Shown: positions 1 to 64,000 of the stretch, piece by piece | How positions within the stretch are numbered: the stretch's first letter is position 1 | Layout: each line of letters begins with the position of its first letter | Source: Streptomyces sp. SCSIO 30461 | GTDB taxonomy: Bacteria; Actinomycetota; Actinomycetes; Streptomycetales; Streptomycetaceae | Direction of reading: 5' to 3' | Assembly: GCF_037023745.1 (NCBI RefSeq) | Contig: NZ_CP146101.1 | Coordinates: 992,001 to 1,056,000, forward strand | Length of the DNA stretch: 64,000 nt | Translations under genes and position numbers: made by a program | Notes under the pieces: generated by a model | Databases searched by the model: none | The model's input: the letters and a program-made list of their open reading frames with translations, nothing else | What the model was told of the DNA's origin: nothing

Positions 1-1
1 C

Positions 2-586
2 CTGGTGCCCCTCAAGGCGGCGCTCGGCTTCCTGCTCTCCGTGGTCGCCGCGCTCGGTGCGGTCGTCGCGGTCTTCCAGTGGGGCTGGCTCGGCTCGCTG
101 TTCGGTGTCGAGCAGACCGGTCCTGTGATGTCGATGATGCCGATCTTCATGGTCGGGGTGGTCTTCGGACTCGCGATGGACTACGAGGTCTTCCTGGTCA
201 CGCGTATGCGTGAGGCGTATGTCCACGGGGAGCGGCCCGGCCAGGCCATCGTCACCGGTTTCCGGCACGGCGCGCGGGTCGTGACCGCGGCCGCGGTGAT
301 CATGATCGCGGTGTTCGCCGGTTTCATCGGCTCGACCGAACAGATGGTGAAGATGATCGGCTTCGGTCTGGCCATCGCCGTCCTGTTCGACGCGTTCATC
401 GTGCGGATGGCGATCGTGCCTGCCGTACTGGCCCTGCTGGGTGGCAAGGCCTGGTGGCTGCCGAGCTGGCTGGACAAGGCCCTGCCGAGCGTGGACGTGG
501 AGGGCGAGCGGCTGCAGGCGATGGCCGGCAAGCAGGGCACCGACGGCGACCGCAACGAGGACGAGCGCGAACTCGTCCGGGCCTGA
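2..586 (+). CDS. MMPL/RND-family transporter, C-terminal end (5' truncated by window)
   Basis: The reading frame is open from the window edge, so the gene begins upstream. The visible ~194 residues carry the last membrane segments of an MMPL permease: a hydrophobic block, then the family signature around residues 58-80 (GLAMDYEVFLVTRMREAY, a hallmark of the second RND/MMPL membrane half), an amphipathic stretch and two more membrane spans, and a charged cytoplasmic tail rich in Asp/Glu/Arg. Such proteins use the proton gradient to export lipids or drugs across the cytoplasmic membrane; the substrate cannot be told from this fragment. It converges on ssgE, with a strong hairpin at 696-743 between them. 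Confidence 0.9.
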   Translation: MVPLKAALGFLLSVVAALGAVVAVFQWGWLGSLFGVEQTGPVMSMMPIFMVGVVFGLAMDYEVFLVTRMREAYVHGERPGQAIVTGFRHGARVVTAAAVIMIAVFAGFIGSTEQMVKMIGFGLAIAVLFDAFIVRMAIVPAVLALLGGKAWWLPSWLDKALPSVDVEGERLQAMAGKQGTDGDRNEDERELVRA

Positions 587-695
587 ACGGGCCTACGCCC
601 CTACGCCCGCTCGAACAGGTCGACGCACGCCCACACCGGTCTACGCCCGCCTGAGCAGGGCCGAGTAGACACGAGTGGCCGCGAGTGGACACACA

Positions 696-743
696 GAAGG
701 TGGCCGCCTCCGTCACGATCCGCTGACGGGAGCGGCCACCTTC
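696..743. terminator. Bidirectional hairpin between MMPL gene and ssgE
   Basis: A 12-bp perfect stem (GAAGGTGGCCGC at 696-707 paired with 732-743) continues inward with a nearly complete second stem across 708-731. It spans the stop codon of the minus-strand ssgE and lies 110 bp after the MMPL stop. There is no U-tract, which is usual for Streptomyces terminators. Confidence 0.7.
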
Positions 744-1078
744 GCATGCGTCAGGCGCAGAAAACGCATCAGGGGCCGTGAGTCGAACTGGATCACCGCG
801 ACCCCGTCGGGGGAGTGCAGTTCGACCACCACCTGCGCCCGGCCGCAGGGCCAGACCGCCACATCTCCGCGCCGGGCGGGGGCGCGCAGCCCGCTCTCCA
901 GCAGATCGCGGCGGAAGGTCCAGTCGCTGCCGCTGGGGAAGACGACATGGACGGCGTCGGGATCATGTGCGCCGTCATAGCGGAGTGCCACGGGGACTGA
1001 CCGGAAGTGGGGGGCGTCGTTGACTATCCGGGCTTTCGCGTGCTCTTCGACGGAGGGGGGCTCGACTACCGAAGACAT
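713..1078 (-). CDS. ssgE: SsgA-like sporulation/cell division regulator (SsgE-like)
   Basis: 121 residues, the size of SsgA-like proteins (SALPs), which are unique to morphologically complex actinomycetes and steer septum placement, cell-wall remodelling and spore separation. The body shows the family pattern: the core 'VPVALRYDGAHDPDAVHVVF', then W-x-F-x-R-D-L-L, and 'VAVWPCGRAQ' followed by a segment before the basic 'PLMRFLRLT'. I chose the ATG at 1078 rather than an upstream ATG at 1102 because an AGGAG lies seven bases before it. The family paralogue name rests on position: an SsgE gene next to a PBP/Pmt block and a cbiMQO cluster is what I recall from S. coelicolor. It is divergent from cbiM. 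Confidence 0.75.
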   Translation of the reverse strand: MSSVVEPPSVEEHAKARIVNDAPHFRSVPVALRYDGAHDPDAVHVVFPSGSDWTFRRDLLESGLRAPARRGDVAVWPCGRAQVVVELHSPDGVAVIQFDSRPLMRFLRLTHAKVAAPVSGS

Positions 1079-1176
1079 CGGTCGGCTCCTCACAAGTGAC
1101 ATTGTTTGTCATTTAATTTCCTATATTTTCCCCCTGAAACCTCGGCATGTCATCCGCTCCTGTGGATCTGGCGCTC

Positions 1177-1193
1177 TTGCAATGAGCTCGCAA
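1177..1193. promoter_or_regulatory. Candidate Nur box (nickel uptake regulator) upstream of cbiMQO
   Basis: TTGCAA-TGAGC-TCGCAA is an inverted repeat with a 5-bp spacer. It matches the Streptomyces Nur box, tTGCaa-N5-ttGCAA, with one mismatch in the right half. It lies 78 bp before the cbiM start and 99 bp before the ssgE start, in the divergent promoter region. I looked for cobalamin-riboswitch boxes in the same region and saw none. Confidence 0.6.
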
Positions 1194-1271
1194 TAGGGAG
1201 CATTATCGGACGGTTGCCCGGTCAGGACGGCCGGAACCCATCCGAGTCCAGTCCCGAAAGCGGAGCCCGCC

Positions 1272-2378
1272 ATGCATGTCCCCGACGGATTCATCGACCT
1301 CCCCGCCTCGGCGGCAGCCGGAGTCGTCGCCGCAGGCGCCGTCGCCGTCAGCCTGCGCGGCGCGCGCCGGGAACTCGACGCCATGAACCCCGGCTCCGAC
1401 CTCGGAGCGGACCGCACCGCCCCGCTCGCCGGCCTCGTCGCCGCCTTCATCTTCGCCGTGCAGATGCTGAACTTCCCGGTCGCGGCCGGCACCAGCGGAC
1501 ATCTCCTGGGCGGCGCGCTCGCGGCGATACTCGTCGGCCCCTATACGGGCATCGTCTGCATGTCCGTCGTCCTGCTGCTCCAGGGAGTCCTGTTCGCCGA
1601 CGGCGGTCTCAGCGCGCTCGGCGTCAACATCACGATCATGGGCGTTGTCACGGTCGTCGTCGCCTACACGCTCTTCCGGGGACTGCTCAAGGTGCTGCCG
1701 AAGCGGCGCAGCTCGGTGACCGCTGCCTCGTTCGTCGCCGCGCTGGTCTCCGTGCCGGCCTCAGCCGCCGCCTTCACCCTGGTCTACGCGATCGGCGGCA
1801 CCACCGACGTCCCGGTCGGCACCGTCATGACCGCCATGGTCGGCGTCCATGTGCTGATCGGCGTCGGCGAGGCCCTGATCACGGCCGCGACCGTCGGCGC
1901 CGTGCTCGCCGTGCGCCCCGACCTCGTCTACGGCGCCCGCGGGCTGTCCAGCCCGCTCAAGCTGCGGGTCGGCGGAGAGTTGGTGGACGCCGCCCCGGCT
2001 TCGGCCACGCCTGCGAGCCCCGCCGCCTCCGCACGCCCGGTCTGGATCGCGGGCCTGCTCACCTCGCTCGTCCTGGCCGGTTTCGTCTCCTTCTACGCCT
2101 CGGCCAACCCGGATGGTCTGGAGAAGGTCGCCGCCGACAAGGGCATCGACAAGAACGTCGAGGAGCACGTGGCGGCCGACTTCCCGCTGGCCGACTACGG
2201 GATCAAGGACGTCGAGAACATGCGGCTGTCCGGCGGTCTGGCCGGCACCATCGGCGTCGGGGCCACGGCGGCGGTCGGCACCGGGCTGGTCTGGGCGGTC
2301 AAGCGCCGCCGCAAGGACGGGTCCGAGGCCCCGGTCGGCGCCGCCGGGACCGCTCCGGTGCGGAAGGAATCCGTCTGA
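1272..2378 (+). CDS. cbiM: ECF transporter S component CbiM/NikM with fused PDGLE (CbiN/NikN-like) domain
   Basis: 368 residues. The protein begins MHVPDGFID; in this family the mature N-terminus with His2 and the following residues coordinates Co2+ or Ni2+, so the start is fixed. Residues ~1-235 are the hydrophobic CbiM permease with about six spans. After an Ala/Pro linker (~240-255) comes a membrane segment, the signature SANPDGLE (~276) and a C-terminal span, the PDGLE domain that replaces a separate CbiN/NikN. The gene heads a three-gene operon with CbiQ and CbiO. Metal choice between cobalt and nickel is not decided by the sequence, but the Nur-like site upstream favours nickel. Confidence 0.9.
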   Translation: MHVPDGFIDLPASAAAGVVAAGAVAVSLRGARRELDAMNPGSDLGADRTAPLAGLVAAFIFAVQMLNFPVAAGTSGHLLGGALAAILVGPYTGIVCMSVVLLLQGVLFADGGLSALGVNITIMGVVTVVVAYTLFRGLLKVLPKRRSSVTAASFVAALVSVPASAAAFTLVYAIGGTTDVPVGTVMTAMVGVHVLIGVGEALITAATVGAVLAVRPDLVYGARGLSSPLKLRVGGELVDAAPASATPASPAASARPVWIAGLLTSLVLAGFVSFYASANPDGLEKVAADKGIDKNVEEHVAADFPLADYGIKDVENMRLSGGLAGTIGVGATAAVGTGLVWAVKRRRKDGSEAPVGAAGTAPVRKESV

Positions 2379-2379
2379 C

Positions 2380-3141
2380 ATGGGTGCGGGGCACAGCCAC
2401 AGGCTGTACCGGCACGGGGACTCGCCGGTGCACCGGCTGCCCCCGCATTGCAAGATCGCAGCGGCACTCGGCTTCGTGATCGTGGTGGTCTCCACCCCGC
2501 GCGAGGCGGTCTGGGCCTTCGCCCTGTACGCCGTGCTGCTCGCCGCGGTCACGGCCGTGGCCCGTATCCCCGCAGGCCTGATGCCGCGCAGGCTGCTGGT
2601 CGAGCTCCCGTTCGTCGCGTTCGCCCTGCTCATGCCGTTCGTGGTGCCGGGCGAACGCGCCGAGGTGCTCGGGATCACGCTCTCCGAGCCCGGACTGTGG
2701 GGCGCCTGGAACATCCTGGCCAAGGCGACCCTCGGCGTCGCCACCTCCGTGCTGCTCGCCTCCACCACCGAGCTGCGCTCGCTGCTCCTCGGGCTCCAGC
2801 GCCTCAGGCTGCCGCCGCTGATGGTGCAGATCGCCTCGTTCATGATCCGCTACGGCGATGTCATCACGGACGAGCTGCGGCGGATGTCCATCGCCCGCCG
2901 CTCCCGCGGCTTCGAGGCGCGAGGTGTGCGCCACTGGGGCGTGCTCGCCAAAACCGCGGGAGCGTTGTTCATCCGCTCCTACGAGCGGGGCGAGCGGGTA
3001 CACCTGGCCATGCTGAGCCGCGGCTACCGGGGCACCATGCCGGTGATCCACGAAGTGACGGCATCCCGTACGCAGTGGGCGTACGCCGCCGCACTCCCGT
3101 GCGCGGCACTCGCGGTCTGTCTGCTTGGGTGGACCCTATGA
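2380..3141 (+). CDS. cbiQ: ECF transporter transmembrane component CbiQ/NikQ
   Basis: 253 residues, an integral membrane T component that couples the ATPase to the metal-binding S component. It has four to five hydrophobic segments and the family's two Ala-Arg-Gly coupling motifs in recognisable form: 'RRSRGFEARG' (~172) and 'AMLSRGYRG' (~215), which form the coupling helices that contact CbiO. The ATG at 2380 starts one base after the cbiM stop, so the two are cotranslated; a longer upstream frame in the raw sequence only reads antiparallel through cbiM. The 3' end overlaps cbiO by four bases (ATGA). Confidence 0.92.
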   Translation: MGAGHSHRLYRHGDSPVHRLPPHCKIAAALGFVIVVVSTPREAVWAFALYAVLLAAVTAVARIPAGLMPRRLLVELPFVAFALLMPFVVPGERAEVLGITLSEPGLWGAWNILAKATLGVATSVLLASTTELRSLLLGLQRLRLPPLMVQIASFMIRYGDVITDELRRMSIARRSRGFEARGVRHWGVLAKTAGALFIRSYERGERVHLAMLSRGYRGTMPVIHEVTASRTQWAYAAALPCAALAVCLLGWTL

Positions 3142-3926
3142 CCTCCCCGTCCGACCCCCGGCCCACGCCCCCGGCGACCTCTCCGTCCCTTGAGGTGCGC
3201 GGACTCGCGTACGCGTACCCCGACGGCCACCAAGCGCTGTTCGGTGTCGACCTGGCCGTCGCCGGCGGTGAGCGGGTCGCCCTGCTCGGGCCGAACGGTG
3301 CGGGCAAGACGACCCTGGTCCTCCACCTCAACGGCATACTCGGCGGTGGCGTGGGCAGCGTCAGCGTGGCCGGGCTGCCGGTCGGCAAGCAGCACATGGC
3401 CGAGATCCGCCGCAAGGTGGGCATCGTGTTCCAGGACCCGGACGACCAGCTGTTCATGCCCACGGTGAGGGAGGACGTGGCCTTCGGCCCGGCGGCGGCG
3501 GGACTGCGCGGCGCGGAGCTCGAAGCGCGGGTGCGGGTCGCGCTCGACCGGGTCGGCATGACCGAGCACATCGACCGACCGCCGCACCACCTCTCGTTCG
3601 GCCAGCGCCGCCGGGTCGCCGTGGCCACCGTGCTCGCCATGGAGCCGGAGATCCTGGTCCTGGACGAACCTTCGTCCAACCTCGACCCGGCGTCGCGCCG
3701 CGAGCTCGCCGACATCCTGCGCTCGCTGGACGTCACCGTGCTGATGGTCACCCACGATCTGCCGTACGCCCTGGAGCTGTGCCCGCGTTCGGTGATCCTC
3801 AGCGACGGGGTGATCGTGGCGGACGGCACGACCCGGGACCTGCTCGGCGACCCGGACCTGATGCGGGCGCACCGGCTCGAGCTGCCGTTCGGCTTCGACC
3901 CGAGGTCTGTCCCGGCAGGGGCGTAA
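3138..3926 (+). CDS. cbiO: ECF transporter ATPase CbiO/NikO
   Basis: 262 residues, the cytoplasmic ATP-hydrolysing subunit of the cobalt/nickel uptake complex. Walker A GPNGAGKTT (~51), Q-loop 'FQDPDDQLFMPTV' typical of ECF A-components (~100), signature LSFGQRR (~152), Walker B ILVLDEPSSNLD (~173) and H-loop 'VTHDLPYA' are all intact. The start is the ATG overlapping the cbiQ stop, giving a short variable Pro/Ser-rich N-terminus before 'LEVRGLAYAYPDG'. Last gene of the operon. Confidence 0.93.
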   Translation: MTSPSDPRPTPPATSPSLEVRGLAYAYPDGHQALFGVDLAVAGGERVALLGPNGAGKTTLVLHLNGILGGGVGSVSVAGLPVGKQHMAEIRRKVGIVFQDPDDQLFMPTVREDVAFGPAAAGLRGAELEARVRVALDRVGMTEHIDRPPHHLSFGQRRRVAVATVLAMEPEILVLDEPSSNLDPASRRELADILRSLDVTVLMVTHDLPYALELCPRSVILSDGVIVADGTTRDLLGDPDLMRAHRLELPFGFDPRSVPAGA

Positions 3927-4013
3927 CCGGCCCCGAATCGGTTTCCGGCCGATCCCGTTGCACCATGGAGCCCGGAAGCTCGAAGTACGCCGGAACGACG
4001 GGGAGCGTGGCAC

Positions 4014-5183
4014 GTGGACGTCCAGGGCACGGTGGCCGACGGTTTCGAGCCGGTCCGGGACGCATTCGTGCGCAACTTCGAGCAGCGCGGTGAGCGTGGG
4101 GCGGCCGTCGCCGTCTACCGGGACGGCCGCAAGGTCGTGGACCTGTGGGGCGGCACCCGCGATGTGGACGGCACCGCCCCGTGGGCCGTGGACACCGCCC
4201 AGGTGGTGCGTTCGGCGACCAAGGGCGTCGCCGCCTCCGTACCGCTGCTGCTGCACCAGCGCGGTCAGCTGGACCTGGACGCCCCGGTGGGCACGTACTG
4301 GCCGGAGTTCAAGGCCGCGGGCAAAGACCGGGCGCTCGTACGGCACCTGCTGGCGCACCGCGCCGGAGTGCCCGTGCTCGACCGTCCGGTCACCGCCGCC
4401 GAGGCCGTCGACGGTACGTCCGGGGCGCTCGCGGTGGCCGCACAGCCGCCGGCCTGGGAGCCCGGCACGGACCACGGCTACCACGCCCAGACCTACAGCT
4501 GGCTGCTCTCCGAACTCGTCCGCAGGGTCACCGGCCGCACCATCGGCCGCTGGATCGCCGAGGAGATAGCCCACCCGCTCGACCTGGACTTCTGGGTGGG
4601 TCTGCCCGCCTGTGAGGCGCACCGCGTGGGCCGGATCGGCCGAGTCGACGAACCGCCGACGGCGGCGGGGGGCGGTCTGCAGCTGCGGCCCAAGCGCTCC
4701 GTCGCCGACGCCTACAGCGACCCGCAGTCGCTGACCCGGCGCGCCTTCGGCGCGATCGACCCGCTGCCCGACGAGAACGACCCCCGCTACCGCGCCGCCG
4801 AACTCCCCGCATCGGCCGGTATCTCCACGGCCCGCGGCCTCGCGCGCTTCTACGCGGCCACCATCGGCGCCGTGGACGGCGACGGCCAACGCCGCCTGTT
4901 CGCCCCTGCGACCCTCACCCTCGCCCGCACCGAGGAGTCGGCGGGCCCCGATCGGGTCCTTGTCGTCGGCACCCGATTCGGGCTCGGTTTCATGCTGCAC
5001 GGCCCGGCGTCCCCGCTGCTCGGACCCGGCTCCTTCGGACACCCGGGCCGCGGCGGCTCGCTGGGCTTCGCCGACCCCGAGTCGGGTGTCGCCTTCGGCT
5101 ATGTCACCAACGGCATGCGCAAGGGCGTCACCGCGGACCCGCGAGCCCAGGCGCTGATGCGGGCGGTGCGCACGGCGCTGTGA
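4014..5183 (+). CDS. Serine hydrolase of the beta-lactamase/esterase EstB fold
   Basis: 389 residues with the class C beta-lactamase/DD-peptidase fold used by many esterases. The nucleophile motif SxxK is S67-A-T-K70; a Tyr-containing second motif appears in 'DHGYHAQTYSW' (~155), and the third, normally K/H-x-G, as 'GHPGRGGSLGF' (~342). No signal peptide is visible, so a cytoplasmic esterase-like role is more likely than beta-lactam resistance, though the true substrate is unknown. The GTG start has GGGGAG ahead of it. It stands alone, converging on the PBP gene. Confidence 0.85.
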   Translation: MDVQGTVADGFEPVRDAFVRNFEQRGERGAAVAVYRDGRKVVDLWGGTRDVDGTAPWAVDTAQVVRSATKGVAASVPLLLHQRGQLDLDAPVGTYWPEFKAAGKDRALVRHLLAHRAGVPVLDRPVTAAEAVDGTSGALAVAAQPPAWEPGTDHGYHAQTYSWLLSELVRRVTGRTIGRWIAEEIAHPLDLDFWVGLPACEAHRVGRIGRVDEPPTAAGGGLQLRPKRSVADAYSDPQSLTRRAFGAIDPLPDENDPRYRAAELPASAGISTARGLARFYAATIGAVDGDGQRRLFAPATLTLARTEESAGPDRVLVVGTRFGLGFMLHGPASPLLGPGSFGHPGRGGSLGFADPESGVAFGYVTNGMRKGVTADPRAQALMRAVRTAL

Positions 5184-5321
5184 CCGTCGTGGTCCGTGCG
5201 ACGGCGCGGGGCTCCGAAGCGCTCACGGCGCGCACGCCGACTGTCGGCGGTACGGGCCACGCACCGGGGATCCGGCTCGGTTCGCGCTCAGGAGGGTGCT
5301 CGTCCGGTGCTCGGTCGGCGT

Positions 5322-6950
5322 TCAGTCGGAGTTCAACACCTCCGCCACCAGTGGTCCCGCGGCGTCGCTGCCGTGGCCGCCGGAGTCGACGACCGCCGCG
5401 GCCGCGAGGTCGTCGGCGTAGGCGGTGAACCAGCTGTCGGACGTGGTGTTCCCGCCCACCTCGGCCGAACCGGTCTTGGCGCCCTTGTCCCCGTCGACCC
5501 GCGCCATCGCGCTCGCTGCGGTACCGCTGGTCGCGGTCAGCCGCATCATCTCGCGCAGTTGCCGGGTCACGGAGCCGGGCAGGCCGCGTGCGGCGGTGGC
5601 CCGTTCCCGGCCGTCGAGGTCCAGCGGCACGATGATGGGTTGTCTGAAGGTGCCGGTCTTCGCCGTCGCGGTGATGGACGCCATGTTCAGGGGGTTCATC
5701 TGGACGGTGCCCTGTCCGATGTACTGGGCCGCGGCCTCACCCTGGGTCTGTTCCGGCACGCTTCCGTCGACGGACGGGATGCCGGTCTGCCATTCGAGCC
5801 CGATGCCGAACACCTCACGTGCCTCCTTCGCCAGCGCGGCGTCGTCGTCCACCTCGTCGATCAGTTTGATGAAGGCGGTGTTGCAGGACTTGGCGAAGCT
5901 CCAGGCGAAGGACTTCCCCTTGATGCTCATGTTGCCGAGGTTGTGGAAGGGCACGCCGTAGTAGGTGGCGTTCGGCTCGCACTGGCCGATGCCGTCGGCG
6001 TTGACGACACCCCTCTCGATCAGCATGGCCGCCGTGGCGATCTTCATGGTCGAACCGGGTGCCTGCTTGCCCAGGAAGGCCGCGTTCCAGCGCCCGTCGC
6101 GGTTGTTGGCGACCGCCCGCACCTGCCCGGTGCTCGGCTGGAGCGCCACCACCGAGGAATTGCCGTACCGCATCACGGCCTTCTCGGCCGCCGCCTGCAC
6201 GTCGGCGTCGAGCGTGGTCGGCAGTTCGCCGGGCTTGCCCTCGACCAGCGTGAGCAGCGTACGGTCCGGGGCTTCCGCCTGGCCGCCCTCGATGACCAGC
6301 TCGACGCCCGCCTTGCCGCCCGTCTTGTCGCCGTAGCGCTTGCGCAGCTCCTCCAGAACCGGTCCGAGCGAGGGGTACTTCTCCGCCGTCAGCTCCCTGC
6401 CCTTGCGGTCGACGGCCTTGATCTGCGGCTCGGCCGCCGTCCCGGTCCGCAGCGACTCCCCCTTGCGCAGCTGCGGGTGCAGCACCCCCGGCTGCCAGTC
6501 CACCAGCGGCCTGCCCGTGGTCAGTCCGCGTACGACGGTCAGCGACGACTCGTACGCCAGCGGCTTGCTGTGCCCCTCGTACGAGACCACCGCACTCACG
6601 GTGAACGGCACCTTCGCGCCCACCGGCCGGCCCGGTGTCAGCTTCACCTCGCCGATGTGCGCGTCGTCGCCGTACCCGGCGAGCGCGGGCTGCGCCTCGG
6701 CCGCGTTGTTGGTCAGATCGGCGGCCGCCTCCGCGTCGCCACGTGCCCATGCCCCGAGGAACTCCTCAGCGGTCTTCCGGATCTCCTCGCCATCGGGCGG
6801 GCCGCCGCGCTCCGACGCGGACCGCGTCCCCGCCGCCCCGTCACCGCCGTCCCCCTCGTCCGTCAGAAAGCTGTAGGCGCCGTATGACACCCCCGCCGTG
6901 AAGACGGCGAACACCGCGCCGACGATGGCGACTTTCGCTCCACTGCGCAC
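5322..6950 (-). CDS. Penicillin-binding transpeptidase with NTF2-like (MecA-type) N-terminal domain
   Basis: 542 residues. An N-terminal membrane anchor (~5-28) is followed by an acidic Gly/Asp linker, an NTF2-like domain ('AEEFLGAWARGDAEAAADLT'), and a transpeptidase domain with all three catalytic motifs: S300-T-M-K, S355-C-N and K492-T-G-S. It is therefore an active extracytoplasmic DD-transpeptidase for peptidoglycan cross-linking, with no glycosyltransferase domain (class B). The start is taken as the GTG at 6950, preceded by GGGAGGGA at good spacing; a frame extension to 6995 lacks such a site. In sporulating actinomycetes this type of PBP near ssgE has been linked to sporulation-stage wall synthesis, which here is inference. 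Confidence 0.9.
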   Translation of the reverse strand: MRSGAKVAIVGAVFAVFTAGVSYGAYSFLTDEGDGGDGAAGTRSASERGGPPDGEEIRKTAEEFLGAWARGDAEAAADLTNNAAEAQPALAGYGDDAHIGEVKLTPGRPVGAKVPFTVSAVVSYEGHSKPLAYESSLTVVRGLTTGRPLVDWQPGVLHPQLRKGESLRTGTAAEPQIKAVDRKGRELTAEKYPSLGPVLEELRKRYGDKTGGKAGVELVIEGGQAEAPDRTLLTLVEGKPGELPTTLDADVQAAAEKAVMRYGNSSVVALQPSTGQVRAVANNRDGRWNAAFLGKQAPGSTMKIATAAMLIERGVVNADGIGQCEPNATYYGVPFHNLGNMSIKGKSFAWSFAKSCNTAFIKLIDEVDDDAALAKEAREVFGIGLEWQTGIPSVDGSVPEQTQGEAAAQYIGQGTVQMNPLNMASITATAKTGTFRQPIIVPLDLDGRERATAARGLPGSVTRQLREMMRLTATSGTAASAMARVDGDKGAKTGSAEVGGNTTSDSWFTAYADDLAAAAVVDSGGHGSDAAGPLVAEVLNSD

Positions 6951-7438
6951 TGCCTGGTCCCTCCCCGCGGCGACCACCGGGTCAAAGGTGGCCACCCGGC
7001 CATGATGTGAACGCGTTCAAGTGGTCGGACTCACCATAAGTTGCCCACGGGGCAACAGGGACGGTCGTTACCGGACCGGAACAGGAGAACGAGTGGGGCT
7101 GAGCCGTCGCCACGGCTCCCCGCAGGACGAGCGAAGAGTCGGGGCCGTTCACACCGCCCCGACTCTCGACTCGAGGCGTCCGCGGCCGTCTCCTCGTCGG
7201 TGGTGGCCTTGTCCGGCCTGGACTGAGTCTCCACGGCGGCCTGGTCTGCCTCGGTCTCGGCGGCGTCCTCCGCTGCCCGCATCATCGCGTGCACGGTGAA
7301 GCGGAGTCTCACGATCCCCGATGGGCGGACCGTAAGAAAAGGGACAGTTGTCCACGAGGGCCACGATGAAACTGTGAGTCACCTCATGGCCATGGGAAGG
7401 GCGGCACGGCCCAAGCCGCGCCGCCCCCGGAGTGCCAC
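6951..7438. other. Intergenic region with palindromes and a doubtful small ORF
   Basis: Two inverted repeats lie upstream of the PBP gene: a perfect 12-bp palindrome TGAACGCGTTCA (7008-7019) and a 7-bp stem with 3-nt loop, GTTGCCC-ACG-GGGCAAC (7040-7056). A minus-strand frame at 7031-7312 could encode a 93-residue acidic, low-complexity peptide from a GTG, but it lacks a convincing ribosome site and runs across both palindromes, so I do not call it a gene. The rest shows nothing recognisable. Confidence 0.5.
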
Positions 7439-9169
7439 TCAGACCCAGGTGTCCATCCACATCCTGTTGCGCCACTCGTCCATCGGGATCGACTGCCCGG
7501 TGTAGATGGGCCAGAAGTAGATGAAGTTCCAGATGATGAGCAGGACCAGCACCCCCGCCCCCACCGCGCCGACCGTCCTACGCCGTTCGTCCGAGCCCGG
7601 CGGCCCGATGATCGCGCCGATCATCATCGCCAGCGCCAGGCACAGGAACGGCACGAAGACGACCGCGTAGAAGAGGAAGATGGTGCGCTCCTGATACAGG
7701 AACCACGGCAGCCAGCCCGCCGCCACCCCGCACAGGATCCCGCCGGCCCGCCAGTCTCGGCGGAACAACCAGCGCCACAGCACGTACGCCAGCGCGAAGC
7801 AGGCCGCCCACCACAGCAGCGGGGTGCCGATCGCCAGCACCTCGCGGGCGCACTTCTCGGCCGCGTCCGCCGGACAGCCGTCCTGGCCCGGGGCCGGGTC
7901 CTCGTAGAAGTAGGAGACCGGGCGGCCCAGGACGATCCAGCTCCAGGGGTTGGACTGGTATGTGTGCCCGGAGGTGAGGCTGACGTGGAACTCGAACACC
8001 ACGTTCTCGTAGTGCCACAGGCTCCGCAGCCAGTCGGGCAGCCAGGTCCAGGACCCGCCGGCGCCGTCCGTCCGCGCCCAGTCGCGAAAGTAGCCCTTGT
8101 CGGTGGCGATCCAGCCCGTCCAGGTGGCCAGATACGTCACGATCGCGACCGGGATCGTCGACACGAAGGCCGGGATCACATCGCGGCGCAGCACCGCCGC
8201 ATACGGCCGCATCGCGCCCGCCGTGCGGCGGGCACCCGCGTCCCACAGAACCGTAAGCAGGCCGAAGGCGGCCAGGAAGTAGAGGCCGTTCCACTTGGTG
8301 GCGCAGGCCAGGCCGAGCATCAGCCCGGCGGTGAGACGCAAGGGGCGCCAGCCGAACCGCAGGCACCCGGCGACCTTGCTGTCGGGGCGCAGCACTCCCT
8401 CTTCGTCCACCGGCAGCGCGGCGGCCAGTCGGGCACGCGTGCGGTCGCGGTCGATGAGGAGGCAGCCGAAGGCCGCCAGGACGAAGAACATCAGCACGAG
8501 GTCGAGCAGCGCCGCCCGGCTCATCACGAAGTGCAGCCCGTCCACGGCGAGCAACGTCCCCGCCAGACAACCCAGGAATGTCGAGCGCAGCAGTCGCCGC
8601 CCGATCCGGCAGAGCATCAGCACCGACAGCGTGCCGAGCAATGCCACCATGAATCGCCAGCCGAACGGGGTGAAGCCGAACAGTTGCTCGCCCAGACCGA
8701 TGGCCCACTTGCCGACCGGCGGATGCACCACATAGCCGGGCTCCACCGGAACGGACACCGCGTCGGGGTTCGCCAGGATCGACTTGTCGACGTCCTTCGG
8801 CCAGGAGGCCTCGTAACCCTGGTTGACCAGGGCCCAGGCGTCCTTCGCGTAGTACGTCTCGTCGAATATCACCGCTTTCGGACTGCCCAACTGCCAGAAC
8901 CGCAGCACCCCGGCCACCAGCGCCACCAGCAGAGGTCCGGCCCATGCCGTGACCCGCTCGATGGTCGGTACCGCGTCGGGGTGGATACCGAGCAGTGCCC
9001 ACAGCTGCCTGGACTGCCGGGTGTACGGCGGCACAAGACGGTCCCGGAGTCCGATGACGGGCCGCGGCGCGTAACCGAATCCGTACAGGCGCTGCAGCCA
9101 GGAGTGTGGCTGTGTCGGTTGTTCCACGGCTTCCTTTTCCGGCCGGGCCCTGGGGGCAGTGCTGGTCAC
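7439..9169 (-). CDS. pmt: Protein O-mannosyltransferase Pmt (GT39)
   Basis: 576 residues, a polytopic membrane enzyme that transfers mannose from polyprenyl-phosphate-mannose to Ser/Thr of secreted proteins during Sec export. After a polar N-terminus and 'LYGFGYAPRP', the first membrane span is followed by the catalytic loop 'IFDETYYAKDAWALVNQGYE', whose Asp-Glu pair is the GT39 hallmark, then 'HPPVGKWAIG', the 'LACATKWNGLYF' segment and a MIR-less C-terminus typical of actinobacteria. The open frame runs further upstream, but I start at the GTG at 9169: a TACGAT -10 hexamer lies six bases before it, implying leaderless translation. In Streptomyces this gene is needed for phage phiC31 infection and glycoprotein formation. 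Confidence 0.92.
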   Translation of the reverse strand: MTSTAPRARPEKEAVEQPTQPHSWLQRLYGFGYAPRPVIGLRDRLVPPYTRQSRQLWALLGIHPDAVPTIERVTAWAGPLLVALVAGVLRFWQLGSPKAVIFDETYYAKDAWALVNQGYEASWPKDVDKSILANPDAVSVPVEPGYVVHPPVGKWAIGLGEQLFGFTPFGWRFMVALLGTLSVLMLCRIGRRLLRSTFLGCLAGTLLAVDGLHFVMSRAALLDLVLMFFVLAAFGCLLIDRDRTRARLAAALPVDEEGVLRPDSKVAGCLRFGWRPLRLTAGLMLGLACATKWNGLYFLAAFGLLTVLWDAGARRTAGAMRPYAAVLRRDVIPAFVSTIPVAIVTYLATWTGWIATDKGYFRDWARTDGAGGSWTWLPDWLRSLWHYENVVFEFHVSLTSGHTYQSNPWSWIVLGRPVSYFYEDPAPGQDGCPADAAEKCAREVLAIGTPLLWWAACFALAYVLWRWLFRRDWRAGGILCGVAAGWLPWFLYQERTIFLFYAVVFVPFLCLALAMMIGAIIGPPGSDERRRTVGAVGAGVLVLLIIWNFIYFWPIYTGQSIPMDEWRNRMWMDTWV

Positions 9170-9175
9170 CGCGCC

Positions 9176-9181
9176 ATCGTA
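9176..9181 (-). promoter_or_regulatory. -10 hexamer for leaderless pmt mRNA
   Basis: TACGAT on the minus strand, ending six bases before the GTG at 9169, so transcription should begin at or near the start codon. No Shine-Dalgarno sequence fits this start. Confidence 0.45.
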
Positions 9182-9253
9182 GGGAACGCGTCTGTGCGCG
9201 CGGGCGGCGCACGCGGCTCGGGGCGGGGTGCGCCGTCCTGCGAGGATGGGGCT

Positions 9254-10213
9254 GTGACTGGAACTGGGACCGGATCGGTGACTGGAACGACGGCGGGCGC
9301 GGCAGCGGGCACGCCGGTGGGCGCTTCGGCGGGGACGCTCGTACTCGCGGGGACACCCATCGGCGAGGTCATGGACGCTCCGCCGCGGCTGGCGGCGGAG
9401 CTGGAGGCCGCCGATGTGGTCGCCGCTGAGGACACCCGACGGCTGCGCAGACTCACCCAGGCGCTCGGTGTGCAGACCCGCGGCCGGGTCGTGTCGTACT
9501 TCGAGGGCAACGAGTCCGCCCGTACGCCCGAGCTGGTGGAGGCCCTGGAGGGTGGGGCGCGGGTGCTGCTGGTGACCGACGCCGGCATGCCGTCGGTGTC
9601 CGACCCCGGCTACCGGCTGGTCGCCGCGGCGGTCGAGAAGGACATCAAGGTCACCGCCGTGCCCGGTCCGTCCGCCGTGCTCACGGCGCTGGCGCTGTCC
9701 GGACTGCCGGTGGACCGCTTCTGCTTCGAGGGCTTCCTGCCGCGCAAGGCCGGTGAACGCATCGGCCGGTTGCGCGAGGTCGCGGACGAACGGCGCACAC
9801 TCGTCTACTTCGAGGCGCCGCACAGGCTGGACGACACACTCACCGCGATGGCTGAGGTGTTCGGCGGGGAGCGCAGAGCCGCCGTGTGCCGGGAGCTGAC
9901 CAAGACGTACGAGGAGGTCAAGCGGGGCGGGCTCGGCGAGCTTGCGGCCTGGGCGGCCGAGGGTGTCCGAGGCGAGATCACGGTCGTCGTCGCCGGCGCC
10001 CCGGAGACCGGGCCCGCCGAGCTGGACGCAGACGAGCTGGTACGCAGGGTACGGGTGCGCGAGGAGGCGGGGGAGCGCCGCAAGGAGGCGATCGCCGCCG
10101 TCGCCGCCGACGCGGGACTGCCCAAGCGGGAGGTGTTCGACGCCGTGGTGGCAGCGAAGAACGCGGCGAAGGCCGTGACGAAGAACGCGGCGAAGGACGG
10201 TCCGCGAAGGTGA
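9254..10213 (+). CDS. rsmI: 16S rRNA (cytidine1402-2'-O)-methyltransferase RsmI
   Basis: 319 residues. RsmI 2'-O-methylates C1402 in the decoding centre of 16S rRNA. The tetrapyrrole-methylase fold is evident: GTLVLAGTPIG at the start of the domain, 'AAEDTRRLRRL', 'VLLVTDAGMPSVSDPGYRLV' and 'VPGPSAVLTALALSGLP', then 'FEGFLPRKAGER' and 'EAPHRL'. The N-terminus is a Gly/Thr/Ala-rich extension of ~28 residues from the GTG at 9254, which has GAGGA close by; a later start would still leave the full domain. The C-terminal ~35 residues are Lys/Ala-rich. Divergent from pmt with 84 bp between them. Confidence 0.92.
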   Translation: MTGTGTGSVTGTTAGAAAGTPVGASAGTLVLAGTPIGEVMDAPPRLAAELEAADVVAAEDTRRLRRLTQALGVQTRGRVVSYFEGNESARTPELVEALEGGARVLLVTDAGMPSVSDPGYRLVAAAVEKDIKVTAVPGPSAVLTALALSGLPVDRFCFEGFLPRKAGERIGRLREVADERRTLVYFEAPHRLDDTLTAMAEVFGGERRAAVCRELTKTYEEVKRGGLGELAAWAAEGVRGEITVVVAGAPETGPAELDADELVRRVRVREEAGERRKEAIAAVAADAGLPKREVFDAVVAAKNAAKAVTKNAAKDGPRR

Positions 10214-10378
10214 CGGGAAAGGTAAAGAGACTAACCTGAAAGGCAAAGCACAGACCGTGCGACGGGTCTTTCTGGCATGGGAAGGCTAAAACTCCCTCTC
10301 TTTCCTTCCATCATTCGACCGGCGCTGATGCGCTCCCGCCGAAAAGGGCGTCCACTGGTCCGGTGGAGAGGAGCTCAC

Positions 10379-10834
10379 ATGAGCGACATCACGGGTAGCC
10401 GGATCGTGCACGAAGCCTATGCCTTCGCCTGTATGCGCTGTGGTTACGGCTGGGAGCAGGCGTACGAGATAGAGCACCACACGGACGCCTCGGGAAACGA
10501 CTTCATCATCTATACGGCAGACGGCATACACGTCCCCTCGCCGCTCAACCGGCCCACCTGCCGCAACTGCGAGGGCCACACCGTGCGCATCATGCGGGCG
10601 GGAAAGGTCTCGTCGGTCGTTGACCCCATGAACGAGCATTACCACTACCCCGTCGCACCCGGTATCGCGGGCCCGCTGCCCGCGGTCTACGCCTCGTCCG
10701 GGAGCCCGGCGCGGCAAGCCGCCGAACCCGCCGCCGCGCGGCCCGCAGGGTCCGCCCGTGAGCCCAGGCCCGTCAAGCGCAGGCGGCTGGCCGCCCTGTT
10801 CCGCTCCTCCCGCCGCACCGAGGCCGACAAGTAG
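10379..10834 (+). CDS. Conserved Streptomyces zinc-ribbon-like protein of unknown function
   Basis: 151 residues. Two Cys pairs, C-M-R-C (~18-21) and C-R-N-C (~61-64), are spaced like a zinc ribbon, flanked by aromatic residues and a His-rich 'EHYHYP' stretch. The C-terminal third is Ala/Pro/Arg-rich and ends in a basic segment 'PVKRRRLAALFRSSRR', which could bind nucleic acid or membrane. The start is the ATG at 10379 preceded by GGAGAGGAG; an upstream in-frame ATG at 10277 has no such site. I recognise it only as a recurring actinobacterial hypothetical and assign no function. Confidence 0.75.
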   Translation: MSDITGSRIVHEAYAFACMRCGYGWEQAYEIEHHTDASGNDFIIYTADGIHVPSPLNRPTCRNCEGHTVRIMRAGKVSSVVDPMNEHYHYPVAPGIAGPLPAVYASSGSPARQAAEPAAARPAGSAREPRPVKRRRLAALFRSSRRTEADK

Positions 10835-10916
10835 CCCCGGGCCCAGGCGGTTCGGAGCCGTCACCGGGCCTGGCGGGGCCGCCACCCGGTCCCGTGGGTC
10901 TGTCACCGGGACGCCA

Positions 10917-10922
10917 TAGGAT
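10917..10922 (+). promoter_or_regulatory. -10 hexamer for leaderless tatD mRNA
   Basis: TAGGAT ending seven bases before the tatD ATG; there is no ribosome-binding site, so the transcript should start at or next to the AUG. Confidence 0.5.
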
Positions 10923-10929
10923 CGCGGTC

Positions 10930-11811
10930 ATGAGCCCCCGGAACGACAACGGCACCCCTCCACCGCTTCCGGCACCCCTGCGGGTGCCGGTCGCCGACTC
11001 GCACACCCATCTGGACATGCAGAGCGGCACCGTCGAGGAGGGGCTCGCGAAGGCGGCGTCGGTCGGCGTGACGACCGTGGTGCAGGTGGGTTGCGACATC
11101 AAGGGCTCCCGCTGGGCGGCGGAGACGGCGGCCACGTACGAGAACGTGCATGCCTCCGTCGCGCTGCACCCCAACGAGGCGCCGCGCATCGTGCTCGGGG
11201 ACTCCGGGGAGAGCCGGCCGTGGCAGGGTGCGCGGGAGGCGGGCGGGGCTTCCGCGCTCGACGAGGCACTCGCCGAGATCGACCGGCTCGCCGGGCTCGA
11301 CCACGTACGGGCCGTCGGTGAGACGGGACTTGACTATTTCCGCACCGGCCCCGAAGGCATCGCCGCACAAGAGGCTTCGTTCCGCGCCCATATCGAGATC
11401 GCCAAACGGCACGGAAAAGCTCTCGTCATCCACGACCGGGACGCACACGACGACGTGTTGCGCATCCTCGCCGAGGAAGGCGCCCCCGAACGGACCGTGT
11501 TCCACTGCTATTCGGGTGATGCCGACATGGCCCGGATCTGCGCCGGCGCCGGCTACTACATGTCGTTCGCCGGCAACGTCACGTTCAAGAACGCCCAGCC
11601 GCTCCGCGACGCGCTCGCCGTCGCCCCGCTGGAGCTCGTGCTCGTGGAGACCGACGCTCCCTATCTGACCCCCGCGCCCTATCGCGGGCGGCCCAACGCG
11701 CCTTATCTGATCCCGGTCACGCTACGTGCGATGGCGGTGGTACGCGGCATCGGCGAGGACGCCATGGCGGAAGCCATCGCAGTCAACACGGCCCGCGCTC
11801 TCGGCTACTGA
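10930..11811 (+). CDS. tatD: TatD-family metal-dependent deoxyribonuclease
   Basis: 293 residues. The amidohydrolase-like TatD fold is shown by the metal-binding SHTHLDM (~21), 'VGETGLDYFR' (~133), 'VIHDRDAHDD' (His, ~170), 'FHCYSGD' (~194) and the final 'VETDAPYLTPAPYRG' (~242). TatD proteins are Mg2+-dependent 3'-5' exonucleases acting on single-stranded or oxidised DNA. A Ser-rich insert around residues 85-105 is a local expansion. The ATG at 10930 fits the leaderless -10 element; an in-frame GTG upstream would only add 12 residues. Confidence 0.9.
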   Translation: MSPRNDNGTPPPLPAPLRVPVADSHTHLDMQSGTVEEGLAKAASVGVTTVVQVGCDIKGSRWAAETAATYENVHASVALHPNEAPRIVLGDSGESRPWQGAREAGGASALDEALAEIDRLAGLDHVRAVGETGLDYFRTGPEGIAAQEASFRAHIEIAKRHGKALVIHDRDAHDDVLRILAEEGAPERTVFHCYSGDADMARICAGAGYYMSFAGNVTFKNAQPLRDALAVAPLELVLVETDAPYLTPAPYRGRPNAPYLIPVTLRAMAVVRGIGEDAMAEAIAVNTARALGY

Positions 11812-11941
11812 GCGACTGCCGAGCGGCCGCCGATTCGGCTACCGAGCGGGGCCGGACGCGCACCCTCGAGGGGTGCCCGAAACGCCGCGAACGCCGCGAC
11901 ACCGCGTAGCCGGGTTGCTTGGGAGAGCGACCGACCTCGGC

Positions 11942-11947
11942 TAGGGT
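11942..11947 (+). promoter_or_regulatory. -10 hexamer for near-leaderless rpfB mRNA
   Basis: TAGGGT ending nine bases before the rpfB GTG at 11957. Transcription would start about two to three bases before the start codon. Confidence 0.5.
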
Positions 11948-11956
11948 CCCGGCGTC

Positions 11957-13261
11957 GTGAGCACTTCGCAGGGCAGTCACCGCACCGCGGCCGGCGCCTG
12001 CGCCGCCATCGAACCCGACTCGGGGACGGGCGGCGCCCGCGCCGGTGAACGCTGTGCCGCCTGGCGCCGCAGGGCGCGCGGCGGCCGTCCCCGGCACTCC
12101 TTGAGCCTGCGCCGTCTCGTGCCGCAAGCCCTCGTGATCGCGGTACTCGCCGGCGGTACCTCCACCTTCGTCGCCGCCGACAAGGCCGTCCTGCTCAGCG
12201 TCGACGGCGTGCCGCACCGCCTGCACACCTTCGCAGGCGATGTGGCGGAGCTGCTCGCCGAAGAGGGTGTGGCCTTCGGTGAGCACGACATCGTGGCGCC
12301 CGCGCCCAGCACGTCCCTGGCCGACGGGGACGAGATCGTGGTGCGCTACGGCCGCCCCGTCACCCTCAGCATCGACGGCCGGCGCCGCGCGGTGTGGACC
12401 ACGGCCCACACGGTCGAGGACGCGCTGGACCAACTCGGGGTGCGGGCCGAAGGCGCGTACCTGTCCGTGTCCCGTTCGCTGCCGATCTCACGCGACGGTC
12501 TACGCCTCGACGTACGTACCGAGCGGGAGATCACCGTACGCGCCGACGGCCGCTCCCACACGGTCCGTACCAACGCCGCCACCGTCCGGGAGGTCGTCGA
12601 TGCGGCCGGGATCCGCCTGAACGGCCAGGACACCACATCCCTGGCCCCCGGCAGCTTCCCGCGCGACGGCCAGACCATCACCGTCCTGCGGATCACCACG
12701 GGCGAGGAGGCCCGTGAGGAGCACGTCCCGTACCCCACGGTCCGGGTCGAGGACCCCGAGCTGGCATCCGGCACCGAACGTGTCGAACAGCGCGGACGGC
12801 ACGGTGTGCGCCGCACCACCTTCGCCGTGCGCACCGTCAACGGCGTACGCGACGGCCGGCCGCGCAAGATCGCGGAAAAGCTGGTGCGGGAGCCGCGCGC
12901 CGAACGTGTCAGGGTCGGCACCAGGCCGTGGCGCGTCCACGAGGGAGGCGGCTGGGCCGGCGGCGCCGGGAGCGCCGGCGTCACCGAGGTGGCCGCCGGT
13001 ACCGGGGGCACCAAGGGTGCCGAGGGCCTCGACTGGAACGGTCTCGCCGCCTGTGAGTCCGGTGGTCGGCCGGGGGCTGTCGATCCGTCCGGCACATACG
13101 GCGGGCTCTACCAGTTCGACAAGCGCACCTGGCGCTCGATGGGCGGCCGCGGACGGCCCCAGGACGCCCCGGCGGCGGAGCAGACGTACCGGGCCAAGAA
13201 GCTCTATTCGCAGCGGGGGGCGAATCCGTGGCCGCACTGCGGCCGTAGGCTGTACCGGTGA
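11957..13261 (+). CDS. rpfB: Resuscitation-promoting factor RpfB
   Basis: 434 residues, a secreted or surface-anchored muralytic enzyme that cleaves peptidoglycan to trigger spore germination and regrowth. Order: basic N-terminus, one membrane/signal segment (~55-72), three DUF348 repeats (~75-260, each with the 'V.VDG..R...T.A.TV...L' pattern), a G5 domain (~265-340; '[19 protein letters not shown]'), a Gly-rich linker, and the C-terminal lysozyme-like Rpf domain ('[18 protein letters not shown]', catalytic Glu in ACESGG; '[16 protein letters not shown]'). It is the first gene of a tightly coupled trio: its stop overlaps the ksgA start by four bases. Confidence 0.93.
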
Positions 13262-14124
13262 GCACCACCGACCCCGATGCCCTCCTCGGCCCCGCCGACA
13301 TCCGAGAACTGGCCGCAGCGCTTGGCGTACGCCCCACCAAGCAGCGCGGCCAGAACTTCGTCATCGACGCCAACACCGTTCGCAGGATCGTCCGCACCGC
13401 CGAGGTGCGCCCCGACGACGTGGTGGTGGAGGTGGGCCCCGGACTCGGCTCGCTGACCCTCGCACTGCTGGAGGCGGCGGACCGGGTGACGGCCGTCGAG
13501 ATCGACGATGTGCTGGCCGCCGCGCTCCCCACGACGATCGCCGCCCGGATGCCGGAGCGCGAGGACCGCTTCGCGCTGGTCCACTGCGACGCCATGCACG
13601 TGCAGGAGCTGCCGGGACCGCCGCCGACCGCGCTCGTCGCGAACCTCCCGTACAACGTGGCCGTACCGGTGCTGCTGCACATGCTGGACCGCTTCCCGAC
13701 CATCGAGCGCACGCTGGTGATGGTGCAGGCGGAGGTCGCCGACCGGCTCGCCGCCCGGCCCGGCAACAAGGTGTACGGCGTGCCTTCGGTGAAGGCCAAC
13801 TGGTACGCCGAGGTCAAGCGGGCCGGGGCGATCGGCCGCAATGTCTTCTGGCCCGCGCCCAACGTCGACTCCGGGCTCGTCTCCCTGGTCAGGCGCACCG
13901 AGCCGGTGAGGACGACCGCTTCCAAGGCCGAGGTGTTCGCCGTGGTCGACGCGGCCTTCGCACAGCGCCGCAAGACCCTGCGGGCGGCGCTCGCCGGCTG
14001 GGCGGGCTCCCCAGCGGCCGCCGAGGCCGCACTGGTCGCGGCCGGGATCTCCCCGCAGGCGCGGGGCGAGTCGCTGACGGTGGAAGAATTCGCCCGTATC
14101 GCGGAGCACAAGGGGGCGATGTGA
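13258..14124 (+). CDS. ksgA: 16S rRNA dimethyladenosine transferase KsgA/RsmA
   Basis: 288 residues. It dimethylates A1518 and A1519 in the 3' hairpin of 16S rRNA. The SAM fold is complete: '[19 protein letters not shown]', motif I '[13 protein letters not shown]', 'AVEIDD' acidic residue, and motif IV '[15 protein letters not shown]' (the N-L-P-Y catalytic tetrad). The GTG start overlaps the rpfB TGA (GTGA), and its own TGA overlaps the ispE GTG, so the three are translationally coupled. Loss of KsgA gives kasugamycin resistance in general. Confidence 0.94.
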
Positions 14125-15047
14125 GGCTGAGCGCGGGCGTCACCGTACGGGTACCGGCCAAGGTCAACGTCCAACTGGCGGTGGGCGGGGCCCGCCCCGA
14201 CGGCTATCACGACCTGGCCAATGTCTTCCTGGCCGTCGGTCTCTACGACGAGGTCACGGTCACCCCGGCCGACAGCCTGACCATCAGCTGCACGGGCGCG
14301 GACGCCGACCAGGTCCCCCTCGACCGCGGGAACCTCGCCGCCCGCGCCGCCGAATTGCTCGCCGCCCGGCACGGTATCGAGCCGAACGTGCACATCCACA
14401 TCGCCAAGGACATCCCCGTCGCGGGCGGTATGGCGGGCGGCAGCGCCGACGGGGCGGGCGCGCTGCTGGCCTGCGACACGCTCTGGGGCCTGGAGTCCCC
14501 GCAGTCCGCGCTGCTCGACATCTGCGCCGAGCTCGGCAGTGATGTGCCGTTCAGCCTGGTCGGCGGCGCGGCGCTGGGCACCGGCCGCGGCGAGCGGCTC
14601 ACCGTACTGCCGGTCGGCGGGGACTTCCACTGGGTGTTCGCGGTCGCCTACGGCGGCCTGTCGACGCCCGCCGTGTACCGGGAGTTCGACCGCCTGAACG
14701 CGGATGTGGCCGTCCCCGCCCCGGTCGCCTCGTCGCAACTGCTCGAAGCCCTGCGCACCGGCGACACGAGCGCCCTGGCGGGCTCGCTGGTGAACGACCT
14801 CCAGCCGGCGGCGCTCTCGCTGCGCCCCTCGCTCGCGGACACGTTGGCGGCGGGTACTGCTGCCGGGGCGCTGGCCGCGCTGGTTTCCGGATCCGGCCCC
14901 ACCACGGCGTTCCTCGCGAAGGACGCGGACGCGGCGGCGGGAATCGCCGAGGCCCTGCTGGCCTCGGGCAGCTGCCGTACGGCCAGGGCCACCGGTGCAC
15001 CCGCTCGGGGCGCGACGGTGATCCAGTACTCCGGTGCGGTTTCGTGA
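14121..15047 (+). CDS. ispE: 4-diphosphocytidyl-2-C-methyl-D-erythritol kinase IspE
   Basis: 308 residues, GHMP kinase of the MEP isoprenoid pathway that phosphorylates CDP-methylerythritol. '[24 protein letters not shown]' is the N-terminal substrate-binding motif, '[17 protein letters not shown]' (~94) the ATP-binding GHMP motif, and '[12 protein letters not shown]' (~250) the third motif. The GTG at 14121 overlaps the ksgA stop; the long upstream frame is antisense-type read-through of the preceding genes and is not coding. Confidence 0.93.
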
Positions 15048-15314
15048 TCTATCCGGCAGGACCGTCGTCGGTAGTGGCTGTGTCGGGCTGTTGCCTGGCG
15101 GCGTCTGCGCCGGGTTGACCGGTGCAGCAGCCTGGGCGGTCATGGCCGGTGGGCCGGAGACGGCGGCAGGCAGGTGACGGATTTCCGGGACGGGCAAGGA
15201 GATCGGCTCGATGCCGTGAGCCGTGGGTGCGCCGAACGATCTTCGTTTGTCCGCACCAACCGATGACCACGGGGTGCCCCCGTTCCCAGCCGGGTCCGTC
15301 ACAAGATCGCGAAA
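15048..15314. other. Intergenic gap with no clear feature
   Basis: Between ispE and the minus-strand MarR gene. Open frames exist on both strands but have no start signals or recognisable protein; the longest minus-strand frame only continues antisense through ispE. I see no terminator hairpin of note. Confidence 0.5.
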
Positions 15315-15815
15315 TCAGAGCGCGCCGGGAGTCTCGTTGCCCTCGACATTGGCCACCATCCTGCGCAGCACCTTGAGTGCGGCCACGTACTCCTCGTCGG
15401 TGATGCCCTGGTGGACCACGGCACGCACCTCGGTCGCCAGCTCACGGAGCCGTACTCTGGCGGCTTCCCCGGCATCCGTGAGGTGCAGACGCTGCCCGTC
15501 GTCGATCCGCAGCCATTCGCGGTGGAGCAACTGGTCGACGACCCTGGCGATCTCGTGCGGTCCGTCGGCAAGGTGCGTCAGCTGCGCGACGACCTCCTCA
15601 CGGCTCGGCGCCGGGGGACCGCCGTTCACGCGGTTGAGTACCCAGTACTGCGGCTGCGTGACGTCGATCCTGGCCATGGCGTCACGCAGATGTCGGGTGA
15701 CGGCCGTTTGGGTCAGGCCGCACCAGTACCCGACCGGCTGAGCGGCCAACATGCCATCGGTGGCGGCCGGGTTGGCCGGCGCCTGGTCGGTGGTGGATCC
15801 AGTCAGTGATTCCAT
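15315..15815 (-). CDS. MarR-family transcriptional regulator
   Basis: 166 residues. A winged helix-turn-helix is predicted over ~45-115: 'VTRHLRDAMARIDVTQPQYWVLNRV', 'SREEVVAQLTHLADGPHEIARVVDQLL' and the wing 'WLRIDDGQRLHLTDAGEAARVR'. Such proteins bind DNA as dimers and usually respond to small phenolic or oxidising ligands. The ATG at 15815 is chosen because TAGCGT lies seven bases upstream (leaderless); the longer open frame has no start signal. It is divergent from a membrane acyltransferase, the likely target. Confidence 0.85.
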   Translation of the reverse strand: MESLTGSTTDQAPANPAATDGMLAAQPVGYWCGLTQTAVTRHLRDAMARIDVTQPQYWVLNRVNGGPPAPSREEVVAQLTHLADGPHEIARVVDQLLHREWLRIDDGQRLHLTDAGEAARVRLRELATEVRAVVHQGITDEEYVAALKVLRRMVANVEGNETPGAL

Positions 15816-15822
15816 GATCGCG

Positions 15823-15828
15823 ACGCTA
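15823..15828 (-). promoter_or_regulatory. -10 hexamer for leaderless marR-family mRNA
   Basis: TAGCGT on the minus strand, seven bases before the ATG at 15815. Confidence 0.45.
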
Positions 15829-15888
15829 CATTCCTCCGGCGCGCCGAACCATCGGAACGCGACATTCAGCCACGGCCTGGTACTACGA

Positions 15889-15911
15889 GTACTCACAGGT
15901 GATTTGAGTAC
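15889..15911. promoter_or_regulatory. Candidate MarR operator between divergent genes
   Basis: GTACTCA-N9-TGAGTAC, a perfect 7-bp inverted repeat, midway between the MarR gene and the acyltransferase gene. A second partial copy of the half-site (CGAGTACTC) overlaps the left arm. Confidence 0.4.
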
Positions 15912-15955
15912 GAGAACGCTGTCGCCCGCATACCGCACCCCGTGAACCTGGCTGC

Positions 15956-17287
15956 ATGGGATCAAGCGTTCGTGAGCTCGCCGAAGCCACCCCGGACACC
16001 AGGGACCGCTACGTAGACCTGCTGAGGGTCGCCTCGCTCGGCACGGTCGTGCTCGGCCACTGGCTGATGGCCGCGGTGACCGCCGACGGTGTCGGCAACC
16101 TCCTCGCCGTCGTCCCGCAACTGCAACCGCTCACCTGGGCCCTGCAGATCATGCCGGTCTTCTTCTTCGTCGGAGGCTTCTCGCACGCGCTCTCCTACCG
16201 CTCGCTGAGCCGCCGCCGGCCGGAGGGATCCGTGTACGCGCTCTTCCTGCGCGCCCGGCTGCGGCGGCTGCTGCGGCCCACGATGGTGTTCATCGCGGTA
16301 TGGGGCGCCGCGGCGCTGACCATCCAATTCCTGGGCGGCGGGGGCGGACTCACCGAGGTCACGCTGCGGCTGGTCACCCAGCCCCTGTGGTTCATCGGCG
16401 TCTATCTGGCCATGGCCGCCTGCACCCCGCCGCTGCTGAAGCTCCACGAGCGCCACGGCTGGGCCGCGTTCGGTGCGCTCGCGGGCGGCGCGGTCGCGGT
16501 GGACGTACTGCGGTTCGCCTTCGGTGTCGCATACGTGGAGTTCCTGAACTTCGCCTTCGTCTGGCTCGCCGTCCACCAACTCGGCTTCCTCCGCGCCGAC
16601 GGGCGCCTGCGTTTCCCCGCCGCCCTGGCGCTCGGCGGCCTCACCGGAGCCGTCGCGCTGGTCGCCCTCGGCCCGTATCCGCTGTCCATGGTCGGCATGC
16701 CGGGGGAGGAGGTCTCCAACATGGCCCCGCCCACCCTCGCCCTGTTGTGCCACGGCCTCTGGCTGGTCGGTGCGGTGGAACTGCTGCGCGCCCCCGGCAC
16801 GCGCCTGGTGGCCCGCTCCCGTGTCTGGCGTACGGTCGTCGCCGCGAACGGCATCGCGATGACCGCGTTCCTGTGGCACCTCACCGCCATGCTCGGCGTC
16901 TACGGCGTTCTCCTCGCCACCGGCACCTCCCTCCCCGCCCCGGCCACGGCGGCCTGGTGGGCCCAGGCCCCGCTGCGTGTCGTCGCCGCGGCGGTCCTCA
17001 CGGCGCTGCTGGTCGCCGCCTTCCGCACCTTCGAGCGCCCCTCCCCGCTCTCCCCGCCTGCCACCCCGGCCGGCCCCGGCTCCGGCCCGCTGGCGGCCCT
17101 CGGCATCACCTGCTGCCTGCTCGGCGTGCTCGGACTGTCCATGGTCGGCTTCGGGGGCCTGCTGGAAGGTCGCTCGGCCATGCTGATCGCCTTCCCGGTG
17201 ACGGCCCCGGTGGCGGTGGCGATGGCGCTGGGAGGGTGGCTGCTGGTGGAGCGGCCGGGGTTCGGGACGCGGCGCACGGAGCGGTGA
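15956..17287 (+). CDS. Acyltransferase-3 family membrane protein
   Basis: 443 residues, an integral membrane protein with about ten hydrophobic spans. The N-terminal 'DRYVDLLRVASLGTVVLGHWL' carries the R-x7-9-H pattern expected of acyltransferase-3 proteins (His in GHW likely catalytic), and 'IMPVFFFVGGFSHALSYRS' is the usual second span. Members acylate sugars, lipids or antibiotics using acyl-CoA, but the acceptor here cannot be named. A Pro-rich cytoplasmic loop (~362-378) precedes the last spans. Divergent from the MarR gene, suggesting ligand-responsive repression. Confidence 0.85.
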   Translation: MGSSVRELAEATPDTRDRYVDLLRVASLGTVVLGHWLMAAVTADGVGNLLAVVPQLQPLTWALQIMPVFFFVGGFSHALSYRSLSRRRPEGSVYALFLRARLRRLLRPTMVFIAVWGAAALTIQFLGGGGGLTEVTLRLVTQPLWFIGVYLAMAACTPPLLKLHERHGWAAFGALAGGAVAVDVLRFAFGVAYVEFLNFAFVWLAVHQLGFLRADGRLRFPAALALGGLTGAVALVALGPYPLSMVGMPGEEVSNMAPPTLALLCHGLWLVGAVELLRAPGTRLVARSRVWRTVVAANGIAMTAFLWHLTAMLGVYGVLLATGTSLPAPATAAWWAQAPLRVVAAAVLTALLVAAFRTFERPSPLSPPATPAGPGSGPLAALGITCCLLGVLGLSMVGFGGLLEGRSAMLIAFPVTAPVAVAMALGGWLLVERPGFGTRRTER

Positions 17288-17651
17288 GCCCCGTCGTACG
17301 CGGACGTCGGTGACGTACCGCGGCCGAGGGCGACACGGCCCCGCATCGGGCAACGACGTCCGGTCCCGGCGAAACGCTTGAAACACGGACCGCTTTGTCG
17401 TGCGCGGTGAATTCACACGGCACGGCGAGCACCGGTCAGGGCTCCGGCCCCACGCCGTCACGGTGAGCGGCTCAGGGCGAGCGCCCTCGCCGCCGGCCCG
17501 GGACGGCCCGTACGGCCATGGGCTGCGGGGCCGTCCCCGAGCCCTGTCGCCGGCTTGCCGCACCGGCGTTCGCGTACCGGCCCCGAGCGGCCGTCGCTCG
17601 TCCGTCGGCGACTAGGCTGGGAGGTCGATCGATCCCCCTGTCAGGAGAGAA
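17288..17651 (+). promoter_or_regulatory. Intergenic region with promoter of the ABC-F gene
   Basis: 364 bp without a gene. The only signal is a -10 hexamer TAGGCT at 17613-17618, giving a ~25-30-nt leader with the ribosome site AGGAGAG before the ATG at 17652. The remainder is GC-rich with short inverted repeats and nothing identifiable. Confidence 0.45.
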
Positions 17652-19463
17652 ATGGCCGTCAACCTGGTCAATGTCGAGGCAGCCAGCAAGGTGTACGGCA
17701 CCCGTGCCCTGCTCGACGGAGTGTCGCTCGGCGTGTCCGAGGGGGACCGTATCGGTGTCGTCGGGCGCAACGGAGACGGGAAGACCACCCTGATCCGGAT
17801 GCTCGCCAAGCTGGAGGAGACCGACACCGGTCGGGTCACCCACAGCGGTGGGCTGCGGCTCGGAGTGCTGACGCAGCACGACTCCCTCGACCCGGGCGCC
17901 ACCATCAGGCACGAGGTCATCGGTGACCTCGCCGACCACGAGTGGGCCGGGAACGCCAAGATCAGGGACGTGCTCACCGGACTGTTCGGCGGGCTCGACC
18001 TCCCCGGGTTCCCGCAGGGTCTCGACACCGTCATCGCGCCGCTCTCGGGTGGGGAGCGGCGGCGGATCGCGCTGGCCAAGCTGCTGATCGGCGAGCCGGA
18101 CCTGATCGTGCTGGACGAGCCCACCAACCACCTCGACGTGGAGGGCATCGCCTGGCTCGCCCGCCACCTCCAGGCGCGACGCTCCGCGCTGGTGTGCGTC
18201 ACCCACGACCGGTGGTTCCTCGACCAGGTCTGCACTCGTATGTGGGACGTGCAGCGGGGCACGGTGTACGAGTACGAGGGCGGCTACTCCGACTATGTCT
18301 TCGCCCGCGCCGAGCGCGAGCGGATCGCCGCCACCGAGGAGGTCAAGCGGCAGAACCTGGTCCGCAAGGAGCTGGCCTGGCTGCGGCGGGGGGCGCCGGC
18401 GCGTACGTCGAAGCCCCGGTTCCGGGTCGAGGCGGCCAACGAACTGATCAAGGACGTGCCGCCGCCGCGCGACACGTCCGAGCTGATGAAGTTCGCCACC
18501 ACCCGGCTCGGAAGGACCGTCTTCGACCTGGAGAACGTGACCGTCCAGGCCGGTCCCAAGGTGCTGCTGAAGCATCTGACCTGGCAGCTCGGCCCGGGTG
18601 ACCGGATCGGGCTGGTCGGCGTCAACGGCGCAGGGAAGACCTCGCTGCTGCGGGCCATGGCGGAGGCCGCCCGCAGCGAGGGCGAGGTGCAGCCCAGCGC
18701 GGGGCGGATCGTCAGCGGCAAGACCGTGAAGTTGGCCTACCTGTCGCAGGAGGTCGCCGAACTCGATCCCGCCCTGCGCGTGCTGGAGGCCGTGCAGCAG
18801 GTGCGGGACCGCGTCGATCTCGGTAAGGGGCGGGAGATGACGGCCGGACAGCTGTGCGAGCAGTTCGGCTTCTCCAAGGACAAGCAGTGGACCCCGGTCG
18901 GCGATCTCTCGGGTGGTGAGCGGCGGAGGCTCCAGCTGCTGCGGCTGCTGATGGACGAGCCGAACGTGCTCTTCCTGGACGAGCCCACCAACGACCTGGA
19001 CATCGAGACCCTGACCCAGCTCGAGGACGTTCTCGACGGCTGGCCCGGCTCGATGATCGTGATCTCGCACGACCGCTTCTTCGTGGAGCGTACGACCGAC
19101 CAGGTGTACGCGCTGCTCGGCGACGCCTCGCTGCGGATGCTGCCGCGGGGCATCGAGGAGTACCTGGAGCGGCGCCAGAGGATGATCGAAGCCGCCGTCC
19201 CCGCCCCGGTCGCCCCGGCGGCGGGAAGTCCGGCCGCTCCCGAGAAGTCCGCCGCGGAGCTGCGCGCTGCGAAGAAGGAACTCCAGAAGATCGAGCGGCA
19301 GTTGGACAAGCTCTCCGAGAGCGAGGCGAAGCTGCACGCGCAGATCGCCGAGAACGCGACCGACTTCGCGAAGGTGGCGGAACTCGACGCGAGACTGCGT
19401 GGACTGGTGGTGGAGCGCGAGGAGCTGGAGATGCGCTGGCTGGAGCTCGCCGAGGACTCCTGA
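17652..19463 (+). CDS. ABC-F family ATPase (Uup/Etta-like ribosome-associated)
   Basis: 603 residues with two ABC cassettes and no membrane domain, the ABC-F layout. Walker A motifs are GRNGDGKTT (~38) and GVNGAGKTS (~324); signatures LSGGERRRIALAK (~133) and LSGGERRRLQLL (~420); Walker B motifs 'LIVLDEPTNHLD' and 'VLFLDEPTNDLD'. The inter-domain linker (~235-285) is charged and helical, and the C-terminal ~70 residues form a Lys/Glu coiled coil as in Uup. ABC-F proteins act on the ribosomal E site to relieve translation stalls or confer antibiotic protection; the linker is not long enough to claim resistance. Confidence 0.92.
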   Translation: MAVNLVNVEAASKVYGTRALLDGVSLGVSEGDRIGVVGRNGDGKTTLIRMLAKLEETDTGRVTHSGGLRLGVLTQHDSLDPGATIRHEVIGDLADHEWAGNAKIRDVLTGLFGGLDLPGFPQGLDTVIAPLSGGERRRIALAKLLIGEPDLIVLDEPTNHLDVEGIAWLARHLQARRSALVCVTHDRWFLDQVCTRMWDVQRGTVYEYEGGYSDYVFARAERERIAATEEVKRQNLVRKELAWLRRGAPARTSKPRFRVEAANELIKDVPPPRDTSELMKFATTRLGRTVFDLENVTVQAGPKVLLKHLTWQLGPGDRIGLVGVNGAGKTSLLRAMAEAARSEGEVQPSAGRIVSGKTVKLAYLSQEVAELDPALRVLEAVQQVRDRVDLGKGREMTAGQLCEQFGFSKDKQWTPVGDLSGGERRRLQLLRLLMDEPNVLFLDEPTNDLDIETLTQLEDVLDGWPGSMIVISHDRFFVERTTDQVYALLGDASLRMLPRGIEEYLERRQRMIEAAVPAPVAPAAGSPAAPEKSAAELRAAKKELQKIERQLDKLSESEAKLHAQIAENATDFAKVAELDARLRGLVVEREELEMRWLELAEDS

Positions 19464-19864
19464 GTCCAGGCGGCGGGACCGGTGAGCGGAGCCGGGGCCT
19501 GGGCAGCGCGCCCTGCTGTCGGTGCCTTTGAGCGCCGACCGTGCCGAGTACCTCGCCGCGACCCCCGGCGCGGGGCCGCGGTCGAGTCACCGGTGCCTCG
19601 TCCGCGCCCCACCACTGGCGCCACCACTGCCTCCACCGCCGCGAAAGGCGCCGTGAACGCGCCAGCGGAACGCGTTGCTCGAACGAGTCCGGCGCCCTGA
19701 TCCATTAGATCGCGGCGCCGGGCCGTTTTGGCGAAGAATTCGGCAATCTGGGGGGCTTCTGGCAGGTAACGGGCGCACAACGTCGAACAAGCGTGTAGCT
19801 TGCCGGGTCAACAGGGCTGGGTGGCCGGGGGGCCGACTCCAGGGGTATTGGGGGGTTTGCTCGA
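19464..19864. other. Intergenic region before the atypical response regulator
   Basis: 401 bp without a convincing gene. A -10 hexamer TAGCTT at 19796-19801 is a possible promoter. Just before the downstream start there is a G-rich stretch (GGGGTATTGGGGGGTT) that supplies the ribosome site. Frames on the minus strand are Gly/Ser/Arg-rich shadows. Confidence 0.4.
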
Positions 19865-20548
19865 ATGGGTGTGCGGCTCATGGTGGTCGATGACCACCGA
19901 CTGCTCGCGGAGGCGCTCGCATCGGCGTTGAAACTGCGCGGGCACCGGGTGCTCGCTGCGGCGGCGCCCACGGCGGGAGCGGCCGAGCTGGTGGTGAGCA
20001 GGGCACCGGAGGTGTGCCTGCTGGGCACGGGGACACCCGCCGAGCCGGGGGTCTTCGACCCGATCGCGCGGATCAAGCGGGAGCGCCCGCAGGTCGCGGT
20101 GGTGGTGCTGGGGCCCGTACCGTCCCCGCGCGGGATAGCCGCGGCGTTCGCGGCCGGTGCGTCGGGATACGTACGCCATGACGAGCGCATCGAAGGCGTC
20201 GAGCGCGCCATGATGAAGGCCCGCGCGGGGGAGACGGCGGTGGCGCCGCAGCTGCTTCAGGGAGCCTTCGCCGAACTGCTGAACCCGGCGGTCCAGCCGG
20301 ACGACGAAGGGCAGCGGCTGCTGCGGATGCTCACCCCGCGCGAGGTGGAGGTGCTCGTCCGGGTGGCAGAGGGTGAGGACACGCGGCTGATCGCCGCAGG
20401 CATGGGCATAGCTCCCAGCACCGCGCGCACGCATGTCCAGCGCGTGCTGATGAAGCTCGGCGTCGGTTCCAGGCTGGAGGCGGCAGCACTCGCGGCCCGC
20501 ACGGGTCTGCTGGACCGTGCGCCGGAAGTGCCCCGCCAGGCCGACTGA
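19865..20548 (+). CDS. Orphan LuxR-type response regulator with degenerate receiver
   Basis: 227 residues: receiver (~1-125) plus LuxR-type helix-turn-helix (~155-215; 'LTPREVEVLVRVAEGEDTRL', 'STARTHVQRVLMKLGV'). The acidic pair D9-D10 is kept, but the phospho-acceptor position reads G54 in 'VCLLGTGTP' where Asp is expected, and the conserved Lys is His105 ('SGYVRHDE'). It therefore cannot be phosphorylated in the normal way and is an atypical regulator, probably constitutive or ligand-controlled. No histidine kinase is adjacent. A second orphan regulator of the same type lies 2 kb downstream beyond galE. Confidence 0.88.
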   Translation: MGVRLMVVDDHRLLAEALASALKLRGHRVLAAAAPTAGAAELVVSRAPEVCLLGTGTPAEPGVFDPIARIKRERPQVAVVVLGPVPSPRGIAAAFAAGASGYVRHDERIEGVERAMMKARAGETAVAPQLLQGAFAELLNPAVQPDDEGQRLLRMLTPREVEVLVRVAEGEDTRLIAAGMGIAPSTARTHVQRVLMKLGVGSRLEAAALAARTGLLDRAPEVPRQAD

Positions 20549-20649
20549 GCCGTGAGCCGTGAGTGCCCCTCCACCCCGGAACAGCGCTCCTGGGCTTCGG
20601 CGCTCAGCGACGGCGCACGCATAGAGTCCCCACAGATCCGTCTGGGACC

Positions 20650-20897
20650 CTTCTCCTGCGCTTCGACCGGACCGTCGGCCCCGACGAGCCGCCGACGCCC
20701 TATGTCGCCGCGTGGCACCAGGCGCCGTTCGACGACGAGCGGCGTGGTGACTTCGCCCTGAATCCGGCACCGTCCGTCGCCCGCCCGGCAAACTGAAGTA
20801 CCTCGCCGGGTCGGAGTCCGGCACGAGCGTGTTCACGAACGATGTGCGGCCCGAGGCCGCGGCCGAGCGACTGCGAGAGGTGGCGACGACCACATGA
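20650..20897 (+). pseudogene. galT: 3' remnant of galT (galactose-1-phosphate uridylyltransferase)
   Basis: In one frame the sequence reads 'PPTPYVAAWHQAPFDDE' and 'RGDFAL', matching the C-terminal region of GalT, then a frame change occurs near 20760 and the other frame continues '[18 protein letters not shown]' and '[15 protein letters not shown]' up to a TGA at 20895-20897. That TGA overlaps the galE ATG (ATGA), the coupling expected for an intact galT-galE operon. The first two thirds, including the His-Pro-His active site, are absent. This is decay by deletion plus frameshift. Confidence 0.75.
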
Positions 20898-21862
20898 GCG
20901 ACTATCTGGTGACGGGCGGGGCCGGCTATGTGGGCGGTGTCGTGGTGGCACACCTGCTGGAGGCGGGCCACCGGGTGACGGTGCTCGACGACCTGTCCAC
21001 CGGCTTCCGCGCGGGCGTGCCGGATGGCGCCGACTTCATCGAAGGCCGGGTCCAGGACGCCGCCCGGCTGCTGCGCCCCGGCTTCGAGGGAGTGTTCCAC
21101 TTCGCCGCGTACTCCCAGGTCGGCGAGTCGGTCGCGGACCCCGAGAAGTACTGGACGAACAACGTCGGCGGGACCATGGCCCTGCTGGCCGCGATGCGCT
21201 CGGCGGGGGTGGACAAGCTGGTGTTCTCGTCCACCGCCGCCACCTACGGCGAGCCGGTGTCGACCCCGATCACCGAGACCGACCCGACCGCCCCCACCAA
21301 CCCCTACGGCGCGAGCAAGCTGGCCGTCGACCAGATGATCAGCGGCCACTGCGCCGCGTACGGGCTCGGCGCAGCCTCGCTTCGCTACTTCAACGTGGCT
21401 GGCGCGTACGGTGACTGCGGTGAGCGCCACGACCCCGAGTCGCATCTGATTCCGCTGGTCCTCCAAGTGGCACTCGGCACCCGTGCGGCGATCTCCGTCT
21501 ACGGCGACGACTACCCGACGCCCGACGGCACCTGCGTACGGGACTACATCCATGTCGCCGATCTGGCGGAGGCGCATCTGCTCGCCATGGACCGGATCGC
21601 CACCGGTGAGCACCTCATCTGCAACCTCGGCAACGGCAACGGATTCTCCGTCCGTGAGGTCGTCGAGACGGTCCGCAAGGTCACCGGACATCCGGTGCCC
21701 GAGGTGGTTGCCGCCCGCCGACCGGGCGACCCGGCCGTACTCGTCGCCTCCGCCGACGCGGCCCGTGAACGGCTCGGCTGGAGTCCGTCGAGGGCCGACC
21801 TCGCCGGGATCGTCGCCGACGCCTGGGAGTTCGCACAGGCCAGGGCCGCGGCGCGCGGCTGA
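20894..21862 (+). CDS. galE: UDP-glucose 4-epimerase GalE
   Basis: 322 residues, extended short-chain dehydrogenase that interconverts UDP-glucose and UDP-galactose. NAD-binding G8-G-A-G11-Y-V-G14, 'STAATYGEP' and the catalytic pair Y138-x3-K142 ('NPYGASK') are intact, as are 'RYFNVAGA' and '[14 protein letters not shown]'. Its start overlaps the stop of the galT remnant. Downstream, where galK would be expected in a galTEK operon, there is no kinase gene. The enzyme probably remains useful for cell-wall or exopolysaccharide precursors rather than galactose breakdown. Confidence 0.93.
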
Positions 21863-21949
21863 GTTCACGGGTGATGCCTCAGCGATGGCGGGCCGGCACC
21901 TGGAGAGCGAACGGAGGGACCGCGGAATGCCATGGCGGGCCGGCCCCGG

Positions 21950-22130
21950 TCAGCCGGGTGCGATCCGGCTGAGGTGCTCCCAGGACTGGTGGAGGTCCGT
22001 TCGGGCCTGGTTCATCTCCAGGACGTGATCGAAGGACTGGCTGCCGACTGCAAGCCGTCGGGGCGGGTCCGGCAGCGCGGCCAGTTCCATGATGACCGGG
22101 GGCCCGGGCGCTGGGTGCGCGTGCCCGGCG
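21950..22130 (-). pseudogene. C-terminal remnant of a short-chain dehydrogenase
   Basis: On the minus strand a frame with strong G/C third-position bias ends at 21950 and reads 'VIMELAALPDPPRRLAVGSQ' followed by 'SFDHVLEMNQARTDLHQSWE' and 'HLSRIAPG'. This is the tail typical of classical SDR oxidoreductases (Pro-Pro-x-Arg-Leu-x-x-Gly then a helical 'WE.LSR' end). No catalytic or NAD-binding portion precedes it, so only ~60 codons survive. It sits where galK would be expected after galE. Confidence 0.5.
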
Positions 22131-22510
22131 CCTCCCGTGGCAACCGCTGCTGTCTGCCGCGCCCGGTGACAGCGGCCTATGGCAGGGCGTCATGTCAGCG
22201 CGATATGACCGCGAAACGTGCCAATCCCTGTCTACTTCTGTCTCAGAACGAAACACCTGACACACGGTGAACGCGCTGGCCAAACAGTTCTGTCAATGTG
22301 CTTCCGCTTCCCGTCCCCAGCCTTACTCTGAAGCACAGCACTGGTGGGGACCGGTGCTGATCAGGGGGCGAGACGGCCGGGTACGCCGCTCCGGGCGGGG
22401 TAGTCAAGTCAGAAGCGCGGCGACGGCTGTCGGGGCGGGCACAGCACTCCTTCCGGGCGCCGTACGAGCGCGGCAGGGCTCGTTGAAGTGTGCCGGAATA
22501 CTCCGGAAAT

Positions 22511-23332
22511 ATGCAGCTTGGGGGTGTCGTGGTTCGAATTCGGGTCCTGGTGGTGGACGACCACCGGATCTTCGCCGAGTCGCTGGCCGCGGCACTCGCG
22601 GCCGAGCCGGACGTGGAGGTGGCGGCGGCCGGAAGCGGCCCGGCCGCACTGCGCTGTATGGACCGCGCGGCGGCCGACGGGCGCAGATTCGATGTGATGC
22701 TCGTGGACGCGGACCTCGGCGTCGCCGCCGCAGCGGCTGCCGCGGCCCCGGCCGCGCCGGTCGTCGCCCGCGCCGTGCCGGACAACGGCGACGGCGGTTT
22801 CGTGGACGGCATATCCCTCGTCGCCGCGGTCCGCTCGGCCCGTCCGGCAGTGCGTTCCATCGTGCTCGCGGAGAAGGACGACCCGCGCCGGGCGGCGCTC
22901 GCGTTGCAGGCCGGGGCGTCGGGCTGGCTGGCCAAGGACTGCTCGTTGCAGCGGCTGCTCACGGTGATCCGGGGCGTGCTCCGCGAGGAAACCCATCTGC
23001 CTCCCGCGCTGCTCACCGCTGTGCTGAGGGAGCTCACCGCCGCACGCAAGCACCGCACGGAGAGCGAGCAGTTGGTGGAGTCGCTGACTCCGCGTGAACG
23101 CGAGGTGCTGCGCTGCATGGTCGCGGGCCTCGGCCGCAAGGCCGTCGCGGAGCGGCTCTTCCTGTCTCCGCACACGGTTCGCACGCATATGCAGAACGTG
23201 CTGGGAAAGCTGGGGGTGCACTCCACTCTGGCCGCCGTCGCGCTGGCCCGTCGAGCCGGTGTCGGACCGGTGGAACTGGGTCCGGCCGGTCTAGCCGGGG
23301 ACGTTGTCGAACGGGGCGGTCAGCTGGCGTAG
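22511..23332 (+). CDS. Orphan NarL/LuxR-type response regulator
   Basis: 273 residues from the ATG at 22511; GTG codons at 22490 and 22529 are alternatives and no ribosome site settles the choice. The receiver begins 'IRVLVVDDHRIFAESLAAAL', keeps the acceptor Asp in 'DVMLVDADLG' and the Lys in 'SGWLAKD', and is longer than usual because of an Ala-rich insert after the acceptor site. The LuxR output domain contains 'LTPREREVLRCMVAGLGRKA' and 'HTVRTHMQNVLGKLGV'. No kinase lies nearby. The last 42 bp overlap the 3' end of convergent tamR. Confidence 0.88.
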   Translation: MQLGGVVVRIRVLVVDDHRIFAESLAAALAAEPDVEVAAAGSGPAALRCMDRAAADGRRFDVMLVDADLGVAAAAAAAAPAAPVVARAVPDNGDGGFVDGISLVAAVRSARPAVRSIVLAEKDDPRRAALALQAGASGWLAKDCSLQRLLTVIRGVLREETHLPPALLTAVLRELTAARKHRTESEQLVESLTPREREVLRCMVAGLGRKAVAERLFLSPHTVRTHMQNVLGKLGVHSTLAAVALARRAGVGPVELGPAGLAGDVVERGGQLA

Positions 23333-23788
23333 CAGTGCCGCCAGTTCGCCGCGCTGTGTCCGGGACAGCTCGGCCAGGATCGCCCGCTCCTGATCCAGCA
23401 GTCCGGCCAGCGCCTGATCGGCGCGGTCCCGCCCCTCGGGGGTGAGTCGGACAAGCACGCCGCGCCGGTCGCTCGGGTCGGGCAGCCGTTCGACAAGGCC
23501 CTTCTTCGTGAGGCGGTCGATCCGGTTGGTCATCGTGCCGGAGGTCACCAGGGTCTGTGTCAGCAGCTGGCCCGGGGAGAGCTGGTAGGGGGCGCCCGCA
23601 CGCCGCAGTGACGTCAGTACGTCGAATTCCCAGGGCTCCAGGCTGTGCTCGGAGAACGCCAGTCGGCGCGCACGGTCGAGATGGCGGGCCAGCCTGGAGA
23701 TACGGCTGAGCACCTCGAGCGGTTCCACGTCGAGGTCGGGGCGCTCGCGGCGCCAAGCAGCAACCAGTCGATCGACCTCGTCCTCCAT
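23291..23788 (-). CDS. tamR: TamR, MarR/UrtR-family repressor of trans-aconitate methyltransferase
   Basis: 165 residues. A MarR winged helix occupies ~35-135: 'LEPWEFDVLTSLRRAG', recognition helix 'TQTLVTSGTMTNRIDRLTKK' and wing 'DPSDRRGVLVRLT', with an N-terminal extra helix as in the UrtR/TamR subgroup. In S. coelicolor TamR controls tam and other citrate-cycle genes and is released by citrate, cis- and trans-aconitate; here its divergent neighbour is a tam-type methyltransferase and a perfect palindrome lies between them, so the assignment is strong by context. A TACACT hexamer seven bases before the ATG indicates a leaderless mRNA. Confidence 0.88.
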   Translation of the reverse strand: MEDEVDRLVAAWRRERPDLDVEPLEVLSRISRLARHLDRARRLAFSEHSLEPWEFDVLTSLRRAGAPYQLSPGQLLTQTLVTSGTMTNRIDRLTKKGLVERLPDPSDRRGVLVRLTPEGRDRADQALAGLLDQERAILAELSRTQRGELAALLRQLTAPFDNVPG

Positions 23789-23795
23789 GACGATC

Positions 23796-23801
23796 AGTGT
23801 A
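23796..23801 (-). promoter_or_regulatory. -10 hexamer for leaderless tamR mRNA
   Basis: TACACT on the minus strand, ending seven bases before the tamR ATG. Confidence 0.45.
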
Positions 23802-23823
23802 GATGGTCCCTCGACATGAAGTC

Positions 23824-23837
23824 TCTTGACGTCAAGA
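23824..23837. promoter_or_regulatory. TamR operator
   Basis: TCTTGACGTCAAGA, a perfect 14-bp palindrome of the MarR/UrtR type, in the tamR-tam divergent region. A TATAGT hexamer (23838-23843) that could serve as the tam -10 box directly abuts it, so binding would block RNA polymerase. Confidence 0.7.
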
Positions 23838-23918
23838 TATAGTCGGGTGGACTATGGGGCATGGTCGGGCCGAACCTCGTTCCGTTTGGCTGCTTCGTTC
23901 CAGCAAGGGGGCTCGAAC

Positions 23919-24746
23919 ATGCATTCCGTACCAACCTGGGATCCTCAGCAGTACCTCCGACATTCCGGGCACCGCACCCGCCCGTTCCTTGATCTCCTCG
24001 CCCGTATCCCCGACCCGCCGCACGGTCCGGACGGCCGTCCCGCCCGCATCGCGGACATCGGCTGCGGACCGGGCAATGTCACCGTCCTGCTCGCCGACCG
24101 CTGGCCCGACGCCCGCATCACGGGACTCGACCTCTCCCCGGAGATGCTCGCCCGTGCCGAGAAGGAACACGCGGGTCCGACCCCCGGCGGTGGCTCGATC
24201 GACTTCCGCCTCGCCGACGCCGCGCGCTGGATCCCCGACGAGCCCTACGACCTGATCGTCTCCAACGCCGCCCTGCAGTGGGTGCCCGGCCACCCCGGCT
24301 CCTTCGCCGCCTGGATCGACGGCCTCGCACCCGGCGGCACCTTCGCCTTCCAGGTCCCTGGGAACTTCACCTCGCCCAGTCACGCCCTGCTCGGCGAACT
24401 GTGTGAATCGGCCCGGTGGCGCGACCGCCTCGGCGACCACGGCCGCCGCTTCGTCCATGTCCTGGAGCCCGCCGACTACCTGCTGCGGCTCGCCGACCTC
24501 GGCTGCGAGACCGATGTCTGGGAGACCACGTACTCCCAGCTGCTCGGCGGCGAGGACCCCGTACTGGACTGGGTGAAGGGCACGGCTCTGCGGCCGGTCC
24601 TCACCGCACTCGACGGGGACCCGCAGGCGGCGGCCGAATTCCTCGACCAGTACCGCGATCTGCTCCGCAAGGCCTACCCGCCAGGTCCGCATGGCACGGT
24701 GTTCCCGTTCCGGAGGATCTTCGCGGTGGCCCGCAAGGCCGTCTGA
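23919..24746 (+). CDS. tam: Trans-aconitate 2-methyltransferase
   Basis: 275 residues. SAM-dependent enzyme that methylates trans-aconitate, a spontaneous inhibitor of aconitase, especially during oxidative stress. 'WDPQQYLRHSGHRTRPFLDL' is the family N-terminus, motif I is 'RIADIGCGPGNVT' (~45), 'ITGLDLSPEML' follows, and 'YDLIVSNAALQWVPGH' (~110) is the post-motif typical of Tam. The ATG at 23919 has AAGGGGG upstream; the longer open frame reads through the operator and is not used. Divergent from tamR. Confidence 0.92.
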   Translation: MHSVPTWDPQQYLRHSGHRTRPFLDLLARIPDPPHGPDGRPARIADIGCGPGNVTVLLADRWPDARITGLDLSPEMLARAEKEHAGPTPGGGSIDFRLADAARWIPDEPYDLIVSNAALQWVPGHPGSFAAWIDGLAPGGTFAFQVPGNFTSPSHALLGELCESARWRDRLGDHGRRFVHVLEPADYLLRLADLGCETDVWETTYSQLLGGEDPVLDWVKGTALRPVLTALDGDPQAAAEFLDQYRDLLRKAYPPGPHGTVFPFRRIFAVARKAV

Positions 24747-24794
24747 GGGACGGCCCTTGGTCACCGACACCGAAGCCGATACTCGGGGGGACCC

Positions 24795-25157
24795 ATGCTG
24801 ACCGCCGTCGACCACGTCCAGCTCGCCGCACCCACCGGCAGCGAGGAGGAGCTGCGCGCCTACTACGCGGATGTCCTCGGGATGACCGAGATCCCGAAGC
24901 CACCGGTGCTGGCCGCACGCGGCGGTTGCTGGTTCCAGGCGGGAGGCGTCGTGCTGCACCTCGGTATCGAGCAGGACTTCCACCCGGCCCGCAAAGCCCA
25001 CCCCGGCCTGCGTGTCACCGGGATAGAGGCATATGCCGACCGCCTCGCATCCCGCGGAGCCGAGGTCGTCTGGGACGAGAACCTCCCCGGCCACCGCCGC
25101 TTCTACTCGGAGGACCCGGTGGGCAACCGCCTGGAGTTCCTGGAGCCGCTGGCCTGA
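24795..25157 (+). CDS. VOC (glyoxalase/bleomycin-resistance) superfamily protein
   Basis: 120 residues, one vicinal-oxygen-chelate unit made of two beta-alpha-beta-beta-beta modules: 'AVDHVQLAAPTGSEEELRAY' with metal ligand His6-7 region, 'GCWFQAGGVVLHLGIEQDF', then 'HPGLRVTGIEAYADRLASRG' and 'RRFYSEDPVGNRLEFLEPL' with the terminal metal-binding Glu. A single unit must dimerise to form a site. Substrate unknown. It follows tam by 48 bp on the same strand with its own GGGGGGA ribosome site, so co-transcription with tam is possible. Confidence 0.85.
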   Translation: MLTAVDHVQLAAPTGSEEELRAYYADVLGMTEIPKPPVLAARGGCWFQAGGVVLHLGIEQDFHPARKAHPGLRVTGIEAYADRLASRGAEVVWDENLPGHRRFYSEDPVGNRLEFLEPLA

Positions 25158-25160
25158 CGG

Positions 25161-25206
25161 CCCGGTGCCCTCGGCCGGCGGGCCGCCCTCGGCCGAGGGC
25201 ACCGGG
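25161..25206. terminator. Hairpin terminator after tam-VOC
   Basis: Perfect 16-bp stem, CCCGGTGCCCTCGGCC at 25161-25176 pairing with 25191-25206, loop of 14 bases. It starts four bases after the VOC stop and lies between convergent genes. Confidence 0.8.
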
Positions 25207-25322
25207 GACCGTGACGACGCCCGCTCCCCGATCGGGTGAACGGTGCTCGAACGCCTCCGCAGGGCGGCGTCGCGGTGTCGCTTGTGCCGCAGTGGCGTCC
25301 GCGCCCAGCCTCTGAGAGGGGC

Positions 25323-25994
25323 TCAGCTCTTGCGGTGCCCTATCAGCCGCGGCTTCTGCTCAAGCCCGTCCAGACCGTGCCAGGCCAGGTTCACCAGATG
25401 CGCCGCGACCTCCGCCTTCTTGGGCTTGCGCACATCCAGCCACCACTGGCCGGTCAGCGCCACCATCCCCACCAGGGCCTGGGCGTACAGCGGCGCCAGC
25501 TTCTGGTCGAAGCCGCGGTTCTTGAACTCCATGCCCAGGATGTCCTCGACCTGCGTGGCGATATCGCTGATCAGCGAGGCGAAGGTGCCGGTCGACTGGG
25601 CGACCGGCGAATCACGCACGAGGATGCGGAATCCGTCGGTGTACGTCTCGATGTAGTCGAGCAGCGCGAACGCCGCCTGCTCCAGCAGTTCGCGCGGATG
25701 CCCCGCGGTGAGCGCCCCGGTCACCATGTCCAGGAGCTGGCGCATCTCGCGGTCCACCACCACCGCGTACAGGCCTTCCTTGCCGCCGAAGTGCTCGTAC
25801 ACCACCGGCTTGGAGACCCCGGCCTTCGCCGCGATCTCCTCCACCGACGTGCCCTCGAAGCCCCGCTCGGCGAACAGCGCCCGGCCGATGTCGAGCAGTT
25901 GCTGGCGTCGCTCCGCCCCCGTCATCCGCACCCTGCGTACTCGCCGGGGCCTGTCGCTGCTGCTACCGCCGTCAATCGCCACGTCGTCAATCAT
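25323..25994 (-). CDS. TetR-family regulator paired with desaturase
   Basis: 223 residues. The N-terminal helix-turn-helix is clear: 'RRQQLLDIGRALFAERGFEG', 'SVEEIAAKAGVSKPVVYEHF' and 'GGKEGLYAVV'. The ligand-binding half contains 'LLDYIETYTDGFRILVRDSP' and a Trp-rich end. Its ATG overlaps the TGA of the upstream desaturase (ATGA), so it is the second gene of a desaturase-tetR operon and probably controls membrane lipid unsaturation. Candidate operators lie upstream of the desaturase at 27131-27157. Confidence 0.88.
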   Translation of the reverse strand: MIDDVAIDGGSSSDRPRRVRRVRMTGAERRQQLLDIGRALFAERGFEGTSVEEIAAKAGVSKPVVYEHFGGKEGLYAVVVDREMRQLLDMVTGALTAGHPRELLEQAAFALLDYIETYTDGFRILVRDSPVAQSTGTFASLISDIATQVEDILGMEFKNRGFDQKLAPLYAQALVGMVALTGQWWLDVRKPKKAEVAAHLVNLAWHGLDGLEQKPRLIGHRKS

Positions 25995-26980
25995 GCCGTC
26001 TTCGCGGGCCGCTTCTGCCGCCGGGCGTCGATCCGGTCCGCGCTCGGCCAGCGCACGTCGTAGGCCCAGCCCGCCAGCTCGAACCAGCGGATCAGCCGGG
26101 CGCTGGAGTCGATCTGGCCGCGCATCACACCGTGCCGGGCACTCGTCGGGTCGGCGTGGTGCAGGTTGTGCCATGACTCGCCGCAGGACAGCACCGCCAG
26201 CCACCACACGTTGCCCGAGCGGTCACGGGACTTGAACGGCCGCTTGCCCACCGCGTGGCAGATCGAGTTGATCGACCAGGTGACATGGTGCAGCAGCGCC
26301 ACGCGTACCAGCGAGCCCCAGAAGAACGCGGTGAACGCGCCCCACCACGACATCGTCACCAGACCGCCGACCAGCGGCGGGATCGCCAGCGACACCATGG
26401 TCCAGAGCGCGAACTGGCGGGACACCGCCCGCAGCGCCGGGTCTTTGATCAGGTCGGGGGCGTACTTCTGCTGCGACGTCTGCTCCTGGTCGAACATCCA
26501 ACCGATATGGGCCCACCACAGGCCCTTCATCAGCGCCGGGACCGTCTCCCCGTAGCGCCACGGCGAGTGCGGGTCACCCTCGGCGTCCGAGAACCGGTGA
26601 TGCTTGCGGTGGTCGGCCACCCAGCGCACCAGCGGGCCCTCCACGGCCAGCGAACCCATCACGGCGAGCACGATCCGCAGCGGGCGCTTGGCCTTGAAGG
26701 AGCCATGGGTGAAGTAGCGGTGGAAGCCGATCGTGATGCCGTGGCAGCTGATGTAGTACATCGCCACCATCAGGCCCAGATCCAGCCAGCTCACCCCCCA
26801 GCCCCAGGCCAGCGGCACCGCCGCGAGGAGGGCGAGGAACGGCACGGTGATGAACGCCAGCAGGGCGATCTGCTCGACCGAGCGCTTCTTGTCGCCGCCG
26901 AGAGTGGCGAGTGGGAGCGCGTGGTCACCTTCTTCGTCGGGTTTCCGGGCGTCGTCGATCACATCGGGGCTTGTGGTCAT
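25991..26980 (-). CDS. Acyl-CoA/fatty-acid delta-9 desaturase
   Basis: 329 residues, integral membrane di-iron desaturase. All three histidine boxes are present: HRYFTH (~87), HRKHH (~124) and 'ESWHNLHHADP' (~257), separated by two pairs of membrane spans ('ALLAFITVPFLALLAAVPLA', 'AIPPLVGGLVTMSWWGAF'). It introduces a cis double bond into acyl chains using O2 and electrons from ferredoxin or a reductase. The ATG at 26980 follows GGGGA; the much longer frame upstream is antisense to ppc. First gene of the operon with tetR. Confidence 0.9.
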   Translation of the reverse strand: MTTSPDVIDDARKPDEEGDHALPLATLGGDKKRSVEQIALLAFITVPFLALLAAVPLAWGWGVSWLDLGLMVAMYYISCHGITIGFHRYFTHGSFKAKRPLRIVLAVMGSLAVEGPLVRWVADHRKHHRFSDAEGDPHSPWRYGETVPALMKGLWWAHIGWMFDQEQTSQQKYAPDLIKDPALRAVSRQFALWTMVSLAIPPLVGGLVTMSWWGAFTAFFWGSLVRVALLHHVTWSINSICHAVGKRPFKSRDRSGNVWWLAVLSCGESWHNLHHADPTSARHGVMRGQIDSSARLIRWFELAGWAYDVRWPSADRIDARRQKRPAKTA

Positions 26981-27304
26981 GGGGGTCCCCTGGCGGGTGA
27001 GATGTGCGAATGGTTCGTGGCTGTGACCGGCCGCGGCCTTCCGTGAGCCGTATGCGACCGTCTGCTGTCTTCTGGGCCGTCCGTGACTTCTGTGGCTGTC
27101 TGCGGCCGTCTGTGGCTGTCCGTGTCGGTCTACGGTTCCGTAACCTACGGCGTCGTAAGTATGGCAGCGTGCAGCCTCGCGGCAAGAGGGCCCTGGACAA
27201 CGACTGGAGAACGGCCACCTATCCTGGTCCCCGTCGGACAGCGCGGTCCGCAAGACTCCGGAAACCCCTCCAGACGTGCTCAAACACTGCAAGGAGCCGC
27301 ACCT
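26981..27304. promoter_or_regulatory. Divergent promoter region desaturase/ppc with repetitive desaturase leader
   Basis: 324 bp. On the minus strand the desaturase leader is purine/C-rich with repeats: the 12-nt GACAGCCACAGA occurs twice 22 nt apart within about 27070-27130. Nearer ppc are the paired palindromes listed separately. The ppc start is preceded by AAGGAG at 27291-27296. I could not assign -10 elements with confidence. Confidence 0.45.
27131..27157. promoter_or_regulatory. Tandem palindromic operators TACG-N4-CGTA
   Basis: TACGGTTCCGTA at 27131-27142 and TACGGCGTCGTA at 27146-27157 share the plan TACG-N4-CGTA, with centres 15 bp apart. The position, ~150 bp before the desaturase ATG and ~150 bp before ppc, and the linked TetR gene suggest cooperative TetR dimers. 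Confidence 0.55.
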
Positions 27305-30034
<2,730 letters not shown>

Positions 30035-30044
30035 CACCCCTACC

Positions 30045-30094
30045 GCATACGTGAGGCGGGGGTCCGGACGACCGGACCCCCGCCTCACGTATGC
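30045..30094. terminator. Very strong bidirectional terminator after ppc
   Basis: A perfect 23-bp stem (30045-30067 with 30072-30094) and a four-base loop ACGA. The stem centre is GTGAGGCGGGGGTCCGG. It separates convergent ppc and the minus-strand membrane gene. The next ~90 bp (30095-30185) carry degenerate repeats of CTCGATCAGA. Confidence 0.9.
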
Positions 30095-30179
30095 GGCTCG
30101 ATCAGACGTGCTCGATCAGACGCTCGTTCGATCACGGTGCGACGGCATCGGAGCGCGACTCGATCGGAGTGCCACTCGA

Positions 30180-30701
30180 TCAGAGCGCGAAGAATGCCCC
30201 CAGCAGCAGTGCCCCACCGGCCGCCGCAGCCCCCCAGGCGACCCGCGTCAACCGCAGCCCGCCCCCGATCACCAGCGCCGCCAACAGCAGCGCTCCGCCC
30301 AGCGGGACCCACGCGTGCAGTGCCCCCGGCCAGCCGGCACGCACGACCTCATCCGTGCCCGGCTTCACCACCACATCGAGCCGGTCGCCCCTGGCCACCG
30401 CCACCGACCGGTCGATCGTCATACCGTCAAGCGCCCCCGGAGACCCCTCCGGATCGAACGGCCCCGTGCACGTCTCCGCACCACACCGCACCACCGTCAG
30501 CGTGCCGTGCTCACGCCCCTTGGACAGCACCACATGCTGCGCCGTACCCCACGACGACCACACCCCGGCGGCCAGCAGCAGCACCGCCACCAGCACCGTG
30601 GCGGCACGGCGGCCATGCTCCACCATCCGGCCGGACGGCCTACGCCTCCGCTCCTGCTTACGCCTCCGAGACGCCGGCTTCCGGGACGACTTCCGCTCCA
30701 T
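30180..30701 (-). CDS. Small membrane protein with two spans (DUF3592-like)
   Basis: 173 residues. A highly basic N-terminal tail (Lys/Arg-rich, ~1-32) precedes a membrane span (~37-55), an extracytoplasmic domain of ~65 residues with two Cys ('VVRCGAETCTG') that could form a disulphide, and two closely spaced hydrophobic segments at the C-terminus (~118-170). The pattern of a beta-rich domain between spans resembles DUF3592-type proteins, but the match is by shape only. Start taken at the ATG at 30701. No function known. Confidence 0.65.
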   Translation of the reverse strand: MERKSSRKPASRRRKQERRRRPSGRMVEHGRRAATVLVAVLLLAAGVWSSWGTAQHVVLSKGREHGTLTVVRCGAETCTGPFDPEGSPGALDGMTIDRSVAVARGDRLDVVVKPGTDEVVRAGWPGALHAWVPLGGALLLAALVIGGGLRLTRVAWGAAAAGGALLLGAFFAL

Positions 30702-30766
30702 GGAGCGCGATCCTTCGGTACCCGCCCGCACCAGGTCAACCTCCGGCCGGTGCTATGAGTCGCTTG

Positions 30767-31372
30767 TCAGGAGTTGTACGTGCCCTGCGCCCGCTCCAGG
30801 CCCTCCGACACCAGACACTCCACCGAGTCCGCCGCCCGGTCCACGAAGTAGCCCAGCTCCTTCCGCTCGGTCGACGAGAAATCCTTCAGCACGAAGTCCG
30901 CCACCTGCATCCGTCCCGGCGGACGCCCGATACCGAACCGCACCCGGTGGTAGTCGGCGCCCATCGCCTTCGTCATCGACTTCAGCCCGTTGTGGCCGTT
31001 GTCCCCACCACCGAGCTTCAGCCGCAGCACCCCGAAGTCGATGTCCAGCTCGTCGTGCACGGCCACGATGTGGTCCACCGGGATCTTGTAGAAGTCCCGC
31101 AGCGCCGCCACCGGGCCGCCCGACAGGTTCATGTACGACATCGGCTTCGCCAGGATCACCCGGCGGTTCGCCGGACCCGGAGGACCGATCCGTCCCTCCA
31201 GCACCTGCGCCTGAGCCTTCGTCGCCCGCTTGAACTTCCCGCCCATCCGCTCGGCGAGCAGATCGGCCACCATGAACCCCACATTGTGGCGGTTGCCCGC
31301 GTAGTCCGGCCCGGGATTGCCGAGCCCGACGACCAGCCAGGGAGCCGCCGCGTCCGTCGTCATCTGCTGCAT
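30767..31372 (-). CDS. pth: Peptidyl-tRNA hydrolase
   Basis: 201 residues. It releases peptides from peptidyl-tRNA that has dropped off the ribosome. '[20 protein letters not shown]' contains the catalytic His and Asn, '[12 protein letters not shown]' and 'HDELDIDFG' (catalytic Asp) follow, and '[13 protein letters not shown]' is the tRNA-acceptor loop. The start is either the ATG at 31372 or the one three codons in (31363); AAGGAG sits closer than ideal to the first. Lies 80 bp after rplY on the same strand with a GC hairpin (31389-31424) in between. Confidence 0.94.
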
Positions 31373-31388
31373 GTCTCCTTCATAGCGG

Positions 31389-31424
31389 CACCGCCCCCCG
31401 CGCCGGACGGCACGGGGGGCGGTG
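31389..31424. terminator. Hairpin between rplY and pth
   Basis: Perfect 12-bp stem CACCGCCCCCCG (31389-31400) with 31413-31424. It could attenuate rplY read-through into pth. No U-tract follows on the minus strand. Confidence 0.5.
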
Positions 31425-31452
31425 ACAGAAAAAAGCAGGGAACAGGGCCCGC

Positions 31453-32064
31453 TCAGCCCTCGGCGCCCTCAGCGGGAGCGGCCTCGGCCTCCGCGGCCTC
31501 CTCGCCCTCGGCAGCCGGCTCCTCCGCCTGCGCGGCCAGAACCTGAAGGACCACAGCGTCCTCGTCGACGGCCAGGGTGACACCCTTGGGCAGCTCGACA
31601 TCCTTCGCCACGACGGAGGCACCGGCCTCCAGGCCCTCGACGGACACCGTGAACGACTCGGGGATGTGGGTCGCCTCGGCCTCGACCGGCAGCGCGTTCA
31701 GCACGTGCTCCAGCAGGTTGCCACCCGGAGCCAGCTCGCCCTCGGCGTGCACCGGCACCTCGACGGTGACCTTCTCGCCGCGCTTCACCAGCAGCAGGTC
31801 GACGTGCTCCAGGAAGCCCTTCAGCGGGTCACGCTGCGCGGCCTTCGGGATCGCCAGCTCCTTCTTGCCCTCGATGTCCAGCGCCAGCAGGACGTTCGGG
31901 GTACGCAGCGCCATCAGCAGCTCGTGACCCGGCAGCGTGACGTGGATCGGGTCCGAACCGTGGCCGTACAGAACGCCGGGGACCTTGTCCTCGCGACGGA
32001 TGCGGCGGGCAGCGCCCTTGCCGAACTCGCTGCGGACCTCGGCGGTGATCTTCACCTCGGACAT
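31453..32064 (-). CDS. rplY: Ribosomal protein bL25, long CTC form
   Basis: 203 residues, the general-stress CTC form of L25 that binds 5S rRNA. The N-terminal L25 domain ('[20 protein letters not shown]', '[20 protein letters not shown]') is followed by the beta-rich TL5-type C-terminal domain ('[20 protein letters not shown]', 'LPKGVTL') and an acidic Ala/Glu tail. The ATG at 32064 has GAGGAG at 5-6 bases; a longer frame to 32103 lacks this. Pairing with pth is conserved in bacteria. Confidence 0.94.
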
Positions 32065-32179
32065 ATGCACTCCTCGTAAGCGGTGACGAAACGGAACAGT
32101 CACCCGGCCACGACTGGCCTGCTACGAAGAGCGCGTCGATAACGGACCGCCGTACATACGCCTACAGGCGTACGAGTAC

Positions 32180-32226
32180 GGCCTCCCTCGCCGAGCAACC
32201 TGTGCAGTCTACTCGGCGGGGAGGCC
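32180..32226. terminator. Hairpin between prs and rplY
   Basis: GGCCTCCC-t-CGCCGAG pairs with CTCGGCGGGGAGGCC across a 16-base loop (one bulged base). It separates the two minus-strand genes, so rplY probably has its own promoter in 32065-32180. Confidence 0.65.
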
Positions 32227-32264
32227 GCCCCGGAAATCGATCTAGCGCAGTGACCCCTCGGTCC

Positions 32265-33239
32265 TTACTGCTCCTCGAAGAGGCTCGTCACCGAACCGTC
32301 CTCGAACACCTCACGCACGGCACTCGCGATCGTCGGAGCGATCGACAGCACCGTGATCTTGTCCAGCTCCAGATTGCCCGGATCCGGCAGCGTGTTCGTG
32401 AACACGAACTCGCTCACCTTCGAGTTCTTCAGCCGGTCGGCGGCCGGACCCGACAGCACACCGTGCGTCGCCGTCACGATCACGTCCTCGGCGCCGTGTG
32501 CGAACAGCGCGTCAGCAGCCGCACAGATCGTGCCACCCGTGTCGATCATGTCGTCGACCAGCACGCACACCCGGCCCTCGACATTGCCGACCACCTCATG
32601 GACCGTCACCTGATTCGCCACGTCCTTGTCGCGCCGCTTGTGCACGATCGCCAGCGGAGCGTCCAGACGGTCGCACCAACGGTCTGCCACCCGCACCCGG
32701 CCCGCGTCCGGAGACACGACCGTCAGCTTCGAGCGGTCGACCTTCGCGCCCACGTAGTCCGCCAGCAGCGGCAGTGCGAACAGATGGTCCACCGGGCCGT
32801 CGAAGAAGCCCTGGATCTGGTCCGTGTGCAGATCGATCGCGAGAATCCGGTCCGCACCCGCCGTCTTCATCAGATCCGCCACGAGCCGTGCCGAGATCGG
32901 CTCACGACCCCGGTGCTTCTTGTCCTGACGGGCGTAGCCGTAGAACGGGACGATCACGGTGATGCTCCGGGCCGAAGCCCGCTTCAGAGCATCGATCATG
33001 ATCAACTGCTCCATGATCCACTTGTTGATGGGAGCCGTGTGGCTCTGGATCAGAAAGCAATCCGCTCCACGCGCCGACTCCTGAAAACGGACGTAGATCT
33101 CACCATTGGCGAAATCGAACGCCCGGGTCGGCACCAGGCCCACACCCAACTGGTGCGCAACCTCCTCCGCCAGCTCGGGGTGGGCGCGGCCGGAGAAGAG
33201 CATCATCTTCTTCTCGCCGGTCGTCTTGATCCCGGTCAC
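32265..33239 (-). CDS. prs: Ribose-phosphate pyrophosphokinase (PRPP synthetase)
   Basis: 324 residues. Transfers pyrophosphate from ATP to ribose-5-phosphate to make PRPP for nucleotides, His and Trp. Seen: 'MMLFSGRAHPELAEEVAHQL', 'FANGEIYVRFQESARGADCF', the ATP-binding 'PFYGYARQDKKHRGREPISA', 'ILAIDLHTDQIQGFF' and the PRPP motif 'VCVLVDDMIDTGGTICAAAD'. GTG start with GGAGACA before it. It follows glmU with 150 bp between, a conserved glmU-prs pairing. Confidence 0.95.
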   Translation of the reverse strand: MTGIKTTGEKKMMLFSGRAHPELAEEVAHQLGVGLVPTRAFDFANGEIYVRFQESARGADCFLIQSHTAPINKWIMEQLIMIDALKRASARSITVIVPFYGYARQDKKHRGREPISARLVADLMKTAGADRILAIDLHTDQIQGFFDGPVDHLFALPLLADYVGAKVDRSKLTVVSPDAGRVRVADRWCDRLDAPLAIVHKRRDKDVANQVTVHEVVGNVEGRVCVLVDDMIDTGGTICAAADALFAHGAEDVIVTATHGVLSGPAADRLKNSKVSEFVFTNTLPDPGNLELDKITVLSIAPTIASAVREVFEDGSVTSLFEEQ

Positions 33240-33389
33240 AGCACTGTCTCCTCAGCCGTGTCGCTCTGGTGCTGATCCGCCCGTCCCTGCAAACGGCGAG
33301 CCAGCCAGGGGGTGTGCACCCAAGGGGCATCCCCAGGCCCCCTACATGCACGTATCACGGTACGCCGAGAACGGCGCGCCTGTTTCCGG

Positions 33390-34838
33390 TCAGCCTTCGT
33401 CGCTGAACTGACGGCCCGCCTCGGCAGCCGCCTGCGCTGCAGCGCTCCCGGGCCGCTTGCGGGCGACCCAACCCTCGATATTCCGCTGCTGGCCACGGGC
33501 CACGGCCAGCGAACCCGGGGGCACATCCTTGGTGATCACCGAGCCGGCGGCGGTGTACGCACCGTCCCCCACTGTGACAGGGGCAACAAACATGTTGTCC
33601 GAACCCGTCTTGCAATGTGAACCGATCGTCGTGTGATGCTTCGACTCGCCGTCGTAGTTCACGAACACACTCGCCGCGCCGATGTTCGTGAAATCGCCGA
33701 TCGTCGCATCACCCACGTACGACAGATGCGGAACCTTCGTCCCCTCGCCGATCGACGCGTTCTTCATCTCCACATACGTACCGGCCTTCGCCCGCACACC
33801 CAAGCGCGTACCCGGACGCAGATACGCGAACGGCCCCACCGACGCGCCCTCACCGATCACAGCCGACTCCGCCACCGTGTTGTCCACGCGTGCGCCGCTG
33901 CCCACCGTCGTGTCCCTCAACCGGGTGTTCGGACCCACCTCGGCATCCCCACAGATATGCGTGGCACCCAGAAGCTGCGTACCCGGATGAACCACCGCGT
34001 CAGGCTCGAACGTCACCGAGACGTCCACCAGCACCGACGACGGATCGACCACCGTCACACCCGCCAGCATCGCCCGCTCCAGCAGCCGCCGATTCAGCAG
34101 CCCACGAGCCTCAGTCAACTGCAGACGGTTGTTGATCCCCAGGATCTCCCGGTGATCACCCGCCACCGACGCACCCACCCGGTGCCCCGCCTCACGAAGA
34201 ATGCCCAGCACATCGGTGAGGTACTCCTCGCCCTGCACATTGTCCGTACGCACCTTGCCCAGCGCGTCCGCCAGCAACTGGCCGTCGAACGCGAACACCC
34301 CGGAATTGATCTCCAGGATCGCGCGCTCCGCGTCACTCGCGTCCTTGTGCTCCACGATCGCCGTCACCGCACCCGACGCGGCGTCACGTACGATCCGGCC
34401 GTACCCGGTGGCATCCGGCACCTCGGCGGACAGCACCGTCACCGCATTGCCGTCCGCGGCATGCGTCGCGACCAGCGCGCCGAGCGTCTCACCGGACAGC
34501 AGTGGAGTGTCACCGCAGACGACCACCACGGTCCCCTGGGGTGCGTGCCCCAACTCACCGAGCGCCATCCGCACCGCGTGGCCGGTGCCGTTCTGCTCCG
34601 CCTGGTAGGCCGTCCGCGTACCCGGGAAATGCGCCGACAGGTGCTCCTTGACCTGCTCGCTCGCGTGGCCGACCACGACGACGAGATCCTGCGGGTCCAG
34701 CTCGCGGGCGGCGGAGACGACATGCCCGACGAGCGAACGCCCGGCGATGTCATGGAGGACCTTGGGGGTCTTCGACTTCATGCGGGTGCCCTCACCCGCT
34801 GCGAGGACGACGACGGCTGCCGGGCGGTTGGCGCTCAC
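33390..34838 (-). CDS. glmU: Bifunctional UDP-N-acetylglucosamine pyrophosphorylase / glucosamine-1-phosphate acetyltransferase
   Basis: 482 residues. Makes UDP-GlcNAc for peptidoglycan in two steps. The N-terminal uridyltransferase has 'VVLAAGEGTRMKSKTPKVLH' and 'VVCGDTPLLSGETL'; a linker leads to a left-handed beta-helix of hexapeptide repeats ('VGPFAYLRPGTRLG', 'GTYVEMKNASIGEGTKVPHL') with the acetyltransferase residues 'YVGDATIG' and 'NYDGESKHHTTIG'. The start is the codon before 'SANRPAAVVVL'. The C-terminus has a basic Ala-rich tail common in actinobacteria. Confidence 0.96.
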   Translation of the reverse strand: MSANRPAAVVVLAAGEGTRMKSKTPKVLHDIAGRSLVGHVVSAARELDPQDLVVVVGHASEQVKEHLSAHFPGTRTAYQAEQNGTGHAVRMALGELGHAPQGTVVVVCGDTPLLSGETLGALVATHAADGNAVTVLSAEVPDATGYGRIVRDAASGAVTAIVEHKDASDAERAILEINSGVFAFDGQLLADALGKVRTDNVQGEEYLTDVLGILREAGHRVGASVAGDHREILGINNRLQLTEARGLLNRRLLERAMLAGVTVVDPSSVLVDVSVTFEPDAVVHPGTQLLGATHICGDAEVGPNTRLRDTTVGSGARVDNTVAESAVIGEGASVGPFAYLRPGTRLGVRAKAGTYVEMKNASIGEGTKVPHLSYVGDATIGDFTNIGAASVFVNYDGESKHHTTIGSHCKTGSDNMFVAPVTVGDGAYTAAGSVITKDVPPGSLAVARGQQRNIEGWVARKRPGSAAAQAAAEAGRQFSDEG

Positions 34839-34900
34839 GGGAATGCCCTTCGGCTTCAGGTGGTGGACACCCGAAGGATACCGGGGGGTTTCAGGGGTGA

Positions 34901-34945
34901 AATGAGGGCGGGTCCTGACCGAAGAGGTCAGGACCCGCCCTCATT
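34901..34945. terminator. Terminator between tRNA-Gln and glmU
   Basis: Perfect 20-bp stem, 34901-34920 with 34926-34945, loop GAAGA. It lies just downstream (minus strand) of tRNA-Gln, ending its transcript before glmU. Confidence 0.85.
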
Positions 34946-34953
34946 GTCTGGCG

Positions 34954-35024
34954 CTCCCAGGGAAGGAATCGAACCCTCATTCAATGGACCAAAACCATTT
35001 GTCCTGCCATTAGACGACCTGGGA
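34954..35024 (-). tRNA. tRNA-Gln (anticodon TTG)
   Basis: Minus strand. The acceptor stem TCCCAGG/CCTGGGA, D arm, anticodon loop TTTTGGT (anticodon TTG, flanked by ATGG/CCAT), and T arm GAGGGTTCGATTCCTTC are all recognisable, 71 nt with discriminator G and no encoded CCA. Confidence 0.93.
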
Positions 35025-35035
35025 TGGTTAACGCC

Positions 35036-35648
35036 TTATGTCCGAATTCCTTGATCGGACTCCGGCTTGCCAGCCCCCACTATGCCGTACCAAGCCCCTT
35101 CTGTGCGACGGTAGAGCGTGGCGCTGTCCTTCACGTAGACGGTGAGGCAGCCGTGGTAGGCGGCTCCGGTGTTCTTGCGTCGCGTTTCCGGCCAGGAACA
35201 GTTCGCGGTCGGTCATCGTGCCGACGTCATTGCGGGCTTCGCGCTTGGTCTCCTGGCGTGCCTCGTCCTGGGCGGTACGCAGATGGGCGAGTCCGGCCTG
35301 CATCAAGGCGAGCCGCTCCTCGTCGGTGTAGCGCGGTACCGGTTTCGGCAGGTCCCTCACCCACAGGGAGATCGAGCTCTTCGGGCAGCCGAGTCGCTCC
35401 TGGATCTGGTCGCAGGTCATGCCCTGGCGGCGCAGCTCGCGTGCCTTGTCGCGCAGGTCGTCCTTGGCGTTGGGGCGTTTGGCCCAGTCGGGGGGCGGTT
35501 CGCCTTTGACGAGTCTGTTGAGGATGTCGTTGTTGTCGATGTGGAGTCGGTCGCGGATCTGGCGAAGGCTGAGGCCCTCGCGGCGCAGTGCGATGGCCTG
35601 GGCGCGTAGTCCCTCGAGGTCCGCGTATTTGCCGTTCGCGGTTGTCAT
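35036..35648 (-). pseudogene. Disrupted actinobacterial HTH protein (internal deletion and frameshift)
   Basis: The first ~155 codons read a familiar Streptomyces family: two helix-turn-helix units ('LRREGLSLRQIRDRLHIDNN' and 'LRRQGMTCDQIQERLGCPKS', 'SISLWVRDLP'), an acidic/basic helix and 'DRELFLAG', where full-length relatives continue into a GLYWAEG.. catalytic-looking domain of about 100 residues. Here that domain is gone: at ~35175 the frame changes, and another frame carries the family's C-terminus, 'KNTGAAYHGCLTVYV', 'LYRRTEGAWYGIVG', to a TAA at 35036. The first frame instead runs out to 35028 with basic junk. Lies four to twelve bases upstream of tRNA-Gln. Confidence 0.8.
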
Positions 35649-35789
35649 GGGGCCAGGTTCCGGCGGACTGCGGGATTTCGGGTCGAAGATGTAATCGATT
35701 CAGCGGTTCGAGCGGATGTGTGTTGTTGTGACCTTGTTCGATTGCATTGTGTGCTGTTGGAGTCACGGAAATTCGGTGCGGGCTTTCCG

Positions 35790-35795
35790 TAGTCT
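35790..35795 (+). promoter_or_regulatory. -10 hexamer for leaderless histidine-kinase mRNA
   Basis: TAGTCT ending seven bases before the ATG at 35803. The ~100 bp before it are unusually AT-rich for this chromosome. Confidence 0.5.
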
Positions 35796-35802
35796 GTGAG
35801 GC

Positions 35803-37146
35803 ATGACCACAACGGGGGCACACCAGGACTCGGCGGGCACCAGTGCCCGGTCCTGGCTGTGGTGGGGGAGACGGCGCAGTGCGGTGCTGGATGTGGGCCT
35901 GGGGCTCGTGTCCGCTGCGGAGTGTGCGCTGGAGGGGGTGCGCTTCGCGCAGGCGGCAGGGCTTGCGGTGCCGCTCGGGGTGCTCTTCGGGTTGGTCGCC
36001 GGGTCGGTGCTGGTGTTGCGGCGGCGGTGGCCGGCGAGTGTGGTGCTGGTTTCGATCGCGATCACGCCCGCGGAGATGGGCTTCGTGATGGCCATCGTCG
36101 GGCTGTACACGCTCGCCGCGTCCGAGGCGCCGCGGCGGATCATCGTCGCCTTGTCGGGGATGTCCCTGCTGGGGACGTTGATCGTGACGTTTGTGCGGAC
36201 TCGGCAGGACGTGGGGGCGGATTTCGATCCGGGGTTCTGGTACGTGCCGCTGGTGTCGCTTGTCATGTCGGTGGGGCTGACGGCGCCGCCGTTGCTCTTG
36301 GGGCTGTATGTGGGGGCGCGGCGCCGGCTGATGGAGAGTCTGCGGGAGCGGGCGGTCAGTCTTGAGCAGGAGCTGTCGTTGCTGGCGGATCGTGCGGAGC
36401 AGCAGGCTCAGTGGGCGCGTACGGAGGAGCGGACGCGGATCGCGCGTGAGATGCACGACGTGGTGGCGCATCGCGTGAGTCTGATGGTGGTGCATGCGGC
36501 GGCGTTGCAGGCGGTGGCTCTGAAGGATCCGCAGAAGGCGGTGCGGAACGCGGCGCTGGTGGGGGATATGGGCCGGCAGGCGTTGACGGAGTTGCGGGAG
36601 ATGCTGGGCGTGCTGCGTGCGGATGACGCGGGCGGCGCCGGTGGTGTGGCCGGTGGGCGTCCGGCGGCTGTGGGGCGTGCGGTCGCGGCGCCGCCGGTGC
36701 CGCTGGCCGCGGTGCGGGAGGCGGCCGCTGCGGCTGCTGTGGCGGCGGCGGAGGGTCCTTCGCTGGCGGATCTGGAGCCGTTGGTGGAGCAGTCCCGGTT
36801 GGCGGGGATGGCTGTGGAGCTGGTGGTGCAGGGCGAGGTGGGGCGTCCGTATCGCGCGGTGGTGGAGCAGACGGCGTACCGGGTGGTGCAGGAGGCTTTG
36901 ACGAACGTCCACAAGCATGCGGCGGGGGCGCGCACGTGGGTGCGGGTGGCGCATCGTGTGGGAGAGATCGCGATGCAGGTGGAGAACGGCCCGTCGGAGT
37001 GTGGTGTGGCTGATGCCGGTCTGCCGAGTGGCGGCAACGGTCTGGTCGGGATGCGGGAGCGGGTGTCGGCCTTGGGCGGGGTGTTCCTGTCGGGGCCTAC
37101 GGACGCGGGTGGTTTCCGGGTGTCGGCGGTGTTGCCTTCGGCGTGA
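35803..37146 (+). CDS. Sensor histidine kinase (HisKA_3/NarL-partner type) without adjacent regulator
   Basis: 447 residues. Residues ~25-175 hold four to five membrane spans; then a coiled linker and the HisKA_3 dimerisation helix with the phospho-His in 'REMHDVVAHRVSLMVVHA' (~222). A long Ala/Gly-rich insert (~275-325) separates it from the ATPase half, which keeps the N-box 'QEALTNVHKHAAG' (~369), a weak G1, and 'GNGLVGMRERVSALGG' (G2). It should pair with a LuxR-type response regulator, but none is next to it; the orphan regulators in this window are 12-16 kb away. Confidence 0.88.
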   Translation: MTTTGAHQDSAGTSARSWLWWGRRRSAVLDVGLGLVSAAECALEGVRFAQAAGLAVPLGVLFGLVAGSVLVLRRRWPASVVLVSIAITPAEMGFVMAIVGLYTLAASEAPRRIIVALSGMSLLGTLIVTFVRTRQDVGADFDPGFWYVPLVSLVMSVGLTAPPLLLGLYVGARRRLMESLRERAVSLEQELSLLADRAEQQAQWARTEERTRIAREMHDVVAHRVSLMVVHAAALQAVALKDPQKAVRNAALVGDMGRQALTELREMLGVLRADDAGGAGGVAGGRPAAVGRAVAAPPVPLAAVREAAAAAAVAAAEGPSLADLEPLVEQSRLAGMAVELVVQGEVGRPYRAVVEQTAYRVVQEALTNVHKHAAGARTWVRVAHRVGEIAMQVENGPSECGVADAGLPSGGNGLVGMRERVSALGGVFLSGPTDAGGFRVSAVLPSA

Positions 37147-37251
37147 TGGCTCGGCCTGGGTTTGGGCCTGAGCCTGGGGGCGAGGGGCGGTGTGGCGTTC
37201 CTGCGGCGGCGAGTGGCGGTCGGTGGGTCGGCTGGGGCTCGGTACCGGTGG

Positions 37252-37740
37252 TCAGGGGGCGGTGAGCCGGGTCGGCTGGGTTCCGGTGACCAGGGTGCCG
37301 AGCGCGTGGTCGACGGTGGGGCCGAGGTACCAGTCGCCGGTGTGGTCGAGGCTGTAGACGCGCCCTTCGGTGTCGATGGCGAGTACGGCTTGCGCATCGC
37401 CTTCCTCGCCGAGTGGCGCGAGTCGCGTGTCGAGGGCGCGGCCGAGGTCGCCGAGGGTGCGGGCGAGGTGGAGTCCGGCGAGTGGGTCGAAGCGGATGGT
37501 GGTGGGTGCGATCTGGCGGCCCCGTCCGGGCGGGGTGATGTGGAGGGCGCCGAATTCGGCCCAGGCTTCGACAGCGGCGGGGAAGACGCTGTGGCGGTGG
37601 CCGGCTGGGGGTTGGTGGTCGCGTAGCGCGTCGGCCCAGTGCTCGGCTTGCTTGATGTCCCAGCGTCCGGGTTGCCAGCCGGCTTGGCGCAGGGCGGCGT
37701 CGACGGATATGGGGAAGCGGGTGCTGTTGTGCTCGGTCAC
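37252..37740 (-). CDS. SUKH-3 family immunity-like protein
   Basis: 162 residues, all cytoplasmic. The SUKH-3 pattern is visible: 'DAALRQAGWQPGRWD', 'FPAAVEAWAEFGALHITPPG', 'IRFDPLAGLHLARTLGDLGR', 'LAPLGEEGDAQAVLAIDTEG' and 'VYSLDHTGDWYLGPTVDHAL'. SUKH domains are immunity proteins in polymorphic toxin systems, binding nuclease or deaminase toxin domains. It lies 57 bp downstream of a YwqJ-type deaminase on the same strand, the classic partner arrangement. GTG start. Confidence 0.85.
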   Translation of the reverse strand: MTEHNSTRFPISVDAALRQAGWQPGRWDIKQAEHWADALRDHQPPAGHRHSVFPAAVEAWAEFGALHITPPGRGRQIAPTTIRFDPLAGLHLARTLGDLGRALDTRLAPLGEEGDAQAVLAIDTEGRVYSLDHTGDWYLGPTVDHALGTLVTGTQPTRLTAP

Positions 37741-37797
37741 GATCCGGGTCTGCCGTCCTCGTCCTGCTCCTGCTGGTTCTGCTTCTGACTGTGGGGG

Positions 37798-38298
37798 CTA
37801 CTGGGCCGGTTCGACGGTCCGTACGCCGAAATGGTCGAGCATCGCCGCACAGGAGCGGCAGGGGGCCGCGTAGCTGCCGTGGAGAGGGTCGCCGTCCTCG
37901 CGTATGCGGCGAGCGGTGATCTTCGCTTGTTTGAGGGAGCGCCGGGCTTCGCTGTGGGTGAGGGGTTTGCGCTGGGCGCGTCTGGAGCGCGTGGTCTCGG
38001 CGGCGGCGAGGTGGCGGGAGAGCAGGATCGCCTCGGGGCAGCGTCCGGTGAAGCGTTCCCGCTGGCCGCTGGTGAGGGTGTCGATGAAGTCCTGTACCAG
38101 GGGGTGGAGAGTGGGTGGCTGGTCGGCTCTGCCCGCGGTGCAAGTGAGGGTCTCGCCGCGGACGGAGAGGGCTGCCGCGACGGTGGGGAGTATGCCGTCG
38201 CGTCTGAAGCGCGGGATCGGGATGTGCGCGGAGTCGTGTGAGTGGCTCCAGTTGAGCCGTGGGTCACCGGTTGTCGTTCCTGATGGCGCCGTGTGCAT
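37798..38298 (-). CDS. YwqJ-type nucleic-acid/nucleotide deaminase-like protein
   Basis: 166 residues with no signal or membrane segment. The zinc-deaminase signature is present as C87-P-E89 ('TGRCPEAILLS') and P146-C147-R-S-C150 ('YAAPCRSCAAMLDHFGV'), the [HC]xE...PCxxC pattern. The short size and the C-terminal 'FGV' helix are typical of YwqJ toxin-type deaminases. It lacks the long N-terminal delivery modules (LXG, WXG, RHS) of exported toxins. Upstream in the operon of the SUKH-3 gene. Target (DNA, RNA or free base) unknown. Confidence 0.8.
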   Translation of the reverse strand: MHTAPSGTTTGDPRLNWSHSHDSAHIPIPRFRRDGILPTVAAALSVRGETLTCTAGRADQPPTLHPLVQDFIDTLTSGQRERFTGRCPEAILLSRHLAAAETTRSRRAQRKPLTHSEARRSLKQAKITARRIREDGDPLHGSYAAPCRSCAAMLDHFGVRTVEPAQ

Positions 38299-38531
38299 GG
38301 TGCGTCTTCGTCCCTCCCGTGCCGCGACGCCCGCCGTCGCTGTGCACGCCCCCGAGTTGAAGGGACAGCCTGCCAAATGGGACGTGCCGTGTGGAAGCGG
38401 GGTGGTGGAAACGTGTGGTCGTGTCGCGGTGAATCCGGCTGCGGGTCACGTTGCGCTGGCGGGGTGTCACGGAGTGAGTGGAGGGCTCGGGGTGGCGGGG
38501 CGGTGGCGGTGGCACCTGTCGTATCACCGCA

Positions 38532-38537
38532 TAGGCT
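38532..38537 (+). promoter_or_regulatory. -10 hexamer for the nuclease-SUKH operon
   Basis: TAGGCT, 38 bases before the ATG at 38575, which has AGGGGG as ribosome site. The 275-bp divergent region 38299-38574 holds no other clear signal. Confidence 0.4.
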
Positions 38538-38574
38538 GTGGTCAATCAGCCAGATTCAGCAGGGGGCAACCGCC

Positions 38575-39588
38575 ATGACGACAGGTCGGCAAGGGCTGGG
38601 GGTCACTCCCAATCCCCGGGCCGGTGGACACGCCGAGCCGCCGAACTCTGCCTACGCCGGGCAGGTCGTGCACTTCCCGGATCCGGTGAGGGCTGCCCGC
38701 TACCCCTCGGGGGTGCGGGTGGATGAGCGTGGTTATCCGGATTTCTCACCTTTCGCGCGTGCTGCCGCGGAGGTCGCCGATCCGCCTGAGGGTTTCGGGG
38801 TCGATGAACTGCGGCTCACGGACTATGTGTCGGCGAATGCGGCGCTCGCGGCCTCCGGGCACGAGTTGTGGGACACGATTCCGGCGGTGACGACGCCGCA
38901 TGGCTGGACGTGGCATCACGTGGCGGACGGTCGCCGGCTTGAGCTGGTGCCGGTCGAGGTGAAGGCGCTGCTGAGGCATCACGGTGGTGTCGCGACGGCC
39001 GCGGTCGACCATGACAAGCGGGGTACGCGCCCGTTGCAGGAGTTCAGGCCGGTCCATTTCGGGCTGCCGAAGGCGTCGGTCTCCGTGTCCGAGCAGCAGA
39101 TGGCCGGTGCGGAGGAGGACTTGGGCTATCGCCTCCCCGGCGCGTACCGGTCCTTCCTGAAGGCGGCGGGTGGCTGTGCTCCGGTGGGCGTCGGGCTGGA
39201 TGTGAGCCTTGGGCTGCTGATCGACCAGCCGTTCTTCACGGTGCGCGACGAGGCCGCGGTCAATGACCTGGTGTATGTGAACAAGTGCCTGAGGGACCAT
39301 TTGACGAAGGACTACCTGGGTGTCGCATTTGTGCAGGGTGGTCTGCTGGCGGTGAAGGTCCGCGGTAGCGCGTCGGGTTCGGTGTGGTTTTGCGCGTATG
39401 ACGATGCCCGTGACCAGGACGGTTTGTCGGTGAACGAGCGGGTGGAGCGGCTGCTGCTGCCCTGTGGCGAGGATTTCGACGCCTTCCTGTCGCGTCTGGC
39501 GGGTAGTCCGCCGGAGTTGGAGACGGTGGCGAACCTGATGGTGGACGGCGGCTTCGCGCGCGCGGTCCCGGTCGCGGTGGAGGGGTGA
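38575..39588 (+). CDS. WHH-type HNH nuclease fused to SUKH-1 (SMI1/KNR4) domain
   Basis: 337 residues. Residues ~22-140 form an HNH/Endo VII toxin nuclease of the LHH/WHH group: 'NSAYAGQVVHFP', 'YPSGVRVDERGYPDFSPFA', 'LTDYVSANAAL', then 'PHGWTWHHVADGRRLELVPV' (W113-H114-H115) and 'LRHHGGVA' (H135-H136). Residues ~170-310 are a SUKH-1 domain: 'AEEDLGYRLPGAYRSFLKAA', 'GGCAPVG', 'DYLGVAFVQGGLLAVKVRGS', 'GSVWFCAYDD'. Toxin-type nuclease and immunity-type domain are thus joined in one chain. The ATG at 38575 follows AGCAGGGGG. Seven bases separate it from the next gene. Confidence 0.85.
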   Translation: MTTGRQGLGVTPNPRAGGHAEPPNSAYAGQVVHFPDPVRAARYPSGVRVDERGYPDFSPFARAAAEVADPPEGFGVDELRLTDYVSANAALAASGHELWDTIPAVTTPHGWTWHHVADGRRLELVPVEVKALLRHHGGVATAAVDHDKRGTRPLQEFRPVHFGLPKASVSVSEQQMAGAEEDLGYRLPGAYRSFLKAAGGCAPVGVGLDVSLGLLIDQPFFTVRDEAAVNDLVYVNKCLRDHLTKDYLGVAFVQGGLLAVKVRGSASGSVWFCAYDDARDQDGLSVNERVERLLLPCGEDFDAFLSRLAGSPPELETVANLMVDGGFARAVPVAVEG

Positions 39589-39595
39589 CAGCCGG

Positions 39596-42055
39596 ATGGT
39601 GACGTTCGCGCAGGCGCAGGAGCGCGCTGAGGAGTGGGTCAACGGCGACGTGTCCGCCCAGCTGCACCGCGAGGTACGCGTCAGGGAGTTCGAACTGGGC
39701 TTCGTGGTATGGGCGGAGGACCGCGCCGATGGCCCGACGTCGGACGGCGGTCGGCAGCGGCTGGTGATCGCCCGCGACAGCGGGGAGGCCACGCTGTGGC
39801 CCGGCCTGCCGGTGGGCGAGGTGATCCGGCGCTACGAGGAGGAGTACGGCGTTCCGCGGGGTGAGGAGCCTCCGGCTGCCGCTTCGCCTGAGCGTATCGA
39901 TCTGAACCAGACGTCGTTCATGCTGAGTCCGCCCGAGTGGCTTCAGGAAGCGGCGCACAGTCTGGGCATCCCGGATCAGCGGAGTGATGCCGATGGGACG
40001 TCGGCGGCTTCCGGCAGTGGCGGCGGCGGTGCGGGCGACCCCGCGCAGGCGCCGCCGGTGGCGGGGGGTGCGGACCTGGAGCCGACCGGGTCGGACCGGG
40101 TGCCGCCCGCACCGGCTCCCGGACCGGTACCGGCTCCCGTGCCCGCCTCGACTGCCGATGCGACTCCTTGGGCGGGGACGGATACGAGTTCCCGCCCCGG
40201 TGAGGCCGCTGACGGCACCGACGGGTCGGTGCCGTTGCCCGAGACGGTGTTCGCTCCGCCGTTGTCGGGTTCCGATGACGATGACGTACCGCCGCCTTCG
40301 GTCGGCGCGGATCTGCCGACCGCGTTGATGTCCGGTGGCAGCGGGCTGCCGCCGACCGCGGTGACCCCTGCGTACGACGTGCCGGGGCGGCAGGGTGCTC
40401 AGCCCCTGAGGGACCAGCCGGGCCGGCCGGGTGAGCCCGTGGACCAGCCGCCCGCGTCCGGGGCGCCTGCCACCCGGGCCGCCGGCGATATCGCCGACGC
40501 CGCCACCAGCAAGGCCGTGCTCCCGCCGCGCGGTACGCGTACCGCGCGCGGCGGGGAGATGACGCCTCCGCCACCGGCTCCTCCCGGCATGCCCGGTGCG
40601 CGGCCGGTCGCCGCCCCGGGGGGGCCGCCGCCCGGGGCTCCCGTCGACGACGGTTACGTTCCGACGCAGATGGTGCCGCGGCAGGTGCCGGATGGCCCGC
40701 GGTCGGCTCAGCCGCCCGGACCGCCCGGACCGCCCGGACCGCCCGGACCGCCCGGACCGCCGGGTGCTCCCGGTACTCCGCCAGGTGTGCACCACGCGGC
40801 GACGATGCTGGCCAACCCGAGTCCGAACCCGGTGCACGGCGGTCCTGGCGTGCCCCAGCCTCCGGGGCCTCCTGCCACGCCGTCCGTTCCCGGTACTCCG
40901 CCCGGCGGCGTCCACCACGAGGCGACGGTACTGGCGAACCCGAACCCGAACCCGGGCCCGAACCCGAGTCCGTACCCGGTGCAGGGCCCGCCGCCCATGG
41001 CTCCGGCTCCCGCACCGCCCCCGTATCCGCAGCCCCAGCCCCCCGCCGCGTACGGGTATCCGCAGCAGCCTCCGGCCGGTCTGCCGACCGTCGGCCCCGG
41101 CTACCAGGCCGTGCTGCGCTACCGTGCGCCCGACGGATCCGAGCAGCAGCTGATCCGCCGCTCCGCGCCGGGTACTCCGCACCCGGAGTGGCAGATCTAC
41201 CACGAGCTGCGCGCCATGAACGTGCCCAACGACCAAGTGCTCGAACTGCACACCGAGCTGGAGTCCTGTGAGCTGCCCGGTGGCTACTGCGCCCGGATGA
41301 TCCGGGAGACCTGGCCGCAGGCGCGGATCACCAGCATCGCCTCGTATGGCAGGGACCATGCGAGCCGCCAGGGCGGGATGCGGCAGCTGCTCACCCACCA
41401 AGGCGAGCTGCACCAGGTCGCGGACGGTCCGGCGCGCCCGGTGCCGGTGCGTGCGCCGCTGCCGCCGGTGCAGCCGGCTCCCCCGCTGCCGCCGGAGGGG
41501 ATCGCGCAGGAACTGGCGGGGACGTTCGGCCCGCAGGGCGTCTGCCGGTTCGACCAGCGGGCGGTTTCCCGCCAGGGCGTGCCGGATCTGGTGGCGCGCA
41601 CTCTGGTGTGGGCGGGTCTGCCGGCGGACTTCGGGCCGTTCTTCTGGGCGCAGCCGGCTCAGCCGGTGGTGCCGACGCTGGCTGAGCTGGCCCAGCAGCG
41701 CCAGGTGCGGCCTGCGTCGGACGCCGCCTCGTATCTGGTGGTCGGTACCGATTTCGGCAAGGCGATCTGCGTCCAGTACGGCACCGCGCACATCGTCGCG
41801 GTTCCGGTGGAGGCGGGTCCCGGCGGTCAGCCGGTGGCCCCGCAGTTCGTGAACAGCGGTCTGCCCGAGTTCACTCGCTGTCTGGCGATGCTGGGCCGGA
41901 TGTGGCGGCTGCGGTTCGGGCTTGATCCGGCGCAGGCGGGCCGCTGGACGGTCGACTTCCAGGCGCAGCTCGCCGCGCTCGATCCGGCGGCGCTGTCGTC
42001 GCCGGAGAGCTGGTGGTCCGTGCTGCTGGAACAGATGTGGGACGGACTGATCTGA
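39596..42055 (+). CDS. Three-part protein: small N-terminal domain, collagen-like linker, deaminase-like domain, SUKH-4-like domain
   Basis: 819 residues. Residues 1-85 form a small alpha/beta domain like YrhB/Imm35 ('LHREVRVREFELGFVVWAED', 'GEATLWPGLPVGEVIRRYEE'). Residues ~86-500 are disordered and Pro/Gly/Ala-rich, including a PGPPGPPGPP collagen-like run (~378-390) and a repeated 'HHxATxLANPxPNP' segment. Residues ~500-600 look like an SCP1.201-type deaminase: 'TPHPEWQIYHEL' (HxE), 'ELHTELESCELPGGYCARMI' (C-x6-C) and 'YGRDHASRQGGMRQLL'. Residues ~635-819 resemble SUKH-4 ('FGPQGVCRFDQ', 'LVVGTDFGKAICVQYGTAHI', 'VNSGLPEFTRCLAMLGRMW'). No secretion signal. ATG start with GAGGGG ahead; transcribed with the nuclease-SUKH gene. 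Confidence 0.78.
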   Translation: MVTFAQAQERAEEWVNGDVSAQLHREVRVREFELGFVVWAEDRADGPTSDGGRQRLVIARDSGEATLWPGLPVGEVIRRYEEEYGVPRGEEPPAAASPERIDLNQTSFMLSPPEWLQEAAHSLGIPDQRSDADGTSAASGSGGGGAGDPAQAPPVAGGADLEPTGSDRVPPAPAPGPVPAPVPASTADATPWAGTDTSSRPGEAADGTDGSVPLPETVFAPPLSGSDDDDVPPPSVGADLPTALMSGGSGLPPTAVTPAYDVPGRQGAQPLRDQPGRPGEPVDQPPASGAPATRAAGDIADAATSKAVLPPRGTRTARGGEMTPPPPAPPGMPGARPVAAPGGPPPGAPVDDGYVPTQMVPRQVPDGPRSAQPPGPPGPPGPPGPPGPPGAPGTPPGVHHAATMLANPSPNPVHGGPGVPQPPGPPATPSVPGTPPGGVHHEATVLANPNPNPGPNPSPYPVQGPPPMAPAPAPPPYPQPQPPAAYGYPQQPPAGLPTVGPGYQAVLRYRAPDGSEQQLIRRSAPGTPHPEWQIYHELRAMNVPNDQVLELHTELESCELPGGYCARMIRETWPQARITSIASYGRDHASRQGGMRQLLTHQGELHQVADGPARPVPVRAPLPPVQPAPPLPPEGIAQELAGTFGPQGVCRFDQRAVSRQGVPDLVARTLVWAGLPADFGPFFWAQPAQPVVPTLAELAQQRQVRPASDAASYLVVGTDFGKAICVQYGTAHIVAVPVEAGPGGQPVAPQFVNSGLPEFTRCLAMLGRMWRLRFGLDPAQAGRWTVDFQAQLAALDPAALSSPESWWSVLLEQMWDGLI

Positions 42056-42135
42056 GTGGCTGCCCGTAGGCATGGCCGCCCGAGAACAAGGCTGTCCGGG
42101 TACATGGCCGGATGGGGGTCTGACGGCGTGCCGTC

Positions 42136-42175
42136 CTGACGTGCTGACGTGCTGACGTGCTGACGTGCTGACGTG
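42136..42175. repeat. Five tandem copies of CTGACGTG
   Basis: An 8-bp unit repeated five times without error, just before the hairpin at 42181-42225 and after the SUKH-4 gene. Confidence 0.9.
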
Positions 42176-42180
42176 CACGG

Positions 42181-42225
42181 ACGAAGGGCGTCCGAACCGC
42201 ATCGCGCGGATCGGGCGCCCTTCGT
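42181..42225. terminator. Bidirectional terminator between SUKH-4 gene and truncated symporter
   Basis: ACGAAGGGCGTCCGA pairs with TCGGGCGCCCTTCGT (15 bp, one G-U type mismatch) around a 15-base loop; flanking bases extend pairing. Confidence 0.8.
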
Positions 42226-42240
42226 CGTCTGACGTCGTCG

Positions 42241-43146
42241 TGCGGCGGCCCCGAAGCCGATCACGGCGATCAGCAGGCAGGTGACGACGACGGTGGACAC
42301 GGCCCACGACATGGAGCGGCGTACGGCGGTGGCGCTGCGGGCGATGGACATACGCATGGTGATGTGCGGCAGTACCGCCGCGCCGAGTACGACGGTCAGC
42401 TGTGCGCTGATCATGTCGAGTCCGCCGTCGAACTGGAGCCCGGAGGTGAGGTAGGCGTCTCCGGCACCGCTGCCCTTGGCTGCCGCGTCGAGCAGCGCGG
42501 GCAGGCTGAAGTCGAAGCGGTCGAGCACGAGTGCGGCGATCGCGGTGGCGGCGCCGAGCAGGACGACGGTCTTGACGATCTGGATGAACGCGGTGCCCTT
42601 CATCCCGCCGATCGCCGCATACGCGATCATCAGGATGCCGAGGCAGACGATGGACCCGGTCTTGAAGCCGTCCGAGTGGAAGCCCAGGACGAAGGCGAGC
42701 AGGTCTCCGGCGCCCGCGAGCTGGAAGACCACCAGCGGGAGCAGCGCGGCGAGAGTGACGGCGCTCGCGGTGATCCGTACGGCGGGCCCGGGGGTGCGGC
42801 GGGTGAAGACGTCGCCCATGGTGAAGCGGCCCGCGTTCCGAAGTGGTCCGGCGAGCAGGAACATCATCAGCACCAGGGAGAGCACGGTGCTGAGGGCGAG
42901 GGTCAGCCCGTCGTAGCCGGTGAGGGCGATCACTCCGATGGTGGCGAGCACCGTGGACGCGGAGATGTAGTCGCCGGCGATGGCGAGTCCGCTCTGCACG
43001 GGGCTGAGGGAGCGGTAGCCGGTGTAGAACCCGCCGAGGTCGTCCCGGTCGGGGCCGGTCATCACGCACAGCAGCAGAGTGACGGTGACAACGGCGACGA
43101 ACGCGACGAACGACATGGTCTGGGCGTCTGAGCCGAAGCTGGTCAT
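42241..43146 (-). pseudogene. Truncated solute:sodium symporter (SSS, ActP-like)
   Basis: From the ATG at 43146 about 300 codons read a clean SSS permease: 'GFYTGYRSLSPVQSGLAIAG' and 'DYISASTVLATIGVIALTGY' (core spans), 'GRFTMGDVFTRRTP', 'FQLAGAGDLLAFVLGF', 'IAYAAIGGMKGTAFIQIVKT', 'MISAQLTVVLGAAVLPHITM'. It stops at 'VIGFGAAA' (42241), after which the frame runs into non-homologous sequence; roughly the last 200-240 residues of a ~540-residue family are lost. The ATG overlaps the stop of an upstream gene remnant. It cannot make a full transporter. Confidence 0.8.
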
Positions 43147-43245
43147 GCGTGCGCACCTCCCGCGGCCTGCGCGGCCTTGTCCCTGATGGCGGCGGCGAGC
43201 GGGTCGACGCGGTGCCGGGCGATCCGTTGTGTGGGGTGCGTATGC
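43143..43245 (-). pseudogene. C-terminal remnant of small symporter-associated membrane protein
   Basis: The frame ending in a TGA at 43143-43145, overlapping the symporter ATG (ATGA), reads 'TQRIARHRVDPLAAAIRDKA' and 'AQAAGGAHA' with strong G/C third positions. This looks like the C-terminal tail of the DUF485-type small gene that normally precedes such symporters. Its membrane part is missing: the MFS gene ends only ~25 bp upstream. Confidence 0.5.
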
Positions 43246-43268
43246 GCTGTGCGGGTCCCGGCGGCCCG

Positions 43269-44840
43269 TCAGCCGTCGTGTGCGTCTGTGAGCACCGGGA
43301 ATTTGCGCGGGGCCAGCAGCACCAGTACGAGCAGGGCGAGCGCGGCGGCGCCTGCGGCGCCCAGGAAGACGTAGTCCACCGCCGTGTCCACCGCCTGCCG
43401 CAGATGCTCCACCGCGCCGGGACGGCCGTCCGCCAGGGAGCGGGCGACGCTGTCCAGGTCGCCGCCCTTGTCGCCCGAGCCGCCGCCGACACGGGACGCC
43501 AGGACGGAGTTGGCGAGCGCGCCGAACAGGGCTGCCCCGACGCTCTGTCCCACCTGGCGGCAGAACAGCACGGACGCGGTCGCCGTGCCGCGCTCCGCCC
43601 AGGGCACGGTGGACTGGACCCCGACGATCAGTGGCAGTTGGAAGATCCCGAGCGCCGCGCCGAGCAGCAGCATCACGAGTGCGGGCTGCCATGCCCGTCC
43701 CGGGTAGGGCAGTAGCAGCGGAAACGCCAGCACGATCAGCAGGGCCGCCCCGATACCGGTGATCGCGGTGTTGCGGAAGCCGATGCGGGTGTAGAGGCGG
43801 TTGGCGTAGGCGGCGCTGACCGGCCAGCTCAGGGTCATCACGGACAGGACGAAGCCGGCCGCGATGGGGCCGAGCCCCAGCACCGACTGGGCGTAGGTCG
43901 GCAGGAAGACGGTGGGCGCGACCATCAGCAGCCCCAGAGCCCCCATGGCCAGGTTCACCGCGGCGATGGTGCGCCGCCGCCACACCCAACCGGGGAGCAC
44001 GGGTTCGGTGGCCCGGCGTTCGATGAGCACGGTGGCTGCGACTCCGGCGGCGCTGCACGCGAGCAGCGTGAGGGAGGGTGCGGAGAGCCAGGGCCAGGCG
44101 GTTCCGCCCTGGACGAGTGCGGTCAGCAGCAGGCTGCCGGTGACGAAGACGGCGAGTGCGCCCGGCCAGTCCAGCCGGGGCCTGCTCCCTCGCGCCCGAG
44201 CGCCTCCGGTCCCGGCGCCCGTCCGGGACGGTTCGCGTAGGTGGCGGGCGACCAGCCACAGGGCGAGAGCCCCGACCGGCAGGTTGATCAGGAAGATCCA
44301 GCGCCAGTCGGTGTATGCGGTGAGCAGCCCGCCGATCACGGGTCCGGCGACGGCGGACACCGCCCAGACGGTGGAGAGCTTCGCCTGGATCCGGGGGCGT
44401 TGGTCCAGCGGGTAGAGGTCGGCGGCGATCGTCTGCACGGTGCCCTGGAGTGCCCCGCCGCCGAGGCCCTGGACGACACGGAAGGCGATGAGCGAGGTCA
44501 TGCTCCAGGCGGCGGCGCACAGCAGTGAGCCGGCCAGGAAGACGACGATGCCGGTGATCAGCACGGGCTTGCGGCCGAAGGTGTCGGCGAGCTTTCCGTA
44601 GACGGGAATGGTCACCGTGGCGGCGAGCAGATAGCCGGAGAACAGCCAGGAGAACAAGGCGAAGTCGCCCAGTTCGCCGACGATCTGCGGGACGGCGGTG
44701 GAGACCACGGTGCCGTCGAGCGCGGCGAGCGCCATGCCCAGCATCAGTGCGGCGGCGACGGCGCCGCGCCGGGTGGTGCCCGATGCCGTGGAGCCGGTCT
44801 TGCGGGCGGCGTCCCTCGCGCCGGTGTGTCCTCCGCTCAT
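43269..44840 (-). CDS. MFS drug exporter, DHA2 (EmrB/QacA) family, 14 spans
   Basis: 523 residues. DHA2 motif C/A signatures: 'MALAALDGTVVSTAVPQIVG' (D1 motif), 'GKLADTFGRKPVLITGIVVF' (motif A) and 'FRVVQGLGGGALQGTVQTIA' (motif B), 'GPVIGGLLTAYTDWRWIFLI' (motif C), consistent with proton-driven export of hydrophobic compounds. The ATG at 44840 has GAAGGGA before it; the frame extension to 44897 lacks a site. It abuts the decayed symporter remnant, suggesting that the deletion or an insertion occurred at its 3' side. Confidence 0.9.
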   Translation of the reverse strand: MSGGHTGARDAARKTGSTASGTTRRGAVAAALMLGMALAALDGTVVSTAVPQIVGELGDFALFSWLFSGYLLAATVTIPVYGKLADTFGRKPVLITGIVVFLAGSLLCAAAWSMTSLIAFRVVQGLGGGALQGTVQTIAADLYPLDQRPRIQAKLSTVWAVSAVAGPVIGGLLTAYTDWRWIFLINLPVGALALWLVARHLREPSRTGAGTGGARARGSRPRLDWPGALAVFVTGSLLLTALVQGGTAWPWLSAPSLTLLACSAAGVAATVLIERRATEPVLPGWVWRRRTIAAVNLAMGALGLLMVAPTVFLPTYAQSVLGLGPIAAGFVLSVMTLSWPVSAAYANRLYTRIGFRNTAITGIGAALLIVLAFPLLLPYPGRAWQPALVMLLLGAALGIFQLPLIVGVQSTVPWAERGTATASVLFCRQVGQSVGAALFGALANSVLASRVGGGSGDKGGDLDSVARSLADGRPGAVEHLRQAVDTAVDYVFLGAAGAAALALLVLVLLAPRKFPVLTDAHDG

Positions 44841-45231
44841 CGAAGTCCCTTCCCTATGCATGTATCTCCCCGGAGCAGCTTCCCACTTGCACCTCACGCG
44901 GCGGGAGGGGTCAGGCTCTGCGGGTAGTCCGCCGGTTCGGGACCCGAACCCCTAGGGGTTGCTCCTGACTTGCCGCCAGGGTCGGTTCGTCCTGCTGAAG
45001 GAGGAGGGACGCGGGGTCAGTTCCCTACCTTGTTCCTACGGCGTGCTTACGCCGCTCTTATCAGCCGGATCCGAGGGGCGCGGGGTCTCCAGGGTGTAGG
45101 GGGTGGGGAATACCCCCGGCCGAAGACGGTGCCGTGCACCAGCGCGCCGGCACCTCGCCGTACCCGAGACTTCCACCGGACACCGAGACCGGGGCACCTG
45201 AACACCTGAACACCTGAACAGGAGACATACT
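44841..45231. promoter_or_regulatory. Divergent control region MFS exporter / ABC exporter
   Basis: 391 bp with several inverted repeats: GTTCGGG-A-CCCGAAC (44935-44949) overlapping the perfect 14-bp palindrome AACCCCTAGGGGTT (44947-44960), and a G-run/C-run pair GGGGGTGGGGAATACCCCC near 45100. Three direct copies of CACCTGAA occupy 45195-45218 right before the GGAGAC ribosome site of the ABC ATPase. No gene is visible. Confidence 0.5.
45195..45218. repeat. Three tandem copies of CACCTGAA in a leader
   Basis: Perfect 8-bp repeats immediately upstream of the ribosome-binding site of the ABC ATPase gene; copy number changes would alter leader length only. Confidence 0.85.
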
Positions 45232-46020
45232 GTGACAACGGCTGTGACCGTCCCCGCACACGGGGGCACGGGAGGACGGACGGTCGTCGCCGCACGAGCG
45301 CGGCAGGTCGTCAAGGCGTACGGTTCCGGGGAGACCAGGGTCGTCGCGCTCGACCACGTCGATGTGGACATCATGCGCGGGCAGTTCACCGCGATCATGG
45401 GCCCGTCCGGTTCCGGCAAGTCCACCCTGATGCACTGCCTGGCGGGTCTGGACACGGTGACATCGGGCGAGATCCACGTCGATGACACCGAGATCACCCG
45501 ACTCAAGGACAAGAAGCTCACGCAACTTCGTCGGGACCGGATCGGCTTCATCTTCCAGGCGTTCAACCTGCTGCCGACGCTCAACGCCATCGAGAACATC
45601 ACGCTTCCCATGGACGTCGCGGGGCGAAAGCCCGATACCGCTTGGCTCAACCGCGTGGTGGAGACGGTGGGGCTCGCGGGGCGGCTGAAGCACCGGCCCA
45701 ACCAGCTCTCCGGCGGACAGCAGCAGCGAGTGGCCGTCGCACGTGCCCTCGCGGCCCGCCCCGAGATCATCTTCGGCGACGAGCCGACCGGGAACCTGGA
45801 CTCGCGGGCCGGTGCCGAGGTGCTGGGCTTCCTGCGCAGGTCCGTCGACGAGCTGGGCCAGACCATCGTCATGGTCACCCACGACCCGGTGGCGGCCTCC
45901 TACGCCGACCGTGTGCTGTATCTGGCCGACGGCCGGATCGTGGACGAGATGTTCAACCCGACGGCCGACCAGGTCCTCGACCGCATGAAGGACTTCGATG
46001 CCCGGGGGCGTACGTCGTGA
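45232..46020 (+). CDS. ABC transporter ATP-binding protein (MacB/LolD type)
   Basis: 262 residues. Walker A MGPSGSGKST (~56), signature LSGGQQQRVAVARALA (~160), Walker B IIFGDEPTGNLD (~179) and H-loop 'VTHDPVAA' are intact. The 'FQAFNLLPTLNAIENITLPM' and 'GNLDSRAG' segments are typical of ATPases that drive FtsX-type permeases in MacB-like export or lipoprotein-release machines. GTG start with GGAGACA. Its stop overlaps the permease start (GTGA), so the two are cotranslated. Confidence 0.93.
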   Translation: MTTAVTVPAHGGTGGRTVVAARARQVVKAYGSGETRVVALDHVDVDIMRGQFTAIMGPSGSGKSTLMHCLAGLDTVTSGEIHVDDTEITRLKDKKLTQLRRDRIGFIFQAFNLLPTLNAIENITLPMDVAGRKPDTAWLNRVVETVGLAGRLKHRPNQLSGGQQQRVAVARALAARPEIIFGDEPTGNLDSRAGAEVLGFLRRSVDELGQTIVMVTHDPVAASYADRVLYLADGRIVDEMFNPTADQVLDRMKDFDARGRTS

Positions 46021-48611
46021 CCGTGCTGAAGACCTCGCTGCGCAACTTCTTCGCGCACAAGGGGCGGATGGCGCTGTCCGCCATCGCCGTCCTGCTGTCG
46101 GTGGCGTTCGTGTCGGGCACACTCGTGTTCTCCGACACCATGAACACCACCTTCGACAAGCTGTTCGCTGTCTCCGCCGCCGATGTCACCGTCAGCCCGA
46201 AGAGTGCGGCGGGCGACGATGAGGCCCCGCCGACAGGGAAGCCGGAGTCCCTGCCCGCCGCCCTGCTGGCGCAGGTGGAGAAGGCCGACGGGGTGCGGTC
46301 CGCCGAGGGCAAGGTCATCTCCCTGAGCGTGACCGTCGTCGACGCGGACGACAAGAACATGGGATCCAGCAATGGCGCACCCACCATCGCCGTCAACTGG
46401 ACGCCCGGCGAGCTGCGCTCCATGGAGATCAGCTCGGGGCGCGAGCCGCGCGGGCCCACGGAGGTGATGGTCGACGCGGACACCGCCGACAAGCACGGTC
46501 TGAAGCTCGGCGACGAGCTTCGCACCATCGCCGCGACCGGTGACCTCACCGCGCACATCTCCGGTATCGCCTCGTTCAAGGTGACCAACCCGGGTGCGGC
46601 CGTCGTCTACTTCGACACGGCGACGGCTCAGCGCCAACTGCTCGGCAGGACCGGCGCATACACCCAGATCGAGGTCACCGCGAAGCCCGGCACCGACCAT
46701 GAGCAGCTGAAGAAGCACGTGGCCGCGGCTGTCGGCGACACGGCCCCGTACACCCTGCGGACCCAGCAGGAGGCGGCCGACCAGGGCCGTGAGGACGTCG
46801 GCGAGTTCCTCGACGTCATGAAGTACGCGATGCTCGGCTTCGCCGGGATCGCCGTCCTCGTCGGGATCTTCCTGATCGTCAACACCTTCTCGATGCTGGT
46901 CGCCCAGCGCACCCGGGAGATCGGGCTGATGCGGGCCATCGGGTCGAGCCGAAGGCAGGTCAACCGCTCGGTGCTGATCGAGGCGCTGCTGCTCGGTGTG
47001 TTCGGATCGGTCGCGGGTGTCGCGGCCGGGGTCGGGCTGGCCGTCGGGCTGATGGAGCTGATGTCGGCGACGGGTATGAACCTTTCGACGCAGGACCTCA
47101 CCGTCAAGTGGACGACCCCGGTGATCGGGCTGGTCCTCGGGACCGTCGTCACGGTCCTGGCCGCCTACATCCCGGCGCGCCGGGCGGGCAAGGTCTCCCC
47201 GATGGCCGCGCTCCGGGACGCCGGTACGCCGGCCGACGGCCGCGCCGGACTGGTGCGGGGTGTCATCGGGCTGGTCCTCACGGGCGCCGGCGGCCTGCTG
47301 CTGTGGACCGCCACGCGGGCCGCGAAGGCGAGCGAGGGATCCATGTGGCTGGGCCTGGGCGTGGTGCTCAGCCTGGTCGGTTTCGTGGTGGTCGGACCGC
47401 TGCTCGCGAGCGGGGTGGTCCGGGTCATCAGCGTGGTGGTGCTGCGGGCGTTCGGCCCGGTCGGGCGGATGGCCGAGCGCAACGCGCTGCGCAACCCGCG
47501 GCGTACCGGGGCCACTGGCGCCGCGCTGATGATCGGCCTGGCGCTGGTCGCCTGCCTGTCGGTCGTAGGCTCCTCGATGGTGGCCTCCGCGACGGACGAG
47601 CTGGACCGAACGGTCGGCGCGGACTTCATCATCCAGTCGGACAACTTCCAGCCGATGGTGCCGCAGGCCGAGCAGGCGTTGAAGAAGGTGCCGGGCATCG
47701 AGCACGTCACCGACTACAAGGTGGTCGAGGCGGAGCTGACCGCCCCCGGCGGAAGCGGGGGGAAGGGCAAGCCGGAGAAGCAGACGCTGGTCGCCGCCGA
47801 CCCGACCTATGCCCAGGACCTGCGCCGTGAGACGACTGCGGGCGACCTGGCGGCGGCCTACGGCAAGGACGCCATGTCGGTCTCCGAGGGCTATGCCGAG
47901 GACCACGGCGTCCGGGTCGGTGACACGCTGACGGTGCGCTTCACGGGGGGCGGGGAGGCGAGGCTGAAGGTCGCGGCGATCACCTCGGACGACACCAGCG
48001 TCGACAAGGGCTCGATGTACGTCAACATCACCACGGTGGCCCGCTATCTGCCCGCCGACCGGATGCCGCAGAACGTGCTGATGTTCGCCACCGCGCAGGA
48101 GGGCAAGGAGAAGGAGGCGTACGCGGCGCTCAAGAAGTCGCTCGCCGAGTACCCGACGTACCAGGTGAAGGACCAGACCGACTACAAGCAGGATCTGAAG
48201 GACCAGGTCGGTCAGTTGTTGAACATCGTTTACGGCCTGCTCGCGCTCGCGATCATCGTCGCGGTTCTGGGCGTGGTCAACACCCTTGCGCTGTCGGTGG
48301 TGGAACGGACCCGGGAGATCGGGCTGATGCGGGCCATCGGCCTCTCGCGCCGCCAGCTGCGCCGCATGATCCGCCTGGAGTCGGTGGTCATCGCACTGTT
48401 CGGCGCGCTGCTCGGTCTCGGCCTCGGCATGGGCTGGGGCACGGCGGCCCAGAAGCTGCTGGCCCTGGAGGGGCTGGGTGTGCTGGAGATCCCCTGGCCG
48501 ACGATCGCGGGGGTGTTCGTGGGATCCGCGTTCGTGGGTCTGTTCGCGGCGCTGGTCCCCGCGTTCCGGGCAGGCAGGATGAACGTGCTGAACGCAATCG
48601 CCACGGAGTAG
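46017..48611 (+). CDS. FtsX-like ABC transporter permease
   Basis: 864 residues. N-terminal span (~17-38) then a MacB periplasmic-core-like extracytoplasmic domain (~40-255), three spans of the first FtsX domain (~270-385; 'TREIGLMRAIGSSRRQVNRS'), a central pair of spans, a second extracytoplasmic domain (~520-720) and a final three-span FtsX domain ('RTREIGLMRAIGLSRRQLRR', ending 'RAGRMNVLNAIATE'). This duplicated 10-span layout is typical of actinobacterial exporters of unknown substrate. The GTG start overlaps the ATPase stop. Confidence 0.92.
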   Translation: MTVLKTSLRNFFAHKGRMALSAIAVLLSVAFVSGTLVFSDTMNTTFDKLFAVSAADVTVSPKSAAGDDEAPPTGKPESLPAALLAQVEKADGVRSAEGKVISLSVTVVDADDKNMGSSNGAPTIAVNWTPGELRSMEISSGREPRGPTEVMVDADTADKHGLKLGDELRTIAATGDLTAHISGIASFKVTNPGAAVVYFDTATAQRQLLGRTGAYTQIEVTAKPGTDHEQLKKHVAAAVGDTAPYTLRTQQEAADQGREDVGEFLDVMKYAMLGFAGIAVLVGIFLIVNTFSMLVAQRTREIGLMRAIGSSRRQVNRSVLIEALLLGVFGSVAGVAAGVGLAVGLMELMSATGMNLSTQDLTVKWTTPVIGLVLGTVVTVLAAYIPARRAGKVSPMAALRDAGTPADGRAGLVRGVIGLVLTGAGGLLLWTATRAAKASEGSMWLGLGVVLSLVGFVVVGPLLASGVVRVISVVVLRAFGPVGRMAERNALRNPRRTGATGAALMIGLALVACLSVVGSSMVASATDELDRTVGADFIIQSDNFQPMVPQAEQALKKVPGIEHVTDYKVVEAELTAPGGSGGKGKPEKQTLVAADPTYAQDLRRETTAGDLAAAYGKDAMSVSEGYAEDHGVRVGDTLTVRFTGGGEARLKVAAITSDDTSVDKGSMYVNITTVARYLPADRMPQNVLMFATAQEGKEKEAYAALKKSLAEYPTYQVKDQTDYKQDLKDQVGQLLNIVYGLLALAIIVAVLGVVNTLALSVVERTREIGLMRAIGLSRRQLRRMIRLESVVIALFGALLGLGLGMGWGTAAQKLLALEGLGVLEIPWPTIAGVFVGSAFVGLFAALVPAFRAGRMNVLNAIATE

Positions 48612-48934
48612 CACGGATCGCCCGGTGACGGGTGGCCGCCCCGGCCCGGTGAGCGTCGCCCTGCCGCGCGCCCACCGGGCCGGGGCATGGGCGCTTGATC
48701 CCGCTCCGGGGCGTGGGCGGTGTCCGGCGGCCGGGACCGCCGGAGACACGGCGCGGAGATCGCCGGCACTGTGCCCGTTGGCCGCGCACCGCGTATCCCG
48801 GCGGTTTACCCTGGAGACCCCCGGCCCGCCCCCTTGTCCGGGACCGCGGTGCGTGACCGACCGCCGTCCACGACAGGGGGATTTCGAAGGCGTCGGGTCA
48901 TTCGTGTTGTCGGATCCCGGACGGAACCTCCTCC
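48612..48934. terminator. Intergenic region with ABC-operon terminator
   Basis: A perfect 14-bp stem, GCCCCGGCCCGGTG at 48638-48651 with 48673-48686, ends the ABC operon. The other ~250 bp before mfd are GC-rich; CCTCCT-type purine site GGAACCTCCTCC precedes the mfd ATG poorly, and I found no clear -10 element. Confidence 0.65.
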
Positions 48935-51900
48935 ATGAGCTTGCACGGTCTGCTCGACGCCGTGGTACGTGACCCGGCGCTCGCCGAGGCGATCAAGGCC
49001 GCCACGGACGGTAACCGCCGCCATGTCGACCTGGTCGGCCCCCCGGCGGTCCGGCCCTTCGCGGTGGCCGCCCTGGCACGCGAGGCCGGGCGGCCGGTAC
49101 TGGCGGTGACGGCGACCGGCCGGGAGGCCGAGGACCTGGCCGCTGCGCTGCGCTCGCTGCTCGACCCGGACACCGTGGCCGAGTACCCGTCCTGGGAGAC
49201 CCTGCCGCACGAGCGGCTCTCGCCCCGCTCCGACACCGTCGGCCGACGTCTCGCGGTGCTGCGCCGCCTCGCCCACCCGTCCGCGGACGACCCGGCAGCC
49301 GGCCCGGTGAGCGTGGTTGTCGCGCCCGTGAGGTCCGTGCTTCAGCCGCAGGTCAAGGGGCTCGGGGACCTGGAGCCGGTGGCGCTGCGGTCCGGGCGGA
49401 CCGCGGATCTGAACGAGGTCGTGGAAGGGCTGGCCGCCGCCGCGTACTCGCGGGTGGAGCTGGTCGAGAAGCGCGGCGAGTTCGCGGTGCGCGGCGGCAT
49501 CCTCGATGTGTTCCCGCCCACCGAGGAACACCCGCTGCGGATCGAGTTCTGGGGCGACGACGTCGAGGAGATCCGCTACTTCAAGGTGGCCGACCAGCGC
49601 TCCCTTGAGGTCGCCGAGCACGGGCTGTGGGCGCCGCCGTGCCGTGAGCTGCTGCTGACCGACGCCGTACGGGAGCGGGCCGCCGCGCTCGCCGAGGCTC
49701 ATCCGGAGCTCGGCGAGCTGCTCGGGAAGATCGCCGAGGGCATCGCGGTCGAGGGCATGGAGTCGCTGGCCCCTGCCCTGGTGGACGACATGGAGCTACT
49801 GCTCGACGTCCTACCCGCAGGCGCGATGACCGTGGTGTGCGACCCGGAGCGGGTCCGTACGCGGGCGGCGGACCTGGTGGCGACCTCGCAGGAGTTCCTT
49901 CAGGCGTCCTGGGCGGCGACGGCGGGCGGCGGCGAGGCGCCGATCGACCTGGGGGCGGCCTCGCTGTGGGGGATCGCGGATGTCCGGGACCGGGCCCGTG
50001 AGCTCGGGATGATGTGGTGGTCGGTTTCGCCGTTCGCCGCCGACGAGGAGCTGCACCTCGGCGATGCCGACACCTTGAAGCTGGGGATGCACGCACCGGA
50101 GACGTACCGCGGTGACACCGCCCGCGCACTCGCCGACACCAAGGGCTGGCTCGCGGACGGTTGGCGCACCGTGTTCGTGACGGAGGCGCACGGACCCGCA
50201 AGCCGCACCGCGGAGGTGCTCGGCGGGGAGGGGATCGCGGCCCGGCTGGACGCCGACCTGAAGGAGATCTCCCCGTCGGTCGTGCATGTGGCCTGCGGCT
50301 CCATCGACTACGGCTTCGTCGATCCCGCGCTCAGGCTGGCCGTGCTGACCGAGACCGACCTGTCCGGCCAGAAGGCCGCCGGCAGGGACGGCGCCCGGAT
50401 GCCGACCCGCCGCCGCAAGCAGATCGACCCGCTGACTCTCGAAGTGGGCGACTACATCGTGCACGAGCAGCACGGTGTCGGCCGCTACCTGGAGATGGTG
50501 CAGCGCACCGTACAGGGCGCGACGCGCGAGTACCTGCTGGTCGAGTACGCGCCGGCGAAGCGCGGCCAGCCCGGTGACCGGCTCTACATCCCGACCGACC
50601 AGCTGGAGCAGGTCACCAAGTACGTGGGTGGCGAGGCGCCGACACTGCACCGGCTCGGCGGAGCCGACTGGACCAAGACCAAGGCGCGCGCCAAGAAGGC
50701 GGTCAAGGAGATCGCCGCCGACCTGATCAAGCTGTACAGCGCCCGGATGGCAGCGCCCGGCCACACCTTCGGCCCTGACACGCCCTGGCAGCGCGAGCTG
50801 GAGGACGCGTTCCCCTACGCCGAGACCCCCGATCAGCTGTCCACCATCGCCGAGGTGAAGGAGGACATGGAGAAGTCGGTCCCGATGGACCGGCTGATCT
50901 GCGGAGACGTCGGATACGGAAAGACCGAGATCGCGGTGCGGGCCGCGTTCAAGGCGGTCCAGGACGGCAAGCAGGTCGCCGTGCTCGTGCCCACCACCCT
51001 GCTGGTGCAGCAGCACTTCGGGACCTTCAGCGAGCGGTACTCGCAGTTCCCCGTGGTCACCCGGGCGTTGTCCCGTTTCCAGTCGGACGCGGAGGCGAAG
51101 GCGACCCTGGAGGGGCTGAAGGACGGCTCGGTCGACATCGTCATCGGTACCCACCGCCTGTTCTCGTCCGAGACCAAGTTCAAGGACCTGGGCTTGGTCA
51201 TCGTGGACGAGGAGCAGCGCTTCGGCGTCGAGCACAAGGAGCAGTTGAAGAAGCTGCGGGCCAACGTCGATGTGCTGACGATGTCCGCGACACCGATCCC
51301 GCGCACCCTGGAGATGGCGGTCACGGGCATCCGCGAGATGTCCACCATCACCACCCCGCCGGAGGAGCGGCACCCGGTGCTGACCTTCGTCGGCCCGTAC
51401 GAGGAGAAGCAGATCGGTGCGGCGATCCGCCGTGAACTGCTGCGCGAGGGACAGGTCTTCTACATCCACAACAGGGTCGAGTCGATCGACCGGGCCGCGG
51501 CGAGGCTCCGCGACATCGTCCCGGAGGCGCGGATCGCCACCGCGCACGGGCAGATGGGCGAGAGCACCCTGGAGCAGGTCGTCGTGGATTTCTGGGAGAA
51601 GAAGTACGACGTGCTGGTGTCGACCACGATCGTCGAGTCCGGTATCGACATCTCCAACGCAAACACCCTGATCGTGGAGCGCGGCGACAACTTCGGCCTC
51701 TCACAGCTGCACCAGCTGCGCGGCCGGGTGGGGCGTGGCCGCGAGCGAGGCTATGCCTACTTCCTCTACCCGCCGGAGAAGCCGCTCACGGAGACCGCAC
51801 ACGAGCGTCTGGCGACCATCGCCCAGCACACCGAGATGGGTGCGGGCATGTATGTGGCGATGAAGGACCTGGAGATCCGCGGCGCGGGCAATCTGCTCGG

Positions 51901-52477
51901 CGGTGAGCAGTCCGGCCATATCGCCGGTGTCGGCTTCGACCTGTACGTGCGGATGGTGGGCGAGGCGGTCGCCGACTACCGCAAGTCGCTGGAGTCCGGG
52001 GAGGCGCAGGAGGAGCCGCCGCTGGAGGTCAAGATCGAGCTGCCGGTCGACGCGCATGTCCCGCACGACTACGCGCCCGGTGAGCGGCTGCGTCTCCAGG
52101 CGTATCGGGCGATCGCGTCCGCCGACTCGGAGGAGGACATCAAGGCGGTACGTGAGGAGCTCACCGACCGCTACGGCAAGCTGCCCGAGCCGGTGGAGAA
52201 CCTGCTGCTGGTCGCCGGGCTGCGGATGCTGTCGAGGGCCTGCGGAGTGGGTGAGATCGTGCTCCAGGGGTCGAACATCCGCTTCGCGCCGGTGGAGTTG
52301 CGCGAGTCGCAGGAGCTGCGGCTGAAGCGTCTCTATCCGCGTACGGTCATCAAGCCGGCGGTGCAGCAGGTGCTGGTGCCGCGCCCGACGACGGGCAAGA
52401 TCGGCGGGAAACCCGTGGTGGGCCGGGAACTCCTGGCGTGGACGGGTGAGTTCCTGACCACGATCCTGGGGTCGTAG
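48935..52477 (+). CDS. mfd: Transcription-repair coupling factor Mfd
   Basis: 1180 residues, full length. Mfd pushes stalled RNA polymerase off damaged DNA and recruits UvrA. N-terminal UvrB-homology region (~25-320), the CarD-like RNA-polymerase interaction domain ('LEVGDYIVHEQHGVGRYLEM', ~505), the RecG-like translocase with Walker A CGDVGYGKTEIA (~655), DEEQ box 'VIVDEEQRFGVEHKEQL' (~757), 'MSATPIPRTLEMAVTGIREM', and motif VI 'QLRGRVGRGRERGYAY', followed by the TRCF D7 domain. ATG start at 48935. Confidence 0.96.
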   Translation: MSLHGLLDAVVRDPALAEAIKAATDGNRRHVDLVGPPAVRPFAVAALAREAGRPVLAVTATGREAEDLAAALRSLLDPDTVAEYPSWETLPHERLSPRSDTVGRRLAVLRRLAHPSADDPAAGPVSVVVAPVRSVLQPQVKGLGDLEPVALRSGRTADLNEVVEGLAAAAYSRVELVEKRGEFAVRGGILDVFPPTEEHPLRIEFWGDDVEEIRYFKVADQRSLEVAEHGLWAPPCRELLLTDAVRERAAALAEAHPELGELLGKIAEGIAVEGMESLAPALVDDMELLLDVLPAGAMTVVCDPERVRTRAADLVATSQEFLQASWAATAGGGEAPIDLGAASLWGIADVRDRARELGMMWWSVSPFAADEELHLGDADTLKLGMHAPETYRGDTARALADTKGWLADGWRTVFVTEAHGPASRTAEVLGGEGIAARLDADLKEISPSVVHVACGSIDYGFVDPALRLAVLTETDLSGQKAAGRDGARMPTRRRKQIDPLTLEVGDYIVHEQHGVGRYLEMVQRTVQGATREYLLVEYAPAKRGQPGDRLYIPTDQLEQVTKYVGGEAPTLHRLGGADWTKTKARAKKAVKEIAADLIKLYSARMAAPGHTFGPDTPWQRELEDAFPYAETPDQLSTIAEVKEDMEKSVPMDRLICGDVGYGKTEIAVRAAFKAVQDGKQVAVLVPTTLLVQQHFGTFSERYSQFPVVTRALSRFQSDAEAKATLEGLKDGSVDIVIGTHRLFSSETKFKDLGLVIVDEEQRFGVEHKEQLKKLRANVDVLTMSATPIPRTLEMAVTGIREMSTITTPPEERHPVLTFVGPYEEKQIGAAIRRELLREGQVFYIHNRVESIDRAAARLRDIVPEARIATAHGQMGESTLEQVVVDFWEKKYDVLVSTTIVESGIDISNANTLIVERGDNFGLSQLHQLRGRVGRGRERGYAYFLYPPEKPLTETAHERLATIAQHTEMGAGMYVAMKDLEIRGAGNLLGGEQSGHIAGVGFDLYVRMVGEAVADYRKSLESGEAQEEPPLEVKIELPVDAHVPHDYAPGERLRLQAYRAIASADSEEDIKAVREELTDRYGKLPEPVENLLLVAGLRMLSRACGVGEIVLQGSNIRFAPVELRESQELRLKRLYPRTVIKPAVQQVLVPRPTTGKIGGKPVVGRELLAWTGEFLTTILGS

Positions 52478-52590
52478 CGCATCGGGGTCGATGGGTGCGG
52501 CGGCCGCCGGGGCCTCAGCCCCGGTGGCGCCGGACCGCCCCGCCGGACCGCCCCGCCGGACGGCGGCCGGGCCCGGGGCCCAGGAGCCCC

Positions 52591-52596
52591 TATGCT
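52591..52596 (+). promoter_or_regulatory. -10 hexamer for leaderless HNH-lipoprotein mRNA
   Basis: TATGCT ending eight bases before the ATG at 52605. Confidence 0.45.
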
Positions 52597-52604
52597 TCGT
52601 CGGC

Positions 52605-53372
52605 ATGAGCAGGTCACGCATCATTGGCCCGGTTCTGGCGCTTCTGCCGGTCGCCGTGATCCCGTACGTCTCCGGCTGCGACGTACTCGGACAGGCCGAC
52701 GCTCCGGACCGCGGTTCGGCACCGCAGGGGTCGTATGCCCGAGGCGTGAGCCCGCTGGCGAACCCCGACGGCACCAAACCCGGACTCGCGCCCCTGGCGG
52801 GGTCCGCACAACGGGCCGCGGCACGGGAACTCATCGCGGGACTGGCCGTCAAGGGGCGCGGCTCCAAGACGGGTTATGACCGCGACGAGTTCGGCTCCGC
52901 CTGGAAGGACGCGGTGGACGGGGTGCCGCTGGCGCGGAACGGCTGTGACACGCGCAACGACTTGCTGAGACTCCATGGAGGCGACGTACGGTTCCGCTCC
53001 GGCTCCGACTGCGTGGTCGTGTCGATGACCCTGTACGACCCGTACACCGGAATGACCATCGAGTGGCGCAAGCAGAAGGCCGCCGAGGTGCAGATAGACC
53101 ATGTGGTGCCGCTGTCGTACAGCTGGCAGATGGGCTCGTCGCGCTGGCCGGAGAGCAAGCGTGAGCGGTTCGCCAACGACGCGCTCAATCTGATCCCGGT
53201 CCAGGGCCGCGCCAACTCGGCCAAGGGCGACTCGGGCCCCGCGTCCTGGCTGCCGCCGAACAAGCAGATCAGGTGCGCCTACGCGGTGCGGTTCGCTCAG
53301 GTCGCCGTCAAGTACGAGATGCCGGTCACCGGATCGGACAGGGCGGCGATGCTACGGGAGTGCGCAGGCTGA
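52605..53372 (+). CDS. Secreted HNH nuclease (DUF1524-type), probable lipoprotein
   Basis: 255 residues. A signal sequence ('IIGPVLALLPVAVIPYVSGC') ends in V-S-G-C, a plausible lipobox, so the mature protein may be lipid-anchored outside the cell. The catalytic region is His-Asn-His-like: 'VQIDHVVPLSYSWQMGSSRW' (D-H-V-V-P), 'RFANDALNLIPVQGRANSAK' (N-L) and 'GDSGPASWLPPNKQ', as in DUF1524/GmrSD-C nucleases and Streptomyces secreted nucleases. It could scavenge DNA or act in mycelial DNA turnover. Start at the leaderless ATG. Confidence 0.87.
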   Translation: MSRSRIIGPVLALLPVAVIPYVSGCDVLGQADAPDRGSAPQGSYARGVSPLANPDGTKPGLAPLAGSAQRAAARELIAGLAVKGRGSKTGYDRDEFGSAWKDAVDGVPLARNGCDTRNDLLRLHGGDVRFRSGSDCVVVSMTLYDPYTGMTIEWRKQKAAEVQIDHVVPLSYSWQMGSSRWPESKRERFANDALNLIPVQGRANSAKGDSGPASWLPPNKQIRCAYAVRFAQVAVKYEMPVTGSDRAAMLRECAG

Positions 53373-53437
53373 CAGCGCACGGGGCACCGACCGGCACGCG
53401 ACCGGCCCCCCGTTGCCCTCGACGCGATCCGGTGGCA

Positions 53438-54424
53438 TCAGCCGAGGGCTTCGAGCAGTTCCCGCTCCCGCCCGGCACTGAGACCGGCGCGCCGCACCCG
53501 GTCCAGGCCCTGTGCGCGTTCCCACTCCAGCGTGTCCGCGAGCAGCGCGACCCTGGGCCGGTGCCGTAGCCCCGCCGCCCGTGCCGCTGCCCCGCTCCGG
53601 GCCGAGAAGCCCTCCCAGCCCGGCTCGACCAGCCACATCGGCAGCGATTCGGACCCCATGTAACCGGCCACGCCTTGGCCGAGCAGCCACGCTGAATCGG
53701 CGGCGACCACCGAGCCGGTGTGCCCGCCGACGGTGCGGGACAGGGCGAGCCACTCAGCGAACGGAACCTCGGGGCCGACCGCGTCGTAGATGCCGGTGGT
53801 GCACTTCTCCCCCGCGTCGAGCAGCCAGGCGGCGAGATCCCGGACATCGATCACCTGCGTAGGCATGTCCGGTGTGCCGGGAACCAGCATGGGCCCCTGC
53901 GGCTCCCGTGCCGCGCGGGCCACCCAATAGCCCGAACGTCCGCTGTGATCGCCCGGACCCCCGATGAGTCCGGCGCGCGCGATCAGGAGACGGTCGCCGA
54001 CGACGGCCGTCGCCGCCTGTTCGCACGCGGCCTTCGCCTCGCCGTACAGCGTGCGGTCCACGTCACGCAGTTCGGTCGGTGCCAGCAGGGGCGCGGACTC
54101 GTCGGCATCCGGTGCCGCGTGGGAGGCGTAGGCACTGACGGACGACACATAGACCCAGTGCCTGGCCCTGCCGCGCAGCGCGTCCAGAGCCTCGCGCACG
54201 AAACCCGGCTGCCATGACACTTCGACTACGGCGTCCCATGTGCGGTCCAGCAGCGGTCCGTACACCGACGGATCGCGCCGGTCACCCGCCACCAGCCGTG
54301 CGCCGTCCGCGGCTTCCCCGCTCGCGCCGCGCGCCAGGCAGGTCACCTGGTGTCCACGCTTGATCGCCTGCCGCGACAGCTCCCTGCCCACCCACGCGGT
54401 CCCGCCCAGCACCAAGATCTCCAT
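53438..54424 (-). CDS. NAD-dependent epimerase/dehydratase-family (atypical SDR) protein
   Basis: 328 residues. Rossmann start '[20 protein letters not shown]' gives a GGTxxxG dinucleotide motif, then '[12 protein letters not shown]', '[17 protein letters not shown]', '[14 protein letters not shown]' (Ser) and '[12 protein letters not shown]' (Tyr-x3-Lys, as in Y-G-E-A-K). The second half contains '[20 protein letters not shown]'. The substrate is unknown; similar genes are annotated as reductases. I start at the ATG at 54424 because the fold begins there. Converges on the HNH lipoprotein gene. Confidence 0.85.
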
Positions 54425-54581
54425 CGCGCCACCCAACCACCGCCCACCACGGGAACCAAGCGGCTTCGCGGACAGCGGACTCGACGGGTGCGGCGTGCGA
54501 CCGCCGTCTGCCGGTGTGGTGTGGATCGCCCGGCGGATGGGCGCCTGCGAAAACCGCTGGGGCGGTGCGCTCCTTCGCGGT

Positions 54582-54587
54582 TAGTCT
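54582..54587 (+). promoter_or_regulatory. -10 hexamer for leaderless acetyltransferase mRNA
   Basis: TAGTCT ending six bases before the ATG at 54594. Confidence 0.45.
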
Positions 54588-54593
54588 CCTGGC

Positions 54594-55364
54594 ATGACCA
54601 CGCCGCAGGATTCCGCACCCGAACTGACCGTCACCACGCTGGCCGAGCGTCCGGAACTACGCGGTGCGGTGTGGGGTATGGCCGAGGACTGGCCCGAGTT
54701 CATCCTGCACGACCACGTGGGATGGGGGTACATGGGCCGGATCCTCACCGAGCTGCCCGAGTACGTGATCGTGGCGACCGACCCCGAAGGTGCCGTGGTG
54801 GCACGGGGGTTCAGCGTGCCGTTCGTCCTGGACATGGAGGGGCGGCGGGAGCTTCCGGCGACCGGGTGGGACCAGGCGCTGCTGTGGGCGTTCTCGGATC
54901 TCCGGCACGGGCGGAAGCCGGACACGGTCAGCGCGATCGAGATCACCGTGACCACCGGGATGCTGGGGCGGGGGATATCCGGGCGCATGGTCGCCGCGCT
55001 GCGGGACAACGCACGGGCGCGCGGCTTCGCTGAATTGGTCGCACCGGTACGGCCGAACGCCAAGCACCTGGAGCCGGAGGTGCCGATGTCCGAGTACGCC
55101 TTCCGGACCCGTGAGCGGGACGGTCTGCCGCACGACCCGTGGCTGCGCGTCCATGTACGCGCGGGCGGGGCCATCGATGCGGTCGCCCCCGCCTCCATGA
55201 CGGTGGCGGGCTCGCTGGAGCAGTGGCGTACGTGGACCGGGCTGCCGTTCGACACGGACGGGCCGGTGCGGGTGCCGGGTGGGCTGGTGCCCGTGCGCTG
55301 CTCCCTCGAACACGGGCACGCGGTCTACGTCGAGCCGAATGTGTGGGTGCGGCACCGGCTCTGA
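54594..55364 (+). CDS. GNAT-fold N-acetyltransferase
   Basis: 256 residues. An acetyl-CoA-binding core can be traced: 'EYVIVATDPEGAVVARGFSV' (beta-strands), 'SAIEITVTTGMLGRGISGRM' (the R/Q-x-x-G-x-G/A loop as G-M-L-G-R-G) with 'VAALRDNARARGFAELVAPV' (helix alpha3 and beta5), 'PNAKHLEPEVPMSEY'. The C-terminus extends with a beta-rich domain ending 'PNVWVRHR'. Substrate unknown. Leaderless start. Confidence 0.8.
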   Translation: MTTPQDSAPELTVTTLAERPELRGAVWGMAEDWPEFILHDHVGWGYMGRILTELPEYVIVATDPEGAVVARGFSVPFVLDMEGRRELPATGWDQALLWAFSDLRHGRKPDTVSAIEITVTTGMLGRGISGRMVAALRDNARARGFAELVAPVRPNAKHLEPEVPMSEYAFRTRERDGLPHDPWLRVHVRAGGAIDAVAPASMTVAGSLEQWRTWTGLPFDTDGPVRVPGGLVPVRCSLEHGHAVYVEPNVWVRHRL

Positions 55365-55377
55365 CCGGTCCGCCGAG

Positions 55378-55420
55378 AAGCCGGGGAGGGCCGCCCCCCG
55401 TGGTGCGGCCTCCCCGGCTT
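55378..55420. terminator. Bidirectional terminator between acetyltransferase and lipoprotein genes
   Basis: AAGCCGGGGAGG(g)CCGC pairs with GCGGCCTCCCCGGCTT (16 bp, one bulged G) around a ten-base loop. Confidence 0.8.
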
Positions 55421-55442
55421 GCCCGTTTCCCCGTGGCGCGGG

Positions 55443-56225
55443 CTAATCGATGTCGGCGATGTCCTTCGCCGCGGGCTTCCGCGCCACGACCGGCTCGTCG
55501 AACTGCGAGAAGGTGATCGTGCCGGGATCATCGCCGCCGGTCGTCTCGATCCGAGCCAGGAACGGGATGCCCTTGGCGGACACGTGCACGGTGTACTTCT
55601 CCCGGCCGTCCTGCTCGGTGACGACCACTGTCGGAGTGCCGTTCACGGTCGATTCGCCCGCCCTCCGCGCGACGTTGTCATCGGGCACGAGCGCGCCGAG
55701 ATGGCTGTCCAGGTCGCAGAGCTCCACCAGGTCCCTGGCGTCATCGGCGTCCGCGTCGTACTCCACCCACTTGCCCCGCAGGGTCCGCATCACGGCCTCG
55801 GTCTCCTCATCCGACATGCCCTTGACCTGCTCGCGGAGCATCACCTCGTCGAAGCGCATGTAGACGGTCCCGCCGGTCCTGATGAACTCCGTGGTGCCCG
55901 CGGTGCCCAGGGAGACCGTTCCCGTGCAGTCACCCTTGGCGCTGACGGACAGGTATGCCTTCTCCGGTCCGTCCGCGGTCCTGGTGTCGACCTGGAGTGT
56001 CAGGGACTTGGCGCGCTTGGTGGCCTTGAAGGACTTGTTCAGTAGCTCGGCGCCGGACAGCCCGGCATACGGGCCCGGCTTCTCCGCCGATGCGCCGGCG
56101 CGGGTCTTGCCTTCGGCGCCGGACGGGAGGCAGGCGGTGAGGGTCAGCGCGGCCGCCGTGAGCGTCGTCGTGAGGAGCGCGGCTCCGGTGCGCTTCAGGC
56201 GGGCGGGCGCGTGGGTGGTGGGCAT
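55443..56225 (-). CDS. Secreted lipoprotein with LppX/LprG-like fold
   Basis: 260 residues. Type II signal peptide: basic start, hydrophobic 'GAALLTTTLTAAALTLTAC' with lipobox L-T-A-C at ~32. The body ('GAELLNKSFKATKRAKSLTL', 'GCTGTV...'-like single Cys region, 'GGTVYMRFDEVMLREQVKGM', 'DPGTITFSQFDEPVVARKPA') follows the LppX/LprAFG pattern of antiparallel beta sheet that cradles a lipid; the closing 'ITFSQFDEPV' is characteristic. Likely carries lipids or senses the envelope. Shares strand with the downstream-in-coordinate DUF4190 protein but has its own ribosome site. Confidence 0.82.
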   Translation of the reverse strand: MPTTHAPARLKRTGAALLTTTLTAAALTLTACLPSGAEGKTRAGASAEKPGPYAGLSGAELLNKSFKATKRAKSLTLQVDTRTADGPEKAYLSVSAKGDCTGTVSLGTAGTTEFIRTGGTVYMRFDEVMLREQVKGMSDEETEAVMRTLRGKWVEYDADADDARDLVELCDLDSHLGALVPDDNVARRAGESTVNGTPTVVVTEQDGREKYTVHVSAKGIPFLARIETTGGDDPGTITFSQFDEPVVARKPAAKDIADID

Positions 56226-56282
56226 GGTGCTTCTCCGTGAGGTGCTGCGGGGGGACTGGCGGTGATGGAGGAGAAGGAAGAC

Positions 56283-57086
56283 TCAGAGCTTCAGGTCCCA
56301 GATCACGTCGTCGTGGTCGAGGCCGGGGCTGATCTCGATGGTCAGGTTCCCTGCGGCGGCCGGGGTGTCGAAGGCCCAGGTGGCAGTGGCCTTCTTGCCG
56401 GGCAGCACGGTCCCGCCGAAGGGCGCGCCGACCTTGCCGTCGAAGATCTGCTCGGCGTTGACGCCGTTCTTTCCGGCACGGGCATCGGCGGTCACCAGCG
56501 AGGCGTCGAACTTCTCCTTGCCGGCGTTCTCGATGACGACGGTGACCTGGTAGGCCTTGTTGCCCTTGGTGTGGCCGACGGCGTACTCACTCGCGGAGTA
56601 GGGCTTGGGACCGGACACGGTGATGGTCAGGTTGTCGTCGTACACGGCGGAGTCGCCCGCCGCCAGGGTCTCGCCGGTCGCTTCCTCGCCTGCCGCGCCG
56701 TCGGCGCCCTTCGCCTTCGGCGCGGAACTGCCCGAAGCGGACTTGCTGATCTCGTCCACCGTTTCGCTCACCACCGCGAAGGTCACCACCGCGCCCACCA
56801 GCGACAGGGCCAGGGCCACTGCTCCGAGGACGACACCGGTCGTGGCTGCCCCCTTGTTCGTGGCTTCGCCGCGCTTCGCACGACCGCGTCCGGTGATGCC
56901 GAGGATCAGCCCGATCAGGCCCAGGGTTCCGGCCAGCCAGAACAGGAACATCGGCAGACCGGCGAGCACGCCGACGATCCCGAGGACCAGCGCGGCAGTG
57001 CCGAGGCCGTTGCGGGCTGCGACCGGAGCCGGGGCGGGAGCGCCCTGCTGGGGGTACTGCTGGGGGTGCTGCGTGTACTGGGACAT
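56283..57086 (-). CDS. DUF4190 membrane protein with C-terminal DUF4352-type domain
   Basis: 267 residues. A Gln/Pro-rich N-terminus ('YTQHPQQYPQQGAPAPAPV') leads to two spans (~25-60 and ~75-105; 'GLGTAALVLGIVGVLAGLPM', 'GVVLGAVALALSLVGAVVTF') of the DUF4190 type, an Ala/Gly/Glu linker, and an extracytoplasmic immunoglobulin-like domain (~145-267) with 'YQVTVVIENAGKEKFDASLV', as in DUF4352/telomeric-repeat-like Ig folds. ATG start preceded by GGAGGA. Function unknown; the neighbouring lipoprotein on the same strand may act in the same envelope process. Confidence 0.8.
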   Translation of the reverse strand: MSQYTQHPQQYPQQGAPAPAPVAARNGLGTAALVLGIVGVLAGLPMFLFWLAGTLGLIGLILGITGRGRAKRGEATNKGAATTGVVLGAVALALSLVGAVVTFAVVSETVDEISKSASGSSAPKAKGADGAAGEEATGETLAAGDSAVYDDNLTITVSGPKPYSASEYAVGHTKGNKAYQVTVVIENAGKEKFDASLVTADARAGKNGVNAEQIFDGKVGAPFGGTVLPGKKATATWAFDTPAAAGNLTIEISPGLDHDDVIWDLKL

Positions 57087-57332
57087 GGGGTGTCCTCCAG
57101 GACTGTAGGGACGAGCGTCGTCGCGGTGGGACGCCGATGGGAGCGGGAGGTGTCAGCGGTGCCGCCCGATGACTCCTTGCGGCGACGGGTTAATGAGAGC
57201 AGAGCCTGTGAACCGAGTCAACATGGTTCACGATGCTCAGATCGGCTCACGGTGTGAATGGAGGTGTTCCGTGTGGATGGGTATGCTCGGAGGTCACATC
57301 AGTGCCGAGATCCGAGAGCAGGGGGCCGCCAC

Positions 57333-59477
57333 GTGCCGGACAGCGCAGCAGAGGTGACCGCCGCGGGAATCGCCCGGCTCGCCGGTGTGGGACGGGCCGC
57401 GGTGAGCAACTGGAGGCGCCGGCACGCCGATTTCCCCAAGCCGGTCGGCGGGACCGACACCAGCCCGTCGTTCGCGCTCGCCGACGTCGAGGGCTGGCTG
57501 CGCGCCCAGGGCAAACTCGCCGAAGTGCCGCTGCACGAGAGGGTCTGGCAGCAGCTCTCCGCCCACCCCGACGGCGCCGTGACCGCCCTCGCCCACGTCG
57601 GCTGCGCCCTGCTGCTCGTAAGGGAGCGGCCCACCGCCTGGCTGGAGCTCGCCGCGGTCTCGGACGAGCGCATGGCCGTCATGCTGCCCACGGCCCTGGA
57701 AGCGGTGCTGACTCCGCGACTCGGGCCGCCGGACGCGCGCGCCGTGCCGACTCCGGGCGTCCCCGACCTGCTCCGCTCCGTCCCCCTGCTGCGCGGTGCG
57801 GCCGAGCTGGCGGCGGAACGGGGCACGCACCAGGCGTACGAGTTCCTCATCGGTCGGCACCTTGACGCCAACCCTCGCCAGTACACGCTTACTCCCCCCG
57901 GCCCTGCCGCCCTGATGGCCGCCATCGCGGGGCCCGCCGCCACCCTGCTCGACCCCGCCTGCGGCACCGGCGCGCTGTTGCGCGCCGGCGCCCGGCCCGA
58001 CCAGTCGAGTCGGACGGGGCAGCCGGTTCAGGCAGTCCAGCCGGTTCAGGCCGGTCAGTTCGGGGGGCAGCCCACGGCCGTCTACGCACAGGAGGCCGAC
58101 CCGGACCTCGCCGCGCTCGCCGCGCTCCGCCTCGCGCTCCAGTCCGCCGCCGATGTCCATGTGCGCACCGGCGACTCGCTGCGCGCCGACGCCTTCCCGC
58201 AGCTCGCCGCCGACGCCGTGCTCTGCCACCCGCCGTTCAACGAACGCAACTGGGGACACGAGGAACTGGCCTACGACCCGCGCTGGGAGTACGGCTTTCC
58301 GGCCCGCACAGAGTCCGAGCTGGCCTGGGTGCAGCACGCGCTCGCCCGGCTGCGGCCCGGTGGCATCGCGGTCCTGCTGATGCCGCCCGCCGCAGCGTCC
58401 CGCCGCTCCGGCCGTCGCGTTCGCGCCGACCTGCTGCGCCGTGGCGCGCTGCGCGCCGTCGTCGCCCTGCCCGCCGGTGCGGCGCCGCCGTACGGCATCC
58501 CGCTGCATCTGTGGGTGCTGCGCCGTCCGGAGGCCGCCGAACGCCCCGCACCCGAACTGCTCCTGGTCGACACAGCCGAGCAGGCCGGGGTCGCGGGAGG
58601 AGGCGGACGCGACCGGATCGACTGGACGGCCGTGCAGGGTGCGGTACTCGACGCGTGGCTGCCGTTCGACCACGAAGGCACCGTCGACGAACGCCCCGGG
58701 GTCAGCCGTTCCGTCCCGGTCATCGCACTTCTCGACGACGATGTGGACCTGGCGCCGGCCCGCCACCTCCCGCCCCCGGCCGCCGGTGGCAGTGCCGCCG
58801 AACTCGCCGACGTACGAGAACGGCTGACCGACACCCTCAGGCGCACCGGCGAGCTCACCCCACCGCCCGCCGAGCCGGCCGCGGCAGTACCGGGCCGCTG
58901 GACCGGCACCACCGTGGGTGAGCTCGCCCGCGCGGGCGCCCTCGAACTGCGTTCGGGAGGTACGGGCACCAGCACAGGCCCGGGCGCGCCCCCCGTCCTC
59001 ACCGAGCACGACGTGCTGGCGGGCACCGCGCCATCCGGCAGCCTCCCGGAACCGTCCGGCCCCGGCGACGAGCCGGTGGAACCCGTACTCGTCGCGGCCG
59101 GTGACGTCGTGGTGCCCGTACTGGGCGGAGGCTCGGCGGCCCGTGTCATCGACGCGGCCACGGCCGGGGCCGCCCTCGGCCGCAACCTCCAGCTGCTGCG
59201 CCCCGACCCGGCGGCACTCGACCCGTGGTTCCTCGCCGGCTTCCTGCGCGGCACCACGAACAACCGCCAGGCCAGCAGCTACGCGTCCACCGCGACCAGG
59301 CTCGACGTGCGCCGCCTCCAACTGCCCCGGCTGCCGCTGGCCGACCAATGGCGGTACGGCGACCGCTTCCGGGCTCTCGCTTCGTTCGAGGACGCGCTGC
59401 GCCTCGCGGGCAGGCTCGGCGAGCAGCTGGTACGGGGGCTGTACGACGGGCTGACGGACGGCACTGTGGAGGCGTGA
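57333..59477 (+). CDS. N6-adenine methylase-like protein with N-terminal HTH and HsdS-like tail
   Basis: 714 residues. Residues ~8-50 are a MerR/Gam-like helix-turn-helix ('GIARLAGVGRAAVSNWRRRH', 'FPKPVGGTDTSPSF'), then a helical domain, then an HsdM-like SAM fold with motif I 'LLDPACGTGALLRAG' (~206) and motif IV region 'DAVLCHPPFNERNWG' (~297), where the usual N/D-PP-F/Y is H-PP-F. 'GIAVLLMPPAAASRRSGRRV' and 'GALRAVVALPAGAAPPYGIP' follow HsdM closely. The C-terminus (~540-714) resembles an HsdS half ('LGRNLQLLRPDPAALDPWFL'). No HsdR gene is nearby. Starts at a GTG after GGGGG. Confidence 0.82.
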   Translation: MPDSAAEVTAAGIARLAGVGRAAVSNWRRRHADFPKPVGGTDTSPSFALADVEGWLRAQGKLAEVPLHERVWQQLSAHPDGAVTALAHVGCALLLVRERPTAWLELAAVSDERMAVMLPTALEAVLTPRLGPPDARAVPTPGVPDLLRSVPLLRGAAELAAERGTHQAYEFLIGRHLDANPRQYTLTPPGPAALMAAIAGPAATLLDPACGTGALLRAGARPDQSSRTGQPVQAVQPVQAGQFGGQPTAVYAQEADPDLAALAALRLALQSAADVHVRTGDSLRADAFPQLAADAVLCHPPFNERNWGHEELAYDPRWEYGFPARTESELAWVQHALARLRPGGIAVLLMPPAAASRRSGRRVRADLLRRGALRAVVALPAGAAPPYGIPLHLWVLRRPEAAERPAPELLLVDTAEQAGVAGGGGRDRIDWTAVQGAVLDAWLPFDHEGTVDERPGVSRSVPVIALLDDDVDLAPARHLPPPAAGGSAAELADVRERLTDTLRRTGELTPPPAEPAAAVPGRWTGTTVGELARAGALELRSGGTGTSTGPGAPPVLTEHDVLAGTAPSGSLPEPSGPGDEPVEPVLVAAGDVVVPVLGGGSAARVIDAATAGAALGRNLQLLRPDPAALDPWFLAGFLRGTTNNRQASSYASTATRLDVRRLQLPRLPLADQWRYGDRFRALASFEDALRLAGRLGEQLVRGLYDGLTDGTVEA

Positions 59478-59487
59478 CCGGCTCGGA

Positions 59488-59919
59488 CTAAGGGCTGTCC
59501 CGTAATCCGCGGTGGATCAGAGCGCGGCGTCAGGTGTATGGGGTCTCCCCCGGCCCCTGGGGCCGAGGCGTATGGGGTCTCCCCCGGCCCTTGGGGCCGA
59601 GGCGTATGGGGTCTCCCCCGGCCCTTGGGGCCGAGGCGTATGGGGCCTCCCCCGGCCCTTGGGGCCGAGGCGTATGGGGTCTCCCCCGGCCCTTGGGGCC
59701 GAGGCGTATGGGGTCTCCCCCGGCCCTTGGGGCCGAGGCGTATGGGGTCTCCCCCGGCCCCTGGGGCCGAGGGGACGCAACGCAAGGCGGAGGGTCGCCC
59801 GCATACTGGGTGTATTCGGGCGATTCGACAACGCAGCGTGGGGGCACCTCCCGGCGAAGACAGGGGGAGTGCCGTAGCTGTCGTCGCGCGCCCGCCGGGG
59901 ATTACGGGACAGCCCTTAG
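59488..59919. mobile_element. MITE-like element with 21-bp terminal inverted repeats
   Basis: A 432-bp element bounded by perfect 21-bp inverted repeats, 59488-59508 (beginning CTAAGGGCTGTCCCGTAAT) and 59899-59919. It contains no gene; its centre is a 34-bp tandem array. The ends recall those of IS5-type elements common in Streptomyces, so it is probably moved by a transposase elsewhere in the genome. It sits 10 bp after the methylase-like gene and 149 bp before the next gene. Confidence 0.75.
59537..59774. repeat. Seven tandem copies of a 34-bp unit inside the MITE
   Basis: Units start at 59537, 59571, 59605, 59639, 59673, 59707 and 59741 and have the plan TATGGGGTCTCCCCCGGCCC-TTGGGGCCGAGGCG, with only single-base differences (CCC/CTT and one GCC for GTC). 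Each unit contains a GGCCC-N2-GGGGCC inverted repeat and could form a hairpin. Because 34 is not a multiple of three, all frames stay open, producing spurious Gly/Pro-rich open frames. Confidence 0.95.
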
Positions 59920-60068
59920 GCTGGCGTGAGCAGTTCAACAACCGTTATGCGCAACCCAGGGCGGGCTGTCGTCGTCGGTGTATACGCTCAAGTCCTTGTT
60001 CGTTTCGCCGTCCGTCCCGTTCACTCCCAGGTGCCTTCCAGGTGACCTCGCACCCGTCAGGAGCAGCA
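59920..60068 (+). promoter_or_regulatory. Putative promoter of membrane protein-kinase operon
   Basis: A TATACGCT stretch at 59981-59988 (hexamer TACGCT at 59983-59988) lies ~80 bp before the ATG at 60069, which has AGGAG five bases upstream. Confidence 0.35.
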
Positions 60069-60857
60069 ATGCACGGCCATGGCTACGTGCCACCGCCACC
60101 GCCAGTCCGCGCCGACAACGGCGGGCGGGTCGCCCTGCGGGTGGTCTTCGTGGCACTGACGCTGCTCAGCTGTGGCTTCCTCGCCTGGGCCTCGATGCTC
60201 CGGCTGGCCCTGCTCACCACTCGGCGCCAGCACTGGTGGGCGTTCGGGGGCGTGGCCGCGTCCACCATCGGCATCTTCGTGTTCGCCGGTGTCGCCGTCC
60301 CGGATGACGAGAACGCGCCGATGAGTGACGGCGCCGCGATGGTCATCGTCTCCTGGCTGTTCCTGGCGACGGTCGGGGTCGTCAGCTACTACCTCGTCTC
60401 CGAGATCCGCCACTTCGACCGGCGCCCACAACCGCCGGGCGCGTCGTCCGCCGGGTATCCACCGCCGGGGCCCCAGACGACCGGCTACGGCTATCCGCAC
60501 GCCTCCCCGGCGACCCAGGCCGTGCAGCACCCCATGGGCCCGACGAGCCAGACCGTGCCGGGCCACCAGACGCAGAATCCGTACGCTCAGCCCGTGCGGC
60601 AGCCGTACACCCAGCCCACATCGACGACCCAGCCCACATCGACGACCCAGCCCACATCGACGACCCAGCCCACATCGACGACCCAGCCCACATCGGCGAC
60701 CCGGCCGACCGTGCCACCCACCCCGTTCGTCCCACCTGTGCAGCAGCAGGCGGACGGGGGCCACAACAACGCCCGTATCGACCAGGTGCGCGCCGAGCTC
60801 GACGAGCTCAGCGACCTCCTGCGCCGTGACAAGGACCAGCGAGAGGGCGGCCGGTGA
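60069..60857 (+). CDS. Membrane protein with Pro/Thr/Gln-rich repeat tail, coupled to a Ser/Thr kinase
   Basis: 262 residues. A short Pro-rich start ('GHGYVPPPPPV') precedes three membrane spans (~20-115: 'VALRVVFVALTLLSCGFLAW', 'FGGVAASTIGIFVFAGVAVP', 'AMVIVSWLFLATVGVVSYYL'). The rest is cytoplasmic and disordered: Tyr/Pro-rich, then five copies of the hexapeptide TQPTST encoded by 18-bp repeats (60609-60698), and a C-terminal amphipathic helix 'ARIDQVRAELDELSDLLRRD'. Its stop overlaps the kinase start (GTGA). The Thr-rich repeats are plausible phosphorylation sites for that kinase. Confidence 0.78.
   Translation: MHGHGYVPPPPPVRADNGGRVALRVVFVALTLLSCGFLAWASMLRLALLTTRRQHWWAFGGVAASTIGIFVFAGVAVPDDENAPMSDGAAMVIVSWLFLATVGVVSYYLVSEIRHFDRRPQPPGASSAGYPPPGPQTTGYGYPHASPATQAVQHPMGPTSQTVPGHQTQNPYAQPVRQPYTQPTSTTQPTSTTQPTSTTQPTSTTQPTSATRPTVPPTPFVPPVQQQADGGHNNARIDQVRAELDELSDLLRRDKDQREGGR
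60609..60698 (+). repeat. Five 18-bp coding repeats (TQPTST)
   Basis: Unit ACCCAGCCCACATCGACG repeated five times in frame, the last copy with one substitution. Copy number could change by slippage without breaking the frame. Confidence 0.9.
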
Positions 60858-62437
60858 ACGGACGCGTCATCGCCGGGCGTTACGAGCTGTCCACCGTCAT
60901 AGGCCAGGGCGGCATGGGCCAGGTCTGGACCGGCTACGACCAGCGGCTCGACCGCCGGGTCGCCGTGAAGCTGCTCCGCCCCGACATGATGGCCGCCGCG
61001 ACCGCCGCCGACGAGATGCGCCGCCGCTTCGTCCGGGAGTGCCGGGTCACCGCCCAGGTCACCCACCCCGGACTGGTCACGGTGCATGACGCGGGCAGCG
61101 ACGGGAACGACCTCTTCCTGGTGATGCAGTACGTGGAGGGCGCGGACCTCGCGGACCACCTGGCGGAGCAGGACCCGTATCCCTGGGAATGGGCCGTGTC
61201 GATCGCCGCGCAGCTGTGCTCCGTGCTCGGCGCGGTGCACGCCGTGCCGATCGTGCACCGCGACCTGAAGCCGCGCAACGTGATGGTGAAGCCCGACGGC
61301 ACGGTCACCGTGCTCGACCTCGGCGTCGCCTCCGTACTCGACACCGACACCACCCGGCTCACGCACACCGGCTCCCCGATCGGCAGCCCCGCCTACATGG
61401 CGCCCGAGCAGGCGATGGGCGGGGCCGTCGGCCCGTACACCGACCTGTACGCGCTCGGGGTGCTGCTGCACGAACTGCTGAGCGGCAACGTCCCCTTCGC
61501 GGGTTCGACCGCCCTCGGTGTGCTGCATCGGCACCTGTACGAGCCGCCGCTTCCGGTACGCCAGCTGCGGCCCGAAGTGCCCGAGCAACTGGAGGCGCTG
61601 GTACTGCGGCTGCTGTCGAAGGATCCGCTGCACCGCCCGTCCGGTGCCCAGGAGGTCTACGCGCAACTCGCTCCGCTGCTGCCCGGTGCGGGGCGCGGCC
61701 CGGGAGCCTTCCCGGCACGCGGGCACGGCACCGGCCAGAGCGCTGGAGGCGGCCCGCTCGACCCGACCCGTCCCTTCGTGCGCCCGCACGCCCCCTGGCC
61801 CGACCGCGCGAGCAGCCCCGCCGCGGCTCCGTCACAGGTCTCCGGGACGGCGCCCGCCGCGGAGCGCCCGGATGTCGCCGCGGCCGTGGACGAGGTCAAA
61901 CGCCTGCTCGGCGAGGGCAGCATCACCCGGGCCGTGGACATACTCGGCGGCATCCTCCCGGCCGCCGCGACGGAGCACGGTGAGCACTCACCGGTCGTCA
62001 GGATCCTGCGCAAGCAGTACGCCACGACGCTGATGGACGACGGCCAGTACCGCCGAGCCCTGCCCGAACTGCGCCGCCTCGCCGATGACCGGGCGGCGGA
62101 GGCGGGCCAGGCCGACCGGCAGACCCTCCAGTACCGCTATGACGCGGCGCAGTGCCTGGAGCAGATGGGCGAGGCCGCGGCCGCGATCACCGAGTACCGC
62201 GCGCTGCTGCCGCTCTACGGGAACCCGCACGCTCCCGGCGCCGACCACGCCCGCGGCTTCGACATCCGGCACCGCATCGGAGACCTCATGCTGGCGATGG
62301 GCGACCACGCGGCCGGGTACCAGCACCTGCAGAACCTGCTCTACGACATCGAGCGGATCTACGGCACCGGTCATCCGCAGGCGGTCAGTCTGCGGCGGTC
62401 CTTGGACCGGCAGCGGCAGTTCAGGCCCGGGGGATGA
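60854..62437 (+). CDS. Ser/Thr protein kinase with C-terminal helical repeat domain
   Basis: 527 residues, soluble Hanks-type kinase. Glycine loop 'VIGQGGMGQVWTGYDQRLDR', Lys in 'RVAVKLLRP' (~38), catalytic loop 'IVHRDLKPRNVMV' (~135), DLG in place of DFG ('LDLGVAS', ~157), and 'GSPAYMAPEQAMGG'. The domain ends near residue 270; a Pro-rich linker (~280-335) leads to a helical TPR-like C-terminus (~340-520; 'YRRALPELRRLADDRAAEAG', 'AAQCLEQMGEAAAAITEYRA'). There is no membrane segment; it likely docks on the preceding membrane protein. The final codons run into a direct repeat with GGCCCGGGGGATGAG (62424-62438, again 62452). Confidence 0.92.
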   Translation: MNGRVIAGRYELSTVIGQGGMGQVWTGYDQRLDRRVAVKLLRPDMMAAATAADEMRRRFVRECRVTAQVTHPGLVTVHDAGSDGNDLFLVMQYVEGADLADHLAEQDPYPWEWAVSIAAQLCSVLGAVHAVPIVHRDLKPRNVMVKPDGTVTVLDLGVASVLDTDTTRLTHTGSPIGSPAYMAPEQAMGGAVGPYTDLYALGVLLHELLSGNVPFAGSTALGVLHRHLYEPPLPVRQLRPEVPEQLEALVLRLLSKDPLHRPSGAQEVYAQLAPLLPGAGRGPGAFPARGHGTGQSAGGGPLDPTRPFVRPHAPWPDRASSPAAAPSQVSGTAPAAERPDVAAAVDEVKRLLGEGSITRAVDILGGILPAAATEHGEHSPVVRILRKQYATTLMDDGQYRRALPELRRLADDRAAEAGQADRQTLQYRYDAAQCLEQMGEAAAAITEYRALLPLYGNPHAPGADHARGFDIRHRIGDLMLAMGDHAAGYQHLQNLLYDIERIYGTGHPQAVSLRRSLDRQRQFRPGG

Positions 62438-62470
62438 GACACGGGGGATGAGGCCCGGGGGATGAGACAC
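62423..62470. repeat. Direct repeat at the kinase 3' end
   Basis: A 20-bp sequence beginning AGGCCCGGGGGATGAG at 62423 recurs at 62451, with a third partial copy of GGGGGATGAG between. It covers the kinase stop codon. Confidence 0.8.
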
Positions 62471-62529
62471 AGGGCAGACGGTGGACCACCCCGCGCCCCA
62501 GGGCTTTCGGCCGAATACCCGGTGGGTTG

Positions 62530-63414
62530 TCAGATCCGCGAGGCGCGCAGGAACGCCGTCGCGCCGATCTGCCCCAGCAGCCTCAGTCGTGAACCGTTCG
62601 CGAGGCCCTTCGCCAAGGCCTCGCGAACGCCTGGGCGGGCGATGTCGCCATGACCGTCAAGGACGATGACCGCGCCGTCGGCCGCGAGTTCCTCGGCCCA
62701 TTCCAGATCCGCGAGAGCCGTCTGCGCGGACGGGTCACCTGCGACGACGACCACTCCGTAGCCCCGGTCGGAGACGGTGCCGCGCACCTCGGGGTCGCCG
62801 GAAGTGCCCCGCAGGATGCGGGCCTCCGTGCCCTGGCGGTTGCCACACAGGGCGAGGTTGGCGCGTACGACGTCCTCGCGCACCAGGGGTTCGCCACCGC
62901 CCTCCAGCGGATCCACGACGGTCAGCCGCGCTTCGGTGCCCGCGCGGTGCAGCATACGCAGCAGTGCCGCCGCGAGCAGGCCGTGTCCGGTGCCGATCTC
63001 CAGCACCTCGCCGTTCGGCGGGGTGAGCAGCGGTACAGCCGCCAGCTTTCCGCACACATCGGACGCCGAACCGGGCATCCGCCCGACGCCGAGCGCCTCC
63101 AGCGCGACCACCGTCCGGTAGGCCACCGTCAGGTCCCGGCGCGCGTGTTCGGCGGACGCGCCGGTCACCGTGACGACCTCGCGCACGAGTGTGTCCAGTA
63201 GCGTCGCCGTGGGCATCCGGTGGTCGTCCCGCCCTGCGTGGTCGAGCAGCAGCGCGAGCCCGTAACTCTGTCGGCGCAGATCGGCGACCTCGTGGTGCAG
63301 AGCGTCGAGGTCCGCCTGGAGGGCGTTCGTGGCGCGCTCCAGGCGCTGCTCCACAAGGGAGAACGCTGGGCGCAGCACCCGCTTGGCCAGCCGGTTGCTC
63401 AGGAGGGAGGGCAT
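62530..63414 (-). CDS. SAM-dependent class I methyltransferase
   Basis: 294 residues. An N-terminal helical segment (~15-60; coiled-coil-like 'LVEQRLERATNALQADLDAL') precedes a Rossmann domain with motif I 'GEVLEIGTGHGLLAAALLRM' (~134), 'LTVVDPLEGGG' (acidic residue of motif II) and 'GVVVVAGDPSAQTALADLEW', 'GAVIVLDGHGD'. This resembles O-methyltransferase/macrocin-type Rossmann enzymes. Substrate unknown. The ATG at 63414 is supported by TACGCT seven bases before it (leaderless). Confidence 0.8.
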   Translation of the reverse strand: MPSLLSNRLAKRVLRPAFSLVEQRLERATNALQADLDALHHEVADLRRQSYGLALLLDHAGRDDHRMPTATLLDTLVREVVTVTGASAEHARRDLTVAYRTVVALEALGVGRMPGSASDVCGKLAAVPLLTPPNGEVLEIGTGHGLLAAALLRMLHRAGTEARLTVVDPLEGGGEPLVREDVVRANLALCGNRQGTEARILRGTSGDPEVRGTVSDRGYGVVVVAGDPSAQTALADLEWAEELAADGAVIVLDGHGDIARPGVREALAKGLANGSRLRLLGQIGATAFLRASRI

Positions 63415-63421
63415 GGCCCGG

Positions 63422-63427
63422 AGCGTA
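63422..63427 (-). promoter_or_regulatory. -10 hexamer for leaderless methyltransferase mRNA
   Basis: TACGCT on the minus strand, seven bases before the ATG at 63414. Confidence 0.45.
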
Positions 63428-63821
63428 CGCTGCAGTGCGTACTCACATGACTACCGATGAGTGCTGTACGGGTGAAATCTTGGTGTCCTGGCGCCGAAGC
63501 CCAGTTGTTCGTGTATGCGAGAAGGTCAGGAGGTCCGACCGCGCGCCCCCGCGCGCCCCCGCGCACGGCGGCGGCGACGGCATGAGCAGGGAGACCCGCA
63601 CGCAGATGACGGTCCGGCGGCGGCAGCGACTTCGGGCGGCCGCCGTCCGCGTGTTCTCGAAGTGCCGCCACGCACCCTGAGGCTGTCCCGGGTCGTTGAG
63701 CGGTTGAACCGAATGAACGGCGCCGAAGTGGTGGCCCCAGCCACGCGGACTGCCTACCATCGATCACCGCAAGGTCTTTGTGCACCGCGTCACAATCACC
63801 ACCGCACGCCGGGAGGCCCCT
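63428..63821. other. Intergenic region before the SurA-like gene
   Basis: About 390 bp without a convincing gene. A GC-only stretch (CGCGCCCCCGCGCGCCCCCGC, near 63540) is repetitive. Frames on both strands are short and Arg-rich. GGGAGG at 63811-63816 is the ribosome site of the next gene. Confidence 0.4.
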
Positions 63822-64000
63822 TTGCACCGCCGTCGTCGCACCGCGCTCGCCCTCTCCGCCGCGCTTGTCGCAGCGGGTCCCCTGCTCGCCGCCTGCGGCA
63901 ACGAGGCGCATCCGGGGGCCGCGGCCGTCGTCGGGGGTGAGCGAATCGAGGTGTCAGCGCTCCAGACGCAGGTGGAGGAGACGCGGACGGCCCAGGCGAA
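63822..64000 (+). CDS. SurA-N-like lipoprotein foldase, N-terminal part (3' truncated by window)
   Basis: About 59 residues are visible. A basic start, hydrophobic 'ALALSAALVAAGPLLAAC' and lipobox L-A-A-C mark a lipoprotein; 'AAAVVGGERIEVSALQTQVE' then matches the N-terminus of SurA/PpiC-type foldases, where a small beta hairpin precedes the long first helix. I take the TTG at 63822, with GGAGG five bases ahead; an in-frame GTG at 63780 would add 14 polar residues and no ribosome site. Confidence 0.75.
   Translation, partial: MHRRRRTALALSAALVAAGPLLAACGNEAHPGAAAVVGGERIEVSALQTQVEETRTAQA

Follow-up and report, generated by a model that had tools for sequence, protein, structure and literature searches.

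The window analyzed here, 64,000 nucleotides of DNA from Streptomyces sp. SCSIO 30461, contains a four-gene island that we read as a T7SS toxin-immunity cassette domesticated as a set of self-inhibited intracellular enzymes, a reading to which we assign a probability of about one half. The island combines three predicted toxin-type enzymes with SUKH domains, occupies a single core position in Streptomyces, and has relatives beside T7SS toxins.

Results

Gene content and layout of the island

A Pfam search of positions 37252-42055 recovered a pair of divergent units that between them encode two deaminases, a single WHH nuclease, and three SUKH domains, confirming the content and the two divergent operons that the initial annotation had described. 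SUKH-3 and a YwqJ deaminase are encoded on the minus strand, followed on the plus strand by WHH-SUKH-1 and an XOO_2897-type deaminase-SUKH-4 gene. SUKH is fused in cis to both plus-strand toxin domains, and the SUKH partner of the YwqJ deaminase is the product of the adjacent gene, not a part of the same polypeptide. An NCBIfam search gave no name for any of the four proteins. Judging from gene order only, we take their S. coelicolor counterparts to be SCO3115-SCO3118; a literature search with these locus tags found no Streptomyces paper naming them. For these deaminases and SUKH, the primary literature is Iyer 2011 and Zhang 2011 (NAR).

The SUKH-3 immunity-type protein (162 aa; 37252..37740, minus strand; PF14433, 1.4e-55) has an orthologue in 95 of the 100 fetched Streptomyces loci. 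The YwqJ-like deaminase (166 aa; 37798..38298, minus strand; PF14431, 2.2e-26 for the longer ORF) most likely starts at 38298, which corrects the earlier call. Its active site, C87, E89, C147, and C150 (C-x-E...C-x-x-C), is kept in 96/96 unique Streptomyces copies and is present in all aligned core copies from other genera. Conserved elements mark the divergent promoter region (38299..38574) in the aligned intergenic regions. Facing the WHH gene is CATAGGCTGT at 38530-38539, and CATAG[GT]CTGT occurs in 76 of 91 aligned intergenic regions; TGCCAAAT at 38371-38378 reads ATTTGGCA toward YwqJ, and ATTTGGCA recurs in 63 of the 91. The -35 elements of both promoters could not be discerned in this region.

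The WHH-SUKH-1 protein (337 aa; 38575..39588, plus strand; PF14414, 1.8e-15; PF12639, 4.7e-11; PF09346, 6.2e-10) most likely starts at 38575, again correcting the earlier call. The WHH domain covers residues ∼1-150 and SUKH-1 (SMI1_KNR4) residues ∼160-337. W113, H114, H115, H135, and H136 (the WHH...HxG motif) were found in 97/97 unique copies, and the WHH-H-H residues are retained in aligned core copies of other genera. A sequence search of solved structures gave one marginal partial match, 8bd1_A, an Rhs protein (E 0.006).

The last gene encodes an 819-aa protein. Its N-terminal immunity-like domain (residues 1-125; 39596..39970, plus strand), possibly Imm35/YrhB-like, has no Pfam match; by blastp it resembles stand-alone proteins of 101 and 104 aa from T7SS toxin loci and also matches the tail of a SUKH-3 protein from genus g5. 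There follows a Pro/Gly/Ala-rich linker (39971..41092, plus strand) with repeated T-x-[LF] motifs (AATMLA, PTQLV, ATVFAPP); AATML occurs in 69/101 rows and ATMLA in 67/101, with our own copy entered twice. That these repeats might be phosphothreonine/FHA sites is an idea only. The XOO_2897-type deaminase domain (41093..41395, plus strand; PF14440, 1.4e-35) carries H552, E554, C558, and C565, and the SUKH-4 domain (41504..42034, plus strand; PF14435, 1.4e-47) completes the protein. Both the XOO-type and the YwqJ domains are predicted deaminases, by motif and Pfam match.

AlphaFold2 modeled the deaminase and SUKH-4, including the inter-domain linker, with pLDDT 93.4 and pTM 0.91, and the model confidently predicts a rigid two-domain unit. 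Its XOO-type part has a deaminase fold and its SUKH-4 part a Smi1/Knr4-type fold; yeast Smi1/Knr4 has no enzyme domain, and the middling Z of this match may reflect a common arrangement only. A sequence search of solved structures with the deaminase-SUKH-4 profile found none.

The island is a fixed part of the Streptomyces chromosome

All 121 Streptomyces genomes searched carry the island or part of it. A strong PF14440 match was found in 114; in the remaining seven it is SUKH-3, together with WHH or with a fragment of deaminase-SUKH-4, that marks the island. We rejected these seven as losses (six without a PF14440 match; G001 with a paralogue only) because island orthologues were found: SUKH-3 in 7/7, WHH in 6/7, and a deaminase-SUKH-4 fragment in G008. 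Thus, what is missing in them reflects breaks in the assembly or gaps within the Pro-rich gene, not loss. The deaminase-SUKH-4 gene also gives a strong match in 15 of the 17 Streptomycetaceae genera sampled.

PF14440 matched in 115 Streptomyces genomes, our own included, and loci were fetched from 100 of them; the rest lie mostly on short contigs. The same four genes are present in 95 of the 100, a layout beyond chance, and the proposal of a co-conserved, intracellular-looking set in a core chromosomal position was borne out. Of the remaining five loci, four stop at a contig end (L084, L085, L101, L116) and one is rearranged (L097). The island is single-copy and near-universal in Streptomyces, in a single place beside glmU and not in a defense island. 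A histidine kinase gene (HisKA_3; 35803..37146, plus strand; PF07730, 2.7e-16) adjoins it, with a hit in 94/100 fetched loci, our own among them, and glmU is found in 90/100. Downstream, a FilP/DivIVA-like coiled-coil gene follows in 111 of 114 loci (four of 118 were excluded for want of a gene-called anchor); by gene order, its S. coelicolor counterpart is SCO3114. SCSIO 30461 has lost the coiled-coil gene at a deletion scar (42056..42241), where a symporter has also lost its C-terminal half.

We found the same domains throughout, with the fused architecture and gene order fixed across the family, and saw no variable C-terminal toxin. The four genes mostly do not segregate independently, yet the two operons do separate: YwqJ-SUKH-3 stands alone in both g2 loci read, and the WHH/deaminase pair stands alone in the L186 and L196 stretches.

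Two enzyme domains evolve as slowly as GlmU

Median dN/dS was 0.154 for the XOO domain, 0.178 for WHH, 0.199 for SUKH-1, 0.203 for GlmU, and 0.224 for SUKH-4, versus 0.380 for YwqJ, 0.370 for SUKH-3, and 0.349 for the neighboring kinase. (The dN/dS and linker tallies count the locus of the window twice, as the window and as L021; unique-copy counts exclude the duplicate.) Thus, the WHH and XOO-type domains change as slowly as GlmU, and YwqJ and SUKH-3 change faster. That YwqJ and SUKH-3 are no slower than the adjacent kinase counts against our best reading.

The XOO-type motif HxE...C...C reads H-E-C-C in 100/100 unique Streptomyces copies, and all four residues are present in 120/120 core Streptomyces copies. 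At ∼87% mean identity, four-residue invariance by itself says little. Among other genera, the XOO-type active site is incomplete in 22/58 core copies (12 Y-E-C-C, 9 H-D-C-C, 1 H-Q-C-C), so XOO-type catalysis is dispensable somewhere, a further point against our best reading; one genus-level clade lost the site and retained the gene. Loss of catalytic residues in most relatives, a pattern that the initial annotation had named as refuting its proposal, was not seen in Streptomyces but was seen in the T7SS-type clade described below and, in part, in other genera.

Could the island encode housekeeping enzymes that act constitutively on tRNA, mRNA, nucleotides, or incoming DNA, with SUKH as a scaffold? 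Near-universality, a single place, and GlmU-like constraint on the WHH and XOO-type domains would fit, as would the fold matches of the deaminase model, which span free-nucleoside cytidine deaminases and DddA/DddB with similar Z. However, an inhibitor-type domain is paired with every enzyme, the clade mentioned above keeps the gene after losing its active site, and PMC3482391 describes WHH as largely confined to polymorphic toxins. We consider constitutive housekeeping quite unlikely.

Relatives of the island adjoin T7SS toxins

Paralogous deaminase-SUKH-4 loci in Streptomycetaceae have WXG100_2/Gln_amidase (T7SS) toxins beside them in 9 of 11 fetched cases, where six of the 11 were inspected over only ∼5-7 kb on each side and two of those six (L272, L273) were without T7SS genes. 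Outside Streptomycetaceae the count is 0/4. Like the core protein, the T7SS-locus proteins (L198 in our own genome; L211-L213, L219, and L274-L277) are single chains that carry this N-terminal domain, the deaminase, and SUKH-4; they are 34-43% identical to it. They differ in being toxin-adjacent, ∼430 aa long, without the long Pro-rich linker, and with the deaminase site lost: 0/120 keep all four residues among the best 120 of 227 T7SS-type proteins. A 100/100 branch of an unrooted tree splits the core from the paralogous proteins. Homologues beside a secretion gene, another observation that the initial annotation had named as refuting its proposal, thus exist as distant paralogues but not as orthologues (0/118).

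A second set of relatives comes from the basal genus g5, whose T7SS loci L202 and L203 place YwqJ and SUKH-3 next to a WHH-SUKH-1 fusion, as in the island. They differ from it in lying beside a WXG100_2/Gln_amidase/WHH toxin, on a single strand, and away from glmU; the g5 YwqJ active site is C-D-C-C, versus C-E-C-C in core copies. We saw no deaminase-SUKH-4 gene at either locus. Domestication of the cassette from a T7SS toxin-immunity set is well supported. A T7SS-to-core direction is suggested by the comparison of loci; the tree is unrooted.

These relatives also bear on the possibility that the island is a resident immunity shield: a polyimmunity-like locus, fixed in place, in which SUKH and the N-terminal immunity-like domain would neutralize T7SS toxins arriving from related strains, and the toxin-like domains would be ligands, stabilizers, or decoys, not enzymes. 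The T7SS-side relatives keep the fusion though their deaminase is dead, the core XOO-type domain looks inactive in the 22 non-Streptomyces copies, and the island has four immunity-type domains. PMC3482391 depicts polyimmunity loci likewise as holding several immunity-type domains, SUKH prominent among them, but reports them as one-directional and never broken by toxin genes; the island has toxin domains within and between its immunity-type domains, and its units are divergent. Moreover, all active-site residues of the three enzymes are kept in Streptomyces, and the constraint is housekeeping-like rather than diversifying. A shield is unlikely, although we give it some weight.

Neither export nor defense is supported

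The initial annotation held that the usual toxin export route is absent, and every check upheld this. The highest 19-residue Kyte-Doolittle mean starting within the first 50 residues was 0.99, leaving no hydrophobic N terminus; no Tat motif was found in the island proteins; the only W-x-G tripeptide is in the 819-aa protein, at residue 68; and WXG100/LXG Pfam models did not match the island. T7SS-type toxin or EccC queries hit 0/118 core loci. We therefore rejected export of the island proteins. Among the features of polymorphic toxins, the island shows the toxin families (PF14414, PF14431, PF14440) but neither the trafficking and export modules nor the variability and patchiness. A permanent, slowly changing locus without adjacent export machinery argues that its proteins are probably used inside the cell.

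Solo toxin-immunity cassettes are known in polymorphic toxin loci, according to PMC3482391, and the island might be a silent store recombining into T7SS toxin genes, or its products might be effectors exported in trans. Given the absence of a T7SS toxin from all 118 core loci, and fusions and order that are fixed across the family without diversification, we regard this as highly improbable.

Internal defense against phages or plasmids, as first proposed, found no support in any of the analyses. A PADLOC scan (systems known to 2023) of six proteins, the four island proteins, the coiled coil, and the kinase, gave no match, and the island is single-copy, near-universal, slow-evolving, and glmU-adjacent; we rejected the defense reading. 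One form of it would be an anti-phage, CapRel-type fused toxin-antitoxin triggered by a phage protein bound by the SUKH domain. CapRel-SJ46 likewise joins a toxin and a neutralizing domain in one chain (PMC9712102). The folds are different, however, and that paper presents CapRel as a Red Queen conflict with phage-driven diversification, unlike the near-universal core island and its housekeeping-like constraint. A CapRel-type system is very unlikely here.

Discussion

We propose that a set of T7SS-type polymorphic toxin-immunity cassettes was domesticated early in Streptomycetaceae: the secreted toxin and export genes would have been lost, and the locus would have become core and intracellular. 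Three enzymes predicted to act on nucleic acids (WHH, XOO_2897-type, and YwqJ-type) would each be tied to a SUKH domain, and SUKH together with the N-terminal immunity-like domain would restrain the catalytic domains as a latent, self-inhibited set. A change in cell state, sensed via a SUKH domain or the long disordered linker, may then free or position the catalytic domains. Enzyme and inhibitor-type domain in one chain, with deaminase-SUKH-4 predicted as a rigid two-domain unit, recall the CapRel architecture. Inhibition in cis, regulated release, and nucleic acid as the target are what we infer, and in this form the earlier idea of self-restraint survives, with enzymes held by inhibitors in cis.

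The set, coupled to the FilP/DivIVA-like gene, might act on the nucleic acids of the cell itself as an executioner or a DNA/RNA-remodeling switch in hyphal death or development, which we hold to be decidedly unlikely. Programmed-cell-death nucleases of S. natalensis and S. coelicolor are described in PMC4530454 as gel bands of ∼25 kDa. The 337-aa WHH-SUKH-1 chain exceeds this band in size.

One expects polymorphic toxin and immunity genes to be patchily distributed and to evolve fast; in this antibiotic-producing family, the same domains make up a locus that is fixed. The name 'SUKH-4 family immunity protein' should not be taken as evidence of warfare. A core locus with GlmU-like constraint on two enzyme domains and intact sites contrasts with a toxin-adjacent clade whose active sites are dead, and this contrast makes self-use and restraint directly testable. 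If the executioner or switch reading were true, the island would provide named candidates for the programmed-cell-death nucleases of Streptomyces.

A conserved island of two divergent units

The island consists of two divergent units. The reverse strand encodes a SUKH-3 protein (37252-37740) and, 57 bases away, a YwqJ deaminase (37798-38298). On the forward strand, one protein joins a WHH nuclease to SUKH-1 (38575-39588) and a second, of 819 aa, joins an XOO_2897 deaminase to SUKH-4 (39596-42055), its ATG lying 7 bases after the end of the WHH gene. Pfam assigned all of these domains, bearing out the set named in the initial annotation. The 276-base region between the units (38299-38574) holds divergent promoters that have in common an AGGCTGT/GCTGT-like core; the versions CATAGGCTGT and ATTTGGCA..CTGT are kept in 76/91 and 63/91 regions, respectively. 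The 819-aa protein carries an extra N-terminal domain (residues 1-125), which has no Pfam name, resembles proteins of 101 and 104 aa that stand alone in T7SS loci as well as the tail of a SUKH-3 protein, and is presumably Imm35/YrhB. Next comes a Pro/Gly/Ala-rich linker of ~370 residues in which T-x-[LF] motifs recur.

We found a PF14440 match in 115 of 121 Streptomyces genomes (own included), with E ≤ 2.1e-34 in 114. Of the seven remaining genomes, six gave no match and one, G001, matched through a paralogue. Each of the seven has a SUKH-3 orthologue; six have WHH-SUKH-1 at 77-83% identity, frequently at the end of a contig, and in genome G008 a C-terminal portion of deaminase-SUKH-4 lies near glmU. 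The complete four-gene island was recovered in 95 of the 100 Streptomyces loci fetched (own plus 99): four others are cut by contig ends (L084, L085, L101, L116), and at L097 (genome G012) a rearrangement has split the island, SUKH-3 lying in another part of the genome. G012 also holds a second deaminase-SUKH-4 copy (L285, G012:C1:3762519-3763493), 57% identical to that of the window. The histidine kinase and glmU matched in 94 and 90 of the 100 stretches.

In the family-level draw, the deaminase-SUKH-4 region was matched in 118/121 genomes. Genus g2 gave no match in 3/3 genomes and the four genomes of the basal genus g5 gave weak matches only (best 6.4e-17); thus, strong matches cover 15/17 genera. 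The four genes lay within the stretch at 15 of 18 core loci fetched outside Streptomyces; L184 runs into the end of its contig, and only the WHH/deaminase pair was seen at L186 and L196. In the class-level draw of 197 genomes, PF14440 was found in 21 and the WHH-SUKH-1 protein in 17, 16 of them being Streptomyces in each case.

The SUKH family is listed as a partner of YwqJ, XOO2897 and WHH toxins, with occasional SUKH-toxin fusions, in the available part of PMC3482391; by that text, the components are already known and so is the idea of their fusion. A literature search, mostly of papers open without subscription, found nothing on the conserved locus described here.

Constraint and active sites

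We took dN/dS as the Nei-Gojobori median of at most 1500 randomly drawn pairs whose dS was 0.1-1.5, the window's own copy being counted twice. The values, rough because of GC-rich saturation, were 0.154 for the XOO-type deaminase, 0.178 for WHH, 0.199 for SUKH-1, 0.203 for GlmU, 0.224 for SUKH-4, 0.246 for the N-terminal domain (383 pairs) and 0.370 for the linker; the kinase, SUKH-3 and YwqJ gave 0.349, 0.370 and 0.380. Thus, constraint on the two fused proteins is similar to that on GlmU, and the YwqJ-SUKH-3 unit evolves like the adjoining kinase.

The active sites were intact at all unique Streptomyces loci: C-E-C-C in YwqJ (96/96), H-E-C-C in the XOO-type deaminase (100/100) and WHH-H-H in the nuclease (97/97). 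A public search returned H-E-C-C in 120/120 closest proteins among the matches listed. The YwqJ and WHH motifs are also retained in the core copies aligned from other genera. Among 58 non-Streptomyces core copies, the XOO-type site reads H-E-C-C in 36, Y-E-C-C in 12, H-D-C-C in 9 and H-Q-C-C in 1, the altered sites coming mostly from g14 genomes. In the T7SS-type clade (best 120 of 227, L212 query), the catalytic E is D in 118, both cysteines are present in 22 and all four residues in none.

T7SS-linked relatives and origin of the island

Distant deaminase-SUKH-4 homologues (34-43% identity, ~430 aa) are encoded within T7SS toxin loci. A second locus of the own genome, L198 (C1:2064001-2084000), is of this kind and encodes an FtsK/SpoIIIE-type ATPase, a small helical protein, an AAA/WD-like protein, an N-terminal-domain protein, a deaminase-SUKH-4 companion whose deaminase is predicted to be dead, and a 1732-aa WXG100_2-Gln_amidase toxin ending in a divergent XOO_2897 domain. 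This toxin type was within the stretch at 9 of 11 Streptomycetaceae paralogue loci (L198, L211, L212, L213, L219, L274-L277); none was found in the stretches of L272 and L273, at the four loci outside the family (L204-L207) or at any of 118 core loci. L204-L207 encode a 430-aa deaminase-SUKH-4 protein that has lost the active-site cysteines, and lack T7SS genes; at L204 and L207 it adjoins a 778-789-aa protein and an FGGY-like kinase. Another deaminase group (L216, L217, L218; ~290-500 aa, C-x-E...C......C) lacks SUKH-4, and its L218 member lies near AAA/WD-like genes.

In g5 (L202, L203), WHH-SUKH-1, YwqJ (active site C-D-C-C) and SUKH-3 adjoin a WXG100_2-Gln_amidase toxin with WHH at its end; g2 (L209, L210) has a YwqJ-SUKH-3 pair near glmU without the WHH/deaminase unit. 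A 97-row unrooted tree split core from other deaminase-SUKH-4 copies on a 100/100 branch. On the simplest reading, the core island would descend from a T7SS toxin-immunity locus that lost its secreted toxin; the reverse direction, with T7SS-type loci arising from the core island, may instead hold.

A coiled-coil neighbor lost from the window

Of the 114 loci at which an anchor was called, 111 (94/96 Streptomyces, 17/18 other) have, downstream and on the same strand, a gene for a ~300-aa coiled-coil protein; in 99 it is the next gene. The protein is poorly conserved (mean identity 47%) and matches DivIVA weakly (27.7 bits at best, below the Pfam cut-off of 28). Gene order counted from SCO3119, an orphan kinase according to the available text of PMC9739842, would make it SCO3114. 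The accessible portions of two reports describe SCO3114 as a rod-domain protein with weak similarity to FilP and a diffuse mCherry signal (PMC2680258) and with weak cellulose affinity (PMC6224456).

The window lacks this gene. Homology to the relative's locus L068 ends at 42055 and restarts at 42242 inside a truncated symporter gene (41827-43146, reverse strand; ~535 aa in relatives). The intervening scar (42056-42241) holds about seven copies of CTGACGTG, and ~1.9 kb of L068, coiled-coil gene included, is missing. Thus, the island can persist without the coiled-coil gene, at least for a while.

A proposed latent enzyme set

The constraint and the intact active sites speak for a role of catalysis in Streptomyces, and the fusion to inhibitor-type domains, with no sign of export, speaks for enzymes kept within the cell that makes them. 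Taken together, these two points favor a latent enzyme set that would be self-inhibited and subject to regulated release. A possible positioning within the cell is suggested by the linker and by the coiled-coil neighbor. Nothing here links the island to cell death or development, but such a use would be attractive: the available parts of two reports describe DNA degradation and nuclease activity in dying Streptomyces (PMC4530454) and tie weapon-type injection particles to developmental death (PMC10020575).
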